A stretch of DNA of 64,000 bases, from the NCBI GenBank assembly GCA_028554795.2, contig CM068828.1, forward strand, positions 17,182,630 through 17,246,629, read 5' to 3'. The notes beneath the pieces were generated by a model, which was not told the DNA's origin, did no database searches, and saw only the letters and a program-made list of their open reading frames with translations. Each line of letters begins with the position of its first letter. The first letter of the stretch is position 1. Below are positions 1 through 64,000 of this stretch, piece after piece. The stretch is from Sinohyriopsis cumingii (taxonomy: Eukaryota > Mollusca > Bivalvia > Unionida > Unionidae). A program made the position numbers and the translations under genes.

Positions 1-2660
1 AGGTACAAAGGCAAATACAACAGCACAAACCAGGCCCATAGGCAAATAGAACAACACAAACAGGCACAAAGGCAAATAGAACAAAACAAACTAGGTACAA
101 AGGCAAGTAGAAGAACACAAACAGACACAAAGGCAAATAGAACAACACAAAACAGGCACAAAGGCAAATAACACAACACAAACCAGGTACAAAGGCAGAT
201 AGAACGACACAAACAGACACAAAGGCAAAGAGAAAAACACAAACCAGGCACAAAGGCATGTAGAACAGCATAAAACAGACACAAAGGCAAATAAAACAAA
301 ACAAAAAACAGGCACAAAGGCAAATAGAACAACACGAACCAGGTACAAAGGAAAATAGAACAACACAAACTGGCACAAAGACAAATAGAACAACACAAAC
401 CAGGTACAAAGGCAAATAGAACAACACAAACCAGGCACAAAGGCAAATAGAACAACACAAGCCAGGCACAAAGGCAAATAGAACAACACAAACCAGGCAC
501 AAAGGCAAATAGAACAACACAAACAGGCACAAAGGCAAATATAACAACACAAACAGGCACAAAGGCAAATAGAACAACACAAACCAGGCACAAAGGCAAA
601 TAGAACAACACAAACAGGCACAAAGGCAAATAGAACAACACAAACCAGGCACAAAGGCAAATAGAACAACACAAACAGGCACAAAGGCAAATAGAACAAC
701 ACAAACTAGGCACAAAGGCATGTAGAACAGCATAAAACAGACACAAAGTCAAATAAAACAAAACAAAAAACAGGCACAAAGGCAAATAGAACAACACAAA
801 ACAGGCACAAAGGCAAATAAAACAACACAAACCAGGCACAAAGGCAAATAGAACAACACAAACCAGGTACAAAGGCAAATAGAACAACACAAACAGGCAC
901 AAAGGCAAATAGAACAACACAAACCAGGCACAAAGGCAAATAGAACAACACAAACAGGCACAAAGGCAAATAGAACAACACAAACTAGGCACAAAGGCAA
1001 ATAGAACAACACAAACAGGCACAAAGGCAAATAGAACAACACAAACTAGGCACAAAGGCATGTAGAACAGCATAAAACAGACACAAAGGCAAATAAAACA
1101 AAACAAAAAACAGGCACAAAGGCAAATAGAACAACACAAAACAGGCACAAAGGCAAATAAAACAACACAAACGAGGTACAAAGGCAGATAGAACAACACA
1201 AACAGACACAAAGGCAAATAAAACAACACATACAGGTACAAAGGCAGATAGAACAACACAAACCAGACACAAAGGCATGTAGAACAGCATAAAACAGACA
1301 CAAAGGCAAATAAAACAAAACAAAAAACAGGCACAAAGGCAAATAGAACAACACGAACCAGGTACAAAGGAAAATAGAACAACACGAACCAGGTACAAAG
1401 GAAAATAGAACAACACAAACAGGCACAAAGACAAATAGAACAACACAAACCAGGTACAAGGGCAAATAGAACAACACAAGCCAGGTACAAAGGCAAATAG
1501 AACAACACAAACAGGCACAAAGGCAAATAGAACAACACAAACAGGTAAAGAGGCATATAGAACAACACAAACCAGGTACAAAGTCAAATAGAAGAAGACA
1601 AACAGGCACAAAGGCAAATAGAACAACACAAACCAGGCACAAAGGCAAATAGAGGAACACAAACAGGCACAAAGCAAATAGAACAACACAAACCAGGCAC
1701 AAAGGCATGTAGAACTGCATAAAACAGACAAAAAGGCAAATAAAACAAAACAAAAACCAGACACAAAGGCAAATAGAACAACACAAAACAGGCACAAAGG
1801 CAAATAAAACAACACAAACCAGGTACAAAGGCAAATAAAACAACACAAGCCAGGTACAAAGGCATGTAGAACAGCATAAAACAGACACAAAGGCAAATAA
1901 AACAAAACAAAAAACAGGCACAAAGGCAAATAGAACAACACGAACCAAGTACAAAGGAAAATAGAACAACACAAACAGGCATAAAGACAAATAGAACAAC
2001 ACAAACCAGGTACAAAGGCAAATAGAGCAACACAAGCCAGGTACAAAGACAAATAGAACAACACAAACAGGCACAAAGGCAAATAGAACAACACAAACAG
2101 GCACAAAGGCATATAGAACAACACAAACCAGGCACAAAGGCAAATAGAAGAAGACAAACAGGCACAAAGGCAAATAAAACAACACAAACCAGGCACAAAG
2201 GCAAATAGAACAACACAAACAGGCACAAAGGCAAATAGCACAACACAAACCAGGCACAAAGGCATGTAGAACAGCATAAAACAGTCACAAAGTCAAATAA
2301 AACAAAACAAAAGCAGGCAGAAAGGCAAGTAGAACAACACGAACCAGGTACAAAGGAAAATCGAACAACACAAACAGGCACAAAGTCAAATAAAACAAAA
2401 CAAAAGGCAGGCACAAAGGCAAATAGAACAACACGAACCAGGTATATAGGCAAATAGAACAACACAAACAGGTACAAAGGCAAATAGAACAACACAAATA
2501 GGCAAAAAGGCAAAAAGAACAACATAAACAGGTAAAAAGGCAGATAGAACAACACAAACCAGGCACAAAGGCAAATAGAACAACACAAACCAGGTACAAA
2601 GGCAAATAGAACAACACAAACCAGGTACAAAGGCAAATACAACAACACAAACCAGGCACA
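1..2660. repeat. 30/31-bp minisatellite array with long-range periodicity
   Basis: About 86 tandem copies of a purine-rich unit (core AGGCACAAAGGCAAATAGAA then CAACACAAAC or CAACACAAACC). Units are 30 or 31 bp depending on one extra C. A variant unit (GGCATGTAGAACAGCATAAA, followed by a unit ending AAACAAAACAAAAAACAGG) recurs at about 255, 717, 1057, 1274, 1704, 1861 and 2261. Those spacings are close to 15, 11, 7, 14, 5 and 13 units, so blocks of units were duplicated together. The minus strand is open for hundreds of codons in several frames, because the unit has few stop triplets and the 30/31 alternation moves between frames. I do not regard these frames as genes. The array starts at or before the window edge. 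Confidence 0.97.
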
Positions 2661-3825
2661 CGAGGTTCGATAGTGTGTCTTACACTAGAAGTTTATTATG
2701 GCATCGTTTACTGTAAATTTAATTATTGTCGCGGATATCGAAGTCGTGGGTCTTTTTCAAACCAAGGGACATTTTTGTCGGTACTTAATGTTTTGTATAA
2801 GAAACGGAGAACTTTTTTTATAAGATGAATCCTTGTTCGTTTGTGTTTAACTTCGTGGTTTCCTGCAACTTAAACATGTATGAAAATGTGTACCCACGAT
2901 GAAATAGTGAACTCACTGTCATCATAAATAGGACTTAGATCTAATTTATTGCAGATCAAATGAAAATTCCTTTTGTGGGTTAATGAAACTACACAAGTAG
3001 TTAAGATTTTGGGTAAAGTAAAATGAATCACGAGCTCTTTGTTAAAGATGCCAGAAAAGGATTTCGCACCAAATAGGTAGACTGTACTTCCTTTTTGACA
3101 AGAAAGCTTGCGTGAGATCTTGTAATCAGTTATTTCTGTTATCATTTAACGCCACTTGAACCTATTGACCTTCTTTATGCATCTGAAATATTATCTACGC
3201 TGATTTTGCATTCTGAAGTTGTCGAGGCCAATGGGTTGGCTGATACTCTGTCTTGTTACCGGGCAAATAAATTCTACCGGGTAATAAGTCAACGACGTTC
3301 CGTGCAAGTTCAATCAATACTGCCTAAGTGTCGATTGCGGGTCATTCTCAGAGTATACGAGAGTTTGGGGGTAAGTATTTCATATGTTTCGCAGATTACG
3401 CCGTTTACAGCGTTCGTGCTTTTTTTTTTTTCATACATTTTTTTTTTTAAAAGTTGAACATGTACTTGCTGTTTTAATTACCATAATGTTGGTGATTTGC
3501 CTTTCTTGTCGTCGTTGTTGTCGTCGCTATCATCATCATCATCATATTATTATTATTATTAGTAGTAGTAGTAGTAGTAGTAGTAATAGTAGTAGTAGTA
3601 GTAGTATCAACATCATTGTCGTCGTTAAAATTTTGATTAATTCTTGTAATCCTAATTGATATATTATAGATCTCGTTTGATTTTCTAAACCAAAATTTGC
3701 ACGTGCTTTATTATTGACGTAATCGTTTAATTACAAGCGTGTAAACTACAAATTGCAAGACATAATAATATACTTTAAATGCATATTATTCTTCTATATA
3801 TCACAATTTAGAACTAAAATGCGAA
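2661..3825. other. Non-coding stretch upstream of LRR gene 1
   Basis: No protein-coding signal recognised. It holds T-rich tracts near 3420-3450 and a compound trinucleotide repeat, (TCA)n (ATT)n (TAG)n, at about 3525-3606. A strong splice-donor-like string, GTTTGGGGGTAAGTATTT, lies near 3363-3380. It could end a non-coding first exon of LRR gene 1, whose first coding exon starts at 4466. That is only a guess, because no copy of the family's upstream module B is seen here. Confidence 0.4.
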
Positions 3826-4015
3826 TTATTACGACCCAGTGATATTACTTTAATAAGAATTATTAGAACTACTTAGTGTTCAAATTATTACAACCCATTG
3901 ATGTTCCTTTAATATAAATTGTTACAACTACTTAGAGGTCTTTTCTATTAAAATACATTGTTACAACTAATTTATATCCCTTTAATATCAGTTATTACAA
4001 TTCGCTAGTGTTCTC
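3826..4015. repeat. Degenerate ~33-bp tandem repeat
   Basis: Six diverged units of about 30-38 bp, each beginning ATTATTA or ATTGTTA, followed by CAACCCATTGATGTTC-like or CAACTACTTAG-like sequence and CTTTAATAT. High divergence suggests an old array. It lies just upstream of the block shared with 22245-23480. Confidence 0.6.
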
Positions 4016-4316
4016 CCTCTAGCAATACAAAAAATGCTCGATGAATGACAAATTGACAATTATAATTGTATAAAACTGTCTGTCTTCTATTCAAATTGTA
4101 CCTCTCAGTTTCAATCAGGCTTTACATAATATGTTCACTTTTTTTAATTTTGAACTTTTCGTATTGTAGTTCATGGAAACTGACAAGCCAAAATGTTTGT
4201 TCCCCAAACGTTTGATGAGATGTTAACACATTTCAACTATTAAGCGACGATGCAGATAATGTTATATGCAAATATGTCAAATCTACAATAACTTAAAAAC
4301 AATTAATTTCACTTCA

Positions 4317-4448
4317 TGTATGCCATAATGAATTTATGTAATATCTGTGATAACATGCAATGTATGCCATAATGAATTTATGTAATATCTGTGATAACAT
4401 GCAATGTATGCCATAATGAATTTATGTAATATCTGTGATAACATGCAA
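4317..4448 (+). repeat. Perfect 44-bp triplication before the exon 1 acceptor
   Basis: Three essentially identical 44-bp units (start TGTATGCCATAATGAATTTA, end ATAACATGCAA) at 4317, 4361 and 4405. The paralogous sequence at about 22560-22600 has one diverged unit, so the expansion is specific to this locus and recent. The array stops 17 bp before the AG acceptor of the first coding exon of LRR gene 1 and so sits in the branch-point region. Confidence 0.95.
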
Positions 4449-4473
4449 TCTAACTGATTTTACAGGAAACAAG

Positions 4474-4503
4474 ATGACTCATTTAATACGGAGTTTCGTA
4501 CTG
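4474..4503 (+). CDS. LRR gene 1, coding exon 1 (signal-peptide start)
   Basis: Short exon running from acceptor TGATTTTACAG (AG at 4464-4465) to donor GTAAGTA (4504). Eight 5' UTR bases precede ATG at 4474. It encodes ten residues, MTHLIRSFVL, and ends in phase 0. Exon 2 at 10818 opens in phase 0 with VTVLFGFSH, so the two together make a typical signal peptide with a hydrophobic core. A diverged, broken copy lies at 22611-22650 inside a duplicated block, which supports this being an exon. The following intron is about 6.3 kb. This is a gene model from splice signals and phase only; no transcript was seen. Confidence 0.8.
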
Positions 4504-4863
4504 GTAAGTAGGTTTAATAAAACCAATTAATTACTTCAATAACGTATTAAAGCAAATTTTGCATTATTTACAAAACCGAAATTAATGAGTTCTGATTTAT
4601 GAACCATGCATTATTTGTACACTTATTCGCATGCGCATCAATAAAATTATATTTTAAAAAATTGTCCATTGACTGCTTATTGGTAGGTTAATTGAATTAG
4701 TCTTTATCTATTGTTATGTCTAAAGCATCTGGGTTTATTTATGTTTAATAAAAACATTGTTCAGTCCCAAAATTACTAAGATGGTTAAAAATCCTTTACT
4801 ACGATTGTCATTTCAATGCACTGTCTTGAAGATGAACATTAAAAATAACTAGTAACCGTTCGA

Positions 4864-5158
4864 CCCCTCCAATGGCCTAAGTGGTTTGTGCTTCCGCCTC
4901 GAATGCGGGAGGCTGTGGGTTCGAACGCCAGCCAAGTCATGCCAAAGATTTACAAAAATTGTACTAGTGGCTCAGAGGTTAATGTTAGGACTGGCCGGCC
5001 TCGTGTCCGGATAATGTGAGTTGGTGGGACATGATTCTACCTATCTGCGGCATGATACCCCAGTGCTAGACATCAGTATAGACTGCCGCACTGCAAACAT
5101 CGTAGCGATATGACTATAGTTGTTAAAGCTACATTAAAAATCCAAACATGCAAACACA
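4864..5158 (+). mobile_element. tRNA-derived SINE (type I), full length
   Basis: The tRNA-like head has an A-box-like region (AATGGCCTAAGTGGTTTGTG) and a B box (GGGTTCGAACGCC). It is followed by a SINE body containing GGACTGGCCGGCCTCGTGTC and GGCATGATACCCCAGTGCTA, and ends near TTAAAGCTACATTAAAAA. The same body occurs at 43660-43982, and a head-only copy lies at 11110-11214. It lies inside intron 1 of LRR gene 1, in a stretch missing from the paralogous block at 22-23 kb, so it arrived after that duplication. Not a functional tRNA gene. Confidence 0.9.
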
Positions 5159-5839
5159 TTGCTAACGGTTCCTTCGGCTCAGTCAATTCAAAATAACCAG
5201 TGAATTGAAGCATGTTCGGCTGAAGTCAAAACATTTTTGTGATCATTAAATGTACTTTATTCTTCAAAATGATAGATGATATTCGTATCAGGTGCATTGA
5301 TAATAAAAACATCAAAAACTTCCATTTGTCTACAAAGATATGATAATTTAATGAAAAGATGATATAAGACCTGTCCTGCTGACTTGGAGTGAAACAGCGT
5401 GGTTTTTTAAAGCCACTTTGCTTACATGTTTCATGAGGTAATAATCCATGTATTTCAAAAACCAATAAATATGCTTCTTTGCAATTATATGCCATTTTGT
5501 TAAAAAGCACCGTGTACGCTGAGAATCCTTTGATACTTTTACTTCTTTGTTGATTGTTTTATTGAACACAAGTTTTCAGGATTTGACGTGTCCTCCTATA
5601 TCACCACCTGACCAGGTGTATGGGGAATTACCGTAAACTTACTTTTCATTTTGAAATATTTACATATGTTCTCTTACTCAGACACAATATAAACACATGC
5701 ATATACCAACACATGCATCCAAAAATATTGTACACAAAGAACCACACATTGACAAACCACAAGGTGTTTTAAATTGACTGTTTGTTTCATTTGAAAGTAT
5801 AGAAAACCTAAGAGTTCAAACCAAACATTTAGAAAAGGG

Positions 5840-7030
5840 TCCACTTTGTCTTAACATCATCACTTCTGTTATTCGCTTTGGGGATATATTTTCCCAGCCT
5901 TTTGTATGATAAAAAAACAATTTTTATGTTTATGAGATCTGAGATTTTCGATGCACAAAGCGATCTGCATATAATATCTATACAAGCAAAATAATGAAGT
6001 TGATAATATCATCAAAGGTTTTTTCCTATAAAGACATCTTTTTGTTTAATTTTAAATTTGGATCGTACGTTGGAATCCATTGCACAAATAATTTCCAAAA
6101 AGTGTTCAGTAACTGAACAGTCACAGAACAATTTCTCAATTTGTTTTATTCCTTCGTTATCGAAGGTGCATTTATTTTTATCACTTAAATTAATTTTTTT
6201 TCAAGAACTGAATTTTGACAATATTTATATGTAAAAGTCTAACTTTACAGCTAATCAGTAACGTGTCATATTTACACAGATTTGCCAAATCATAGGAGTT
6301 GATACATTCATTTGTTCCAGTTTCACAACCTAGCTGCCTAGACCAAGTTTCATTTTTACCATTTGGCTTTTGTATCTGGGTTCTTATTTTATAAATAAAT
6401 ATTCTTTGTTCTTACCCTAAGGAGCGACGTTTTGTCGAGTAATACATGGAAACTGTTTCCAGTTTCGAAAAAAACATAATTTTATTTTTCCTCTTCACTG
6501 ATATATTTGAGATAAGAACAAAGTACTGTATAAATATAATATTTAGATTTCCTTGCTCTATTTCATTACAACTTAATGGAGATAGATCATTGTGTATCAA
6601 AAGGTGTTTAATAAGTACAACACCGTTTGTTCTCCCCCGTGTCTATGATTTAACATTATATGTAGTTACCAAAATTAGGAATATCTTGAGACAAGTATCC
6701 CAGTACAAACGATGGTTCATTTTTCCATTGTAATCAAGCATGCATAACATCATGCCAGAATATATTTTTAATTGCTTTAGAGATTTCGTTCAGTTCGGTT
6801 TTTCTAATTTTAATAGCAGCATACCTCCAAATGTTCCAAAATATTTGTTCAGAAACCAGTATTTGCCATAAACCATTATCGTTTAGTAAAGGCAAAAATT
6901 CCCGAATACCTTTATATCACAAACAAATTATAGCACGTTAATCATATTTAATCCCCTTACCTTAACGAGTATCTCTTCTTACCTTCCTTAGTGTGAAAAT
7001 TTGGTTCAATAGTGGTTAAATAAATGGATT
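5840..7030 (-). mobile_element. Very degenerate LINE ORF2 C-terminal remnant
   Basis: Minus-strand translation around 6000-6200 gives a CTFDNEG...IEKLFCDCSV...FLEII pattern. This resembles the cysteine-rich, HLF-containing region that follows the RT in several LINE clades; a hydrophobic 'INFIILL' stretch follows, as in those elements. Frames change and stops are many, so this is an old fossil. Edges are approximate. The sequence fills an interval of about 2.4 kb (roughly 4790-7245) absent from the paralogous block at 22-23 kb. The clade is not identifiable by eye. Confidence 0.4.
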
Positions 7031-7314
7031 GTATGTCTATTCTGAAAAATAAAAAAAAAAACAAAGATTAAACAGATAAAACAAAATTGTATGATATTTA
7101 TGAAAAATTAAAGAAAACAATAATCCTTTTTAATTTTGATGGGAGCGAATTATCACTTCAAGGTCAGAATCACGACCTAATCAAGCAACTAGTTAACATA
7201 TCGTTGAAAGGGCAATGTAATATCATCTCACCGTACATTTTCGATAGCTCTAATAATGTTACACACTGAACTTGGTCGTGGCCTGTGAAGAAGCACTCGC
7301 GTTAGCTCTGAGAC

Positions 7315-7458
<144 letters not shown>

Positions 7459-7600
7459 CATCTTTATCTCAATTAATACCTAATTTGTAACTTTTCTCCT
7501 GATAGCACCAAAAATGGTTTTTTTTAATTTTATTTGGATAATATTTTAATACTTGTAAGAAACCTTGCTCTAGTTTTAGTCGTTATTTTCAAAACATTTA

Positions 7601-7835
7601 AGGTTTTGGCGCCATTTTTCAGCTAATAATAGGCTGTATAGGACGGCCAGTATATCTGGTGCAAGAAAAACGCAAGTAAAAAAGCTATAAAATCCGCCTA
7701 CCCACGGGAAACTCTTAACACATTTTCTCACACACTTATGTTTGCCGAGATGAGACTCAAACCAACATGGCCAGAGGTGAGGTGTAGTGATCTGTAGAGG
7801 GGAAAGCCGTTGACCACTCTGCCTCTTTTTAGTGG
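7601..7835 (-). mobile_element. SINE type II with tRNA-Leu-like head, old copy
   Basis: On the minus strand the element has a degraded tRNA-like head near 7835 and ends in a tail whose plus-strand complement is GGCGCCATTTTTCAGCTAAT. Relatives lie at 39784-40036, 60730-60930 and 23428-23480. This copy and the 23428 copy sit at equivalent positions in the two copies of a duplicated block, so this insertion predates the duplication. Confidence 0.75.
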
Positions 7836-7839
7836 GAAA

Positions 7840-8850
7840 TGAATATTTGTGTCATGATATATTATGTACACTTTGATATCAAGATTGAAAACAAAGGCGA
7901 CTTTTAATCCCTCCTAGGATCGCCTTATATAGATTTGGCGATAATTTGTTTACCACTTCCATTTTTTATGGAATAAAAAATATTCACCAATATAAGGTTG
8001 TAATTGTGAATTCATATAATCTTGAATCAAAACTTAAAATATATAATGAAGATTTAAAGAGTTCTCGAAATATACTAGCATTACATTGAGCTAAAGCAAG
8101 GACTGCAAAACACAAGTCGGACATATTTAAGTGTCATGTTTTACATTGTACTGAAAAGTCAAATTATTCCTAATGGGGTCAAGTCCATACCTAACATTTA
8201 TAAAATATATGAAAAGTTTGTTAAATTTCGCAGAAAAACAATGACGCATAACGTTTTCAGCATTCTATCATATGCTCTGCCAATAGTTTATGACTGTTTA
8301 AAAAATAAATGTAGAAATATAAACGTTATATATTGTACTATTTTTGTTTGAGTAAACTTTTTATTTAGTAATCACTTATGTATCTTCTTAAGGAAATATA
8401 ATACAGTCATAGGTCGTTAATGAAATTTCACATTTGCATTTTGGACAATAAAACCTGAATGAATTCAATAAAGGTTTTTTTGCAATTTTATTTGTTTTTA
8501 TTTTAAGATTCAGGCAATTTGACAGCTTAGTTGTAGATGGACTCTTCTATCCCATACACTGAACTCAGATATATAGTACAATATATAGTACAATATATAG
8601 TACAATTTGCTATATAGTATAATATATAGTACAATATATAGTACAATTTGATAAAGCAGGCAAACATTTGCTTCTTACAGCTATGTATTATGTTAGTACT
8701 TTCATTTGTAAATCATGTTAGCTTGTAATCACAAAACCCTCGTTTAATTCCCTATAAAAACAATTGTATTCTTCTCATTTGTATCTGTGTGGTATATCAA
8801 AGTTATTTTCTTTATATGGTGTACTGAAATGTTATGTTCGCAGAGGTGCA
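7840..8850. other. AT-rich intronic DNA with a 14-bp repeat
   Basis: Part of intron 1 of LRR gene 1. Near 8571-8655 a 14-bp unit, ATATATAGTACAAT, is repeated about six times with variation. A string near 8440-8475 (GGACAATAAAACCTGAATGA) looks like the 3' end of an old retroposon, but nothing upstream of it could be assigned. No gene seen. Confidence 0.5.
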
Positions 8851-8856
8851 TCACGT

Positions 8857-9731
8857 TATGAATGACCTATTTAGGATATACTTTACACAAACAAACATGT
8901 CATGAATGACCTATTTAGGATATACTTTACACAAACAAACATGTTATGAATGACCTATTTAGGATATACTTTACACAAACAAACATGTTATGAATGAACT
9001 ATTTAGGATATACTTTACACAAAGAAAAATGTTATGAATGAACTATTTAGGATATACTTTACCCAAACAAAAATGTTATGAATGAACTATTTAGGACATA
9101 CTTTGCACAAACAAAAATGTTATGAATGAACTATTTAGGATATACTTTACACAAACAAAAATGTTATGAATGAACTATTTAGGATATACTTTACACAAAC
9201 AAAAATGTTATGAATGAAATATTTAGGATATGCTTTACCCAAACAAAAATGTTATGAATGAACTATTTAGGATATACTTTACACAAACAAAAATGTTATG
9301 AATGAACTATTTAGGATATACTTTACACAAACAAAAATATTATGAATGAACTATTTAGGATATACTTTACACAAACAAAAATGTTATGAATGAACTATTT
9401 AGGATATACTTTACACAAACAAAAATGTTATGAATGAACTATTTAGGATATACTTTACACAAACAAAAATGTTATGAATGAACTATTTAGGATATACTTT
9501 ACACAAACAAAAATGTTATGAATGAACTATTTAGGATATACTTTACACAAACAAAAATGTTATGAATGAACTATTTAGGATATACTTTACACAAACAAAA
9601 ATGTTATGAATGAACTATTTAGGATATACTTTACCCAAACAAAAATGTTATGAATGACCTATTTAGGATATACTTTACACAAACAAAAATGTTATGAATG
9701 AACTATTTAGGATATACTGTACACAAACAAA
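8857..9731. repeat. 44-bp minisatellite, about 20 copies
   Basis: Tandem copies of a 44-bp unit, TATGAATGAACTATTTAGGA then TATACTTTACACAAACAAAAATGT. The first three copies carry GACC and AAACAAACATG; the middle copies are nearly identical and carry GAAC and AAAAATG. Homogeneous centre and diverged edges fit recent internal expansion. It lies in intron 1 of LRR gene 1. Stops occur in every unit, so it is not coding. Confidence 0.97.
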
Positions 9732-10742
9732 AGTAACCCCGGTATTTTGGACAACCGTCATCGAAATATAAAATGGAAAATAATGGTACAACTTCAACGT
9801 TTAATTTGATACTTTTACTCCAATGAATTAACCTACCCGTCGTACATCATTCACTGAATGAATCATATTAATGCTGACATCTTTATGGCTTTATATGATG
9901 TAACTGGAGTAGTGAGTTCATATTGTAAGCACAGTGTGAAATTACACTAGTTGCTTTCAAAGGGCATTGCGAATGGCATCAGGTACTGTATAAAGAAATC
10001 TAAATGCCTTCACTAATAGATAAAGAGAGTTTCTTTTCCACAAGCTTTAATTATTGTTTGCTATTTAATACGTAATCAGTGTTAAAACTGCTGCCATGTT
10101 GATAAATCTTTTATCCTGGCAGCCGTGCGCAGGTTCCAACGTCAAAGCTGATTTCCGGTCAAAACTGCTATTTTAGTTAGTTGCTTTGAATCTTTTATCT
10201 AGGTTTATAAAATGCTATATTTGTCTTGTTGGCCTCGTATTCATTATGCGGTAAAAAAAAGTATATAATTACACATTACAACACAGACGACGTCAGCATG
10301 CGATTATATAAGTGATATTCATCCAACGCACTAATAAGCTGGCCATTCTTTGAGGGTGCTGAAAGATCGCATTACATAATTCTTCAACTTTCGACAGTTA
10401 ATGGCATGCTTTACATCTCTGAATCTTGGGAAGAAAAAAACCGCATAAAATCGTTTAAGCCTGTTGCAAAAAGATAGTTTCTTTATATGTACATTATCAA
10501 GATGTTTCAATAAATACATTTTAAATGCAGAAGTAGTTATCGTTTGTGATGCTATCTGAAACAACTTCATTGTCATTTTCGCCTTGTTTGCACACAATTT
10601 CAGGAAAAAAAAAGAACTTAGTCACATACAACAAGGCAAATTAGTATACACTTCCACAAGAATGAATAGAATCCCGTATCTGTTATGACGTTTTCTTGAA
10701 ATTACATAAATAGCTGAATGTACCTCTGCTAGTTGCGTGTCC

Positions 10743-10745
<3 letters not shown>
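9732..10745. other. Unique intronic DNA of LRR gene 1
   Basis: About 1 kb of ordinary AT-rich sequence between the 44-bp array and the microsatellite before exon 2. Short open frames occur but show no recognisable domains. I see no gene or mobile element here. Confidence 0.5.

Positions 10746-10811
<66 letters not shown>
10746..10811. repeat. (AT)n microsatellite abutting the exon 2 acceptor
   Basis: Sixty-six bases of AT repeat ending six bases before the proposed 3' splice site (TTTCAAG, AG at 10816-10817) of LRR gene 1 exon 2. Comparable AT tracts occur elsewhere in the window, but only this one occupies the place of a polypyrimidine tract. An (ATAC)n repeat follows the exon at 10915-10957. 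Confidence 0.98.
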
Positions 10812-10813
<2 letters not shown>

Positions 10814-10817
10814 CAAG

Positions 10818-10899
10818 GTTACTGTTCTGTTCGGATTCAGTCACACCGTGGAAGATGACAGGTGCTATGGGCCTCCACCGCCATGTGTTTGTAAAGGAG
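10818..10899 (+). CDS. LRR gene 1, coding exon 2 (signal peptide end and LRRNT cysteines)
   Basis: Eighty-two-base exon with acceptor TTTCAAG and donor GTAAGG (10900). It reads VTVLFGFSHTVEDDRC then YGPPPPCVCKG plus one base. The hydrophobic start completes the signal peptide begun in exon 1. The leftover G joins TG at 14909 to make a valine codon, giving CVCKG-VVIDC. The combined cysteines follow C-x6-C-x-C-x6-C, exactly the LRRNT spacing in LRR gene 2 (CPFSKTDCHCVNQFVIDC). Agreement of phase, cysteine spacing and signal-peptide continuity makes this a convincing small exon. The AAG acceptor is weaker than CAG, and the upstream tract is AT microsatellite rather than pyrimidine. Confidence 0.8.
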
Positions 10900-11109
10900 G
10901 TAAGGACATACACTGATACATACATACATACATACATACATACATACATACATACATAGCACATAGTCGAGTGCTATTTTGTACATTTTGACTTTTTTCC
11001 CGTTGTGTTTTTAACATGAATTACAATTTATGCTTGATACAATCTTTATGTGCTGCTGCTCAAAAGATTTATTTATTCATTTATTATTTAGTTATTTATT
11101 TATTTATTA
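10900..11109. other. Start of intron 2 of LRR gene 1 with (ATAC)n
   Basis: Donor GTAAGG at 10900 is followed by an (ATAC)n repeat at 10915-10957 and A/T-rich DNA leading into a SINE head at 11110. Confidence 0.6.
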
Positions 11110-11214
11110 CCGCTCCAGTGGCCTAGTGGTTAGAGCATCCGCCTTGGATGCGGGAGCTAACGGGTTCGAATCCTAGCCGAGTCTTACTAAACACTTATAA
11201 AACTGGTACTAACA
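11110..11214 (+). mobile_element. Type I SINE, tRNA head only
   Basis: Matches the first roughly 105 bases of the SINEs at 4864 and 43660: CGCTCCAGTGGCCTAGTGGT, B box GGGTTCGAATCC, then TTATAAAACTGGTACTAACAG. The body is missing, and TTTA-repeat sequence lies on both sides. It sits in intron 2 of LRR gene 1. Confidence 0.85.
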
Positions 11215-12904
<1,690 letters not shown>

Positions 12905-13330
12905 GCCAGTTTGTTACAAATGTAATGTAATTTTACTAAAGGATGGATAGCGTGGCAAGATAACATAACATGTATGGTACAAATGTAATGTAATTTTACA
13001 AAAGGATGGATAGCGTGGTGAGATAACATAGCATACATGGTACAAATGTAATGTAATTTTACGAAAGGATGGATAGCGTGGTGAGATAACATAACATGTA
13101 TGGTACAAATGTAATGTAATTTTGCAAAGCATGGGAACTTTGGTAAGACTGCATGTATGGTACAAACGCAAAGTAATTTGACAATTGATGGGAACTGTGG
13201 TAAGAGAAAATAATATGTATGGTACAAAAGTAAACTAATTTCACAAATGATGGGAACTGTGGTAAGATTGCATGTATGGTACAAACGTAAAGTAATTTTA
13301 CAAATGATGGGAATTGTGGTAAGAGAACAG
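12905..13330. repeat. 54-64-bp tandem array of two subtypes, 7 copies
   Basis: Seven units each beginning TGGTACAAATGTAATGTAAT or a variant. The first three (about 64 bp) contain AAGGATGGATAGCGTGG and AGATAACATAACATG. The last four contain GATGGGAACTGTGGTAAGA and alternate between short and long forms of about 54-62 bp. The minus strand is open across much of the array, giving repeated HYICTIHVM-like peptides, but frames shift between units. Treated as a non-coding minisatellite in intron 2 of LRR gene 1. Confidence 0.9.
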
Positions 13331-14645
13331 AAATCAATTTATGTTATGTATATTCATTAAGCAAACGAAGATAATCAGTTATTTTTGTAGAAGTGCTGTA
13401 TAGTTGTTCTCCGAATATTTATATTTTAGTAAGTATATCACGATTCTCAGAGTTATAAGATCATTAGATTTTATAGAAATACGACTTTAATGTACATCCT
13501 AGAAATGGAGCATTTTTCTTGTGTGTGCAAAAAAGGAAAACTAAAATGATAATGACAACCGTCACCTAGATTGTCCTTGTTAGACGATAAACGCTTTCTA
13601 ATAGCTGCCTCCGTGTCAAAGAAACAACGGTATTATGTGGGTACCAGTATATACATATGGAATGGCATAGCTATACTGTAAGTGTTGTAGCAATGAAACA
13701 TGTATATTTGATTGATAATTGTTTTTTAAAATGTACATATAAAAACTTTTACTCAAACTATAAATATTGTATCTCCAGGTTTGAATTTATTTGTTTGTAA
13801 TTGTCTGTTGTACTTTTTGAATAATCGATCTTAAGTGAGGTTTTTTTTATACCTTATATACTCTAATCCAACTACAAATACACATATTTGGCTTAGTATT
13901 ATGCGACTGGTCTGTGCAATTGTTTAAACCTAATGAGTAGATCAAACAAAATAGACCTTGATTTGCAGTATCATTATGCGACGGTACGTCAGGGTCTCTG
14001 TTCTTTGCAGTAAAATCTGACTTACATGCGAATAGACGGTTATTCGATTCACTCAAAATTCGGTATGACATTGTTTAGTGGATTCCATGATGAGCAAAAG
14101 ACCCATTGAGAAGTCCACAGAAAACGTGCCCTAATTTTACTTGCTTTACCATTTATCCTCACACATAATTTAGTTTGGTAATACGTATATCTGATAAGAA
14201 TAAATACTTTTTCATCTGCACAATTCTTTGTGATATAGTGTTGTCCTGCGTAACGAACAAAAAAAATGGTTTGGTAATAAGTGAAGGCAAAATATACTTA
14301 ACATTGCTTACATATGTACAAATCAATTCAAATTGAAAAAGGCAGGTCTTTTATACTAAAAAAAAAACCTTCAGAACCTTGATTATTCTTCAACAAGGAA
14401 CATTTAACAACTCGTTGGTCTTGAAAAAAGTAACAAAAAGAAGCGAAACTATCAACTCTATTAACAGTAATAAAACGGTTATTTCTCTAAGTTAAAAAGC
14501 GAAAGATTAAGACGAATTAGCAATATTGCGAACTAGATCCCAAATAATCCTAAATGTTATATGACATGTCCAAATATTTCGAATGTAACCAACCTACTTC
14601 CAATATTGAATGTGCTGATATGTAGTAGTCTTGAAATTGCTGATG

Positions 14646-14647
<2 letters not shown>
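13331..14647. other. Unique intronic DNA of LRR gene 1
   Basis: AT-rich sequence between the array at 12905 and the AT microsatellite at 14648-14716. No gene or recognisable mobile element seen. Confidence 0.5.

Positions 14648-14716
<69 letters not shown>
14648..14716. repeat. (AT)n microsatellite
   Basis: About 69 bp of AT repeat in intron 2 of LRR gene 1, roughly 190 bp before the exon 3 acceptor. Confidence 0.98.
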
Positions 14717-14719
<3 letters not shown>

Positions 14720-14908
14720 TATACGCAACGATTGATCAAGTTAAAACGTGTTTAAGATCATAGTACTGCCAAATCACATTCCTAAAAAAGTATCAGAATT
14801 TCTTTGATTTTTTGTTGCCAACTATCCTAACTTTCAAAATATTTTATATCCAGATTTATGACCTCATTCTTACTAAAAAATGAACCTCTCTCGCATAATC
14901 CATTTCAG

Positions 14909-16206
14909 TGGTAATTGACTGCAGCTACAAGCATTTCAGTAAAGTGCCCAGACTGATAGACCCAGATGATCGCTACGATGTCCTGAACTTGGGAGGCAAC
15001 GCCCTGAATCAAATTCAAGCCAGAATGTTCGAAAATATAACTGTCCATACCATACGCTTGAACAACTGCAATCTCGGCCACATCGATGATAATGCCTTTG
15101 GAGGAATAGAACAATATCTAACTACGCTCGATTTAAGAGATAATCATCTTGGTGAAGGCATTAAATCTCTTCCAAACGCTCTTCTTCATCTCCACAAGTT
15201 ACAATACCTTGATGTCTCTGGTAACGCCTTTCGTGCAAGAGATTACACCGACCACGTCATGCGATCTATTGGTGCCAGTCTTACCACTTTCATCTTTGGT
15301 GACGATGCTACTCATAACCTCACGGAATGGCCTGCAAGTATTCGCCATCTTCAACAGCTGGTGAATTTGGACGTAGAGGGAGGTTTCCTGGTATTCCTTC
15401 CAGCGGAGGCCTTTCGTGGCTTCGAGGTAACTCTCAGGAATCTGACCTTCAATAAAGTAACCACATACACGGTACCGTTGGGAATTGCGTCGTTAAGAAA
15501 CCTGGATGAACTTCACATGGACAATCTTCGAGAATTCAGTAATTCTGGCTTAATTGAGCAACCATTCCAAGGGGTGAGTAAGACACTTAGAATATTATCC
15601 CTGAAAAACGATACATTGACCGTTTTCCCAGAGGTGATCAAAAGTCTGATCAATTTAAAAGAACTAACCCTTGATGAGAATACATTGAAGTTTGTCAGCG
15701 ACGACTCAATCTCACTCTTACAACAGAGGAATGTTACCTTTCTGAGCCTCAGATCATGTGATTTGAGTAGGGTTCCTGGCGCCATTTCCAACATCTCGGG
15801 CCTTCAGACACTGGACCTGTCTTATAACAGAATTACAAGTATCGAACAGAATGATGTACAAAACATGACCAACCTCAAAACCTTGTCGCTTGCCGGAAAT
15901 CCTCTGGAATATGTGTCAAACATGTCCTTCAGAGGCTTATATAGTCTGGAATCAATGGACCTGTCCTCGACTAGACTTACAGTCATTTCCCAAGCCATTG
16001 AGCACCTCAGTAGCCTTCAAACTCTGGATCTGAGCAACAACACAATTGACTGCAATTGCGATTTGGTTTGGTTGAAGCGATTCCTTGGCTGCACCACAAG
16101 CGCAATAAACATAAAGGGTAAATGTGAAACGATCGATATTGGAGTCCAAGATTATGTGAACACATTTATCCCAAACTGTCTCGCCTATCGCGACACTCAT
16201 TGTTAA
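14909..16206 (+). CDS. LRR gene 1: secreted leucine-rich-repeat protein, exon 3
   Basis: Main exon of a three-exon gene (with 4474-4503 and 10818-10899; total 469 residues). It starts at an acceptor, CATTTCAG, ending at 14908; the frame is closed by a stop at 14896-14898, so it must be spliced. The exon gives VIDCS (last LRRNT cysteine), about 14 LRRs with LxxLxLxxNxL patterns (for example LQTLDLSYNRI and LKTLSLAGNPL), and an LRRCT cap, DCNCDLVWLKRFLGC...GKC...PNC. Many NxS/T sites and a signal peptide, with no membrane segment or GPI tail, point to a secreted glycoprotein. Such proteins usually bind other proteins; the ligand cannot be told. It could be annotated by similarity to acid-labile-subunit-like or luciferase non-catalytic-subunit-like LRR proteins, but I assign no specific function. 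LRR gene 2 and the pseudogene at 57.7 kb are paralogues. Confidence 0.92.
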
Positions 16207-16367
16207 GCTCCAGAACGGTGGTTAGACTGAACTATGGTGTAAAACTGGCTTATTCGTAAAACAACTTGTTGTAATTCATCAGAAAATATATATAACGAAA
16301 TTCCTCATTCAATGTACGTGTTCATGCTACAATATGTATCAAGCTTTTTGTAGTTTTGCAAAATTGA

Positions 16368-16373
16368 AATAAA
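16368..16373 (+). terminator. Poly(A) signal AATAAA of LRR gene 1
   Basis: AATAAA about 160 bases after the stop at 16204-16206, in AATTGAAATAAACTTC. It is the first good signal downstream and gives a 3' UTR of about 180 bases. Confidence 0.7.
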
Positions 16374-19300
16374 CTTCAGACAACGTCAGGCATAATATGA
16401 CGTAACAAACTCAGTCCATGTTTTCACTCACTTTTACTGATTAAAATAAAAGAATGAAGATTCTCTTTTAGACTGTGCGGTTAACGAATCTCATCGTAGA
16501 TAGTTCTTTTATAGAAAAGTTGAATGGTAATATTTCTACTAATGCCTATTCTTATTTTGAGAAGTTTTCCCAAGTAATAAGTGAAAATAGAACAGATTAC
16601 GATAATCTCATTTTACAGCATTTTATTTAAAAATGAAATGCTGGAATCATAGTAGCTCCATACTGTTCCGTCCAATATACGAAGCCTAATGATCTTTTTA
16701 AAAGCTGACGATATACTTTTTATCATAAAAATTCTTTGTGTAAAACGATACTGGGAAATATCTTGATTAATAACAGAACAGAATGTAATGTCACTACGAG
16801 ATAACGAAGTAAAGGAATAGCAAGAATCCTCCCTATGAGATAACGAAGTAAAGATGACGATTAATATTCAAAACTTGTCCGAGATCCATAAAAAATATCA
16901 TAAAATCTGAATGCGCAATGTAAATTATTTGCTTTACGGAAAGCGATCCAGTGGCTATTTACAAGCAAGGAAACCAAAGCGGACTGATACTATTTGTCAC
17001 GTTTCTCTGTCTCAGAATCATTTAGTAATTAGTAATGAACAAAATGATATAGTAGAGCAATATTATTTTTAAAAATATTGATGTTATACAAACTCCTGTG
17101 CGCGTGTGTGTTTAGCTAATTATTCAAAGAACGTTTTGTACTGATTTAGAATGTTGGCAAGTAGGTCAGCACATTTCGCCATTAATTGATGACTTGTAGC
17201 AATGAAAATTGACAATCTTGAGTTTGCACTTGTGATTTGCTCTCGACCAATCAGAAAAAAGCGTTACTTTTCAAAGTTCGTTTCTGATTGGCTGAGAGTG
17301 ATAACTCAATCTCAAACTCTACCTCAAATTGGTATGACCACAACCTGAGCCTCTTTGACTGAGGTGAAAAGCTGTAAAGCGCAATGAATACGTCATTGTG
17401 GTTTTTTATGCTACTTTTCATATAGAGCTTAGCAGAGTGATTTTTTTAAGACAGGTTCAGAAAATTATTGTTTCACTCTCTCTTAGAATTAGGGCATTAA
17501 TGTATTCAAGGTTTTGATAACAAAGATGTGACAATATTTTGATGGTAAATCCACCTCCAAGTTTTCCCGCATATAAAACAGCTTGCTACAGAATGCAAGT
17601 TTAGTGCACACATTGTAGTTTAATTGTGTACTAAATTTATAAATGGGAGGAGGACCTGTTCCTGACAAAAAATACTTATTGGCAGATCATCTCTTTATAA
17701 GAATAGAGTATGCTTTTATTTTGAACATTAATAGAAGAACGTGGTGTCTAGGTCGTGGCAATAATGACAGGTAAATAATAAACAGTAATTTATTTCAGCA
17801 ATTTGGAAACAAATGTTTAGAAAAGAATGTCAATAATAATAGTTGCTTTTGGTGTCTTCCCTAATCCAGTCCCAACCCGGCTTCATCCTGTGACAAGGCA
17901 ACATCAATACATTGCAGTGGGTTATTTGTATAGTCACAAATGGAGGAATGGTGCTCTGATGTTTTAATGAAAAATGCTTTATCATTCTGAAAAATAAACA
18001 AGAACAGAAAATTCAATCAGAGATAAGGCCTCGTTGATTTAACTCGTTAAGGGATGAAGCAGAAATGAACAGCTCGAGGACAGCTAATGGATTTTTGAAA
18101 TAGAGATTATATTTGCTTCTAAGTAGAGTATGTTTCCTGCATTTTAAACTATGCTTTTTTTAAATTAAAATTTGGCTTAAAAGTCCTATTGATGGCGAGA
18201 CCTGAATTAAGAGAAACCCTCAACTTTTATTAAGCTCTTCACGTTTGCATCGTCAAATCAAGTATGTATAAATATTTTGTCTTTGATCTGGCCACTTCTC
18301 TCCAGTATCAAAATTCGAAAATGTCTTCTGTAAGGGGCTACGTGAACGGTGACGTACGGTATTTTTAAGTATGAGAATCGAAATGAATACAAGATTCTCT
18401 GTCCGTCAGTAACATATACAACTGACTTCCGGTGTGGTGATCTGAGATGCGTCCACAAACATTAAGTTTTTGGTCAACCAAAGCTTCTATAAATGGAATC
18501 TATGTTGACAATGTACATGATGATAGTTTTTAGAACTGGTCAAGAAGCGCTCGGATCAATATAACTTTCATGCGACGAGAAATTTAAATTGCACTAACAC
18601 ACGGACACACAATTTTAATCACTCGGATAGAATATACATAAAAACTTTCCTACGTTAGTAAAGTATTAGACAGGAGGCGAGTGAAATTTCGTCCAAAGGA
18701 AATACTACTCTATGTAATTGTTTAATATAAATGAAATTAATGTAAATTAAAGATTGTTATTTCTTTCGCTGATAAAGTTTATAATAATTTGATTGCATGA
18801 AGAATGAACAAACATGAATGGGTGGTCCATGCAGTCGAGAAAAGCAGGTCAGTGCATTCCCATTTTCATGACTGCTAACGTAAGTATACAATTTCAATAC
18901 CGATATGCAACATTATCTAAGAAACTATATTACATGTAAATACAAATAATATCAATGAAGTATAAAAAGAGATAGATATTTTTTTCTTTGTCTATTCAAA
19001 TTCCGTTAGAGATGTTTTGACTCGTACGTAGCAGTGGAATGTTGTATCTCATGCCCATAGAAAATATGTAATTTGCTAGCTCCACTCGGTAGTGACAAAG
19101 AGTAGTCGCTTTACACAGAGGCAAGGAACATTAAATAACAGTGGATTTAATCATACCTGCTTGATATCTATAAGGAGAATATTTATCTTTTCTTTAATAC
19201 AAATTAATTATCGTTTATAATCAAATGTGAAAATAAAAATACTTAAAAATATATCCATGTCAGACAAACTGATCTCATTTAAACGTACGTGCCGGTCAGA

Positions 19301-19890
19301 CAAAGATTCTGATAATGTCAATCATTCCATGCTAATTGCATGACCAAATTGGAACGAGTCTAGAAATGGGTGAACGTTAAAACGAGTACATAACTGGGTT
19401 GGAAAACGAACAACTGGTTGATTATGAAAATTAAAATTTCACTAAAAAGAATATTTTGATAGACGATCCCCTATGTAACTGAAAATAATAGGAACGCTGC
19501 TTTATTGTTAGAATTTCATTCCTTTAACAAACTTGACTTTCGACCAACCCTTATTGAAATTTGCACCTAAATTTGGTGCGGAACGGAAAGCATTTGTTTC
19601 AGACACATGAAGATCAATACATTTTCCTGGATCAGAGGGTTTTTTCTATAAAGAAGCTTCCATTCAGGGTGGATCTGTGCTCACAAATACAGGATAAACC
19701 GGAATGTTAAGGTTAATGAAATGAGTACCATGGTGTATACATAGGTTTGCAATGGGATCGCAATAAGTACGTGAATCCTTCCATCTCTTCATTTATGTAA
19801 TCGTGGACAGTAGAACATTGTCTGGCACACTGTTCTATTTACGAGTGTGCATACTGGGAAGTAGTATTTTGCTTCAAAAGAAATAACCAC
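16374..19890. other. Intergenic DNA after LRR gene 1
   Basis: About 3.5 kb with no supported gene. It contains a short internal duplication near 16790-16860 (ACGAGATAACGAAGTAAAG and TGAGATAACGAAGTAAAG) and the hairpin element listed at 17220-17319. The rest looks like ordinary AT-rich spacer. Confidence 0.5.
17220..17319. mobile_element. Short inverted-repeat (hairpin) element, MITE-like
   Basis: Left arm 17220-17257 and right arm 17281-17319 are imperfect reverse complements (GAGTTTGCAC...GACCAATCAGAAA against TTTCTGATTGGC...CTCAAACTC) around a 23-base centre. Each arm carries a CCAAT motif in opposite orientation (CCAATCAG and CTGATTGG). The size and all-palindrome structure suit a small foldback or MITE. 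No coding capacity. Target-site duplications were not clear by eye. Confidence 0.6.
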
Positions 19891-19896
19891 AGTCAA

Positions 19897-20360
19897 TAAA
19901 GAGTCGTATCCGATATTTCAAATCTAATAAACTCGGCCTTCTCTTCCTTTAATAAACATTCTGTCTTTTTTAAATATGCATTTTATTCCCCGAGTATTTA
20001 CATGTGAGAGTTAAGATCCTGCATACATCTAAGTAAAGTTAGTGAATATTTGATTTCATAGTTCATAGTAGGCGACACAAGCAGTTTAATTTGGTCATAT
20101 AAATTCTTGATATTTTGTTTTTATGTTAGCAGTTTAGCTGTCACAATGACCTAGTTTCGGGTTAATATTGTTGCATGTTCGAAAAACATTATCTTTATCA
20201 GTGCCAGATCAGGTCAAGTGTTGGGTTTAGAAAATTTCAAAAGGGCCTGGACTTTCTTCAAAAAGGGCACTAATACAAACGTCTATATTTACTAACAGTC
20301 TGCATAATGTACAATAAATGTGCGAATGAATGAAACGATGGTCCTAATTCAAGTGATACG
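19897..20360 (+). other. Upstream block shared with 48420-49235
   Basis: Two clear matches to the 48-49 kb region: around 20004-20055 (GAGTTAAGATCCTGCATACA, TCTAAGTAAAGTTAGTGAAT) against 48540-48590, and around 20135-20200 (TGACCTAGTTTCGGGTTAAT, AAAAACATTATCTTTAT) against 49160-49215. The order is the same in both places and both precede a copy of module B. This looks like one end of a duplicated LRR upstream region. No coding evidence. Confidence 0.7.
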
Positions 20361-20429
20361 TGACTGTCCGTTTGTTTGTGTACAGATATTTTTATGCTTG
20401 TAATATTGTAATTATCCAATATACACAAT

Positions 20430-20502
20430 TGTTATTATTATTAGTAGTAGTATCAGTAGTAGTAGTAGTATTGTTACTACTACTACTACTACTACTACTA
20501 CA
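20430..20502. repeat. Mirrored trinucleotide repeat (AGT)n/(ACT)n
   Basis: ATT and AGT repeats run into TTGTTACTACTAC repeats, so the two halves are reverse complements and could fold into a hairpin. Similar arrangements occur at 40065-40135 and 46975-47145. Confidence 0.9.
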
Positions 20503-21230
20503 AAGAAAAAGAGAGGAAGAAGAAAACGTGATAATGAAAATGTGGTACTTTTGATATCTACAGCAAAAGAACCCATTCCCGTACACGCTTGATTATCTTT
20601 ATGCCGAAGTTATTTTTCTTTCATGTCATGAACAAGAAATCATTAGCAAACTTCCAAAATAAATATAGGTATAATTAACATTATAAGATATAAATAATAG
20701 CTAATTTGCCGAAAAATCAAAAGAAAAAGTGTCCGTAAATAATTAGTTCTTGGTGATGATGACAACCCGCTCATGGAATTAATTATTTCTAAAACAACAT
20801 ATCAACTGATTTCTTTGTTTATTGCACAATAACACAAGTAAGATAGTGCACGCCTTATCCAATAAAGCTGACTCTGGCTTAGACAAACACTGTGATGGTG
20901 GTGGTTGGGGGAAGGGGACTCGAAGAACACCCTTTGGTTCTAACCCTGGCTCATCCTATGGTATGATTAGAACTTGCACCCTTTCAACTTGAGAGGACGG
21001 CACGCTATTGACCGCTGCTCCGTTGATCGTTATTTAAAGTAATATCCACGCCCACGAGCGCATTTGGCTATTTCAATATTCCAGAACCAGGATAACGGGG
21101 TCAGCTAACTCTATCAGACATGATTTTATTTACTTATATAAAGTTATGATTACTTATAACAACACAAAGTTTTTGGAACATTTTAAATAATGCTATTTTA
21201 AACACATAAATGAACAGTGACTTGATACTG

Positions 21231-21231
<1 letters not shown>
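20503..21231. other. Non-coding stretch within the LRR upstream block
   Basis: No gene seen. Near 20930-20975 the text ACCCTGGCTCATCCTATGG and AACTTGCACCCTTTC resembles 49745-49780 (CCTGGGCTCAGAACCTGCAC), in keeping with a collinear duplication. Confidence 0.45.

Positions 21232-21297
<66 letters not shown>
21232..21297. repeat. (AT)n microsatellite
   Basis: About 66 bp of AT repeat in the LRR upstream block. An (AC)n tract of about 32 bp follows at 21443-21474, and a (CT)n tract at about 21643-21661. Confidence 0.98.
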
Positions 21298-21298
<1 letters not shown>

Positions 21299-21440
21299 CT
21301 GCCCAGGTCACTTAAAATTACTATTAACCTAGTCATTTTCTGCTAAAGGATGCAGCTCATTCAATTGGAAACAGATGTACAGTAGGAGATATGCGCAACG
21401 AATCATGCGAACGCACAAACTAGTACATATTGAGTATGTT

Positions 21441-21476
<36 letters not shown>

Positions 21477-21689
21477 TCGCCACCAAATTCGAATAAAAGC
21501 TGTACTGTGCGAGACATCACCGCACTCGGTGCAGTCAAGCCTATACTGTGTCGGATAACTGAGGGCATGCACGATATACACTATGGTAAGACTCCACATC
21601 CACCTAGACGTACTCCCGCCCACTCCCCTCCCTAATCTGATCATCTGTCTCTCTCTCTCTCTTACACGATCCCTAATCCATCCCGTATC

Positions 21690-22060
21690 GCTCTTCCTTG
21701 TTGAGTATCTGATAAGAAGGACAAACGAACCTAGGCGGTCCCTTTGATTATATCTACAAATGCATCCAGGAAGATAGCAGTATCATAGGTCAAGAGTCGG
21801 GAACGCACCAATTTTAATGAGTCCTCGCTGGAAGAAAACTTATCCATGAATCAAGATAAAACGATTAGTAGTTGAATATACGACCAATGACAATGTAGAA
21901 CTATTGGCCTGTCGTTATATAGCGTCCTTGAAACTGGGTCAGGTCACCTCAAACTTCTTAAGGCATACATGATAAAACAAGAAGTGCGCACGATATAAAG
22001 GCAGTAGAGGTCAAGAAGTTCCAGTCCAGACGTGCTTATGAAGTATGGATCAAGAGGTCA
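21690..22060 (+). promoter_or_regulatory. Module B copy 1: shared LRR 5' region with TATA-like box
   Basis: Aligns with 49840-50200 (+) and with the reverse complement of 41138-41520. Landmarks in all three are ATCATAGGTCAAGAG (or a variant), a later CAAACTGGGTCAG-like string, and CTTCTTA...AGAAGT. A TATAAA lies at 21994-21999, just after AAGAAGTGCGCACGA; the 50-kb copy has TATATATAGG in the same place. Each copy sits upstream of, and on the same strand as, one LRR paralogue: here the relic exon at 22611. The role as core promoter and 5' UTR is inference from position and conservation. Confidence 0.5.
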
Positions 22061-22610
22061 GATTTTTGAGGGAGACATAAACCTCTCAACCCCCTAAAAA
22101 TGGGTAATATATTACAGATTGGGTTTGGGTTTCTGAAATAAGAGTCCCCCCCCCGACCCGTCTAGATTCTTGACGTTTTTTGTAATTATTTACACGTCGT
22201 GTTCTGTACCTTACATGTATCTTATTTTCATAAACAGGTCAATTTTCGAATTAGCACTAATAATTGCAACTCATTTATATATTTTCTCTAGTAAAACAAA
22301 ACTGCTCGAAGCACGACAAAATGACAACTCTAATTATGTGAAATTAAGTCATCTCTTCAACTAATAAATTGAAATCATATTGTAATAGTCTGTTCATCAT
22401 TTATTTTGAACCTTTCATAGTGTACGTCGTGGAACTGGTCAAATCAAACATTTTGTTCAGCAAACTTTTAATGATCTTAAAACATTTCAGCCATTATTCG
22501 GCGTTGCAGTGATTGTGTCGAATCTAAAATAAACTTAAGGTAATGTATTTCACTACCTGTATGTTTTTATCTCATAGCTGGGATAACATCAAATCTGACT
22601 GATTTTGCAG
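22061..22610 (+). other. Interval between module B and the relic LRR exon
   Basis: From about 22245 it aligns with 3970-4465 upstream of LRR gene 1 exon 1 (for example TTCATAGTGTACGTCGTGGA against TCGTATTGTAGTTCATGGAA, and GTGTCGAATCTAAAATAAAC against GTCAAATCTACAATAACTTA). It would be intron 1 or the 5' UTR region of the lost paralogue. No coding sequence. Confidence 0.6.
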
Positions 22611-22650
22611 GAACTAAGATGGCTCATTGATACCGAGTTTGCTAATAATA
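22611..22650 (+). pseudogene. Orphan, broken copy of LRR first coding exon
   Basis: Follows acceptor CTGATTTTGCAG and reads GAACTAAGATGGCTCATTGA, matching GAAACAAGATGACTCATTTA of LRR gene 1 exon 1. The fourth codon is now TGA, one base is missing further on, and the GT of the donor has been lost (AATAATAAGTA against ACTGGTAAGTA). No LRRNT or LRR exon follows on this strand before a LINE begins at about 23480. It is therefore the remnant of a fourth LRR gene whose body was deleted or displaced. Confidence 0.7.
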
Positions 22651-23480
22651 AGTAAATATAGTTAATTCAAATAACAGAAATAATGAGTTGAAGGAAAAGT
22701 GGACCCTTTTGTCAACTTTTGGTACCCAATTTCCTACATGTTATTTATTTTAGATCAACAAAAATACAGGCAATTGAAATCACCTCGGTGATTGTGAGTG
22801 AGTGGTTCTTTCTGTATATTTGTGAGTGTAGTGTGTGTTGTGTCTGTGTAAAGGACTACATGTAAAGATCAGGATGGCAAATAATTTAAGGCAATGCCCC
22901 ATACACCAGGTCATGTGGTGATCTTTATTGCAAATTCTGACAATCTCATTAAAAAAGCTTTGTCAAAGCAATCAATTACTTAATTGATTTATTTCAAATA
23001 TTTTGCGTTATTAACAAAAAAGACAAGATAGTCATAGTTTTCATTTTCAGCCAAGCATCACTTACCCAATTATTCGTCTGCGCATCAGTTTTAATCATTG
23101 ATAGATTAATCGAATTAGTCTTTAAGCATCTATAATTATTTATCTTTAACATAGACCCTTTAAGTCCCAAAAATACCAGCTCTAACAATCTTACACACAG
23201 AACTCGGTCGCGAACTGCGCGAACGCTTTTCAGTACTTGTGTTAGCTTTGAGAATAGTGCATACTTTATAAATTGTATTATTATAAAACTTTTATTAATA
23301 ACAAATTTTAAATATATTTTGCCTGATAGCTCCAAACGCCTTTATTCCTGTATTTAATTAAATAAGTATTTCATAATGTTAGGAAACTTGGCTTCTGTTA
23401 TTAGCCTTATTTTAACCCATTATTGGTGTGGCGCCATTTTTCAGTACCTCATAGGCCATACCTAGGGGCTATCATATATG
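22651..23480 (+). other. Duplicated intron block paired with LRR gene 1 intron 1
   Basis: Aligns in order with 4504-4790 and then 7245-7690 (for example ATCGAATTAGTCTTTAAGCA; CTTACACACAGAACTCGGTC; CCTGATAGCTCCAAACGCC). The gene 1 copy has about 2.4 kb extra, holding a SINE and LINE remnants. A type II SINE is present at 23428-23480 in the position equal to 7601, cut off by the LINE that follows. The block dates the SINE before, and the 2.4-kb insertion after, the duplication. Confidence 0.75.
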
Positions 23481-26400
23481 ACGAAGTAAGAAAACAGGAA
23501 AACCCTCCCAACCAAAACTCTAGATCATAGTAAACCATACGCAAATCACAACAACAGTAATTATCATCAATCAGTATGTATCCTACACAACGTAAATGCT
23601 TGATACTGTGGCAGTGGAACTGCCGCGGGATCATTAAAAATTTGCCGAGCTAATCCAAAAAATTAACACCGACCAACTAAAACCGGACTTTATCTGCTTA
23701 CAAGAAACCCACCATACTCAGGACTCTAAGACCATCCCCAAAATTCCAGGATACTCAACGGTATATACTAAAAATAGATCCAACGGAAAAGCATAAGGGG
23801 GGCTAACACCTTATATTACTGACTCACTTCCAAACACACTACATAAGTTGCCTCAGATCAAAACCAGGACACACCAGAACAAATAGAAATGCAAACCATC
23901 ATGACTAACACTGGCCAGAGGAAAACCTTATCATATGTGGGAATTTTGACGCCCAACGTAAGATTAGGAGGAAAAACACAAAATCTAAGGGGAAAACTAC
24001 TTGGAAAACGAACAACCAAGCAACCATCCCCCAAATTGACTTGAAATCGAATCAACAAAGAAAATGCAAAAACTGCTTGGCAATACACTTTGCAAGCATG
24101 AACAACAACTCCAGCCATACCCCAAAATCCAAAGAGCACCGCCCAAATGTAAAACAAAAGTATCCAAAGCTCTTCTCTGACCTAGGATCCAAACAATCTA
24201 GTTAAATGAGTACTTCTCAATAGAAGAATGGATAGCTGCACTTGCTAAGAAAAAGGCAACCTCAACCGGAGAAGACAAACGTGGCTATGAAATATACAAC
24301 CACATCCCGGGAAACATAACCGAAATCATACTAGATCTACTTAATAATAGCGGACGCATGGGTCAACTACCCAAAAGTTGGAAAAAAGCTATCATCATTA
24401 CATTCCCCAAACGTGGAAAAACCTCAAATGACATCAATGCATATAGACCTATATCTCTAACTTTAAACATATGCAAAATAATGGAAACAGTTATTAATGA
24501 CAAACTAAAACACCATCTGGAAAGCAACAACTACACTGCAGAAACATATTTCGCAACAAAAGATCAACCCTGGACCATTTGTTCAGACTCGAAGCAAGCA
24601 TCAAGCTATCATTTAATGCCAAACGCAAATGCAATAGACACCTAATCGCCGTAATTCTCGACCTAGAAAAAACATTCGATTTGGTCTGGACAAATGGTCT
24701 TATTGCGACACTTAGCTGATTTCCTAACAGATAATAGTGACAAAAGTAAGGGACTAATACTCAGATATATACAACCTATAAAACGGTACGCCACAATGTA
24801 GCGTGCTTAGCCCAATTTCATTCAACATCATGGTAAACGACCTTGACATTATAATTAATAAAAATAAGGTAGATATATCCCAAATAGCTGACAATAGCGG
24901 GATATGGAAATCAGGAAATCCAAACAGCAAACTAGGCATAGGGCACATACAAGATAGTCAAAACTAAATAGGTCGGTGGGCAGATAAATGGGGTTTCAAA
25001 ATATTGAACACTAAAACAGAAACATTATCTTCTTCTCACACAATAGAAATGCCATAGAATATCCCAAACTGTATATACAGGGGAAAATACCAAAAAATGT
25101 ATATAAAAAATAGCCAAATTCCTAGGAATAATTCTTGATGAAAATCTAACATGGAACAGCACATTAAAGAGGTCCCCCAAAAATGCAAAGCTGATCTAAA
25201 TCTACTTATAAACCTCAAGGGAACTACGAAGTGGGGGACCAAAAAACACTTTAAACACTATATAATACACTTATAAGATCACATATATATTACGGATGCC
25301 AAGTCTATGCATCAGCTAATCAAACCTCACTCAACAATCTAGATTCCATACAACATAAGGCACTCATCATTGCACTGGAGCACTAAACTCAACCTCCCTA
25401 GAGCAGCTCAAAATACTGATAGGAGAACTACCACTGCAACTAAGAAGAAATGAAATCATATTAAGATATGCCGCACTAGTTTCTATCCACCAATCAAGCC
25501 ACCCCACCAGGAAAATTATCCAACAAATTAATATCCCTTTCAGTGGAGAACTAATCCTACAACCAGCCAGTGCAAAATAAATACATGAACTAACTAAAGA
25601 TCTCATCCTACCCACACTACAGGCTGAGCAGTGCAGTTACCCCGACCCATCACCTTGGACCAGAGGTAATCCTAATTGTAACATAATAGCCCTTACTTAT
25701 GGCAACAAACAAGACCAAGTACATTATATTAGATCCGAAATTCTAGCCGAGCTAGAAGAACAATACATAGGGTACACCAAAATTTACACCGATGGCTCAA
25801 AAATTACAAATCAGAACAAAACTGTCACGGCAATAGTAATCCCTGAAACCAACACAGAATTCCAAGCTAGATTACCCGACACATGCTCCATTTACACAGC
25901 CGAATTATGGGCCATTATGGAAGCTCTAAAAATGGATCCAACTAACAAACACTAGACATACAGCTATCATTAGCGATTCCCTTTGCGTCATCAACTCGAT
26001 TAAATCAAACCACTCTATCACAAGAAGCAACTTCCTAATGGAAACCAACCACTTAATAAAACAACTGCTAAATAACTAACATAGAATAGAGTTCATGTGC
26101 GTGCCCTTCCATATCGGAATAGCCCGTAACGATAAAGCAGACCAAGTAGTTAAACAATATCTCCATGAACCTGACTCCATAGCATTATACTACAGCGTCC
26201 AAGAATTTTACAGCATTATCAGAATTAAAATCAACAATCAGTGGCAACAACAATGGTATAACAGGAAAAAGGGACGCAAGTTATACTCCATACTAAACAA
26301 AGTCGCAAAATATACAAAAACACCACGACTCGTTAGAGGTCAGTATCACAAACATATAAATAGGATACTAATAGACAAAACTAAATTAACCAACAGTCCT

Positions 26401-26640
26401 GGGAAATATCTGACAACTAACACAGTCCCAAATGGCACATGCCCACGCTGTCCGCTCCGAGAGGATTTAGAACATGTTTTAACACCTGCCATAAGTATGG
26501 AACCCAAAGAAATAGGTTTAGGACCAAACAACACAAAATTGGGTTCCCACCAACCTAATCAGAATTCCTCAAAGAACAAAACCTAAATATGGGCACTACT
26601 TAGGAAAACATTATAAACTTACCTACCGACATTGGGAAAA
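23480..26640 (+). mobile_element. LINE with endonuclease, RT and RNase H (I/Jockey-like), decayed
   Basis: Plus-strand remains in order. Endonuclease start at about 23600-23770: WQWNCRGI, FICLQETH, GYSTVYTKN. RT at about 24200-25200: LPKSWKKAIIITFPKRGK, NAYRPISLT, AVILDLEKTFDLVW, GTPQCSVLSPISFNIMVNDL. RNase H at about 25760-26180: IYTDGSK, SIYTAELWAI, AIISDSLCVINSIK, PFHIG-x5-NDKADQ. The RT catalytic YADD/FADD box reads IADN here, and there are frameshifts and stops throughout, so it is dead. A carried RNase H domain is typical of I-group elements; exact clade unsure. Its 5' end cuts a SINE at about 23480 and it separates the relic LRR exon from LRR gene 2. Confidence 0.85.
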
Positions 26641-27900
26641 AGGTGGGATTTAAACAAAAGATCAATTTAATGTAACAATTCAGCTGGCCACTTCAGTACC
26701 GGACGCTCCTCCTGGTGTAACTGGCTGGGGAATTGGGTGCGGAGGTAGCATACAGTTTACCACTCAATGAGAGGTGTGTAACGCCAATCGCGGGCTTATG
26801 ATGCACCTACACATATCACCCAATGCAGCACCCTGTGTTATCCGGTTGTATGACACGCTAAACAATACAAAAATGCCGTTCAATTAATTACAACTAGGGG
26901 ACAGGCTAACAAACTAAATGTAAGGAACAAAAGCATCAGATGTATTTGACACGTCTTAGCGACCCAAGTACTCGGCAAAGATATCTGTCTTAACAAAATA
27001 GATTTGGCCTGAAAATAAAATAACACCATACTCGTAGCTTCAGCCATACGCTAGGAAAATGAATAAAACATAAATATAGATCAGCAAGTACCACACCCAA
27101 CCTTAACCTTACAATAAGCTGTATACCAAATAAAATATGAAACCACAGTATCATAACCCATCTAATATAGCTGGTCACTACACCACCGGACGTCCCTCTT
27201 GGTTTGACTGGGTGGGGGATTAGGTGTGGGGGCTAGTATACGGTTGACCGCTCAAATAGGGTCTGTACCGCCAAGCGCGTGCTGATGCTGCACCTGCACC
27301 TATCACCAACTGCAGCACCCTGGGTCATCAATCAGATGTTTATATAAAAAAACAATAATTTTTATTATCATCGCTAGGGTCCCAAAATCCTAAATAATGA
27401 AATTAAGGATACTAACATCTTTCCTACCGCAAGGTGACCGCAGTAAAACAAGCGCAACTGCACTACGGCACAAATTCTCTTCGAGCACTAAAACAATTAG
27501 AACACCTAGATAAGTCGAAAAAATGTAAAATATATACAGTGATCTTAAATGACCAGAACCATCAGGTCCTGCTGCACAAGGCGGCAAAGAATAACAAGTT
27601 AAGAAACTTATTATGACCAACAAATTAATGCACATTAGGTGGTCCAAACCCCAAGGACCATCAGGCCCCGCAGCACGATGCGGCAATCAAATATCTAGCG
27701 CAACTAGTTAGGACCCTAAACTTAACAACAAATCAGGTGGTCCAAATCCCAAGGACCATCAGGCCCAGCTGCACAAAGCGGCGCACCAACCAACCTAGGA
27801 AAACTAAAATAACCATACATAAAAGAGTGAACCCAATACAAGAATCACCAAACCCAAATCATACTCAATAGAAAAAGTTTAAATAATCTTTATTCTAAAA
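26641..27900 (+). repeat. LINE-associated 3' region with internal repeats
   Basis: A segment of about 175 bp occurs twice, at 26685-26870 and 27170-27345 (shared strings: ACTGGCTGGGGAATTGGGTG against GACTGGGTGGGGGATTAGGT; CACCTGCACCTATCACC; TGCAGCACCCTG). Further on, a segment with CCAAGGACCATCAGGCCC and GCAGCACAA-GCGGC occurs at about 27555, 27648 and 27748. These most likely form the long repetitive 3' UTR of the LINE just upstream. A separate repeat accumulated here is possible. No gene seen. Confidence 0.55.
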
Positions 27901-28212
27901 AGCACGAAACAGAATATATCTCCAAAATTCCGTCAGAACAATTCATTAACCTTTTGGCAAGGGAGTCAAAATGTATACCCTGGATAAACCACGGTGTATT
28001 CCTAGTGCGCTGGCTCCTCCCGGACCGAACCTTCTTCTTTGCCACCGCTGGACATTAAATTAATAATCGTGCATAGCACATGTTAAATACACGAAGGGAG
28101 AGGAACTTTTTCCTCTCTTCACGAACCATTAATGTGAAAATATAAATGGTAAAATGTTTGTGTAACTTATAGCTTACGGTTCACACAAATATAAATATAG
28201 TTTGGAGCAAAC

Positions 28213-28218
28213 TTTATT
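28213..28218 (-). terminator. Poly(A) signal AATAAA of LRR gene 2
   Basis: Minus-strand TCAATAAAGTTTGCTCCAAA about 115 bases past the stop. The same signal and context (TCAATAAAGTTGGCTTCAAA) remain at 59670 in pseudogene 3, so the 3' UTR is conserved between the two. Confidence 0.85.
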
Positions 28219-28329
28219 GACTACATATCGCCATTAAGTCTCTAGCATATGTTTCTTGTTTGTATCTGAATATGTTCAAAGAAAACTGATCATATGTACA
28301 TATGATATTTCGACTTTAGTGCCAAATTG

Positions 28330-29721
28330 TTAAGGATTACAATAGTCCTGTACACGCTTTAACGCATAATCTTGGATGCTAACTGCAATGGTCTCGCAAT
28401 CGCCATAGATTATAATATTGCGCATTTGGAGAAAATTATACAGCCAGATCATATGTTCGCAGTTGCATTCTATGATTGGCGTTGGGCCACTCAAATCAAC
28501 CACCTGAAGGTTCGGGATATTGCGGATTGCTTCCGGTACTAGGTTAACATTGGTATTACTCATTTCTAGTCTTTGCAGGGCAGAGAGGTCCCCGAACGCA
28601 CTGTTGGAAACATAAGCCACAGGATTATTGTCGAGTGTTAAATTTATCATATTAACTAGTCTTTTCAAGTCGTTTGACTCTATAGTGTGTATTTTGTTGT
28701 TTGATAGGTCCAATTCCAAGAGATTAGTCAGCTGAGAGAGGGCTCCAGGAATCCGATCAAGTCCACACTCTTGAAGGTTAAGATAAGAGAGATTTGGATT
28801 GGCTATCTTCTGTACGGAAGCATCACTCACAAACTTAAGTGGATTCTTTGCCAAACTCAGGTTTGTAACCGCTTGTAGTGTTAACAAAATGTCTGGAAAG
28901 TCAGTAAGACTGTTATTTTCTAACGTCATTGTTTTTGTAGTGTTCACCATCCCAGCGAATGCGGGGGCTAGAATTCCAGCATCGCCCACTAGTATGTTGT
29001 TATCAAAATGGAATGCCGTGACATTGTGGACATACTGGAGTGCAATCGGCACAGAAATAAGCTTCGTGGTCCTTATGGACAACTCCTGAAGGGTCCACTC
29101 GAATCCCTGAAACGCTGATATCGGTAACTCATGCATATTGCCTCCGCGGAGTTCCAACTGGCGTAGCTGCTGAAAATGACGGATGGCCGTGGGCCAAGCG
29201 TCAAGCTGCTCATATCCAAAATAAAAGGTATTCATATAGTCGCCCATTTGTCTCATTATTACATCGTTAAAACCCGAAGAAGAAATACTGTTACCTCGCA
29301 GGTCGAGGTAATACAGCTTGTTGAGTGTTCCCAGTTCCTGTGGAAGGGCAGTCAGCTGATTGTTTTCAAGGTCCAGCAATTTGAGATCATTTCTTAGATA
29401 GTTAAAAGCCCCATCTTCAATAAAGTTGATGTTATTTCCTCCAAGAAGAACCTCAGAGACGTTAACGTTCATGAAGTTGTTTACGTTGATCGCGTTTATA
29501 CTGTTGTCTCTGAGGTTTATCACCCTGTAAGACCACGGAACATAGTGTGCGGTAGGGACTCTGATCAAGTTTCTTCCTGAGCAGTCAATCACAAACTGAT
29601 TTACGCAGTGGCAGTCTGTTTTCGAAAAGGGGCAGTCTTGGGTCTCATCCCATATAACGGCATCGGAGACCATATACATCGGGCTTAGTACGAGCAGCAG
29701 GTATCCAACTCCGACCTGAAC
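28330..29721 (-). CDS. LRR gene 2: secreted leucine-rich-repeat protein, main exon
   Basis: Single large exon, 463 codons plus stop TAA (28332-28330). It starts at an acceptor, TTTTCCTCATTGTTAG, in phase 0 (a second AG lies 6 bases on, also phase 0). It opens VQVGVGYLLLVLSPMYM, a hydrophobic signal-peptide core, so the start codon must be in an upstream exon, as in LRR gene 1. An internal ATG at 29679 would lose the signal peptide. Then LRRNT CPFSKTDCHCVNQFVIDC (C-x6-C-x-C-x6-C), about 14 LRRs, and an LRRCT with ECNCEHMIWLYNFL...GDC...DYC. No membrane anchor. Unlike LRR gene 1, the cap and LRRs share one exon, so an intron was gained or lost between the paralogues. Function beyond secreted LRR binding protein is unknown. 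Confidence 0.92.
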   Translation of the reverse strand, partial: VQVGVGYLLLVLSPMYMVSDAVIWDETQDCPFSKTDCHCVNQFVIDCSGRNLIRVPTAHYVPWSYRVINLRDNSINAINVNNFMNVNVSEVLLGGNNINFIEDGAFNYLRNDLKLLDLENNQLTALPQELGTLNKLYYLDLRGNSISSSGFNDVIMRQMGDYMNTFYFGYEQLDAWPTAIRHFQQLRQLELRGGNMHELPISAFQGFEWTLQELSIRTTKLISVPIALQYVHNVTAFHFDNNILVGDAGILAPAFAGMVNTTKTMTLENNSLTDFPDILLTLQAVTNLSLAKNPLKFVSDASVQKIANPNLSYLNLQECGLDRIPGALSQLTNLLELDLSNNKIHTIESNDLKRLVNMINLTLDNNPVAYVSNSAFGDLSALQRLEMSNTNVNLVPEAIRNIPNLQVVDLSGPTPIIECNCEHMIWLYNFLQMRNIIIYGDCETIAVSIQDYALKRVQDYCNP

Positions 29722-31330
29722 CTAACAATGAGGAAAAGTACACAAAGTATGTAAATAAGAAAACACACGTTAAGTACAAAACTAAAGTGAATTGCTTACT
29801 TGCTTGCTTATTTACTTGAAAACAAATAACCGTAGTTTCGCCCGCCTACAGACAGGACAATAGGATGCATGTCCACTCAAGGTCAGATACATAGGTCACT
29901 GTTTACACCAAGTTTGCTTCAGTTCATAGTTATGATAGAACTGTTGCTTTTAAAGGTATTGTCTTCAATGCAATCGGAGCCGTATCTATTTCCAAGTGAC
30001 GTACACGAGGAGACATATAATTAAATAAAAAGTAGATTAAAGTATACTGATTTGTGATAGGCTACGAAATGAACTGGAATCCTGTAATGTTTTAGAATGT
30101 TAATAACTATTGAAACCTATTTCAATATTAATATAAAAAACTAAGTAACCCACAAAAGACTTAAACAAGGAAACTGTTCAGAAGAATTGAGAATACTGCG
30201 TATTGTGATGCATTAGCACACATCCAGTTTACTGAAACGTAGGCATGCATGTATTTTCTAACCTTAATATGACGTCGGTCGCAAAGAGAGAAGAAAAGTG
30301 TACCAAATACCATTTCTTAGAAAAATTGTGAATAGATAATTTATAATGTAGTACAGGTGAATAAGATGGTAAATAATGGAATGGCGATTCACTGTATGAT
30401 TCTCTTCTGATACAATCAGTTAAGTCAAGGTTTATATATCGATTCTAAAATAAATTGAGTTCAACTCAATTTAACACAGTAAGTCATTTTGGAATTTCCT
30501 GCTGTTCGTTAATTTTAACGCTCAATTTTGTGGATTCGATGGCAGCAAAGTTCACCGAAGAGACAGAGTTTTATTTACCAATACTCTTCTACAAAATGTA
30601 AGAAGCCATTGATGAGTATAGATTTTTTTGACATCTTAGTAACCGTGGCCATTCTCTGTAAATGCACCTTATCAAACATGTCTAAACTAGAAGCCACAGT
30701 CTGTAAGTCGAAATACATGAGAAACGTTCCACCCCTTATTCTTTTATTGGTCATTCCTAAAACGTAAGCATGTGTATACGCCATTGTAGTCAAGTCAAAG
30801 TTTATGAGATACCTTCCACCCTTTATTTTGAGATTGGGCAGTGCTAACATGTAAGCATGTGTATAGCACACGTGTCTGGAGATTATTAGAGAGCTATACC
30901 CAAATAACAAAGTATTAAAAGAAAGCCAGCAAGCCAGAAATAAATACAGACCATATCTGGTTGTACTTCAGACACACTAAAATAAAAGCAACGTGGACAA
31001 CACACATCTAGTGACGGATTATATATTTAACAGAATATTGGCTACGCTACTTCAATTTAATCAAACATTTCGTACATTAATCCATTGGTGTATAATAACA
31101 CATCTGGGTTAACGGTTGAGAAGAAATAAATAGAATAATAAATAAATAAATAAATACAGTTTCACATAAACATACAAATAACTATATAAATATAAAAGGC
31201 GAATAACAAATAGATGAATACATAATAAATAAAAACGGAATAAGTAAATCAACATAAGTAAACATATACCTTCGAAAATAGAAAATAAATTAGTAAATAA
31301 ATAACTATATACACGAATAAATAAATACAC
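29722..31330. other. Upstream of LRR gene 2 main exon; internal repeat
   Basis: Probably intron of LRR gene 2. An 87-91-bp segment is duplicated at about 30690-30777 and 30780-30868, each copy ending GTAAGCATGTGTATA. On the minus strand both copies are open in one frame (YTHAYMLALPNLKIKGG and YTHAYVLGMTNKRIRGG) within a 111-codon frame at 30910-30575, unlike any family I know. From 31120 to 31330 the sequence is AAAT-repeat-like. Confidence 0.45.
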
Positions 31331-31334
31331 TAGT

Positions 31335-31715
31335 CAAAAGGTTCAAAACACAGCTGCTCGGATCATACTTAGAGTACCACGATCAGAGCACACCTGCCCG
31401 CTGCTCTGTACCCTACACTGGCTATCCATTCGATCCAGAATCAAACACAAAATGCGTTCTCTGTGCTACGTTTCACTGTCGGACTCTAGTCCAACATACC
31501 CATCCGATCTCACCCATGTGTACACACCAGCAAGATAATTACGCTCCTCTTCTGACAATCGTATACTCATTATTCCCACTATGAAAACAAAGTCATATGG
31601 ACAGCGTTCTTTTGCATACCAAGGCCCAGCAACGTGGAATGAATTGCCCACTGAACTTAGACACAAAGACACAGTGATCACTGACAAAACCAATATATGT
31701 GGGTTCGTCCGTGTT
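31335..31715 (+). mobile_element. LINE 3' coding end (L2/CR1-like), truncated
   Basis: The plus strand reads VQNTAARIILRVPRSEHTCP, LHWLSIRSRIKHK, TPARXLRSSSDNR, SYGQRSFAYQGPATWNELP. This is the tail that follows the RT in L2/CR1-type LINEs. It stops abruptly at about 31715 where the Polinton fossil begins. The same sequence occurs inverted at 37770-37440, where it continues into a 3' tail, so the two belong to the same LINE family. Confidence 0.8.
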
Positions 31716-31724
31716 TGATTTTTC

Positions 31725-34700
31725 AAAGCTGTTCATGTACGAATGTTAATATGACAAGATCAATCCGTTTTATCAGAATCTGGTCCAGATGCTGTACACC
31801 GAACCTGACTCGCTTGTGATGCATATCACCACCGATGATTTGTAAACGGACATGACATAACCAAATCTGATCAATGAATATGATACCATCAAGTATCCGA
31901 AAGAACATCGCTGTTTAAAATACCAATAACATAGGTGACTGAGAAAGTAGAAGTTCAAAGGCAAACGAATCGAGAAGTATGTGGGAATGCGGCCTAAAAT
32001 CAAACTGATTCGGATCAGCTTCAAAAACACTAAAAGGCAGAAAGGTATTCCGAAGGTGATTGTGCAAAAGATCTTAAACACGAACTGTATCTGGAATACT
32101 TACGAGACCCATGTGAATTTGCACACACGGAAAACATGATCCGACACACGAAACATCGCATGAGAGTATACGGACGCCCAAAGTGAGTTTGTCCCCACTT
32201 AATGCCAAGCGATGGATACTCCCAGATGGAATCGCCAGTTACACGCTTGGGCATTGAGCTCCTGGAAAAGATACCGGTTAATGATGCACCAAAACACATC
32301 CTAGTGTCCGTTCAGTATTGCCTGGAACGACTTACGATTAATCGCGCACAAATGCACGGATGAGAGGTTTTGGCCCACCAGATAATGATGTCCCCAATCG
32401 GTAACGGGTTGGCTGTCTTGGAGTGTCAACCAGTTCCGATATCACGAATACCTCGACAAGCATATTGGGTCAGTGGTACGACGTTTTTTCCCGCCTTCTA
32501 ACGTTCAAATTGAATAAATATACCAAACAAGCCTGTGAACCTCTTTGATGTTTGGACACAGAACCAACCCTGTCAATTTTTTCTTGGCACTGGTAAAGGA
32601 ACCACCATGATCGGGCTATCCCATAAGTGACCTTGACTGAACTGGCAGTTTCACCGCTCCAACATCAACGCGGACTGCAGTAGATTTGGGATAATGTCCG
32701 GATTTTTTTGTGTCTATTGTTTATTTTGGTGCTATCTTGATTTGAATGAGAGACACTATGCAATTTTGACTTTCATGCCACCTTTGACAACACATCGTGC
32801 GATTCATTCTCTCAATGTTTGTTTAATCGCATTCAAGTCATTAATCAGAGCCATGTCTGCTAGTTGACCTGCACGAATATCATTGGATGATGTCCAAAAA
32901 GCTTGAGCAGTGGTAAAACACAATCATCAATTTCTTTTCCACCATCGACCATTTGGATATAAACAACAACAAAAATCAATCTTGTTGTGTACGAAGAGGG
33001 GCTGCTTGAAAATTAAGTCAATCCCGTACAACAAATTTCACGAGACCAGCACTAAAGCACTGACGTCATCTATACGACTCATGGATACGCCCATATGTAC
33101 AAAGTGAGTTGTGACAACTGTAGGATGCTGATGATATGCCGTGGCACATACAGGCATAGTCTTGGAAATATCAATTGGACTTAGTGTATCGACAAATACG
33201 TGGGACAAAATTCGTAACATGTTTCCAGGGATCACCATTGATTTGACTGAGACTTGCAGTCGAATGATGTAAATGTCGTCCTGGTATGGATGTGGATGCA
33301 CCAATTTAACAATAAAAGAACACAATCATATTACAATGTCCAAAAGTGATACCATAAAATAGTTCAAAAGACGACGCCGAAAAGCTGTTCAACAATGCAT
33401 AAAATAGCTTTAAAGTGTGGTAGAAGGCCGCAAGAAAGTTAAAGTTATGTAACAGTCGGGGCAGACTCAAGAGATTTGTGCGGTTGATTAAACACACAGA
33501 AGAAATCGTGAGGCCACCTAAACAACTGTACAACAAGTGGCAGCGCTCTCAGGGTATGTATGTACCAATGATATCAAGAAAGCTACAAGAGCAACTGCGG
33601 CGAAGATCGCACGTTTGCCACAGATGACCCAGGGAGCCAAAGAAGACGCTGTAGCACTTGATGAGGACGTTTGAGAGACACTGACCAAAATACCAAACGT
33701 GCCACAGGAATACAAGTCAGAGTAGCCAAAACGCCTCACTTTTTAACTAACTTTCGCCAGGCAATCTTTACAAATCATTTACGTGTCGTTCTTTACAAAC
33801 TTTCTGACAGCAGAGACCATATCATAAACTAGCCATTAAACAATGCTGATGCATGGCTTTAAAGGTATTTGGATCGTTTAATGGGAAGAAACAGGGTACA
33901 GATACTGAGTGGGCTCATTGTAATATAATACTGAATGTATATAGGAATAAAAATATTGACGAAGGTAAAGCGTCGTTAAAAGCTCAGAGGGCCCTCGCCA
34001 GTGATACAACCACAGCTTGATTTACCAAGCCAATACGCGGTAGAAGAAAACAGTAGGCGAAACACAAGAAGAATAACAGCGAAGTATATTTCAGGGATTT
34101 TTGAGTTGGTTAGCACAAAAACCTCAACCCAAATTGAGCACAAAGGAAGACAACTTAGAGTAGCTTAAACAGCAAATATAAGTTTCTTCCAGGAAAAACA
34201 ACAACAACGTGTTGTGCCTGTGCCTCCATCAGCAAAACCAAAAACAGAAGAGGGTCTAAAACACCTGCAAAAAGATAAGCTTAAAAGCCAAGAGTCGCAC
34301 TAGAACAACCGATGAAAAGAGATGATGTATCTCACATACTTATAATACTTGCAAAAGTTGAAAACAGACTATGGAGAATATTTTGCAGAACTGTTCGTAA
34401 GGTAGCCTATGGAGCCAAACACAGTCACTTTATTTCGTAACAATAACTAACGATGCATGTTGGTGTGATAATGGTGCTGCCACCAATAAAGATGTTATAG
34501 ATGCACCGACTTTGCGGATACCTGCGTTATCCCCATTACTTTCTACAGGACCACGTTTGTTATATTGTATGCAGTCGGGAACTACGTCAACGCTGTAATT
34601 TCTAGCACATACCCTAAACGTACACCCACCAACTGCTTCTGTGGGACATTTTCTATCTCAGATAAGTACTTGGCATGGTCTTGCAAAATAATGTGTTCAT

Positions 34701-36550
34701 GGCGTTTGATCTTTATGGCGAGATAATCAGGAAAAAAAAATAAAATGATATTTGACAACTTAGAAGTGACCAAAGTCGTCAGGAATACTCTAAAGAAATT
34801 TGGCGTGACTATGCAGAAGCCAGTCATAATGTATCACAATGGTAGAATGGATGGTTGGAATTATATTTATGAACAGAGACAAGGCGCACAAACATTAATT
34901 TGATTTAATTCAATGGTTATGATAAAGATTACTAGACAATAGTAAAAAGCACGAAATCTTAATACATGCGCTCTAAATGTCCAGGTTTGAGCCCCTGTCC
35001 ATTTGAATCTTATATGTGGCTGCCAAACATTTAAGTTACATAGCGTCGCTTTATACAGATTTTTGTACGATGTCGAGAATCGCACGAGCTTCTCGCCTTA
35101 TAGGAACGTTCACCCCACTCTCACGGTCATATTGCTGATATGAGTTTGTACTCCATAGTCAATTTCGGATAATACATTTTTATTACAGTCGGCTTCAGAT
35201 AATACACGTTGGGGTCTTTATTATCTAAAATCTAAACTTATTTAATGCATAAATAAAATAAGTGAATAGTTGTATGCCTGTTTCTGACATACTTCGCGTG
35301 CATATCACAATATGTGGTCGCTTATAGACCGGCATCTAAATGCTGACATCGGTCTGCTAATTTCCCAACAAGACTTTCGTACGTTAAACCGGTTTATTAC
35401 ATCTTACTGGAATATCTGGAGTTGTTCAGGCAATCCCTTGTTGACATATATTTTAATGCTAGTGACGCTAATTACATATGCTATGCTGTGATAATTTCTG
35501 ACAGGAGTTATGTTGGAGGTTGCCCTTAGTACAATTCTGTTTACAAAAATAAAATTGGGGCCAAATACAAAAACACCTCACTGACATTAAAAGTATCCAC
35601 GTCAGAGGTGACTCAAATGCAAAAGACCGGTGGAAACAATTGTTTGTTGGCAGCACCAGCTCTAGCGGTTGCATAAGGTTCATCTATAGGAGCTGTCAAA
35701 ATTGCATCAGAAATTGCTTTTTAAAAAGCAGTCAGTGGACTCGTCAAAAAGGAAGAGGCTTCGATTACCAGGCATAATTCGTCGAATACCCTCCTGCAAA
35801 GGTCTTTGATTACTCGGTCAAAGGTGGCAAATTCGGTCAAAATATGTTCGTGGTGTTCTGATGAAAGATTAACTTTTATCGATTGTGCCATGTACACGTG
35901 AAACCGGTATTATCAACCTAGATCTGACAACAGACTCTGACTCTCACTGGTTCACATACACCTCAACATGGTTTGTATTTTGACTTGCACCACCAGATGA
36001 AGCTGATAATTATATATCCCAGGGCACTAGTGCCCTATACGGTAAACAACCGTTGTTTCATTCGACTAAACCAGGTAAAATACGATAGGATGGTCCCATA
36101 TGTAGACATCATGTCATTGAAATGTTTGGTGCACAGGACCGTTCACCAACACTGCAACACTTGCTAAATTCAAAGTAAAGTATGTTTGATATTATACAAC
36201 ATGTCAGTTAAAAGTCATGGACATTACTCATTTCGACGACACGCTGATGACGTGGTTATAAGACGATTTGCCATCAAAGCGAATTTGTCTAAGTTTACCA
36301 GACGTGCTATTGTTGGTGCTGATCCTGGTAAACTTGTGAGTTTGAAATATCAAACTGTCGAACTGAAAACGTCGGGTGTATATATTCATGATAATATTGT
36401 AAGGCTCAAAGGCGACTTGCATTAAAGAATCTGGTTGAGTTTACTGTGCCAGTTAAACAAGGTAATTGGCTAAAAGTGCGAGTTTGTATTGCGCCTGCGT
36501 GCGATGAGGTAACCGGACAAGTGTTGTGCAATTAAAATACGTGATTGTAT
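31725..36550 (+). mobile_element. Polinton (Maverick) fossil, broken
   Basis: Two Polinton parts are recognisable on the plus strand. At about 31725-32240 is the C-terminal part of the protein-primed family B DNA polymerase (around the TDSL motif and a later ASYTLGH-like ending). At about 35880-36150 is the adenovirus-like cysteine protease (GIINLD, then FIRLNQVKYD). The sequence between and after them probably belongs to the same element but could not be assigned. Integrase, ATPase and capsid genes were not identified. At about 5 kb it is a fragment of an element normally 15-20 kb long. It is heavily broken, with well over a dozen breaks, so it is old. Terminal repeats were not found. Confidence 0.75.
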
Positions 36551-37240
36551 TATTAATAGAAGAACTATGACGGTCCCTCAGTCTTACGAGCGTGACAACG
36601 AGCGGAAAAAGAGTTGCGAAATAAAATCGGCAAGTGAACCAAAATGATCGTGAAATACGAACGCGCATGTTTGGTCGTGGATGCCATTTGCTGTCTTCCT
36701 GTGTCAGCCACTTTGCGTCTTGGTATGACTGGAGTCACAACAACATCAACCATTGTAGGTTGTTAATAATTAGAAATGTTAGAGCTATACCGATAGTAAC
36801 CGGTGTCTGTGGTGGTGTTAGCCAATTAATTCCAATGTGACCGCATTTGCGAGAATGCATTTATTCCAAATTGCCACAAATAGTATTCTCAGTAGGATCA
36901 GTAAATTGTACTCAGTAGTAATAGAAGATAAATTAATCAGTACGGCTACGTTTGCGACTCTGATGACGGAAACGGAAAATCACAGACATTTCCGAGCACA
37001 ATTAAGAAACTGCGTGGATTTACTAAAGGTCAAAGTCGAAGAAAAAAAAACAGTCTTCAAAAAAGTGGTTATTGATAGGAAACACATTAGCTCGCACTTA
37101 GTGTGTATTGAACGCTACCATATGCCTTATGTCTGAGTATACTATGCGGGATTTCGTCACTGACATCTGTACGAGACTCTACCCAAACGACTGGCTCACT
37201 CACGTGACGTGTTTGCTTGCACCTCCTCGGAGGCAAAAAA
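36551..37240. other. Unassigned sequence after the Polinton fossil
   Basis: No recognised domain. It may be further decayed Polinton or flanking DNA. It leads into an (AAT)n tract at 37249-37278 that marks the 3' tail of the minus-strand LINE. Confidence 0.4.
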
Positions 37241-37244
37241 AACT

Positions 37245-37248
37245 GCTA

Positions 37249-37281
<33 letters not shown>

Positions 37282-37770
37282 GATTTTGTATAGCGCCTAA
37301 TCTTTAGACGCTCTAAGTGCTTTACAACACTGGACAACACATAAGGACATGATTACAAAAAAACAAACACCATGAAATTAAAAAACAGAAAACATGCTGA
37401 AAATATTTTAGGTTAGGAAACATTATTAGGTCATAATTTCTGTTTTTGCAATCGAAATAGGTGAGTTTTATTTAAGAGCGTTTTTGAATGAGATCACTGT
37501 GTCTTTGTGTCTAAGCTCAGAGGGCAAATCGTTCCACGTTGCCTAACTCTGGTATTCAAAAGAACGTTGTCCATATGACTACATTTTCATAGTGGAACTA
37601 ATGAGAGTAAGAGTGTCAGAAGAGGAACGTAAGTATCTTGCTGGTGAGTGCACATGTGTCAGGTCGGACAAGTATGTTGGACTGGAAGCCGTCAGTGAAA
37701 CAAAACACAGAGAACAAATTTCGTGTTGGATTCTGGATTGAATGGATAATTGAATTCGTGAAAGATGGGG
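37245..37770 (-). mobile_element. L2-like LINE 3' end with conserved tail
   Basis: On the minus strand, from 37770 down, it matches the LINE end at 31335-31715 and continues into a tail reading TGTAAAGCACTTAGAGCGTC, TTAGGCGCTATACAAAATCC, TCATTATTATT. A tail ending in GCGCTATA plus short A/T repeats is characteristic of L2-type LINEs and of SINEs that use them. The coding part is truncated at its 5' side. Confidence 0.85.
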
Positions 37771-39427
37771 AAACTATGCTCATTGTATTGCATAATTTTA
37801 TTTTGCACCAAAGTACGAAAGACAGCCCAGTATTGCCGAGCACACATTTCTATTTACTACGTATCTAACTGGTATAATATTATATGATTAAGGCAAACGG
37901 TTCTGCGCGAAACTAAGAAAGACAGCCCAATATGTTCAAGCACACTGTTCTATTTTCTTTATGTTTAACTGGTACAAAATTGTAAAGTAATGGCAAACGA
38001 TCCTGTATGAAGACAAGAAAGAGAGTCAAACAAGTATATATACATTTTATTCAGAAATTAAGAACAGTCCCTAAATTTTCGTACTGTAAACTTAAAGAAA
38101 CAACAACAACAACAACAGCAACAAAACTGTCTGATAATAAGGACACTACAGTGTCCTCCAACAAAGACGATGGCGCTGAAGTTAAACGAATATTACGTAA
38201 GGCTGAAGTTCGTTTGTTTAGTAACTATAAGTAACTGTTTCGAGCATGGAATGGAAACTGTTTTGTCACTCCTTGCAAATCCACGAGTGATGATACAATA
38301 TCATTTTTCAACATCACAAGTCAAATATTTCCGTATATCTACTAAACAGGGTAGAGTTGCTTTTATATGTATTGAAGGCGAAACCCATCGATTTCATTTA
38401 CTTTTTATCTCCATTTTGGCAAAGGCGATAAAATGCAACGCAATTTACATACGACAATGCTCGGTCAGTTTGATGTACTTTTATTGTTGTCCCGATTCTC
38501 TCCCTGTTTTGCATATTTACTAAATATTAGTCTCTATGAATTAATTATCCAACGTTTTCTTACTAACATACTTGATTATGCTATTCCAACACCTCATATT
38601 ATGACAATTTAACTATGATTAGATAATAAATAAACGTTGTATTTTTTCATTTTTAGAAAGGTCACATTTTATAGAATAATGGCATCTTTTATAGAGGACA
38701 ATAAAGCATACAGACGTCGCTGTTGAATCAGCAATTTTATGTGTATGTGTAACAAAATCCACACTTTTGTTGAAACGTTTGGATGAAAACTTTGAAAATA
38801 AAGCTGGGGTGTCAGTAAAGTCATACTATATGATCTGCTAATTTGACTCTAAATTACTGATTCCAAGTAAGTCAGATAAAAAAGATTTTAATACAGTTGG
38901 TTTAATTTTTATTATTCATCACTTACCGTATAGAACATTATGGCGTGTCTTGATACCTCTCAGCTAAAAAACCTAAATGAGATAAATAAAACAAAGCAAT
39001 ATAACATGACAACATTTTCTGCATTGAAATAACAACCTATGCAGAGTAATGCAATTTTGTCCAAATTGTAATGACATTATCATAAATTGAAAGGCCACTT
39101 TAAAAAAATCGAAGACTATATAATTTTAGTGTTTAAAATAACTTCTATAATAAAATCAAAGTCACCAGCTAAAGTATCTCTTTCATGATATCAAGTTCAA
39201 GAGATGTACTTAATTTTGCGTACTATAGCTAATAACCACTTTGCACATTAGTAAAACCGGCTGAAAGAAGCATGAAAATATCTTTAGTTCAATAATAGGA
39301 GAGATAGTGGTAGAGAGAGATACACACCTGTAGATGGTAGTACAACACAAGATGAATGTGTCGATATGATTTTGGTGTGCAGGATAACTTATGTACTTCA
39401 AGGTTATCAGCAACCCGACTACAGGTG

Positions 39428-39430
<3 letters not shown>
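37771..39430. other. Intergenic or intronic DNA without recognised genes
   Basis: Contains a pair of similar segments near 37795-37875 and 37905-37990 (both with ACGAAAGACAGCCCAGTATT-like text and ATTTAACTGGTA), a loose duplication of about 115 bp. Nothing else recognised. On the minus strand near 38960-38930, ATGTTCTATACG runs into GTAAGTG, a possible but unsupported start exon. Confidence 0.4.
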
Positions 39431-39431
<1 letters not shown>

Positions 39432-39501
<70 letters not shown>

Positions 39502-39598
39502 GACAGATACATACATACATACATACATACATACATACATACATACATACATGAATACATACATGATATAAGTCTGACTATTATGATTATTATTATTA

Positions 39599-39640
<42 letters not shown>
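39432..39640. repeat. (AT)n, (ATAC)n and (ATT)n microsatellites
   Basis: AT repeat 39432-39497, then AGAC and ATAC repeats to about 39560, then (ATT)n at 39581-39640. Open frames here are low-complexity artefacts. Confidence 0.98.
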
Positions 39641-39642
<2 letters not shown>

Positions 39643-39783
39643 CTTCAACAGTAATTTTGACAACATATCTGACCTTTATTTTCTTCAAAGACCATACCCC
39701 TTACCGCTAGAGTTAAGATCTAAATTCAAGGAAAAAAATTCTTCTCAGGAGAAAAGACCATCCACATATTCCATGGGAAGATT

Positions 39784-40036
39784 TGTTGTTGTTCTCGTTG
39801 TGGGGTTTAACGCCATTTTTCAGCACACGATAGGCTATACATGGCGGCCAGTATTAATAGTGGCGGAAGAACCCGAGAAAACCCCGGAAAGAACCACCGA
39901 TCCACGAGAACCTACTGGCAAGCTTTCTCACATCCCCACATTGGCCGAATCCGAGACTCGAACAACACGGACAGATATGAAATGGCAATGATCCGTAACG
40001 GAGAGCGCTTTAGACCACTCGGCCACTCGGGGCCCC
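39784..40036 (-). mobile_element. SINE type II with tRNA-Leu-like head, full length
   Basis: Read on the minus strand from 40036: CCGAGTGGCCGAGTGGTCTA (A box region), B-box-like GTTCGAGTCTCGG near 39965, body with TACTGGCCGCCATGTATAGC, tail AAAAATGGCGTTAAACCCC followed by AAC-rich sequence. It is the best-kept copy of this family in the window. The A and B boxes could drive RNA polymerase III. Confidence 0.85.
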
Positions 40037-40064
40037 TCCATGGGAAGAAATACTGCTTTTAATA

Positions 40065-40128
40065 CTAGTTGTAGTAGTAGTCGTACTAGTAGTAGTAGTG
40101 CTACTGCTACTACTACTACTACTACTAC

Positions 40129-40165
<37 letters not shown>

Positions 40166-40205
40166 CATAGTCATGATCATCTTCATCATCATCATCATCA
40201 TCATT
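40065..40205. repeat. Mirrored (AGT)n/(ACT)n then (AAT)n and (CAT)n
   Basis: AGT-rich sequence followed by ACT repeats, AAT repeats and CAT repeats. Its first half can pair with its second half. Confidence 0.95.
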
Positions 40206-40707
40206 GGGTCAGTACTACTCCTTTAACAAGAAATATTCCGTAACTCTGAAAAGTGTACGCGGGATGTTTTTCACGACATTTATGCCTGTGCCATATGTAC
40301 CTAATAGTATATGCTGATTATTTTCTCCCTTAACTTTACATAGTCAGAAACGTTCAGTATTTTACGATATTGCACCTATTCATATTGCACTCACGTGCAG
40401 GACACGTGTACCCAATAGTGTATTAGGAACTACTTTGTAAACAAATCATGTACACTCGTGTAGCAGATGCTTTACATTTTGGTTGATTTAATTTGTTTCT
40501 GAATTAAATAAAACAGACGTTTCGTGGACTGCCACATACGAGCTGCTTTGCTACATTCTGCGTTAACCTTTTTGATACAATGTTTCGGATTTTGGCGATA
40601 GGGGCCAGATTTCATAAAATTGCTGGGTACATACAAATAACATGCAACTTGCAAGGCATAAACTGTCCCCTTTAGCTGGTAATAAGAATGGCAAGCAATA
40701 ACCTTAC

Positions 40708-40749
40708 AGTTTTACATCCTAAATTTCCTCAAAATGTACATTCTTAGTT
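40708..40749 (-). pseudogene. Candidate (relic?) first coding exon of LRR gene 2
   Basis: The minus strand reads GGATTTGTAG, then AACTAAGAATGTACATTTTG, and reaches a donor-like GTAAGG. The acceptor plus AACTAAG-ATG context resembles the other two copies (TTTTGCAGGAACTAAGATGG at 22601; TTTTACAGGAAACAAGATGA at 4458). It lies about 400 bases downstream of module B copy 2 on the same strand, as expected. However, the frame from this ATG meets TAA before the donor. Either the true exon is elsewhere or gene 2's first exon has decayed. Weak evidence. Confidence 0.3.
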
Positions 40750-40856
40750 CTACAAATCCGAATTACATGAGACAAATCATGAGTTCTCAAGCTTTATTAA
40801 ACATTTCGAAATCTTGCTATAATTTTGACTATATGCCAAGTGCAATGACATCCTCG

Positions 40857-40995
40857 TTACTGCACTCAAAATGAAATAAACAGTAATTGGAAAATATGAA
40901 CTCGTTTGTTCGGATGGATATAATGTAGCCCCAAGGTCGTTCATTATTCCATCCGAACAAACGAGTTCATAGTTTCCCATAAAAATGCAGTAACC
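40857..40995. mobile_element. Hairpin MITE with 30-bp near-perfect arms
   Basis: Arms 40889-40918 and 40948-40977 are reverse complements with one mismatch (GGAAAATATGAACTCGTTTG and CAAACGAGTTCATAGTTTCC) around a 29-base loop. Outer bases GTTACTGCA and TGCAGTAAC extend the inverted repeat to about 40857-40995. Near-perfect arms mean recent origin. No coding capacity. It sits between module B copy 2 and the candidate first exon of LRR gene 2. Confidence 0.75.
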
Positions 40996-41137
40996 TATAA
41001 TATTTGCTATTTTATGTTAGCTATCGATAGATTATATTTGTGACATATATTCAATTGCACTTTTCACTTAATTTGATTTACGTTTAAATTTGAGTTTATA
41101 TTTATGTTTTTTTCGTGTGGGGTGGGTGGTTAATGGA

Positions 41138-41520
41138 CGTTTGATTGAATGCATTTCTTGGTCACCCACAAAGCTTTGTTCCTTCAACATTAGTTCATAT
41201 CTAAGAAGTCTCGTGTGGTAGTTATTGACAGATACTGTATTTGCATCATACGTACATACTTCTAATCTTGCCACATGACTGTAGGAAGGCTGAGCTTGCC
41301 TGAACCAGCTTGAAAGACACATCGTGACAGGTTTTGTCGCATATTTTAGAATCTATACTTCTTATCAAGATTCCTGGAAATGTTTACTTGCAACATGGAT
41401 AGATAACATCTGGCGTATTCCCGTCTCTTGACCTATGATACCGCTATCCTCAATGATGTATTTGTCGCTACAATCCGATCGGGGTCGTTTGTCCACTTTC
41501 TCAAACGTTCAACAAGGAAG
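41138..41520 (-). promoter_or_regulatory. Module B copy 2: probable 5' region of LRR gene 2
   Basis: Its reverse complement aligns with 21690-22060 and 49840-50200: CCTTGTTGAACG, GGACAAACGACC, GCGGTATCATAGGTCAAGAG, TTTCAAGCTGGTTCAGGCAA, then AGATTAGAAGTATG. Downstream of that, AAGAAATGCATTCAATCAAA matches AAGAAATGCATTCAATTAAC at 50168. The TATA position reads TATGTACGTATG, so a canonical TATA box is not kept. It lies on the same strand as LRR gene 2, about 11.5 kb upstream of its main exon, the gap being filled by the Polinton, LINE and SINE insertions. Confidence 0.5.
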
Positions 41521-43659
41521 TGAGACGGGGACTAGAGTAGGGGTGGGGGAGGTGAAGTCAGACATCGGTTTATACACCATACAGTGCATGCACACTTTCA
41601 TGAAGCACATTAAACGCTTAATTGAACGGGGGAGCTTGTGACACAGCTTAACGTTTACAGGAACTTGACCTTGGTGGTTGGAAGTCGCTCGGGAAGACGG
41701 CGCAGTCAGTATTCACCAGCGAGTGCGTACACCTGCAGGCATCCGCACATGAAAGAATACACACATCTGCTATACGCCATTATAACAAGAACTAGAAGAT
41801 TTACTATTGTAGCGGAAACAATAATCAAATTGTGATGCACGTGACTTCTACTTTACGCTAGTGTTACAATACTGAGTTCTCTCATGTGACTACTTATTCA
41901 TATTGCTTTTCGTTCCTTGATTTTATAAAGGATCGCAAATTCTTTTCACACAATCGCATTTCATGTATTAGTTGGTTGGTAACTGTATAATGTCTACCAG
42001 TTTCAAATCATGCGCCAAAATAAATAGACCTGGTTAATATTCATGGCATGTGGGTTAAGTTACCTTAAGAATCGTAATTTGACAAAATCAAAAAAATATT
42101 CAGTGGAGCTAACATATCGCAGTTCAGTACTACACGAGAGCTAACATGTACAGAACTTTTGAAGATGAGAAAAAATGAATCTTTATTTTTTTAAATACAG
42201 CCCTTTTTCAAATGTTACACAATTGAACAACTGCGGCTTGTTAGACGCCTCATAGCGAAAATGCGTGAAGAGGCATCTTATTTAATTGAGATCCCAGTGC
42301 TGTCATCTTTGCTAGCCAAGGTTAACCCAATCTACACTTGGCGGATCGATCAGATATTTCAGTATTTCAAGTCTGTGGATTTTGGTTAATGCTGAGGCAG
42401 GCCACCATTGTAACAACATAACCGGTTTGTAGTCAGATTGTAACAAGGAACACTTTTGATGGTAAAAAAATAAAATGTTTATTGATGAATGATTCAGTGA
42501 AAAAGACTGTTTGATTCGTGCGCCCACAAAATCCAAATATTGGATATTTAACAATATATGCACGAACCTATACTGTTTTGCGTTTTAAATGCAATGTGTA
42601 CTGATATGCAAGAAAAACAAATAGTAAAACGATGCAATGATTAATGATTCAAATTGATTCCATCAAACAATGGAAATAATGGAAATTGGTAAACATTGAC
42701 AATTTAAAAAAGAAAATGATATAGTTCACTATAATAATGAAATATGAGACGTTTACACTCAAATATTGAAATCTGATTAGTTTTTACTCAAACAGTGAAA
42801 TCTGATTAGTTTACACTCAAATTGTGAAATATTATTGATGACTTTTCACTCAGTAAAATGTAATATGAAACATTGGAACATATCTTACGGAATTGAACAC
42901 AAATCGAAAGGTCTTCTCAGCCCCAGCGCTCTGGCGAATGGTTGACGATCCACCACGAACGGTCTGCTCCTTCTGGCCTGCCTAAAGATCCGTAGAATCT
43001 CTTGTTCTCTGCAGACCCATTTGTCTCGCAGCCTCGGTTGTTAACCACGTGATGACCTTTATCGTCTTCTGTGCCAACGTCACCCACCGACAGCAGCACC
43101 CTGTGTATAACACAACCCAAATTAGCACCACGGCTAAATAACAACTACAATATGGTGCATATACGGAGTTACAAAGTAACTGTCCCTCCCTCCCTCCCTC
43201 CTTCACTCCTTCAGCACTACACTCAGTATTCACCAGTCACCATTCAATCAATCACCAATCAGTCACCAACCAGTCAGCAGTGATCAGTCATTCAGCAATT
43301 AGTCGGCTGAAAAGATAATATCCGAATCCGTCTAATACAAATCACACATTCATGTATAACAACAACACGTAATGACAGTATAACAGTGTAAACTTAAGAT
43401 TATTATTTTATACTAATCATATTATCGGGTCTACTGTGCAATGTGATGAGCGGGTTAGACGTGAACCTGTGTCTGACAAGAATATTATAGTACATAACGT
43501 AACACATTCTCTTCCATGTAACAAAATAAACGGAAAAACAACTTATTCAATTTGAACATTGTTCCTACATCATCGAGAGAAGGGGTGCACACAACTGGAA
43601 TGGACTCATAAATAACCAATTTTCCACTGCCGGTCCGTGTTTGTACAAATGCATCTGAC
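41521..43659. other. Intergenic DNA with a 29-bp triple repeat
   Basis: No gene recognised. Three 26-29-bp units (GTTTACACTCAAATATTGAA then ATCTGATTA) lie at 42751-42834. A (CCCT)n tract at about 43184-43202 leads into a CAGTCACCAATCA-rich degenerate repeat to about 43300. Confidence 0.5.
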
Positions 43660-43982
43660 TGCTCCGGTGGCCTATTGGTTAGAGCGTCCTCCTCGTAAGC
43701 GGGAGGTCGTGGGTTCGAACCCCTGCCGAGTCAAACCAAAGACTTACAAAAATGATACTAACAGCTGCCTCGCTTGGCGCTTAGTATTAAGAGGTTAGTG
43801 TTAGGACTGGTCGGCCTGGTGTCAGGATAATGTGACTGGGTGGGACATCATGCTACGTGTCTGCGGCATGATGCCCCAGTGCTAGACATAACTGCCACAC
43901 TGTAGACATCATAGCAGTATGACTGAAATACTGTTAAAGCTACGTTAAAAACCCTAATCACACACACACACACACACACATA
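43660..43982 (+). mobile_element. tRNA-derived SINE (type I), full length, well kept
   Basis: Head TGCTCCGGTGGCCTATTGGT, anticodon-arm-like CCTCGTAAGCGGGAGG, B box GGGTTCGAACCCC. Body with GGACTGGTCGGCCTGGTGTC and GGCATGATGCCCCAGTGCTA; ends TTAAAGCTACGTTAAAAACC and (CA)n. The head resembles tRNA-Thr (CGT), but the long body shows it is a SINE. Confidence 0.92.
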
Positions 43983-44690
43983 AATGCATCTTTATCCCTC
44001 TAATATACCTCTAATTGCTTCTCTCTGGTACGTAGTCGTATTTTGATGTAAAACTTACAAAGTGTCCTTTTGAAATCAATTGACTCTTCCGTTCTTGGAT
44101 GATAAACAAAGTACTGCTGCTATACGCTATATGTTATTTGCTATTACATAACAAGAGAGATAGTTATAAAAACCAACAGCTCTCGCCAGGACAAGGCACT
44201 GAACTATATATATATGATCGATCCGCCAAGGCGTCAATGGTGACAACATAACGGAACCTTGGTTACCGAACATGAACGCTCGTAGGAGGGTAGAAACTGA
44301 ATGCAATATATTTGGATTTTTTGTGTTCATTTGATAAATATCTTCTCACCAGTACCAAAAAGCCAGACTTGCAATCGAAAGGGTGCTGGTTCTAATCCTA
44401 CCATTTGATCAGCCCGGGTAGGCTAACGTTGTGTGCATTTGGGCGAGGTCATTCCAGCATTTAATAACCTATTTGTGTTGATGTGCCGTAAAATAACAAG
44501 CAAATAAAAGACTTAATAGTGTTCCCGATATAATTAAGTAGAACAGCATTAATCATTCCCTCAGTATGAATTTAATTGTTGAAAGATTTTACCTTGATAG
44601 TGACAACCTTAGAATAATGATAATCACGAACGCACATGCTCGTTCATCGCTCTCGCAATCGTCTTATTCTTTGTCTTTTTCTTGTTTTTC
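43983..44690. other. Intergenic DNA
   Basis: No gene or recognised repeat. Near 44370-44420 a GGTGCTGGTTCTAATCCTAC string looks like part of a diverged tRNA-like or SINE sequence, too weak to call. Confidence 0.4.
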
Positions 44691-44879
44691 TTTACAATAA
44701 TAATAATAAGAAGAAGAAGAAGAAGAAGAAGAATATTAATAATGTATTATTTAAATAGAAATATTATTGATGATGAAAACTTATCGTAAAGTAAAGAAAA
44801 TTATTTTTGGACGTACAACACCTAACCCTAAAATCGGTCACTGTGACCTATATTTAACGCTTTACAATAATAATAATAA

Positions 44880-44910
<31 letters not shown>

Positions 44911-45041
44911 AAGAATATTAATAATGTATGATTTAAATAGAAATATTATTGATGATGAAAACTTATCGTAAAGTAAAGAAAATTATTTTTGGACGTACAA
45001 CACCTAACCCTAAAATCGGTCACTGTGACCTATATTTAACG
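44691..45041. repeat. 170-bp tandem duplication with GAA tract
   Basis: Two nearly identical units, 44691-44860 and 44861-45041. Each starts TTTACAATAATAATAATAAG, runs through a GAA repeat and ends GTGACCTATATTTAACGC. They differ mainly in the length of the GAA/AAT tract (longer in the second) and one base (GTATTA against GTATGA). Very recent duplication. Each contains CCTAACCCTAA, which resembles one and a half telomere units but is too short to mean anything. Confidence 0.95.
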
Positions 45042-45642
45042 CTTTACCAAGTTCAATATCTTGTGTTTTCCGGTATTGACGGGTACCAACTTCAAGCTCT
45101 TGTATTTTACCGGTATTGCTACTGAATGGGTTCTGAAACAAGTTTGCTTTGCAGTCCGAGGGTATATCTGCCTTTTTATCATTTTCTTTAAAAGCAACAC
45201 AATGGACAAAAAGCAGTACAACACAGTGTGTGTCTGTGTCTGTGTCTCTTTCTGTGTGTGTATGTATCTTTGATATAATTTCAAACTGTCCGCTTCCTCA
45301 GCGTGTGTTGTTACGAGAATAGGAGAAAAGACTACAGGGTAAAACTCAACGAATGATCCAAAATGTCCACAATATTGTAATGTATGCTGATAAACGTTAA
45401 TGAAGATCATTTAGAACAGGTGATCAAATCTACGTCATTTTTGTTTGAAACAACATCATACAAGAAAATGAATTGCGCCGACAAATCAACGCGAATGTGG
45501 ATCACATGGGCAACCTTCTGAAATGTATCAAGATTTAATCACCCGCACAGAATATACCAGAATAATATTCGCATTTTAAAACAGTAGCAAGAAAGAAAGC
45601 AAGTTAATTGAAATAGAGTTGGTTCTGTATCTCTCATCATCC
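45042..45642. other. Intergenic DNA
   Basis: No gene recognised. It includes a short loose repeat at 45051-45115 (TCTTGTGTTTTCCGGTATTG and TCTTGTATTTTACCGGTATTG). Confidence 0.4.
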
Positions 45643-45735
45643 GATTGTATCCACATTATCAGATTGTATCCACGTTATCAGATTGTATCCACATAATCAG
45701 ACTGTATCCACATTATCAGATTGTATCCACATTAA
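45643..45735. repeat. 19-bp minisatellite, 5 copies
   Basis: Unit AGATTGTATCCACATTATC repeated five times with single-base changes. Confidence 0.95.
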
Positions 45736-46974
45736 AGAGCATCGCCTCTTTTCTCTCTCACAATTTAAAAACGTCTGAAAATCTGTGTGTAGAAAGAAAT
45801 AATAGGATCTTCTTTTCGTTTGAATCCGAGGAGCATTTGAGGGTCGGATTATGGGTTTGAGCAAGAAAATGAGGTAACTGCAATCATATGTGTAAATATA
45901 AGTGACAAAGGTGAATGCATGCATCAAGGTTCATGACGCGAAATGTAATTGTCTACGAAAATAATCAAATGTAAAAACTCCTTCATGAAAAGAGCTTTCC
46001 AGATTTTGATTCGAATTTTCCCACTCCTTTCAAATATTTGTAATGTGATGTTGGGGTGGGAGGTTAGAGCGCATTCGTCATCAACAGTATGGAAATCGCC
46101 AAAACCACGCGGTAGCGGCATATGGTTTCACTTTAAACAGAGACTAGGAATATTAAATGATAGTGTATTGAATCGTATCGGCCTGATACCCATAATAAGA
46201 ATATTTATCAACTCGTTCGTAAAAATCAAAATGTAATCTTTACAATGCCAGCGCATAAACTCTGTCTGATTAAAGTGGAGATTAGCTTATCAATAAAACG
46301 GAATGGGGAAGATCAGAAGAAATTAGAACTAGAAAGGAACACGTATGCAGCTTCTACCTAAATCTACCTTCTGCTTGTAGTGATTTCAATTGTGAATGTA
46401 CCCCTCAGTTATCTTGACTATATATACCTGGTGTCTGTGAGCACTGTAACCTACATTTGCAGATAGCATTACCTTCCAACGACAACATACCATCAAGATA
46501 ACACCATTTGATTGGTCACTTGAAACTGTGCACGTGTCATGATACTATGTAGTCTCATGTTCCAAAGATTTCACAAGCTTCTGACCAATTTTCCCAAAGT
46601 AATCATAACTGCTGAATAAATCTGAAACATACAATAGTTATACAAATTAGTTTATGAGAGTTATACAAATTAGTTTATGAGAGGACACACCTCTCCTGCC
46701 AGCAGTCCTTCAAAACTATACTGTATATTGTGTGGACCTTCACCCAACCGTTGTCCAGTGAAACATGTCAGATGCCGGATGAATATAGTGTTTGCATTAT
46801 AACTCACAGGTCATAACGGAGATGGCCAAGGAGAAGATAAGATTAATTATTTGAAACAAATTATTGTTTTTGTATTCTTATTCTTTTGCTGCTGTTCTTG
46901 TTGTTTTGTTTTTGTTCCAGATCAACCATTCACTTGTTTTTAAAATATGTTTTAATCTGTTCTAAAATGTATTA
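45736..46974. other. Intergenic DNA
   Basis: No gene recognised. A 23-bp direct duplication (AGTTATACAAATTAGTTTAT) occurs at about 46635-46680. Confidence 0.45.
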
Positions 46975-47103
46975 TTAGTAGTAGTAGTAGTAGTATTAGT
47001 ATTAGTATTATTTCGTCTATCCCCTTAACTGCACATACAGATAAACATTAAAGGGACATTGTATCATTAATAATAAATATATTACTACTACTACTACTAC
47101 TAC

Positions 47104-47144
<41 letters not shown>

Positions 47145-47145
47145 T
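46975..47145. repeat. Mirrored (AGT)n ... (ACT)n(AAT)n
   Basis: AGT and ATT repeats at 46975-47011, about 70 bp of unique DNA, then ACT and AAT repeats at 47082-47145. The two ends are reverse complements. The LINE fragment starts directly after. Confidence 0.95.
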
Positions 47146-48175
47146 TGTTCTTGACTTCACTTGCGAAGATTCAGGAAGGGAGATTGTCAAGTCTTTGTTT
47201 TTCTTAGTTGTGAATCCAAGGATTTTTTCTGAGGTTTGCAGAATGGCAGTCTTGATGTGATTTCACATCCCTTCCAGAGGAGCATCGGGTGGAAAAGAAG
47301 GTTCTTCAAGTCTAGACTGCAAGCTCTCTTGAAAACCTGCCTTGACATCTGCAGATCTAGAGCTTCCTCCTCAGGGTGCCTCCTTGTTGATTGGACCTGG
47401 GCTTGAAGTGGAAGTCGAGCTTGCATCGGACAAGACAACGATCTGTGTGACACTATCCACTGGGCATCACTCTGGTATGAAGGACATCTTTTAGGTTCCT
47501 CTGGCGTACTATGCTGTAATCGATTATGTGCCAGTGTTTTGATCTAGAATGCACCCAAGCCGTTGTGAGGCTGTCTTTCTCCTTGAATATGGTGTTTGTG
47601 GTGGTGAGCTGTAATTCTGCGCAAAATTCAAGAAGCACGCACCCATTGTCACTGCAGCCACCCATGCCATTTTTCACAAGAACGGCTTTCCAGGCTTCTG
47701 AGTCTCGGCCTGCTCTGGCATTGAAATCTCTGGGTCTCTCTTGAGAAATCTGCGCAGGTCAACGTAGACTTTATCCTTTTCAGAAGGATCTGCCTGGAGT
47801 GTTGGATCATATACACTCAAGACTGTGGCGTGTTCTTTGTACCGTTACGGGAGACGCATGGACATGATGCGGTCCATGTGACCAGTGAGCATGTTTGTTG
47901 AGTTGGTGGCGATTGAGTCCTTGACCATAAAACCAACTCCTAAAAGTCGTTTTACAGTCTTTGGTTTTCCTGGTCATTACAGGGTGTATCCAGCGGCGAG
48001 TTCTCACAGACTTCCCTCCTCTGAAAGGCGGACTTCACTAAGGACAGCAATGTCAACAGCAAGGCGAGAGATTTCGTGTGTGATTAAGGCAGAGTGCCAT
48101 TCTGGTCTGTTGCTGTCAGTTGAGTCTAGCATTGTTCTGATGTTCCAACAAGCCAGTTTTAGTCTTTTCCCTGGC
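47146..48175 (-). mobile_element. LINE endonuclease fragment bounded by AAT tracts
   Basis: The minus strand starts near 48175 with LKLACWNIRTMLD and RPEWHSALITHEI, the start of an APE-type endonuclease, and continues to VHSRSKHWHIIDYSIVRQRN. That matches WMHPRSKHWHQIDYMLVCRN in the fragment at 52130-54125, but the two copies are clearly diverged. The endonuclease has stops and frame changes. There is no RT. It lies exactly between two trinucleotide tracts (47082-47145 and 48176-48266). Confidence 0.8.
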
Positions 48176-48233
<58 letters not shown>

Positions 48234-48266
48234 TTATATTATTATTATTATTATTATTATTATTGA
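48176..48266. repeat. (AAT)n/(ATT)n microsatellite
   Basis: AAT repeat turning into ATT repeat, hence self-complementary, directly at the 5' side of the LINE endonuclease fragment. Confidence 0.97.
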
Positions 48267-48419
48267 AATAATAATGATAATAATAACAATAGCATCATCT
48301 TCAATCTTTTTTATCCTTCATCTTAGACAGTCCATTGTTGTCTTGCTCAATGTTCTATTTATTTTGTGCGTGCTAGGTCATTATATTATCCGAGTCAACC
48401 TTTAAAGTTCTCTTTTCGT

Positions 48420-49235
48420 GTAAGAAAAAACATCAGCCCATAAAAACCCATATCTGATATCTAATAAAGAGCACTTTAAATAAATCTTCTTAGATTTTCG
48501 AAAATTCGTTGTTTACCTTCTCCAAGCATACACATGTCAAAGTTAAGATCCTGGATACCTCTAAGTGATGTTAGTGAAAAATCAATTTTACTAGAGCCAT
48601 ATCTTAAAAAAATATTTGACCTACTTTTTCGCTGCCAATTCACATTTGAATTTAGAATTAAAGAAAATAATGAACTAGAGATCTTACAGGTAAACTCGCA
48701 GTGTTTATAATATTTGTTTAAATGTGTCTCGCTGCGAATATTGTCGAATAGGATATTTGTGATGTTGCTACAGTACCGCCACTCCAGCAATGTTTACTGC
48801 ATCAATCCTTGAAGTAGAAGCATTTTGTATTGTTACTCGCGGCGTCGCCACTTGCTATAATATAACCTTTTCACTTCACTTGTGAAATATTGCTTATACC
48901 TGTTAAAATAAGGTAGATACCCTCATTATATTTTCAGATTGATACTTATTCCAGACTGCCATAATAGTCATCCCACTCCACAACGAGTTTATGACACTTA
49001 GTCCACACTGCCATAATAGCCATTCCACATCACAACTCGTCTATGATTCTTAGTCCTAACGGCCATAATAGTAATCCAAACTCACAACCCGTCTATTAGC
49101 AATACTCTGACAAAAGTACACAAGACTGAGGTCAATGAAACGTAAAGAAAATATCACAGTGACCTGTCTTGGCATTAATGGTGTTGCGTGGTCCAAAAAC
49201 ATTATCTTTATTTTTCAGTAAGTTGCCATCATCAT
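48420..49235 (+). other. Upstream block shared with 19897-20360
   Basis: Shares TAAGATCCTGGATACCTCTA, GTGATGTTAGTG and, later, CACAGTGACCTGTCTTGGCA and CCAAAAACATTATCTTTAT with the 20-kb block, in the same order. It contains a local array of three units of about 57 bp at 48945-49095 (CTTAGTCCACACTGCCATAA and variants). No gene. An (AGT)n tract lies at 49312-49342. Confidence 0.7.
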
Positions 49236-49309
49236 CACCATCACCGAGAACAATAGTAATATTAACATTATTTTTGTTTGTATTATTATACTTATAGCAT
49301 CATTATCGC

Positions 49310-49341
<32 letters not shown>

Positions 49342-49839
49342 ATTGTTGTAGCATTAGTAAGAAGAATAAGAAGAAAAAGTAGAAGAAGGTATTCGATAAT
49401 GATATGAACAGCAATACAAAATTATCATGAGAATCGTACTTCTAACGCTGTATACCAGTAACCCCATCTGTACGTTTCCAAACAATACTATTTGGGAAGG
49501 TAAACTAATCGTTATCATTTATAAACTATATCGAATATTGATAATATCGATAGCAAAAGTATCTTTCTGTAACTATTTTTTTGTGTGGCGATGGTGAATA
49601 TAATCTGTCCGAGTGAATTATGTCGGGAAAACTATGTTAACTGGCTCATGTTTGTTGTTTTCATGACAACAACACATGTAGGTTATTAACGTTGGCAATT
49701 GTAGTCAAGTGCCATGCACAAAGACACACACAAGACACCCGTCCTGGGCTCAGAACCTGCACCCTTTCGGTTCATCTTTATGACTGTGTGACTCTCATTT
49801 TGAAGTAGCAAAGAAAGTACTTTTATTTCACCAAATTTA
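49236..49839. other. Non-coding interval before module B copy 3
   Basis: Trinucleotide repeat (AGT)n at 49312-49342, then AT-rich DNA. Around 49720-49790 (ACCCGTCCTGGGCTCAGAAC) it resembles 20935-20985. No gene recognised. Confidence 0.45.
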
Positions 49840-50200
49840 GCACTGAGATCTAAGGACAATCGATTAACAGTCATAGGTCGAGAGACAAAAATACATCGAC
49901 TGGTATTTGTCCACGCTGCAAGCAAACTTTCCCCAAATCCTGATCTGAAGTCTAGCTGCCAAAGTATAACGCCCGTAACATGTAGCACTGCTGATCTGTC
50001 CTGTTCGTGTGCTTCAAACTGGGTCAGACAAGTGCAACCTTCTTACCGCCTACTTGTTAAAACTAGAAGTATATATATAGGATACAGTGGCATTGGCGAG
50101 GAATAACTGACACTCGAGGCTTACATATTAACTTAGGGCTGAAGGAAGCAACCGTTGAGAGTGACAAAGAAATGCATTCAATTAACCTTTCGTCAACCTC
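49840..50200 (+). promoter_or_regulatory. Module B copy 3: probable 5' region of LRR pseudogene 3
   Basis: Aligns with 21690-22060 and the reverse complement of 41138-41520: AACAGTCATAGGTCGAGAGA, CTTCAAACTGGGTCAGACAA, CCTTCTTACCGCCTACTTG, then a TATATATAGG box near 50071-50081. It continues to AAGAAATGCATTCAATTAAC as in the 41-kb copy. It lies about 7.5 kb upstream of the LRR pseudogene on the same strand, with LINE and other insertions between. Confidence 0.5.
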
Positions 50201-52129
50201 TCCCTTTCCCAACAAAATAAATAAAGCAGAATGTCATCGCAAATCAAGGTCAGTGAAAAGACCAATGAAATAAACATGGCAATAACCCAATATAGTTAAA
50301 TAATGTAAATATATTTGAAAGTATACCTTAAAATAATTTCGCCATTTAAACACAAATAGCAATGCATAGAAAAGAAAAGGAAATCAGCAATGCTCGGGTA
50401 ACACAATAATAATAATAGGAAGAAGAAGATATAGGGTATGTATTATTCTGTTTGCGTCATATTTATAGATTTATAAAATATTAGTTATTATTTGTTTGAT
50501 TATGGGAAACCAAAGTCTGGAAGATATCTTGCAAACAGTGTAATTAGCCAATTTTAAGGTACTGTCGTCATTCGTACTGAGCCATATTGTTGGAAATGGT
50601 GACTGCATGGATTAGTTTCATCAAATGGTCCATGTCATTTTTCTAATATAAGGAAGAAATGGGATATTCTCATGCATAAGAGATAGTGTCACGTTTACCT
50701 GCCCGCGATTACGTAAGTCAGGAACAAAGGAATGGGTTAGCGCTATGTGTATGTAGACCCTGCGTCTATCGTAGCGATTCGTGTTTGTACAAGAGCCCAC
50801 TTCGTTAGGTGTCAAAACTAACATGTAGACGTTGGAAGCTTTGTTCTAGAACAAAGGACCCTCGATGTTGTTGTAAATCTCCCCGCTTTGACAGATGGCC
50901 TGAGGCTCCTCTGGATATCTGGACCGACTGGGGTAGAATTGATATCCAATCGGAACTGAGGAAGGGTGGGGCCATCAATTCGAACCAGAATTTAACAGTC
51001 ATTTGGGCTGGGAACGAATTAGTCATTGTGAAGCATCGTGCTGAGAAGTTGTAGCAATAACTCCGAGGAAGCCACTCGTGAATTGGCGGGAAATGAAACG
51101 TTGGTACATTCAAGGACAGAAAGCTTCGTAAAGGTCAGCGAGTTATTTGCTCGATTGTTGCAGAATGTTACGGCATTGTAATTGTAATTATGTGCAGTAT
51201 GTATATTTACTTACTAGAATTGTTAGTACGTATAATTACCTTTGCATTGTTTAATTTACATGCGTACTTGAGAAATGAGCTATGATTATGCAAATTGCTA
51301 GCTCGTAGTCAGAATTAATATTGTAATTCGCTATCTGTTTACTTCGTGGTAAACTAGTGTATTTATTTATATGATGTTCTAGATTTTGCAATTGTTGAAT
51401 TAAATTGTAACTTTGGAAATGGTTACAGTGTGTAAATTTAAATAATATGGATATTTGAATATTTGTGTACACTTGTGGGAGTGTAATGTACAGAAATGCG
51501 TCTGATTGTTGTGATATTGTTCAGAATAATGAGATTAAGAATATACTGATGTGACTGAATTTAGTGATGTCTGTATGATAAGTAGGATACCGCTCTTTAT
51601 TGCAACGTTGTTTTCTATAAGAACGGGTGTGGTTTTCGATGTGCACGAATGCGTGACCGAAGATATAGATAGCCTCTATATGATGACTGATTGTTGATCT
51701 AGTGTGAGCTTGATGGCTAACGAAACATGCTAACGTCCTTGTGTTTTCGCAGGAAGCTTCTGGGGACAGAATTACCGGGTAGTCAAGTCCCGAGTCTGAG
51801 AGAGACAGGATAGAACAAGGCAGTAGGCAGAGAACAAGCCTAGTTGCTAGAAATAGAGAGAGAGGAGGGGAAGGAGAAAAGGAGACAAGGAGAGTACAGG
51901 AAGAATCGGAGTACGGAGAACGCCGGAAGGAAGAAAGGAATTGGCAGACTAGAGTACAGATGAGTAGAAACCAAGTACAGGGGAAAGCCATCTCACACTA
52001 TAATCACGTGATGAAATAGGTTGTTACATGGTCGAGAGGAAGAAGACTGGTTGAGAAATTAATATCGTTTAAATTGTACTAAATTGTTATTCTTTTGAAT
52101 TTCATCTTTGTGTTCTTAATAATTTAATT
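50201..52129. other. Unassigned DNA between module B and a LINE fragment
   Basis: No gene supported. A plus-strand frame of about 81 codons at 50809-51054 (WPEAPLDIWTDWGRIDIQSE) has less A/T than its surroundings, but I cannot place it in a family. The purine-rich stretch 51790-51960 (GAGAGAGGAGGGG-like) is low complexity. Confidence 0.4.
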
Positions 52130-54125
52130 GTCGGTATTGCTGACTGAGGGCTCGGAGCGTTGATGGAAGAGGGTCTGTTGAGGATACCGTCAAAGTGTTC
52201 CGCCCAGCGATCCAGTATCTTCTCCGTCTCGGTTATGAGAGTGCTGCCATCGGAGCTCAAGAGTGGGGCTGTGCCTGATGTTACTGGGCCATAAACATCA
52301 CGAACAGCACTATAGAAATTCTTCATATCGTGTCTATCGGCAAAGGACTGTATATCATCAGCCTTTAGGCTCAGCCATGTGTCCTGCATCTCACGTAGTT
52401 TCTTCTGCACAGCTTGGCGGACTCTGCTGAAGGCATCTTTCTTTGCAGCGGACTTGGGGTCGATGTTGTATGCACGATGGAGATGATGCTTCTCCTCTGG
52501 CAGGGACTGTATTTCTTCACAGTTCTCGTCAAACCAGTCATGTTTTCGCGCAGTGAGGCCAAGGGCTTCAGATGCAGTGGAGTACAGCAGATGTTTGAAG
52601 GCCATCCAGCATTTCTCTACGTCGTTGGTATCAGAGTCTGTGGTTTCTAGCTGGCTTGTCAAAGCTTCAGACAGAGCTTGCTCATTATTGCAGACTTTCA
52701 GCCTGGAGACTTTGAGTCGTTTTGGGACTTTAATTCCCTGTGGGCGTCTGGGAGGTTGAATTTTTAGATTCATCTTGGAGATCAGTAGCCTGTGGTCTGT
52801 CCAGCAGTCAGCACCACACATGGCCTTGATCACACGGACATCCTGCCTATCATTCCTACAAACTAACATGTAGTCGATCTGATGCCAATGCTTAGACCGT
52901 GGGTGCATCCAAGTTGTTTTATTGCGGTTAGGCAGACGGAAGATGGTGTTTGTGACCAGGAGATCAAATGTTGCGCACATTCTCAAGAGTAATGTCCATT
53001 ACTGTTGCAGTTGCCAATTCCATGTCTATCAATAATTCCCTTCCACGAGATGTGGTCCGTTCCAACTCTGGCGTTAAAATCACCAAGAATGATCAGCTTG
53101 TCTGACTTTGGTACCGAAGCAATCAGAGTTTCCAGATCCTGGTAGAACTTGTCTTTGGCTTCCTCCGAGTAGGTCATGGTTGGTGCATAAGCACTAATGA
53201 GTGTGGCTTGCTTTTTTCATGTAAGGGTAGCTTCAGCATTATAAGCCGGTCATTAATTCCCTTCGGTAAGATGGAGAGCTCAGTCACCAAACTCGACTTG
53301 ACAGCGAATCCAACTCCCGACTCCCGACGTTCATCGGTGCCACGTTCACTCCAGAAAAAGGTGCAACCAGCTCCAACTTCAGTCAGTTGGCCTTCGTCGG
53401 CCAAGCGAGTTCCACTTAGGGCTGCTATGTCTATCTTGTAGCGAGCAAGTTCTCTTGCAATCAGAGCAGTTCTTCTCTCTGGTCTGTCAGCCTCTGCACG
53501 ATCCAATAGAGTGTGTATGTTCCACGCACCAAGAGTGAGCGGAACGTTTTGGGTTTCCTTTGTGTTTCGACCGCAAGAATGGGATTCCCTCCAGCCGCGG
53601 TAAGCTGGTCGGGGTAGATGAAGCAGGCTTTTTTTAGGGCACCTTTTCTAGCCCCTTCTCAGGCTATGGAGGTAAGCAGCGCTATCCTAAAGAGGTCTTC
53701 TTAGTCGCTCAGACGGCTGCCGGCATCCATTTCTGCTTCAGATCAATGGAAGACGACCATATGGCCTGAGCCGCCTGCGTGCAGGTCCGCCACTACGGCT
53801 GCCAGTGCATCCACACCTGCCGCTTCGCAGCTCGCCCATCTCCGCAGGACTTGGGTACGGGTGATGACATAAATGATTTGCGCGTGAGTTGGATTAAAGT
53901 GAGGAAGAGTTGCGCTGCGTGAGCCTCACTCTCTCGTCCAGGATCTACTTTGTCCAGTTGCAAGACGTAGTCAAGACGTCTGGAATGGAGACTGGATGCA
54001 GTGGATGACCAAGGCGTCCTACGTGTCTTGCCGTGTTCTTAGCGCTCCACGTCGCTTTGCTGGGTCCGCCTTTCTGCCCCTTGACCAGCAGGTGGTTCCT
54101 CCTCGCAGTCCGCCGGTTCCAGTCT
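52130..54125 (-). mobile_element. LINE 5' region and endonuclease ORF, 3' part missing
   Basis: The minus strand from about 54125 has a GC-richer 5' region, then [95 protein letters not shown] and a linker to SSDGSTLITETEKILDRWAE near 52150. This is an APE-type LINE endonuclease and pre-RT linker, of the kind often labelled craniofacial development protein 2-like in databases. Frame changes lie near 53205 and 52985; from 52986 to 52102 the frame is open for 294 codons. The sequence stops before the RT. An (ATT)n tract lies just upstream of its 5' end. Confidence 0.88.
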
Positions 54126-54233
54126 TCACATGCAATAATATTAATAACATGTAGAACGATCACAAGGCAAAGGAAGTTGTTGAGAAAATCATATAACCAT
54201 GTTTTTGAAGGAGACGTATCTTTGACCCTAATC

Positions 54234-54235
<2 letters not shown>

Positions 54236-54270
<35 letters not shown>

Positions 54271-54300
54271 CATCATCATCATCATTATTATTATTACTAT
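54236..54300. repeat. (ATT)n/(ATC)n microsatellite
   Basis: ATT repeat with an inner CAT run, about 110 bp beyond the 5' end of the LINE fragment. Confidence 0.97.
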
Positions 54301-54860
54301 TTCTCTCTTCCACCGTCCTTTTAATGGTACTACTGGATGGCCATTTTCCTGGGACATGACCACTTCCTGTGGACAAATATGTCACTATTTAAGTGCATAT
54401 CTAAGCCCAGGAAGCGTTAGATCCGACTAATCCGACAAGCATTTAATGTTGTGAGTACCTAATGATTCATTATGACTTACAGAAACTTCGATTTTTTAAT
54501 GACTTTCAATTACTTTATGACTCATGATGACTTGTAGAGTATTTAATGACATATGATGACATATTCGGTGATTTCATCATGCCTTTTAGTAAGACAGCAT
54601 ACCCCATCCACCCAAAAAACGAAAAAAAATAAAATAAAACAAAACAAAAATAACAAACAATCAGCTTCTAAGTTATAGTTTGTTTGTTTCTATTATTGTC
54701 ATGGGGTTGAATCAGTATAGTTTTGTGCGCCAATAAATAAATAAATAAAATAATAAATAAATAAATAAAACTCCGGTTCCTTGAAATCTTACAGCTTTGG
54801 TTAGAGGAAAGAAGAAAACAAGTAACACGTCACAAAGTTAGGAGAACTGATATATAACCA
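54301..54860. other. Intergenic DNA with A-rich tracts
   Basis: ATGACTTA-like strings recur loosely at 54460-54570, then A-rich sequence at 54620-54660 and an (AAAT)n tract at about 54732-54770. No gene. Confidence 0.45.
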
Positions 54861-54985
54861 GTTACACTTGTAACGTTGTTACTGATACACTTGTAACGTT
54901 GTTACTGATACACTTGTAACGTTGTTACTGATACACTTGTAACGTTGTTACTGATACACTTGTAACGTTGTTACTGATACACTTG
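54861..54985. repeat. 23-bp minisatellite with palindromic core
   Basis: Unit TGATACACTTGTAACGTTGT plus TAC, five to six near-perfect copies. Each unit holds GTAAC-GTT-GTTAC, a short hairpin. Confidence 0.95.
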
Positions 54986-55364
54986 GATGCATTATTTATA
55001 CCACTGGTCTACAATGTTTTAGAAGTCGTCTGCTTCAGAGATAAAATGTGTTATTTATTATAAATTTTGATGTGCTGAATTCAAATATGATAATTAGAAC
55101 AACTGATTGGCTATTGTTTCCAAGATATTTAAGCTTTTAAAATTATGTCTATTTTTGTTTGCAGATAGTAGAGTTTTAATCATAAAATGTAAACCTAGGT
55201 CTTTTCATGTGTTTTTGGTTGCTTTACATGATAATATATGATCTATCCTGTTTATCTAACACTTCAAAAGAAAACAGCAAAGGTGTTATATAAATAAAAT
55301 GTCTTATGAAACCAAAGGGAAAAACACTGTTAAGTATATTTAAGTAAACAGTTTAGTATTTATT
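54986..55364. other. Intergenic DNA
   Basis: AT-rich spacer; nothing recognised. Confidence 0.4.
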
Positions 55365-56950
55365 CAGTGTCTACTCGGTGCTTCTTAGTTTGTCTCTTGT
55401 ATGCATTAATGGAGCATCTCTTGTCACTGTCCAACATTAGTCTGCAAGTAATTATGGGTTCCATTTGCCCTGACAGCATTTCTACATTGTTGCAATGTCC
55501 TGGTGCTCGTCGCTCACTGCTCTGCAGTTCGGTGGAACAAAATCTAGATGAGAGTGCAAAAATGTATCTTCAATGACATGTTGCAACCAAGTATTTTGTA
55601 TGCCTTAAGGCGATTTTCCACCAACTCCCTGTAGTTGTCTGCCTTGTTATTTCCGAGCAAAATTTGTTGCCACTAACTGGAAGAATTTCCATGCCGTCTT
55701 TTCCTTAACACGCAGCGCACAGTCAAATGGATCACCTCGAAGTACTTTACGAATCTAAGGACCAACAAAAACACCTTCCTTGTCTTAGTTTCACTTGACC
55801 TTGGAAAGTTTTCACGGAGGTATTTGAAAGATGACTGCATTTTGTCCATGGCCTTGACATCAGACCCAGCCTGATATGCAAGGTTGGTAACAAAATCTTC
55901 CTTGATTCAACAAGTGGTGGATGCTGAACACTTTTTATCCTAGGCTCCAATGACTGTCGGAATTGCCAATCTCTCTTGATGTAGTGGGAACCTCTCGCAC
56001 GACTATCCTATTCGCAGAGGAAACAGCAGTACTTTGTATATCAGGTCTGCAGACCGAGCAATAATATTCAAATCGCCAAAGAGTTGCCATTGGTCATAGT
56101 TTATGCGCCTACAAAGTTGTTTCATGTTTTCATTTGTTTTCTTCGTATGGACTGCATGACCAACTTAAATAGATGGCAAAACATTGCCAGTATGCAGCAA
56201 AACAGATTTAAGACTCGCCTTCTATGAATCAATGAACAGTCTCCACTCGTCTGGATCATGAGAGCTGCCATCACACCATCGATGTTGCTACAATCTACAA
56301 GATCGTCATCCACGAAGATGAATGGGAAAAAAGCCTTTTTGGACGGTCACGGAACATGGAAACCCTAACATCACCTGCCAGGAGATTCCACTGCTGTGGT
56401 CTGGATCCCAACAGTTCTGCCGTACTTTTGGATAGTTCCAAATCCCTGACAAGATCATTCAGTTCACCTTGTGTTATAAGATGTGGTTCAGAGGAGGATG
56501 GGAGAAACTATGGGTCATATGACACTGATGGTTCAGGACTAGAAGTTTAATCCTCTTCCTCGCCTGACTCAAGTGAGGATGATTCTGGTGCATCAGGAAC
56601 CGGCAGGCTTTCTCGGTGGGGTACTGGGCGTATAAATGATGCAATGTTCGGATAATGCACAGTCCACTTTTTCTTCTTTGACACACCTTTCCCAACTGTA
56701 GGCGCCACGCAGAAGTAACAATTGCTGATATGATATGCTGGCTCTCTCCAAATCATTGGCACTGCAAAGGGCATATATTTCCGTTTCCGGTTCAACCACT
56801 GGTGATGATTTGCTTCACAACTGCTGCAGCATGTGTGTGTGGCCCACCTCTTGTCCTGATCTCCAATTCTGCGGCCAAAATAAAGGTGATAGTCTTTCTT
56901 AACCATAGTGGTTATACTGCATCACTTCATCACATAGTAGAAGTTATCTG
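55365..56950 (-). pseudogene. Broken copy of a multi-copy invertebrate gene of unknown function
   Basis: The minus-strand segments, in order, are DYHLYFGRRIGDQDKRWATH, RKRKYMPFAVPMIWREP, CYFCVAP, KKKWTVHYPNIASFIRPVPH, LVRDLELSKSTAELLGSRPQ, QLFGDLNIIARSADLIY, ILLPTLHIRLGLM and FLHSHLDFVPPNCRAVSDE. From memory these match a large uncharacterised protein family found in many copies in cnidarians, insects and fish. Its copy number suggests a mobile-element origin, but I cannot name a transposon family. The cysteines and histidines at the N-terminal end look like metal-binding sites. The reading frame is interrupted several times, so this copy is dead. A short piece of a second copy lies at 57693-57737. 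Confidence 0.65.
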
Positions 56951-57530
56951 CATTGTTCACACAAGTAGGAGCCATGTATGATTACTTTGGCTAACAAGAA
57001 ATGTGTCCCCTTGCAAATTCAAACACTGACAAATAAAAGAGTTCGACACTTTATGATTTCATGAGCTGATATAGGGCAAGTTGTTCAGCAGAGTGATGTA
57101 AGAGTAGTTATGTTTGCTTTATCCATGACTTCTAGGAATAACGTGGTGCAATTCATATGATGTATGACGCAAAACCAGTTTCAGATTGCATCATTCATTG
57201 TTTTGCCTAAAAAGCAAGTACTATCCAAACACAGTCATAGATTTATTCATAGATTCAGTTTTAGACATTTCTGGTTCAAATTGAGATTCCTTCCCCCTGT
57301 AACTCACTTATCCTCCGCTATCCCCAAGTCAAGAGTCGTATGTAACGACCCAGTATCATATTTTTAAAACTAAAGTCAATCAACAATTTTAAGCATGATT
57401 TTCGCTCTCAGAGACCCAGAATTAGTAAAGTTTGACTACATTTTTTTCGGGAGCATTTTGGCTGTAGACCAGAGTACTAGAGACCAACTAGGGACATTCG
57501 TTAGGTTCTGTACTACCTCCTACAGGTTTG

Positions 57531-57602
<72 letters not shown>

Positions 57603-57692
57603 GAACTTAATAAAAACTAAATAAATATTATTAAGGTGATGTCTTTTCTTCCAGCTGATAGAGCTCTCTTGAATGCAATCAGACTGTCCATA
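56951..57692. other. Spacer with (CT)n-(AC)n before LRR pseudogene 3
   Basis: No gene recognised. A (CT)n tract at about 57533-57586 is followed by (AC)n to 57602. Confidence 0.5.
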
Positions 57693-57737
57693 TTGTGGCG
57701 ATTTGAATATTCTTGCTCGGTCTGCAGACCTGATATA
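57693..57737 (+). other. Fragment of the 55-57 kb family, in opposite orientation
   Basis: GGCGATTTGAATATTCTTGC then TCGGTCTGCAGACCTGATAT ACAA is the reverse complement of about 56038-56081 with one mismatch over 44 bases. Both encode GDLNI-ARSADLIY. It joins directly to the first recognisable LRR sequence, so an insertion of that family replaced the 5' part of the LRR pseudogene. Confidence 0.75.
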
Positions 57738-58660
57738 CAACGAGGCTGTTATCAATCACAGGAATGAATTCAAATTGCTGGACCTTAAGAACAATCGATT
57801 GCCTTTTCTACCACTCGAAATTGGAACACTCACCAATTTGGAGTTCCTCGATTTGCGAGGAAAAAATACTTCCGCACAAGAATTCAACATACAGTAATGA
57901 GACAAATGGGTGAATATATCAGGACGTTTTATTTTGGCTATGATCAACTCGACGCTTGGCCCGAACCCATCCGCCATTTAAAGCAACTACGCCAAACTGA
58001 ACTACACGGAGGCAGTATATCTGAGTTACCGATATAAGCATTTCAGTGATCGGAGTGGACCCTTCAGGAGTTGTTCATACGGAACACAAAGCTTATTTAT
58101 GTGCCGATTGCTCTCCAGTATGTACACTGTTTCCAGATCTTCGATTGTGATGACAACACACTCGTTGGCAATACTAGAATTGTGGTCCCTGTTTTTGCTG
58201 GGATGGTGAACACCGTAAACACACTGACCCTAGTAAATGATTGTCCTACCATTATCTAGATATCTTGTGAACACTTCAGGCCGTACAGAACCTGAGTTTG
58301 CCAAGGCCAGCACAATCCTTAACCTGGAGAAGTGTGAACTTAATCGGATTCCTGGAATCATATAACAGCTGACTAGCCTCCAGGATTTGGACTTGTCATG
58401 CAACCGAAAATACACCATAGAGAGAAACGACGTTCAGCAATTTGATAATCTTACTCTTGTACCGGAGTCAATCAGAAATATCCCACGCCTTCACGAATTT
58501 GACTGAGTAACACGACTCCAAAGACAGAATGCAACCGCGAACGTATGATCCGGATGTATTATCATCTCAAAACAAGTATCAATCTTAATAGCAACGTTAC
58601 AATCTATGGACAGTGCGAGACCATTGCTGTCAGCATCGGGCATTATATGCATGGAATCGT
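57727..58660 (+). pseudogene. LRR pseudogene 3 (paralogue of LRR gene 2)
   Basis: Matches LRR gene 2 from its third LRR to its last cysteine cap: FKLLDLKNNRLPFLP, MRQMGEYIRTFYFGYDQLDA, EWTLQELFIRNTKLIYVPIA, ALQYVHCFQIFDCDDNTLVG, FAGMVNTVNTLTLVN, YGQCETIAVSI. The signal peptide, LRRNT and first LRRs are absent. There are frameshifts near 57890, stops near 58036 and 58048 and at 58257-58259, and more decay after 58260, where similarity becomes patchy. Nucleotide similarity to LRR gene 2 is still high in 57900-58230, so inactivation is later than the duplication. Its 3' end runs into the 50-bp array and a conserved 3' UTR. Confidence 0.88.
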
Positions 58661-59587
58661 GTACCCAATGACTGCATTCCTTGACAATTTAGCATTATGC
58701 ATGGGATCGTGTACCCAATAACTGCATTCCTTGACAATTTAACGTTATTCATGGGATCGTGTACCCAATAACTGCATTCCTTGACAATTTAGCATTATAC
58801 ATGTGACCGTGTACCCAATAATTGCATTTCTTGACAATTTAGCGTTATGCATGGGATCGTGAACCCAATAACTGGATTCCATGACAATTTAGCGTTATGC
58901 ATGGAATCGTGTACCCAATAACTGCATTCCTTGACAATTTAGCGCTATGCATGGAATCGTGTACACAGTAACTGCATTCCTTGACAATTTAGAGTTATAC
59001 ATGGGATCGTGTACCCAATAACTGCATTCCTTGACAATTTAACGTTATGCATGGGATCGTGTACCCAATAACTGCATTCCATGACAATTTGGCGTTATGC
59101 ATGGAATCGTGTACCCAATAACTGCATTTCTTGACAATTTAGCGTTATGCATGGAATCGTGTACCCAATAACTGCATTCCATGACAATTTAACGATATGC
59201 ATGGAATCGTGCACCCAATAACTGCATTCCTTGACAATTTAGAGTTATAAATGGAATCGTGTACCCAATAACTGCATTCCTTGACAATTTAGAGTTATAC
59301 ATGGGATCGTGTACCCAATAACAACATTCCTTGCCAATTTAGTGTTATGCATGGGATCGTCTGCCCAATAACTGCATTCCTTGACAATTTAGAGTTCTGC
59401 AAGGGATCATGTACCCAATAACAACATTCCTTGACAATCTAGCGTTATGCATGGGGTCTGCCCAATAACTACATTCCTTGACAATTTAGAGTTCTGCAAC
59501 GTATCGTGTACCCAATAACAATATTCCTTGACAATCTAGCGTTATGCATGGGATCGTCTGCCCAATAACTGCATTCCTTGACAATTT
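58640..59587 (+). repeat. 50-bp minisatellite made from the end of the LRR gene
   Basis: About 19 tandem copies of a 50-bp unit (GCATTATGCATGGGATCGTG then TACCCAATAACTGCATTCCT TGACAATTTA). In LRR gene 2 the single-copy equivalent is GATTATGCGTTAAAGCGTGT ACAGGACTATTGTAATCCTT AACAATTTGG, which encodes the final residues, the stop codon and the first UTR bases. So this array amplified the terminal codons, stop and UTR start of the pseudogene. The last copy leads into 3' UTR sequence matching gene 2. One copy near 59441 is slightly shortened. Confidence 0.92.
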
Positions 59588-59710
59588 AGCGTTACAATCA
59601 GCCTTCCCTAAACATGTTCAGATACAAAGAAGATATTTATGCGTGTGATTTAATACGATATATGTAATCAATAAAGTTGGCTTCAAACTATATTTATAAT
59701 TGTGTGAAAC
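59588..59710 (+). terminator. Conserved 3' UTR and poly(A) signal of LRR pseudogene 3
   Basis: CATGTTCAGATACAAAGAAG, then TCAATAAAGTTGGCTTCAAA (AATAAA at 59670-59675) and TATATTTATAATTGTGTGAA match the gene 2 3' UTR (minus strand 28290-28160). Confidence 0.85.
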
Positions 59711-60729
59711 TTTAACTATAGGTTAAATAAACATCACACCAAATAAATTGTCCCATTTCTCAAGCTCAGTATATATATATTCATATATGACAAAGACAAA
59801 GTTTAAAATGTAAATGATACGCCTTTCATGTAATATTTCTAATGAAATATGATAATTTGATTTACATATGGCATTACCCCCATCATATAACTGGATCCAC
59901 ATCAATAGATCGATTATTCAAAACGATTAGACATATGGAACAAAAAAACAATATTGCAATCATTTACTTTCTTATAAAAATATGAAATAACTCCATTTTC
60001 AAAGATTTGGGAGCATGATGGAAAAATGGTTGATCTGGAGCACCTCACACAACTTCTTAGCTGTAACGTCGATTAAAAACGGTGCTGACCAGCTTTCTGC
60101 CAACCTCAAGTCCGAATAAAGTAATTTTACAGGTCGTTTGACCACTGACAATACACGTTTATATTAAATGCTGTAACTCACTTGATACTTAACTAGAGAT
60201 TGTAGTCATGTGATAATTAAGGGATTTGTGTTGTAAAATTAAACATTTTTCACTTTTATACAAACTTGTTGTCATTGCATCGTTTAAATACATTATTTGT
60301 CTCTTTAAATACACATGTATACCATTTTGTTGGTCAACAAAATGCAACAGAAACATTTATTGTATGCTAACATAACATTTTCTTCCTTTGATCTTATGTT
60401 TGAGTCAAAGTCACTTGAACGCTTGCGATACACACGTGCTATACGTTGAATGATCCGTAAAATCGATCTGATTGTAACTGATCTCTGTATTATATGGCGG
60501 ATAATATGAGAAATTAATGAAAGGTGGAATGTATACATATTCCTCCTGCCAAACCATGCAGTAAATGTATTTATGTCAGCAAGGATAACAAACAAACTTT
60601 ACTAGATTTTTATAAACTGTAAGCTTTGATTATTCTTTAACTTTTGACAGTTCGCACTAAGTACAATAGGTGATATCGACTGCAATCAACGGTTTGGGTT
60701 TGGTGAATGAATTAAGGGCAGCTGGTTAA
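59711..60729. other. Intergenic DNA
   Basis: About 1 kb of AT-rich spacer with no recognised gene or repeat. Confidence 0.45.
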
Positions 60730-60930
60730 TGATAGTTGTTGTTATTGCTGTTGTTGGGTTTAACGCCATTTTTCAGCACAAGATGGGCTATACATGGCGG
60801 CCAGTATTAATGGTGGAGGAAGAACCCGGGGAAAACCCGGGAAATAACAACCGACCCACGAGAAACTACAGGCAAGCTTTCTCAAATACCCACATTGGCA
60901 GAACCCGAGAATCGAACCACCCAGAGAGAG
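60730..60930 (-). mobile_element. SINE type II, head truncated
   Basis: Plus strand TTGTTGGGTTTAACGCCATT, ACATGGCGGCCAGTATTAAT, then CGAGAATCGAACCACCCAGA. It matches 39784-40036 for most of its length but lacks the outer part of the tRNA-like head. Confidence 0.85.
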
Positions 60931-61297
60931 ATATTGGTTAATGAAGTTACTAAACATTACAGTCCTTCAATAAATATATATGCAACCAAAATTCTGATGA
61001 AAAATATTTAGTAGATAACGACTCTATTTAAATACGAGCAAATGTATTTTTCTATATTAATTTCATATATAGAAATTAAATAATAAGGCCATATACATTA
61101 TTTGGGACGAAACCAAGGAAAAATCGAATAGCATTTGAACAGCACAGTCTAAATCTGGTATATAACTCTTCATAAAGAAATGTAGAAGAAGAAAAATGAA
61201 TAAAACGAAAAGGAGATATATCCTTGTAACAGGATAGACCTGAATGGATGTTTGGATCAAATAACAATACAACACAATGCGATGGAAGATTATATGA
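60931..61297. other. Intergenic DNA
   Basis: Spacer between the SINE and a microsatellite; nothing recognised. Confidence 0.45.
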
Positions 61298-61314
61298 ATT
61301 GATGATGATGATGA

Positions 61315-61395
<81 letters not shown>
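61298..61395. repeat. (GAT)n-(AT)n microsatellite
   Basis: Short GAT repeat followed by about 78 bp of AT repeat. Confidence 0.98.
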
Positions 61396-61397
<2 letters not shown>

Positions 61398-61504
61398 ACA
61401 AATACAGTGATTCTTTCACGCTCTAAACATACGTCTCATTCAATTACTTTATCCAAACATTCACAAATAGGAAAACAAAAAATGATTCATATATTCAAAT
61501 GTAT

Positions 61505-61710
61505 AACGGTAAGATTCGTATAATCTCACGTAATGATTACAAAATTCAAATAATCTTATGTAATCTCATGTAATGAAAGTAAGATTCAAATAATCTCATG
61601 GAATGAAAACAAGATTCGAATCATCTCCTGTGATGAAAGTGAGATTCACATAATTTCATGCAATTTCATGTAATGAAAGTTAGATTCAAATAATCTCATG
61701 TAATCAAAAT
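61505..61710. repeat. Degenerate array of ATAATCTCATGTAATGAAA units
   Basis: About six diverged units of 30-45 bp built from AAGATTCAAATAATCTCATG and TAATGAAAGT. Confidence 0.8.
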
Positions 61711-62179
61711 GGCCCAACTGCACTCAATTGAAACAACAATCAATTGAAACAAACGTATGACTCTGTCATTTTGTAAATCAATATGATTCATAAATATCTG
61801 TAAAAACTTGCATATATGTCCACTGACAAGCCCTACAGTCAGTTCTCCCGAATTCTTAGGTTGGCCCACACTTGTATCAGACGCACAAACCCTTCATGGA
61901 TCCACCATGCACACAAGTTTACAAATTAGCGGTTTCGTCTTCGTATGCCCTTGATGGTTACATCATCTTCCATATCCATATAGACACACAGACAGACTGA
62001 TTTACCCGCACACACATACGCACTGACAGCAAACTGTTCTTGCCTTATTCTGTGACAATACCTACCCCAAGAGAAAAATATGCACATTTTTTTAACTATC
62101 AAAAAAAAAAATGGAAAATAACTACTGATGCTGCTTTACAATATTTACACTGGTTATTCATTAATCCGGATTTTCTATT
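61711..62179. other. Intergenic DNA
   Basis: No gene or repeat recognised in about 470 bp. Confidence 0.4.
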
Positions 62180-62645
62180 TACATCCTACTTAAATAATCC
62201 TCATCTCCGTTGTTGACCCCTCTGATTGCCTCAACTCGAAAATGATATGGTTGTAGTGTTAGCGCCCAGCGCATCAAAAGAGCGTTAGCGACCTTATCCT
62301 TGCTTAGATACGACAATGCTTGATGGTCCGTTTTGAGAACAAAATCTCTACCAAAACGATAGGCATGAAACTTACCAATCCTCTATACTACAGCTAAGCA
62401 TTCTTTTCAATCACTGAATACTTTTATTCCCTAGACAGTAACTTCCTACTGGCACAGTCTACAGGCATTTTAAAAATCATGTCTTGTTCCTGAAACAAAA
62501 CTGCTCCCATCCCAGTATTGGAAGCATCTGTTCTTATGATAAAAGGTTTTCTGATGTTAGGTAGCTTTAAAATAGGTGCACTAGTCAATTTTTCCTTCAA
62601 TGCATTGAACGATTTCTCCTGAGATGGTCTCTATAACACTTTACC
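62180..62645 (-). mobile_element. Ty3/Gypsy LTR-retrotransposon fossil (RT end and RNase H), broken
   Basis: Minus-strand translation shows the region joining reverse transcriptase to RNase H of a Ty3/Gypsy element, with RTDAS, FVLKTDHQALSYL and LMRWALTLQPY recognisable. Only this part of pol remains. No LTRs, gag or integrase were found nearby. It is broken, with several breaks, and probably of moderate age. Confidence 0.8.
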
Positions 62646-63052
62646 CTAAATGGGTAACATAAGTTTCCAGTTTCATGTTAAAACACTATTTTTGTTTTAC
62701 TCATCAAACACCAAGATTTGTAGAATTAATCTATGGTTGCATGACCATATTGTATTTCTTTGCGGGATGACTTGTCTGTACTAATCCACAAAGTTAGGGA
62801 GAACTGACTGCTCTCTGTCTGATTCTCTAGAACTGCGTAAATAATTTGCGTTGGATATAACTTGCTGTAAATTAGTTGTTACCCATAATTAATGAAAAGT
62901 GTGTACAGGTAGCCATCAAAGGGTTTGTATCAATTTTATGTACAAAATATGAACCGGTCTAGAAATAGGTATGTATTTTCGGAGCCATGATTGAATGACA
63001 AGGAAAAGTAATAATTTAGTTATAAAACCTGTCGAGAGATTGTCCGTTTTAT
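62646..63052. other. Intergenic DNA next to the Gypsy fossil
   Basis: Nothing clearly assignable; may be decayed element or spacer. Confidence 0.4.
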
Positions 63053-63147
63053 GACCAAACAGAGGCAAATTAACCAAACAGAGGCAAATTAACCAAACAG
63101 AGGCAAATTAACCAAACAGAAGTAAATTAACCAAACAGAGGCAAATT
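63053..63147. repeat. 19-bp minisatellite, 5 copies
   Basis: Unit AACCAAACAGAGGCAAATT repeated five times; one copy reads GAAGTAAATT. Confidence 0.95.
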
Positions 63148-63775
63148 ATATTGAAACAGATTCCAACTCATTACAGACTTGACTTAGGAATATGAACAGT
63201 ACTCCTACTTAATCAAAAGGATGTTCACTAGGTGCTAAAAATATTGGGAGACATTTTAGCGTCTTAATTAGCTTGATGCATTCTTTATGAATTAAATGAA
63301 ATCCAGACTGGTCACAATAATCAGAAATCCTAAGAAACGAACAGAAAACACAAGACTCTTAGGATAAATAATATTTGATGCTTTCCTGTGGATGAAACCA
63401 TTAAGTCACTGACTCTATAATTCAGTCAGATGTTAACATCAGTCAGGTCTCAAATTCCCACACATAGCTGATTGTCATAATTCAATATATGCATATTCAA
63501 ATAGTCCTAACTTGAACATTGCAATCAAATTTACATGAATTTACAAATCATCAGGATATGCTAAGATTTCTTCAACGAAAAAAAAGGCAATTGAAAAAAG
63601 AATAACTTTATATAATATGCAATCAAAATGAAAAGCCATGGAGATATCGATTTTGGTGGTAGGTTAATTTCGCGGTATTTTTATCCTGAGACACATTTTC
63701 GTTTCTATTACTAATATTCATTGTGTAGTGTTCTGTTCGTTCCTAATAGTGATGCTTTTAGGTAAGTCTGACTAT
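63148..63775. other. Intergenic DNA
   Basis: AT-rich spacer with no recognised gene. Confidence 0.4.
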
Positions 63776-64000
63776 TGGTTGTTGTTGTTGGCATCCGTTA
63801 GTCTCGAGAGACGATGGAAGTGCGCCCATGAGAGATGTCCCGGTTGGTGGTTGTTCAGTGTCTGCTGTGGCTATGTAGTCCAACACGGGAGTGGCAGTCC
63901 TCGCTGCTCTTGCTGCACTTGAAGATTGCGTCTTCTGTCGGTTGGAACAGCTCCTTCTGCGCCCATGAGAGATGTCCCGGTTGGTGGTTGTTCAGCGTCT
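63776..64000. mobile_element. 5' region of a LINE, cut by window edge
   Basis: TTGGCATCCGTTAGTCTCGA GAGACGATGG and the following GC-richer text are the kind of 5' leader I associate with multi-copy LINEs in invertebrates. A segment with GCGCCCATGAGAGATGTCCC GGTTGGTGGTTGTTCAG occurs at 63819 and again at 63960, a direct repeat 141 bp apart, so the leader may be tandemly duplicated. No coding domain is visible before the window ends, so the family is uncertain. Confidence 0.45.

Follow-up and report, generated by a model that had tools for sequence, protein, structure and literature searches.

A minisatellite very probably born in place from the stop-codon end of an LRR pseudogene in the bivalve Sinohyriopsis cumingii

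We describe a tandem array of 19 copies of a 50-bp unit that very probably arose in place: an LRR gene was duplicated, one copy decayed into a pseudogene, and the stop-spanning end of that copy was amplified in tandem. Minisatellites are tandem arrays with a unit of tens of bases, and their origin is often lost. Here the source sequence, the site, an unexpanded paralogue and a late expansion step are all readable within 64 kb, and the stop codon within the unit is a clear mark of coding ancestry. The window, by which we mean the whole stretch of 64,000 nucleotides that was analysed, comes from Sinohyriopsis cumingii (GenBank assembly GCA_028554795.2, contig CM068828.1, positions 17,182,630 to 17,246,629 of the forward strand); positions below count from its first base.

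The array occupies 58646-59594 on the plus strand, where TRF reports a period of 50, 19.0 copies, 87 % matches and a score of 1429. Cut into individual copies, which run to 59592, it comprises 18 units of 50 bp and one (copy 17) of 47 bp, with a mean pairwise divergence of 12 %. With 19 units of 50 bp standing head to tail at a single locus, it is a minisatellite. An earlier note on this DNA had placed the array at 58640-59587 and called it a satellite arising from the coding end of a gene; the array is real and so is the amplification of a coding end, while the boundaries shift by a few bases and minisatellite is the better term for the one locus shown. Each unit corresponds to 13 codons of the LRR gene, including the stop, followed by 11 UTR bases. 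The TGA stop trinucleotide is present in 18 of the 19 copies and reads TGC in copy 14. Copy 1 (58646-58695, plus strand) adjoins the LRR body of the pseudogene, and an extra TA at this junction, seen by eye, puts the upstream LRR frame out of step with the frame of the unit.

Two intact paralogues lie in the same window. Gene 2 is an open frame of 463 codons, stop to stop, on the minus strand (28330-29721), and gene 1, the more distant paralogue, is found on the plus strand at 14899-16206. Both are LRR genes by their matches to Pfam LRR_8 (gene 2, E 3.4e-27; gene 1, E 2.9e-34), and their proteins are 37.8 % identical over 418 positions. Comparison of gene 2 with solved structures returned many LRR proteins and nothing specific among the best 60 of 298 matches. 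By eye, cysteines near the C-terminus may fit the pattern of an LRR C-terminal cap; no cap family is among the Pfam hits.

On comparison with gene 2, the locus that hosts the array is a broken LRR paralogue, a pseudogene. Its body (57744-58645, plus strand) is homologous by blastn and tblastn to residues 110-452 of gene 2, the N-terminal part being absent, and aligns in blastn pieces of 75.7 % (564 bp), 69.3 % (192 bp) and 75.4 % (114 bp) identity. At the protein level, tblastn with gene 2 gives five pieces in frames +1, +3, +2, +1 and +3, and the alignments display five in-frame stops and a 34-residue gap. For the N-terminal 109 residues of gene 2, tblastn at E values up to 1 found no match in the window besides gene 2 itself and gene 1, which aligns to gene 2 residues 44-452. 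Mismatches between pseudogene and gene 2 by codon position amount to 66/284, 55/282 and 83/284 (chi-square p 0.024), a weak third-position excess that could be explained by constraint on gene 2 alone. Upstream lies a 45-bp inverted repeat (98 %; 56034-56078 and 57696-57740), whose right arm stops three bases short of the pseudogene's homology to gene 2; both arms can be read as the peptide GDLN-I/L-ARSADLIY. The 5′ part of the pseudogene may have been lost in an event of which this repeat is a trace.

On the far side of the array the homology resumes, as the earlier note had claimed in joining the array to a conserved 3′ UTR. The segment 59597-59757 (plus strand) matches the 3′ UTR and downstream sequence of gene 2 at 28290-28131 (blastn, 77 % over 161 bp). 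The two loci share an AATAAA, at 59670 in the pseudogene and 28218 in gene 2, and because the homology passes this signal by about 80 bases the pseudogene was probably copied at the DNA level. Retrocopying was considered and judged unlikely, since a processed pseudogene is at odds with these additional bases and with an end that by eye carries no A-run. Further AATAAA motifs in the pseudogene, at 59726 and 59742, would allow a later cleavage site.

The link between the array and the coding end comes from the unit itself. Cut from its TAT codon, the unit consensus has an ungapped counterpart at 28368-28319 (minus strand), with 33 of 50 bases identical; the aligned stretch is the last 13 codons of gene 2, including the stop, and 11 UTR bases. 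The earlier note had proposed precisely this homology, with the last codons, the stop and the first UTR bases, and it is borne out by the alignment, although the counterpart that it gave (28379-28330) was 11 bases off. When the consensus is placed without gaps at each of 1,773 positions across gene 2 and its 3′ flank (27900-29721), the second-best score is 24 (mean 12.8, SD 3.1), and none of 100,000 single-letter shuffles of the consensus scores 33 at the homologous place. Read in the frame of gene 2, the consensus gives YAWDRVPNNCIP followed by the stop, and the gene 2 protein ends in YALKRVQDYCNP followed by the stop, with Y, A, R, V, C, P and the stop in common (7 of 13 codons). Mismatches between consensus and gene 2 number 3, 4 and 7 at codon positions 1, 2 and 3, a pattern only suggestive of coding ancestry. 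The identity of 66 % is lower than the approximately 76 % of the main LRR block, which counts against the explanation that we prefer. Gene 1 was tried as a second witness at the DNA level and rejected, 901 of 1,000 shuffles matching its end as well; P-N-C is common to the peptide ends with gene 1, by eye only.

Considered alone and position aside, the match of the unit is not overwhelming, because one shuffled consensus in 200 also scored 33 at some place in the window. One could imagine that a pre-existing dispersed minisatellite or mobile element with a 50-bp unit entered the pseudogene at its end and resembles gene 2 by coincidence. Arrays are certainly common here, about 10 % of the window lying in tandem arrays of period 19 or more (16 of the 19 TRF loci with a period of at least 19, judged by eye, three short ones being left out). 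Such an insertion is, however, extremely improbable: the array occupies exactly the homologous place, the unit matches the coding end gaplessly and in frame at a level that no shuffle equalled there, and an ungapped search of the rest of the window on both strands found no second locus of the unit, the best place reaching 29/50. Chance similarity to gene 2 can for practical purposes be excluded, because both flanks are collinear with gene 2 and because, in the reverse search direction, one blastn piece spans the LRR body through copy 1 (58447-58697, 68.3 % over 252 bp). The array thus shows both features expected of a gene-derived tandem repeat, homology beyond chance to a genic single-copy sequence and an unexpanded state in a paralogue.

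Since the array sits where gene 2 has one copy, its ancestor is the pseudogene's own single-copy coding end, and gene 2 is a sister paralogue preserving the unexpanded state rather than the source. Of the earlier proposal that the single-copy ancestor is kept in the same window, the single-copy state in gene 2 therefore stands and the role of gene 2 as ancestor does not. A single copy is the likelier ancestral state because TRF lists no array at the ends of gene 1 or gene 2. The opposite history, in which the LRR group had the array from the start and gene 2 lost all but one unit, draws on the ability of tandem arrays to contract to one unit through unequal exchange; we consider it very unlikely, since it would require two losses and since mean divergence among the copies is only 12 %, compared with 34 % for the consensus and gene 2, although conversion could also keep copies alike.

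The copies themselves preserve part of the history of growth from a single unit. At the right end, 59346-59592 (plus strand) forms a higher-order repeat of two units, in which copies 15, 17 and 19 share variants at unit positions 16 and 18, and copies 16 and 18 share variants at positions 2, 7, 28, 29 and 44 (28 and 29 also occurring in copy 14, and 29 in copy 17). Both groups are recovered in a tree of the copies, with support of 89/92 for 15/17/19 and 95/91 for 16/18 in a bootstrap that has not settled. Copies two units apart diverge least (mean 0.096, permutation p 0.0002), and divergence between copies increases with distance (permutation p 0.016). Likeness to gene 2 drops from left to right, from 35/50 in copy 1, the highest value and equalled by copy 6, to 27-31 in copies 15-19 (Spearman -0.73, p 0.0004, the copies not being independent and the 3-base gap of copy 17 counted as mismatch); within the first 14 copies the gradient is not significant (p 0.08). 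In our reading, the stop codon anchors the array, which expanded late at its right end. A phylogeny of the copies, which the earlier note had expected to give the order of expansion, thus resolves the two-unit step and little else, 10 of its 17 inner branches being open, and 50 columns are too few to recover the full order.

The array could be a functional, length-variable 3′ UTR element of an LRR locus that is still transcribed: copy 1 carries the coding end and stop, so that in a transcript the remaining 18 copies would be UTR, and AATAAA follows downstream at 59670, 59726 and 59742. The upstream LRR frame is nevertheless broken by stops and frame changes, and variants among the copies, 24, 13 and 12 per codon position, give no sign of coding constraint inside the array; we accordingly hold such a role to be most improbable. 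The array is most likely neutral, and we propose no function for it.

Homology, position, the single copy in gene 2 and the two-unit structure are shown by the data above; the mechanism, and the order of amplification relative to decay, we infer. An LRR gene was very probably duplicated at the DNA level, and one copy, now at 57744-59757, decayed into the pseudogene. In this copy a segment made of the final 13 codons with the stop and of 11 UTR bases would at some time have been tandemly duplicated, and unequal exchange, slippage or conversion would have brought the array to 19 copies, the last growth step probably being the two-unit expansion at the right end. A duplication across the stop would have left the protein unchanged, copy 1 retaining the coding end and stop and the other copies becoming 3′ UTR. 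Expansion would thus be tolerable even in a live gene, because only the 3′ UTR lengthens. It is a more speculative, and in our judgement unlikely, extension that the stop-spanning duplication did arise in a still-active gene, shielded by copy 1, and that stop codons are a tolerated entry point for minisatellites that may recur in other LRR paralogues here.

The standard account of minisatellites starts from a local tandem duplication that then grows by unequal exchange, conversion or slippage, as given in the part of the literature drawn on here (PMC3389668). The same source presents the model of Haber and Louis, which likewise has a local duplication followed by expansion and in which the initiating duplication occurs between flanking direct repeats of 5-10 bp. 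The ends of our unit, by contrast, have only about 3 bases in common (TTA, by eye), so that the first duplication is not assignable to slippage between direct repeats.

Other sequences of the window may be noted. An array of a 44-bp unit at 8855-9732 (20 copies, 97 %) is very uniform and looks younger than the 50-bp array, and an array of 86 copies of a 31-bp unit (1-2660) begins at base 1 and so may extend past the edge of the window. On the minus strand, 52102-53647 is probably the remains of a non-LTR retroelement: an endonuclease-like piece at 53177-53647 matches Exo_endo_phos (E 3.5e-05) at 24.1 bits, just below the Pfam cut-off of 24.5, whereas a further open frame (52102-52998) has no Pfam match. 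An open frame at 56547-56921, also on the minus strand, carries the paired cysteines CCSSC and CYFC and may resemble a dispersed invertebrate protein family. Scans of the window with Rfam at gathering scores and with ARAGORN gave no hits. Searches of viral contigs with the gene 2 protein and a 32-base piece of the unit found no relatives, in a virus-only collection that is little informative here.

Satellites from genic single-copy sequences, minisatellites at coding ends and repeats that differ between paralogues are already known; the difference here is the stop codon in the unit. As far as the portions of the sources used here describe them, three systems come close. The CapA satellite of New World monkeys derives from an intron of NOS1AP (PMC7210261, PMC8210747) and, like our array, represents a genic single-copy sequence that was amplified in tandem and persists unexpanded elsewhere; its unit of about 1,500 bp is intronic and in one species accounts for about 5 % of the genome, whereas the array described here has a 50-bp exonic unit that spans a stop codon, is known from one locus and is compared with a paralogue in the same window. 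The CEL VNTR is a minisatellite in the last exon of the human carboxyl ester lipase gene (PMC8692231), thus also at a coding end, but its 33-bp unit is translated as 11-residue repeats ahead of a unique C-terminus, whereas our unit includes the stop and only copy 1 is translatable. In human paralogues, internal tandem repeats in coding or UTR parts alter gene structure and, as here, differ between paralogues (PMC2812944); those repeats lie in transcripts, whereas the host here is a pseudogene, and the term 'stop codon' is absent from the main text of that paper. The available part of a satellite DNA review (PMC5615363) has nothing on coding-end origins, and a literature search, with most subscription journals outside its coverage, found no description of a minisatellite from a stop-codon region among the matches listed.

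The array is a clear but ordinary example of the birth of a tandem repeat, a process that is well known, and it offers a good teaching case rather than a surprise. Because about a tenth of the window lies in arrays, array birth seems common in this stretch of the S. cumingii genome, and the array at 58646-59594 stands out by its recognisable source.
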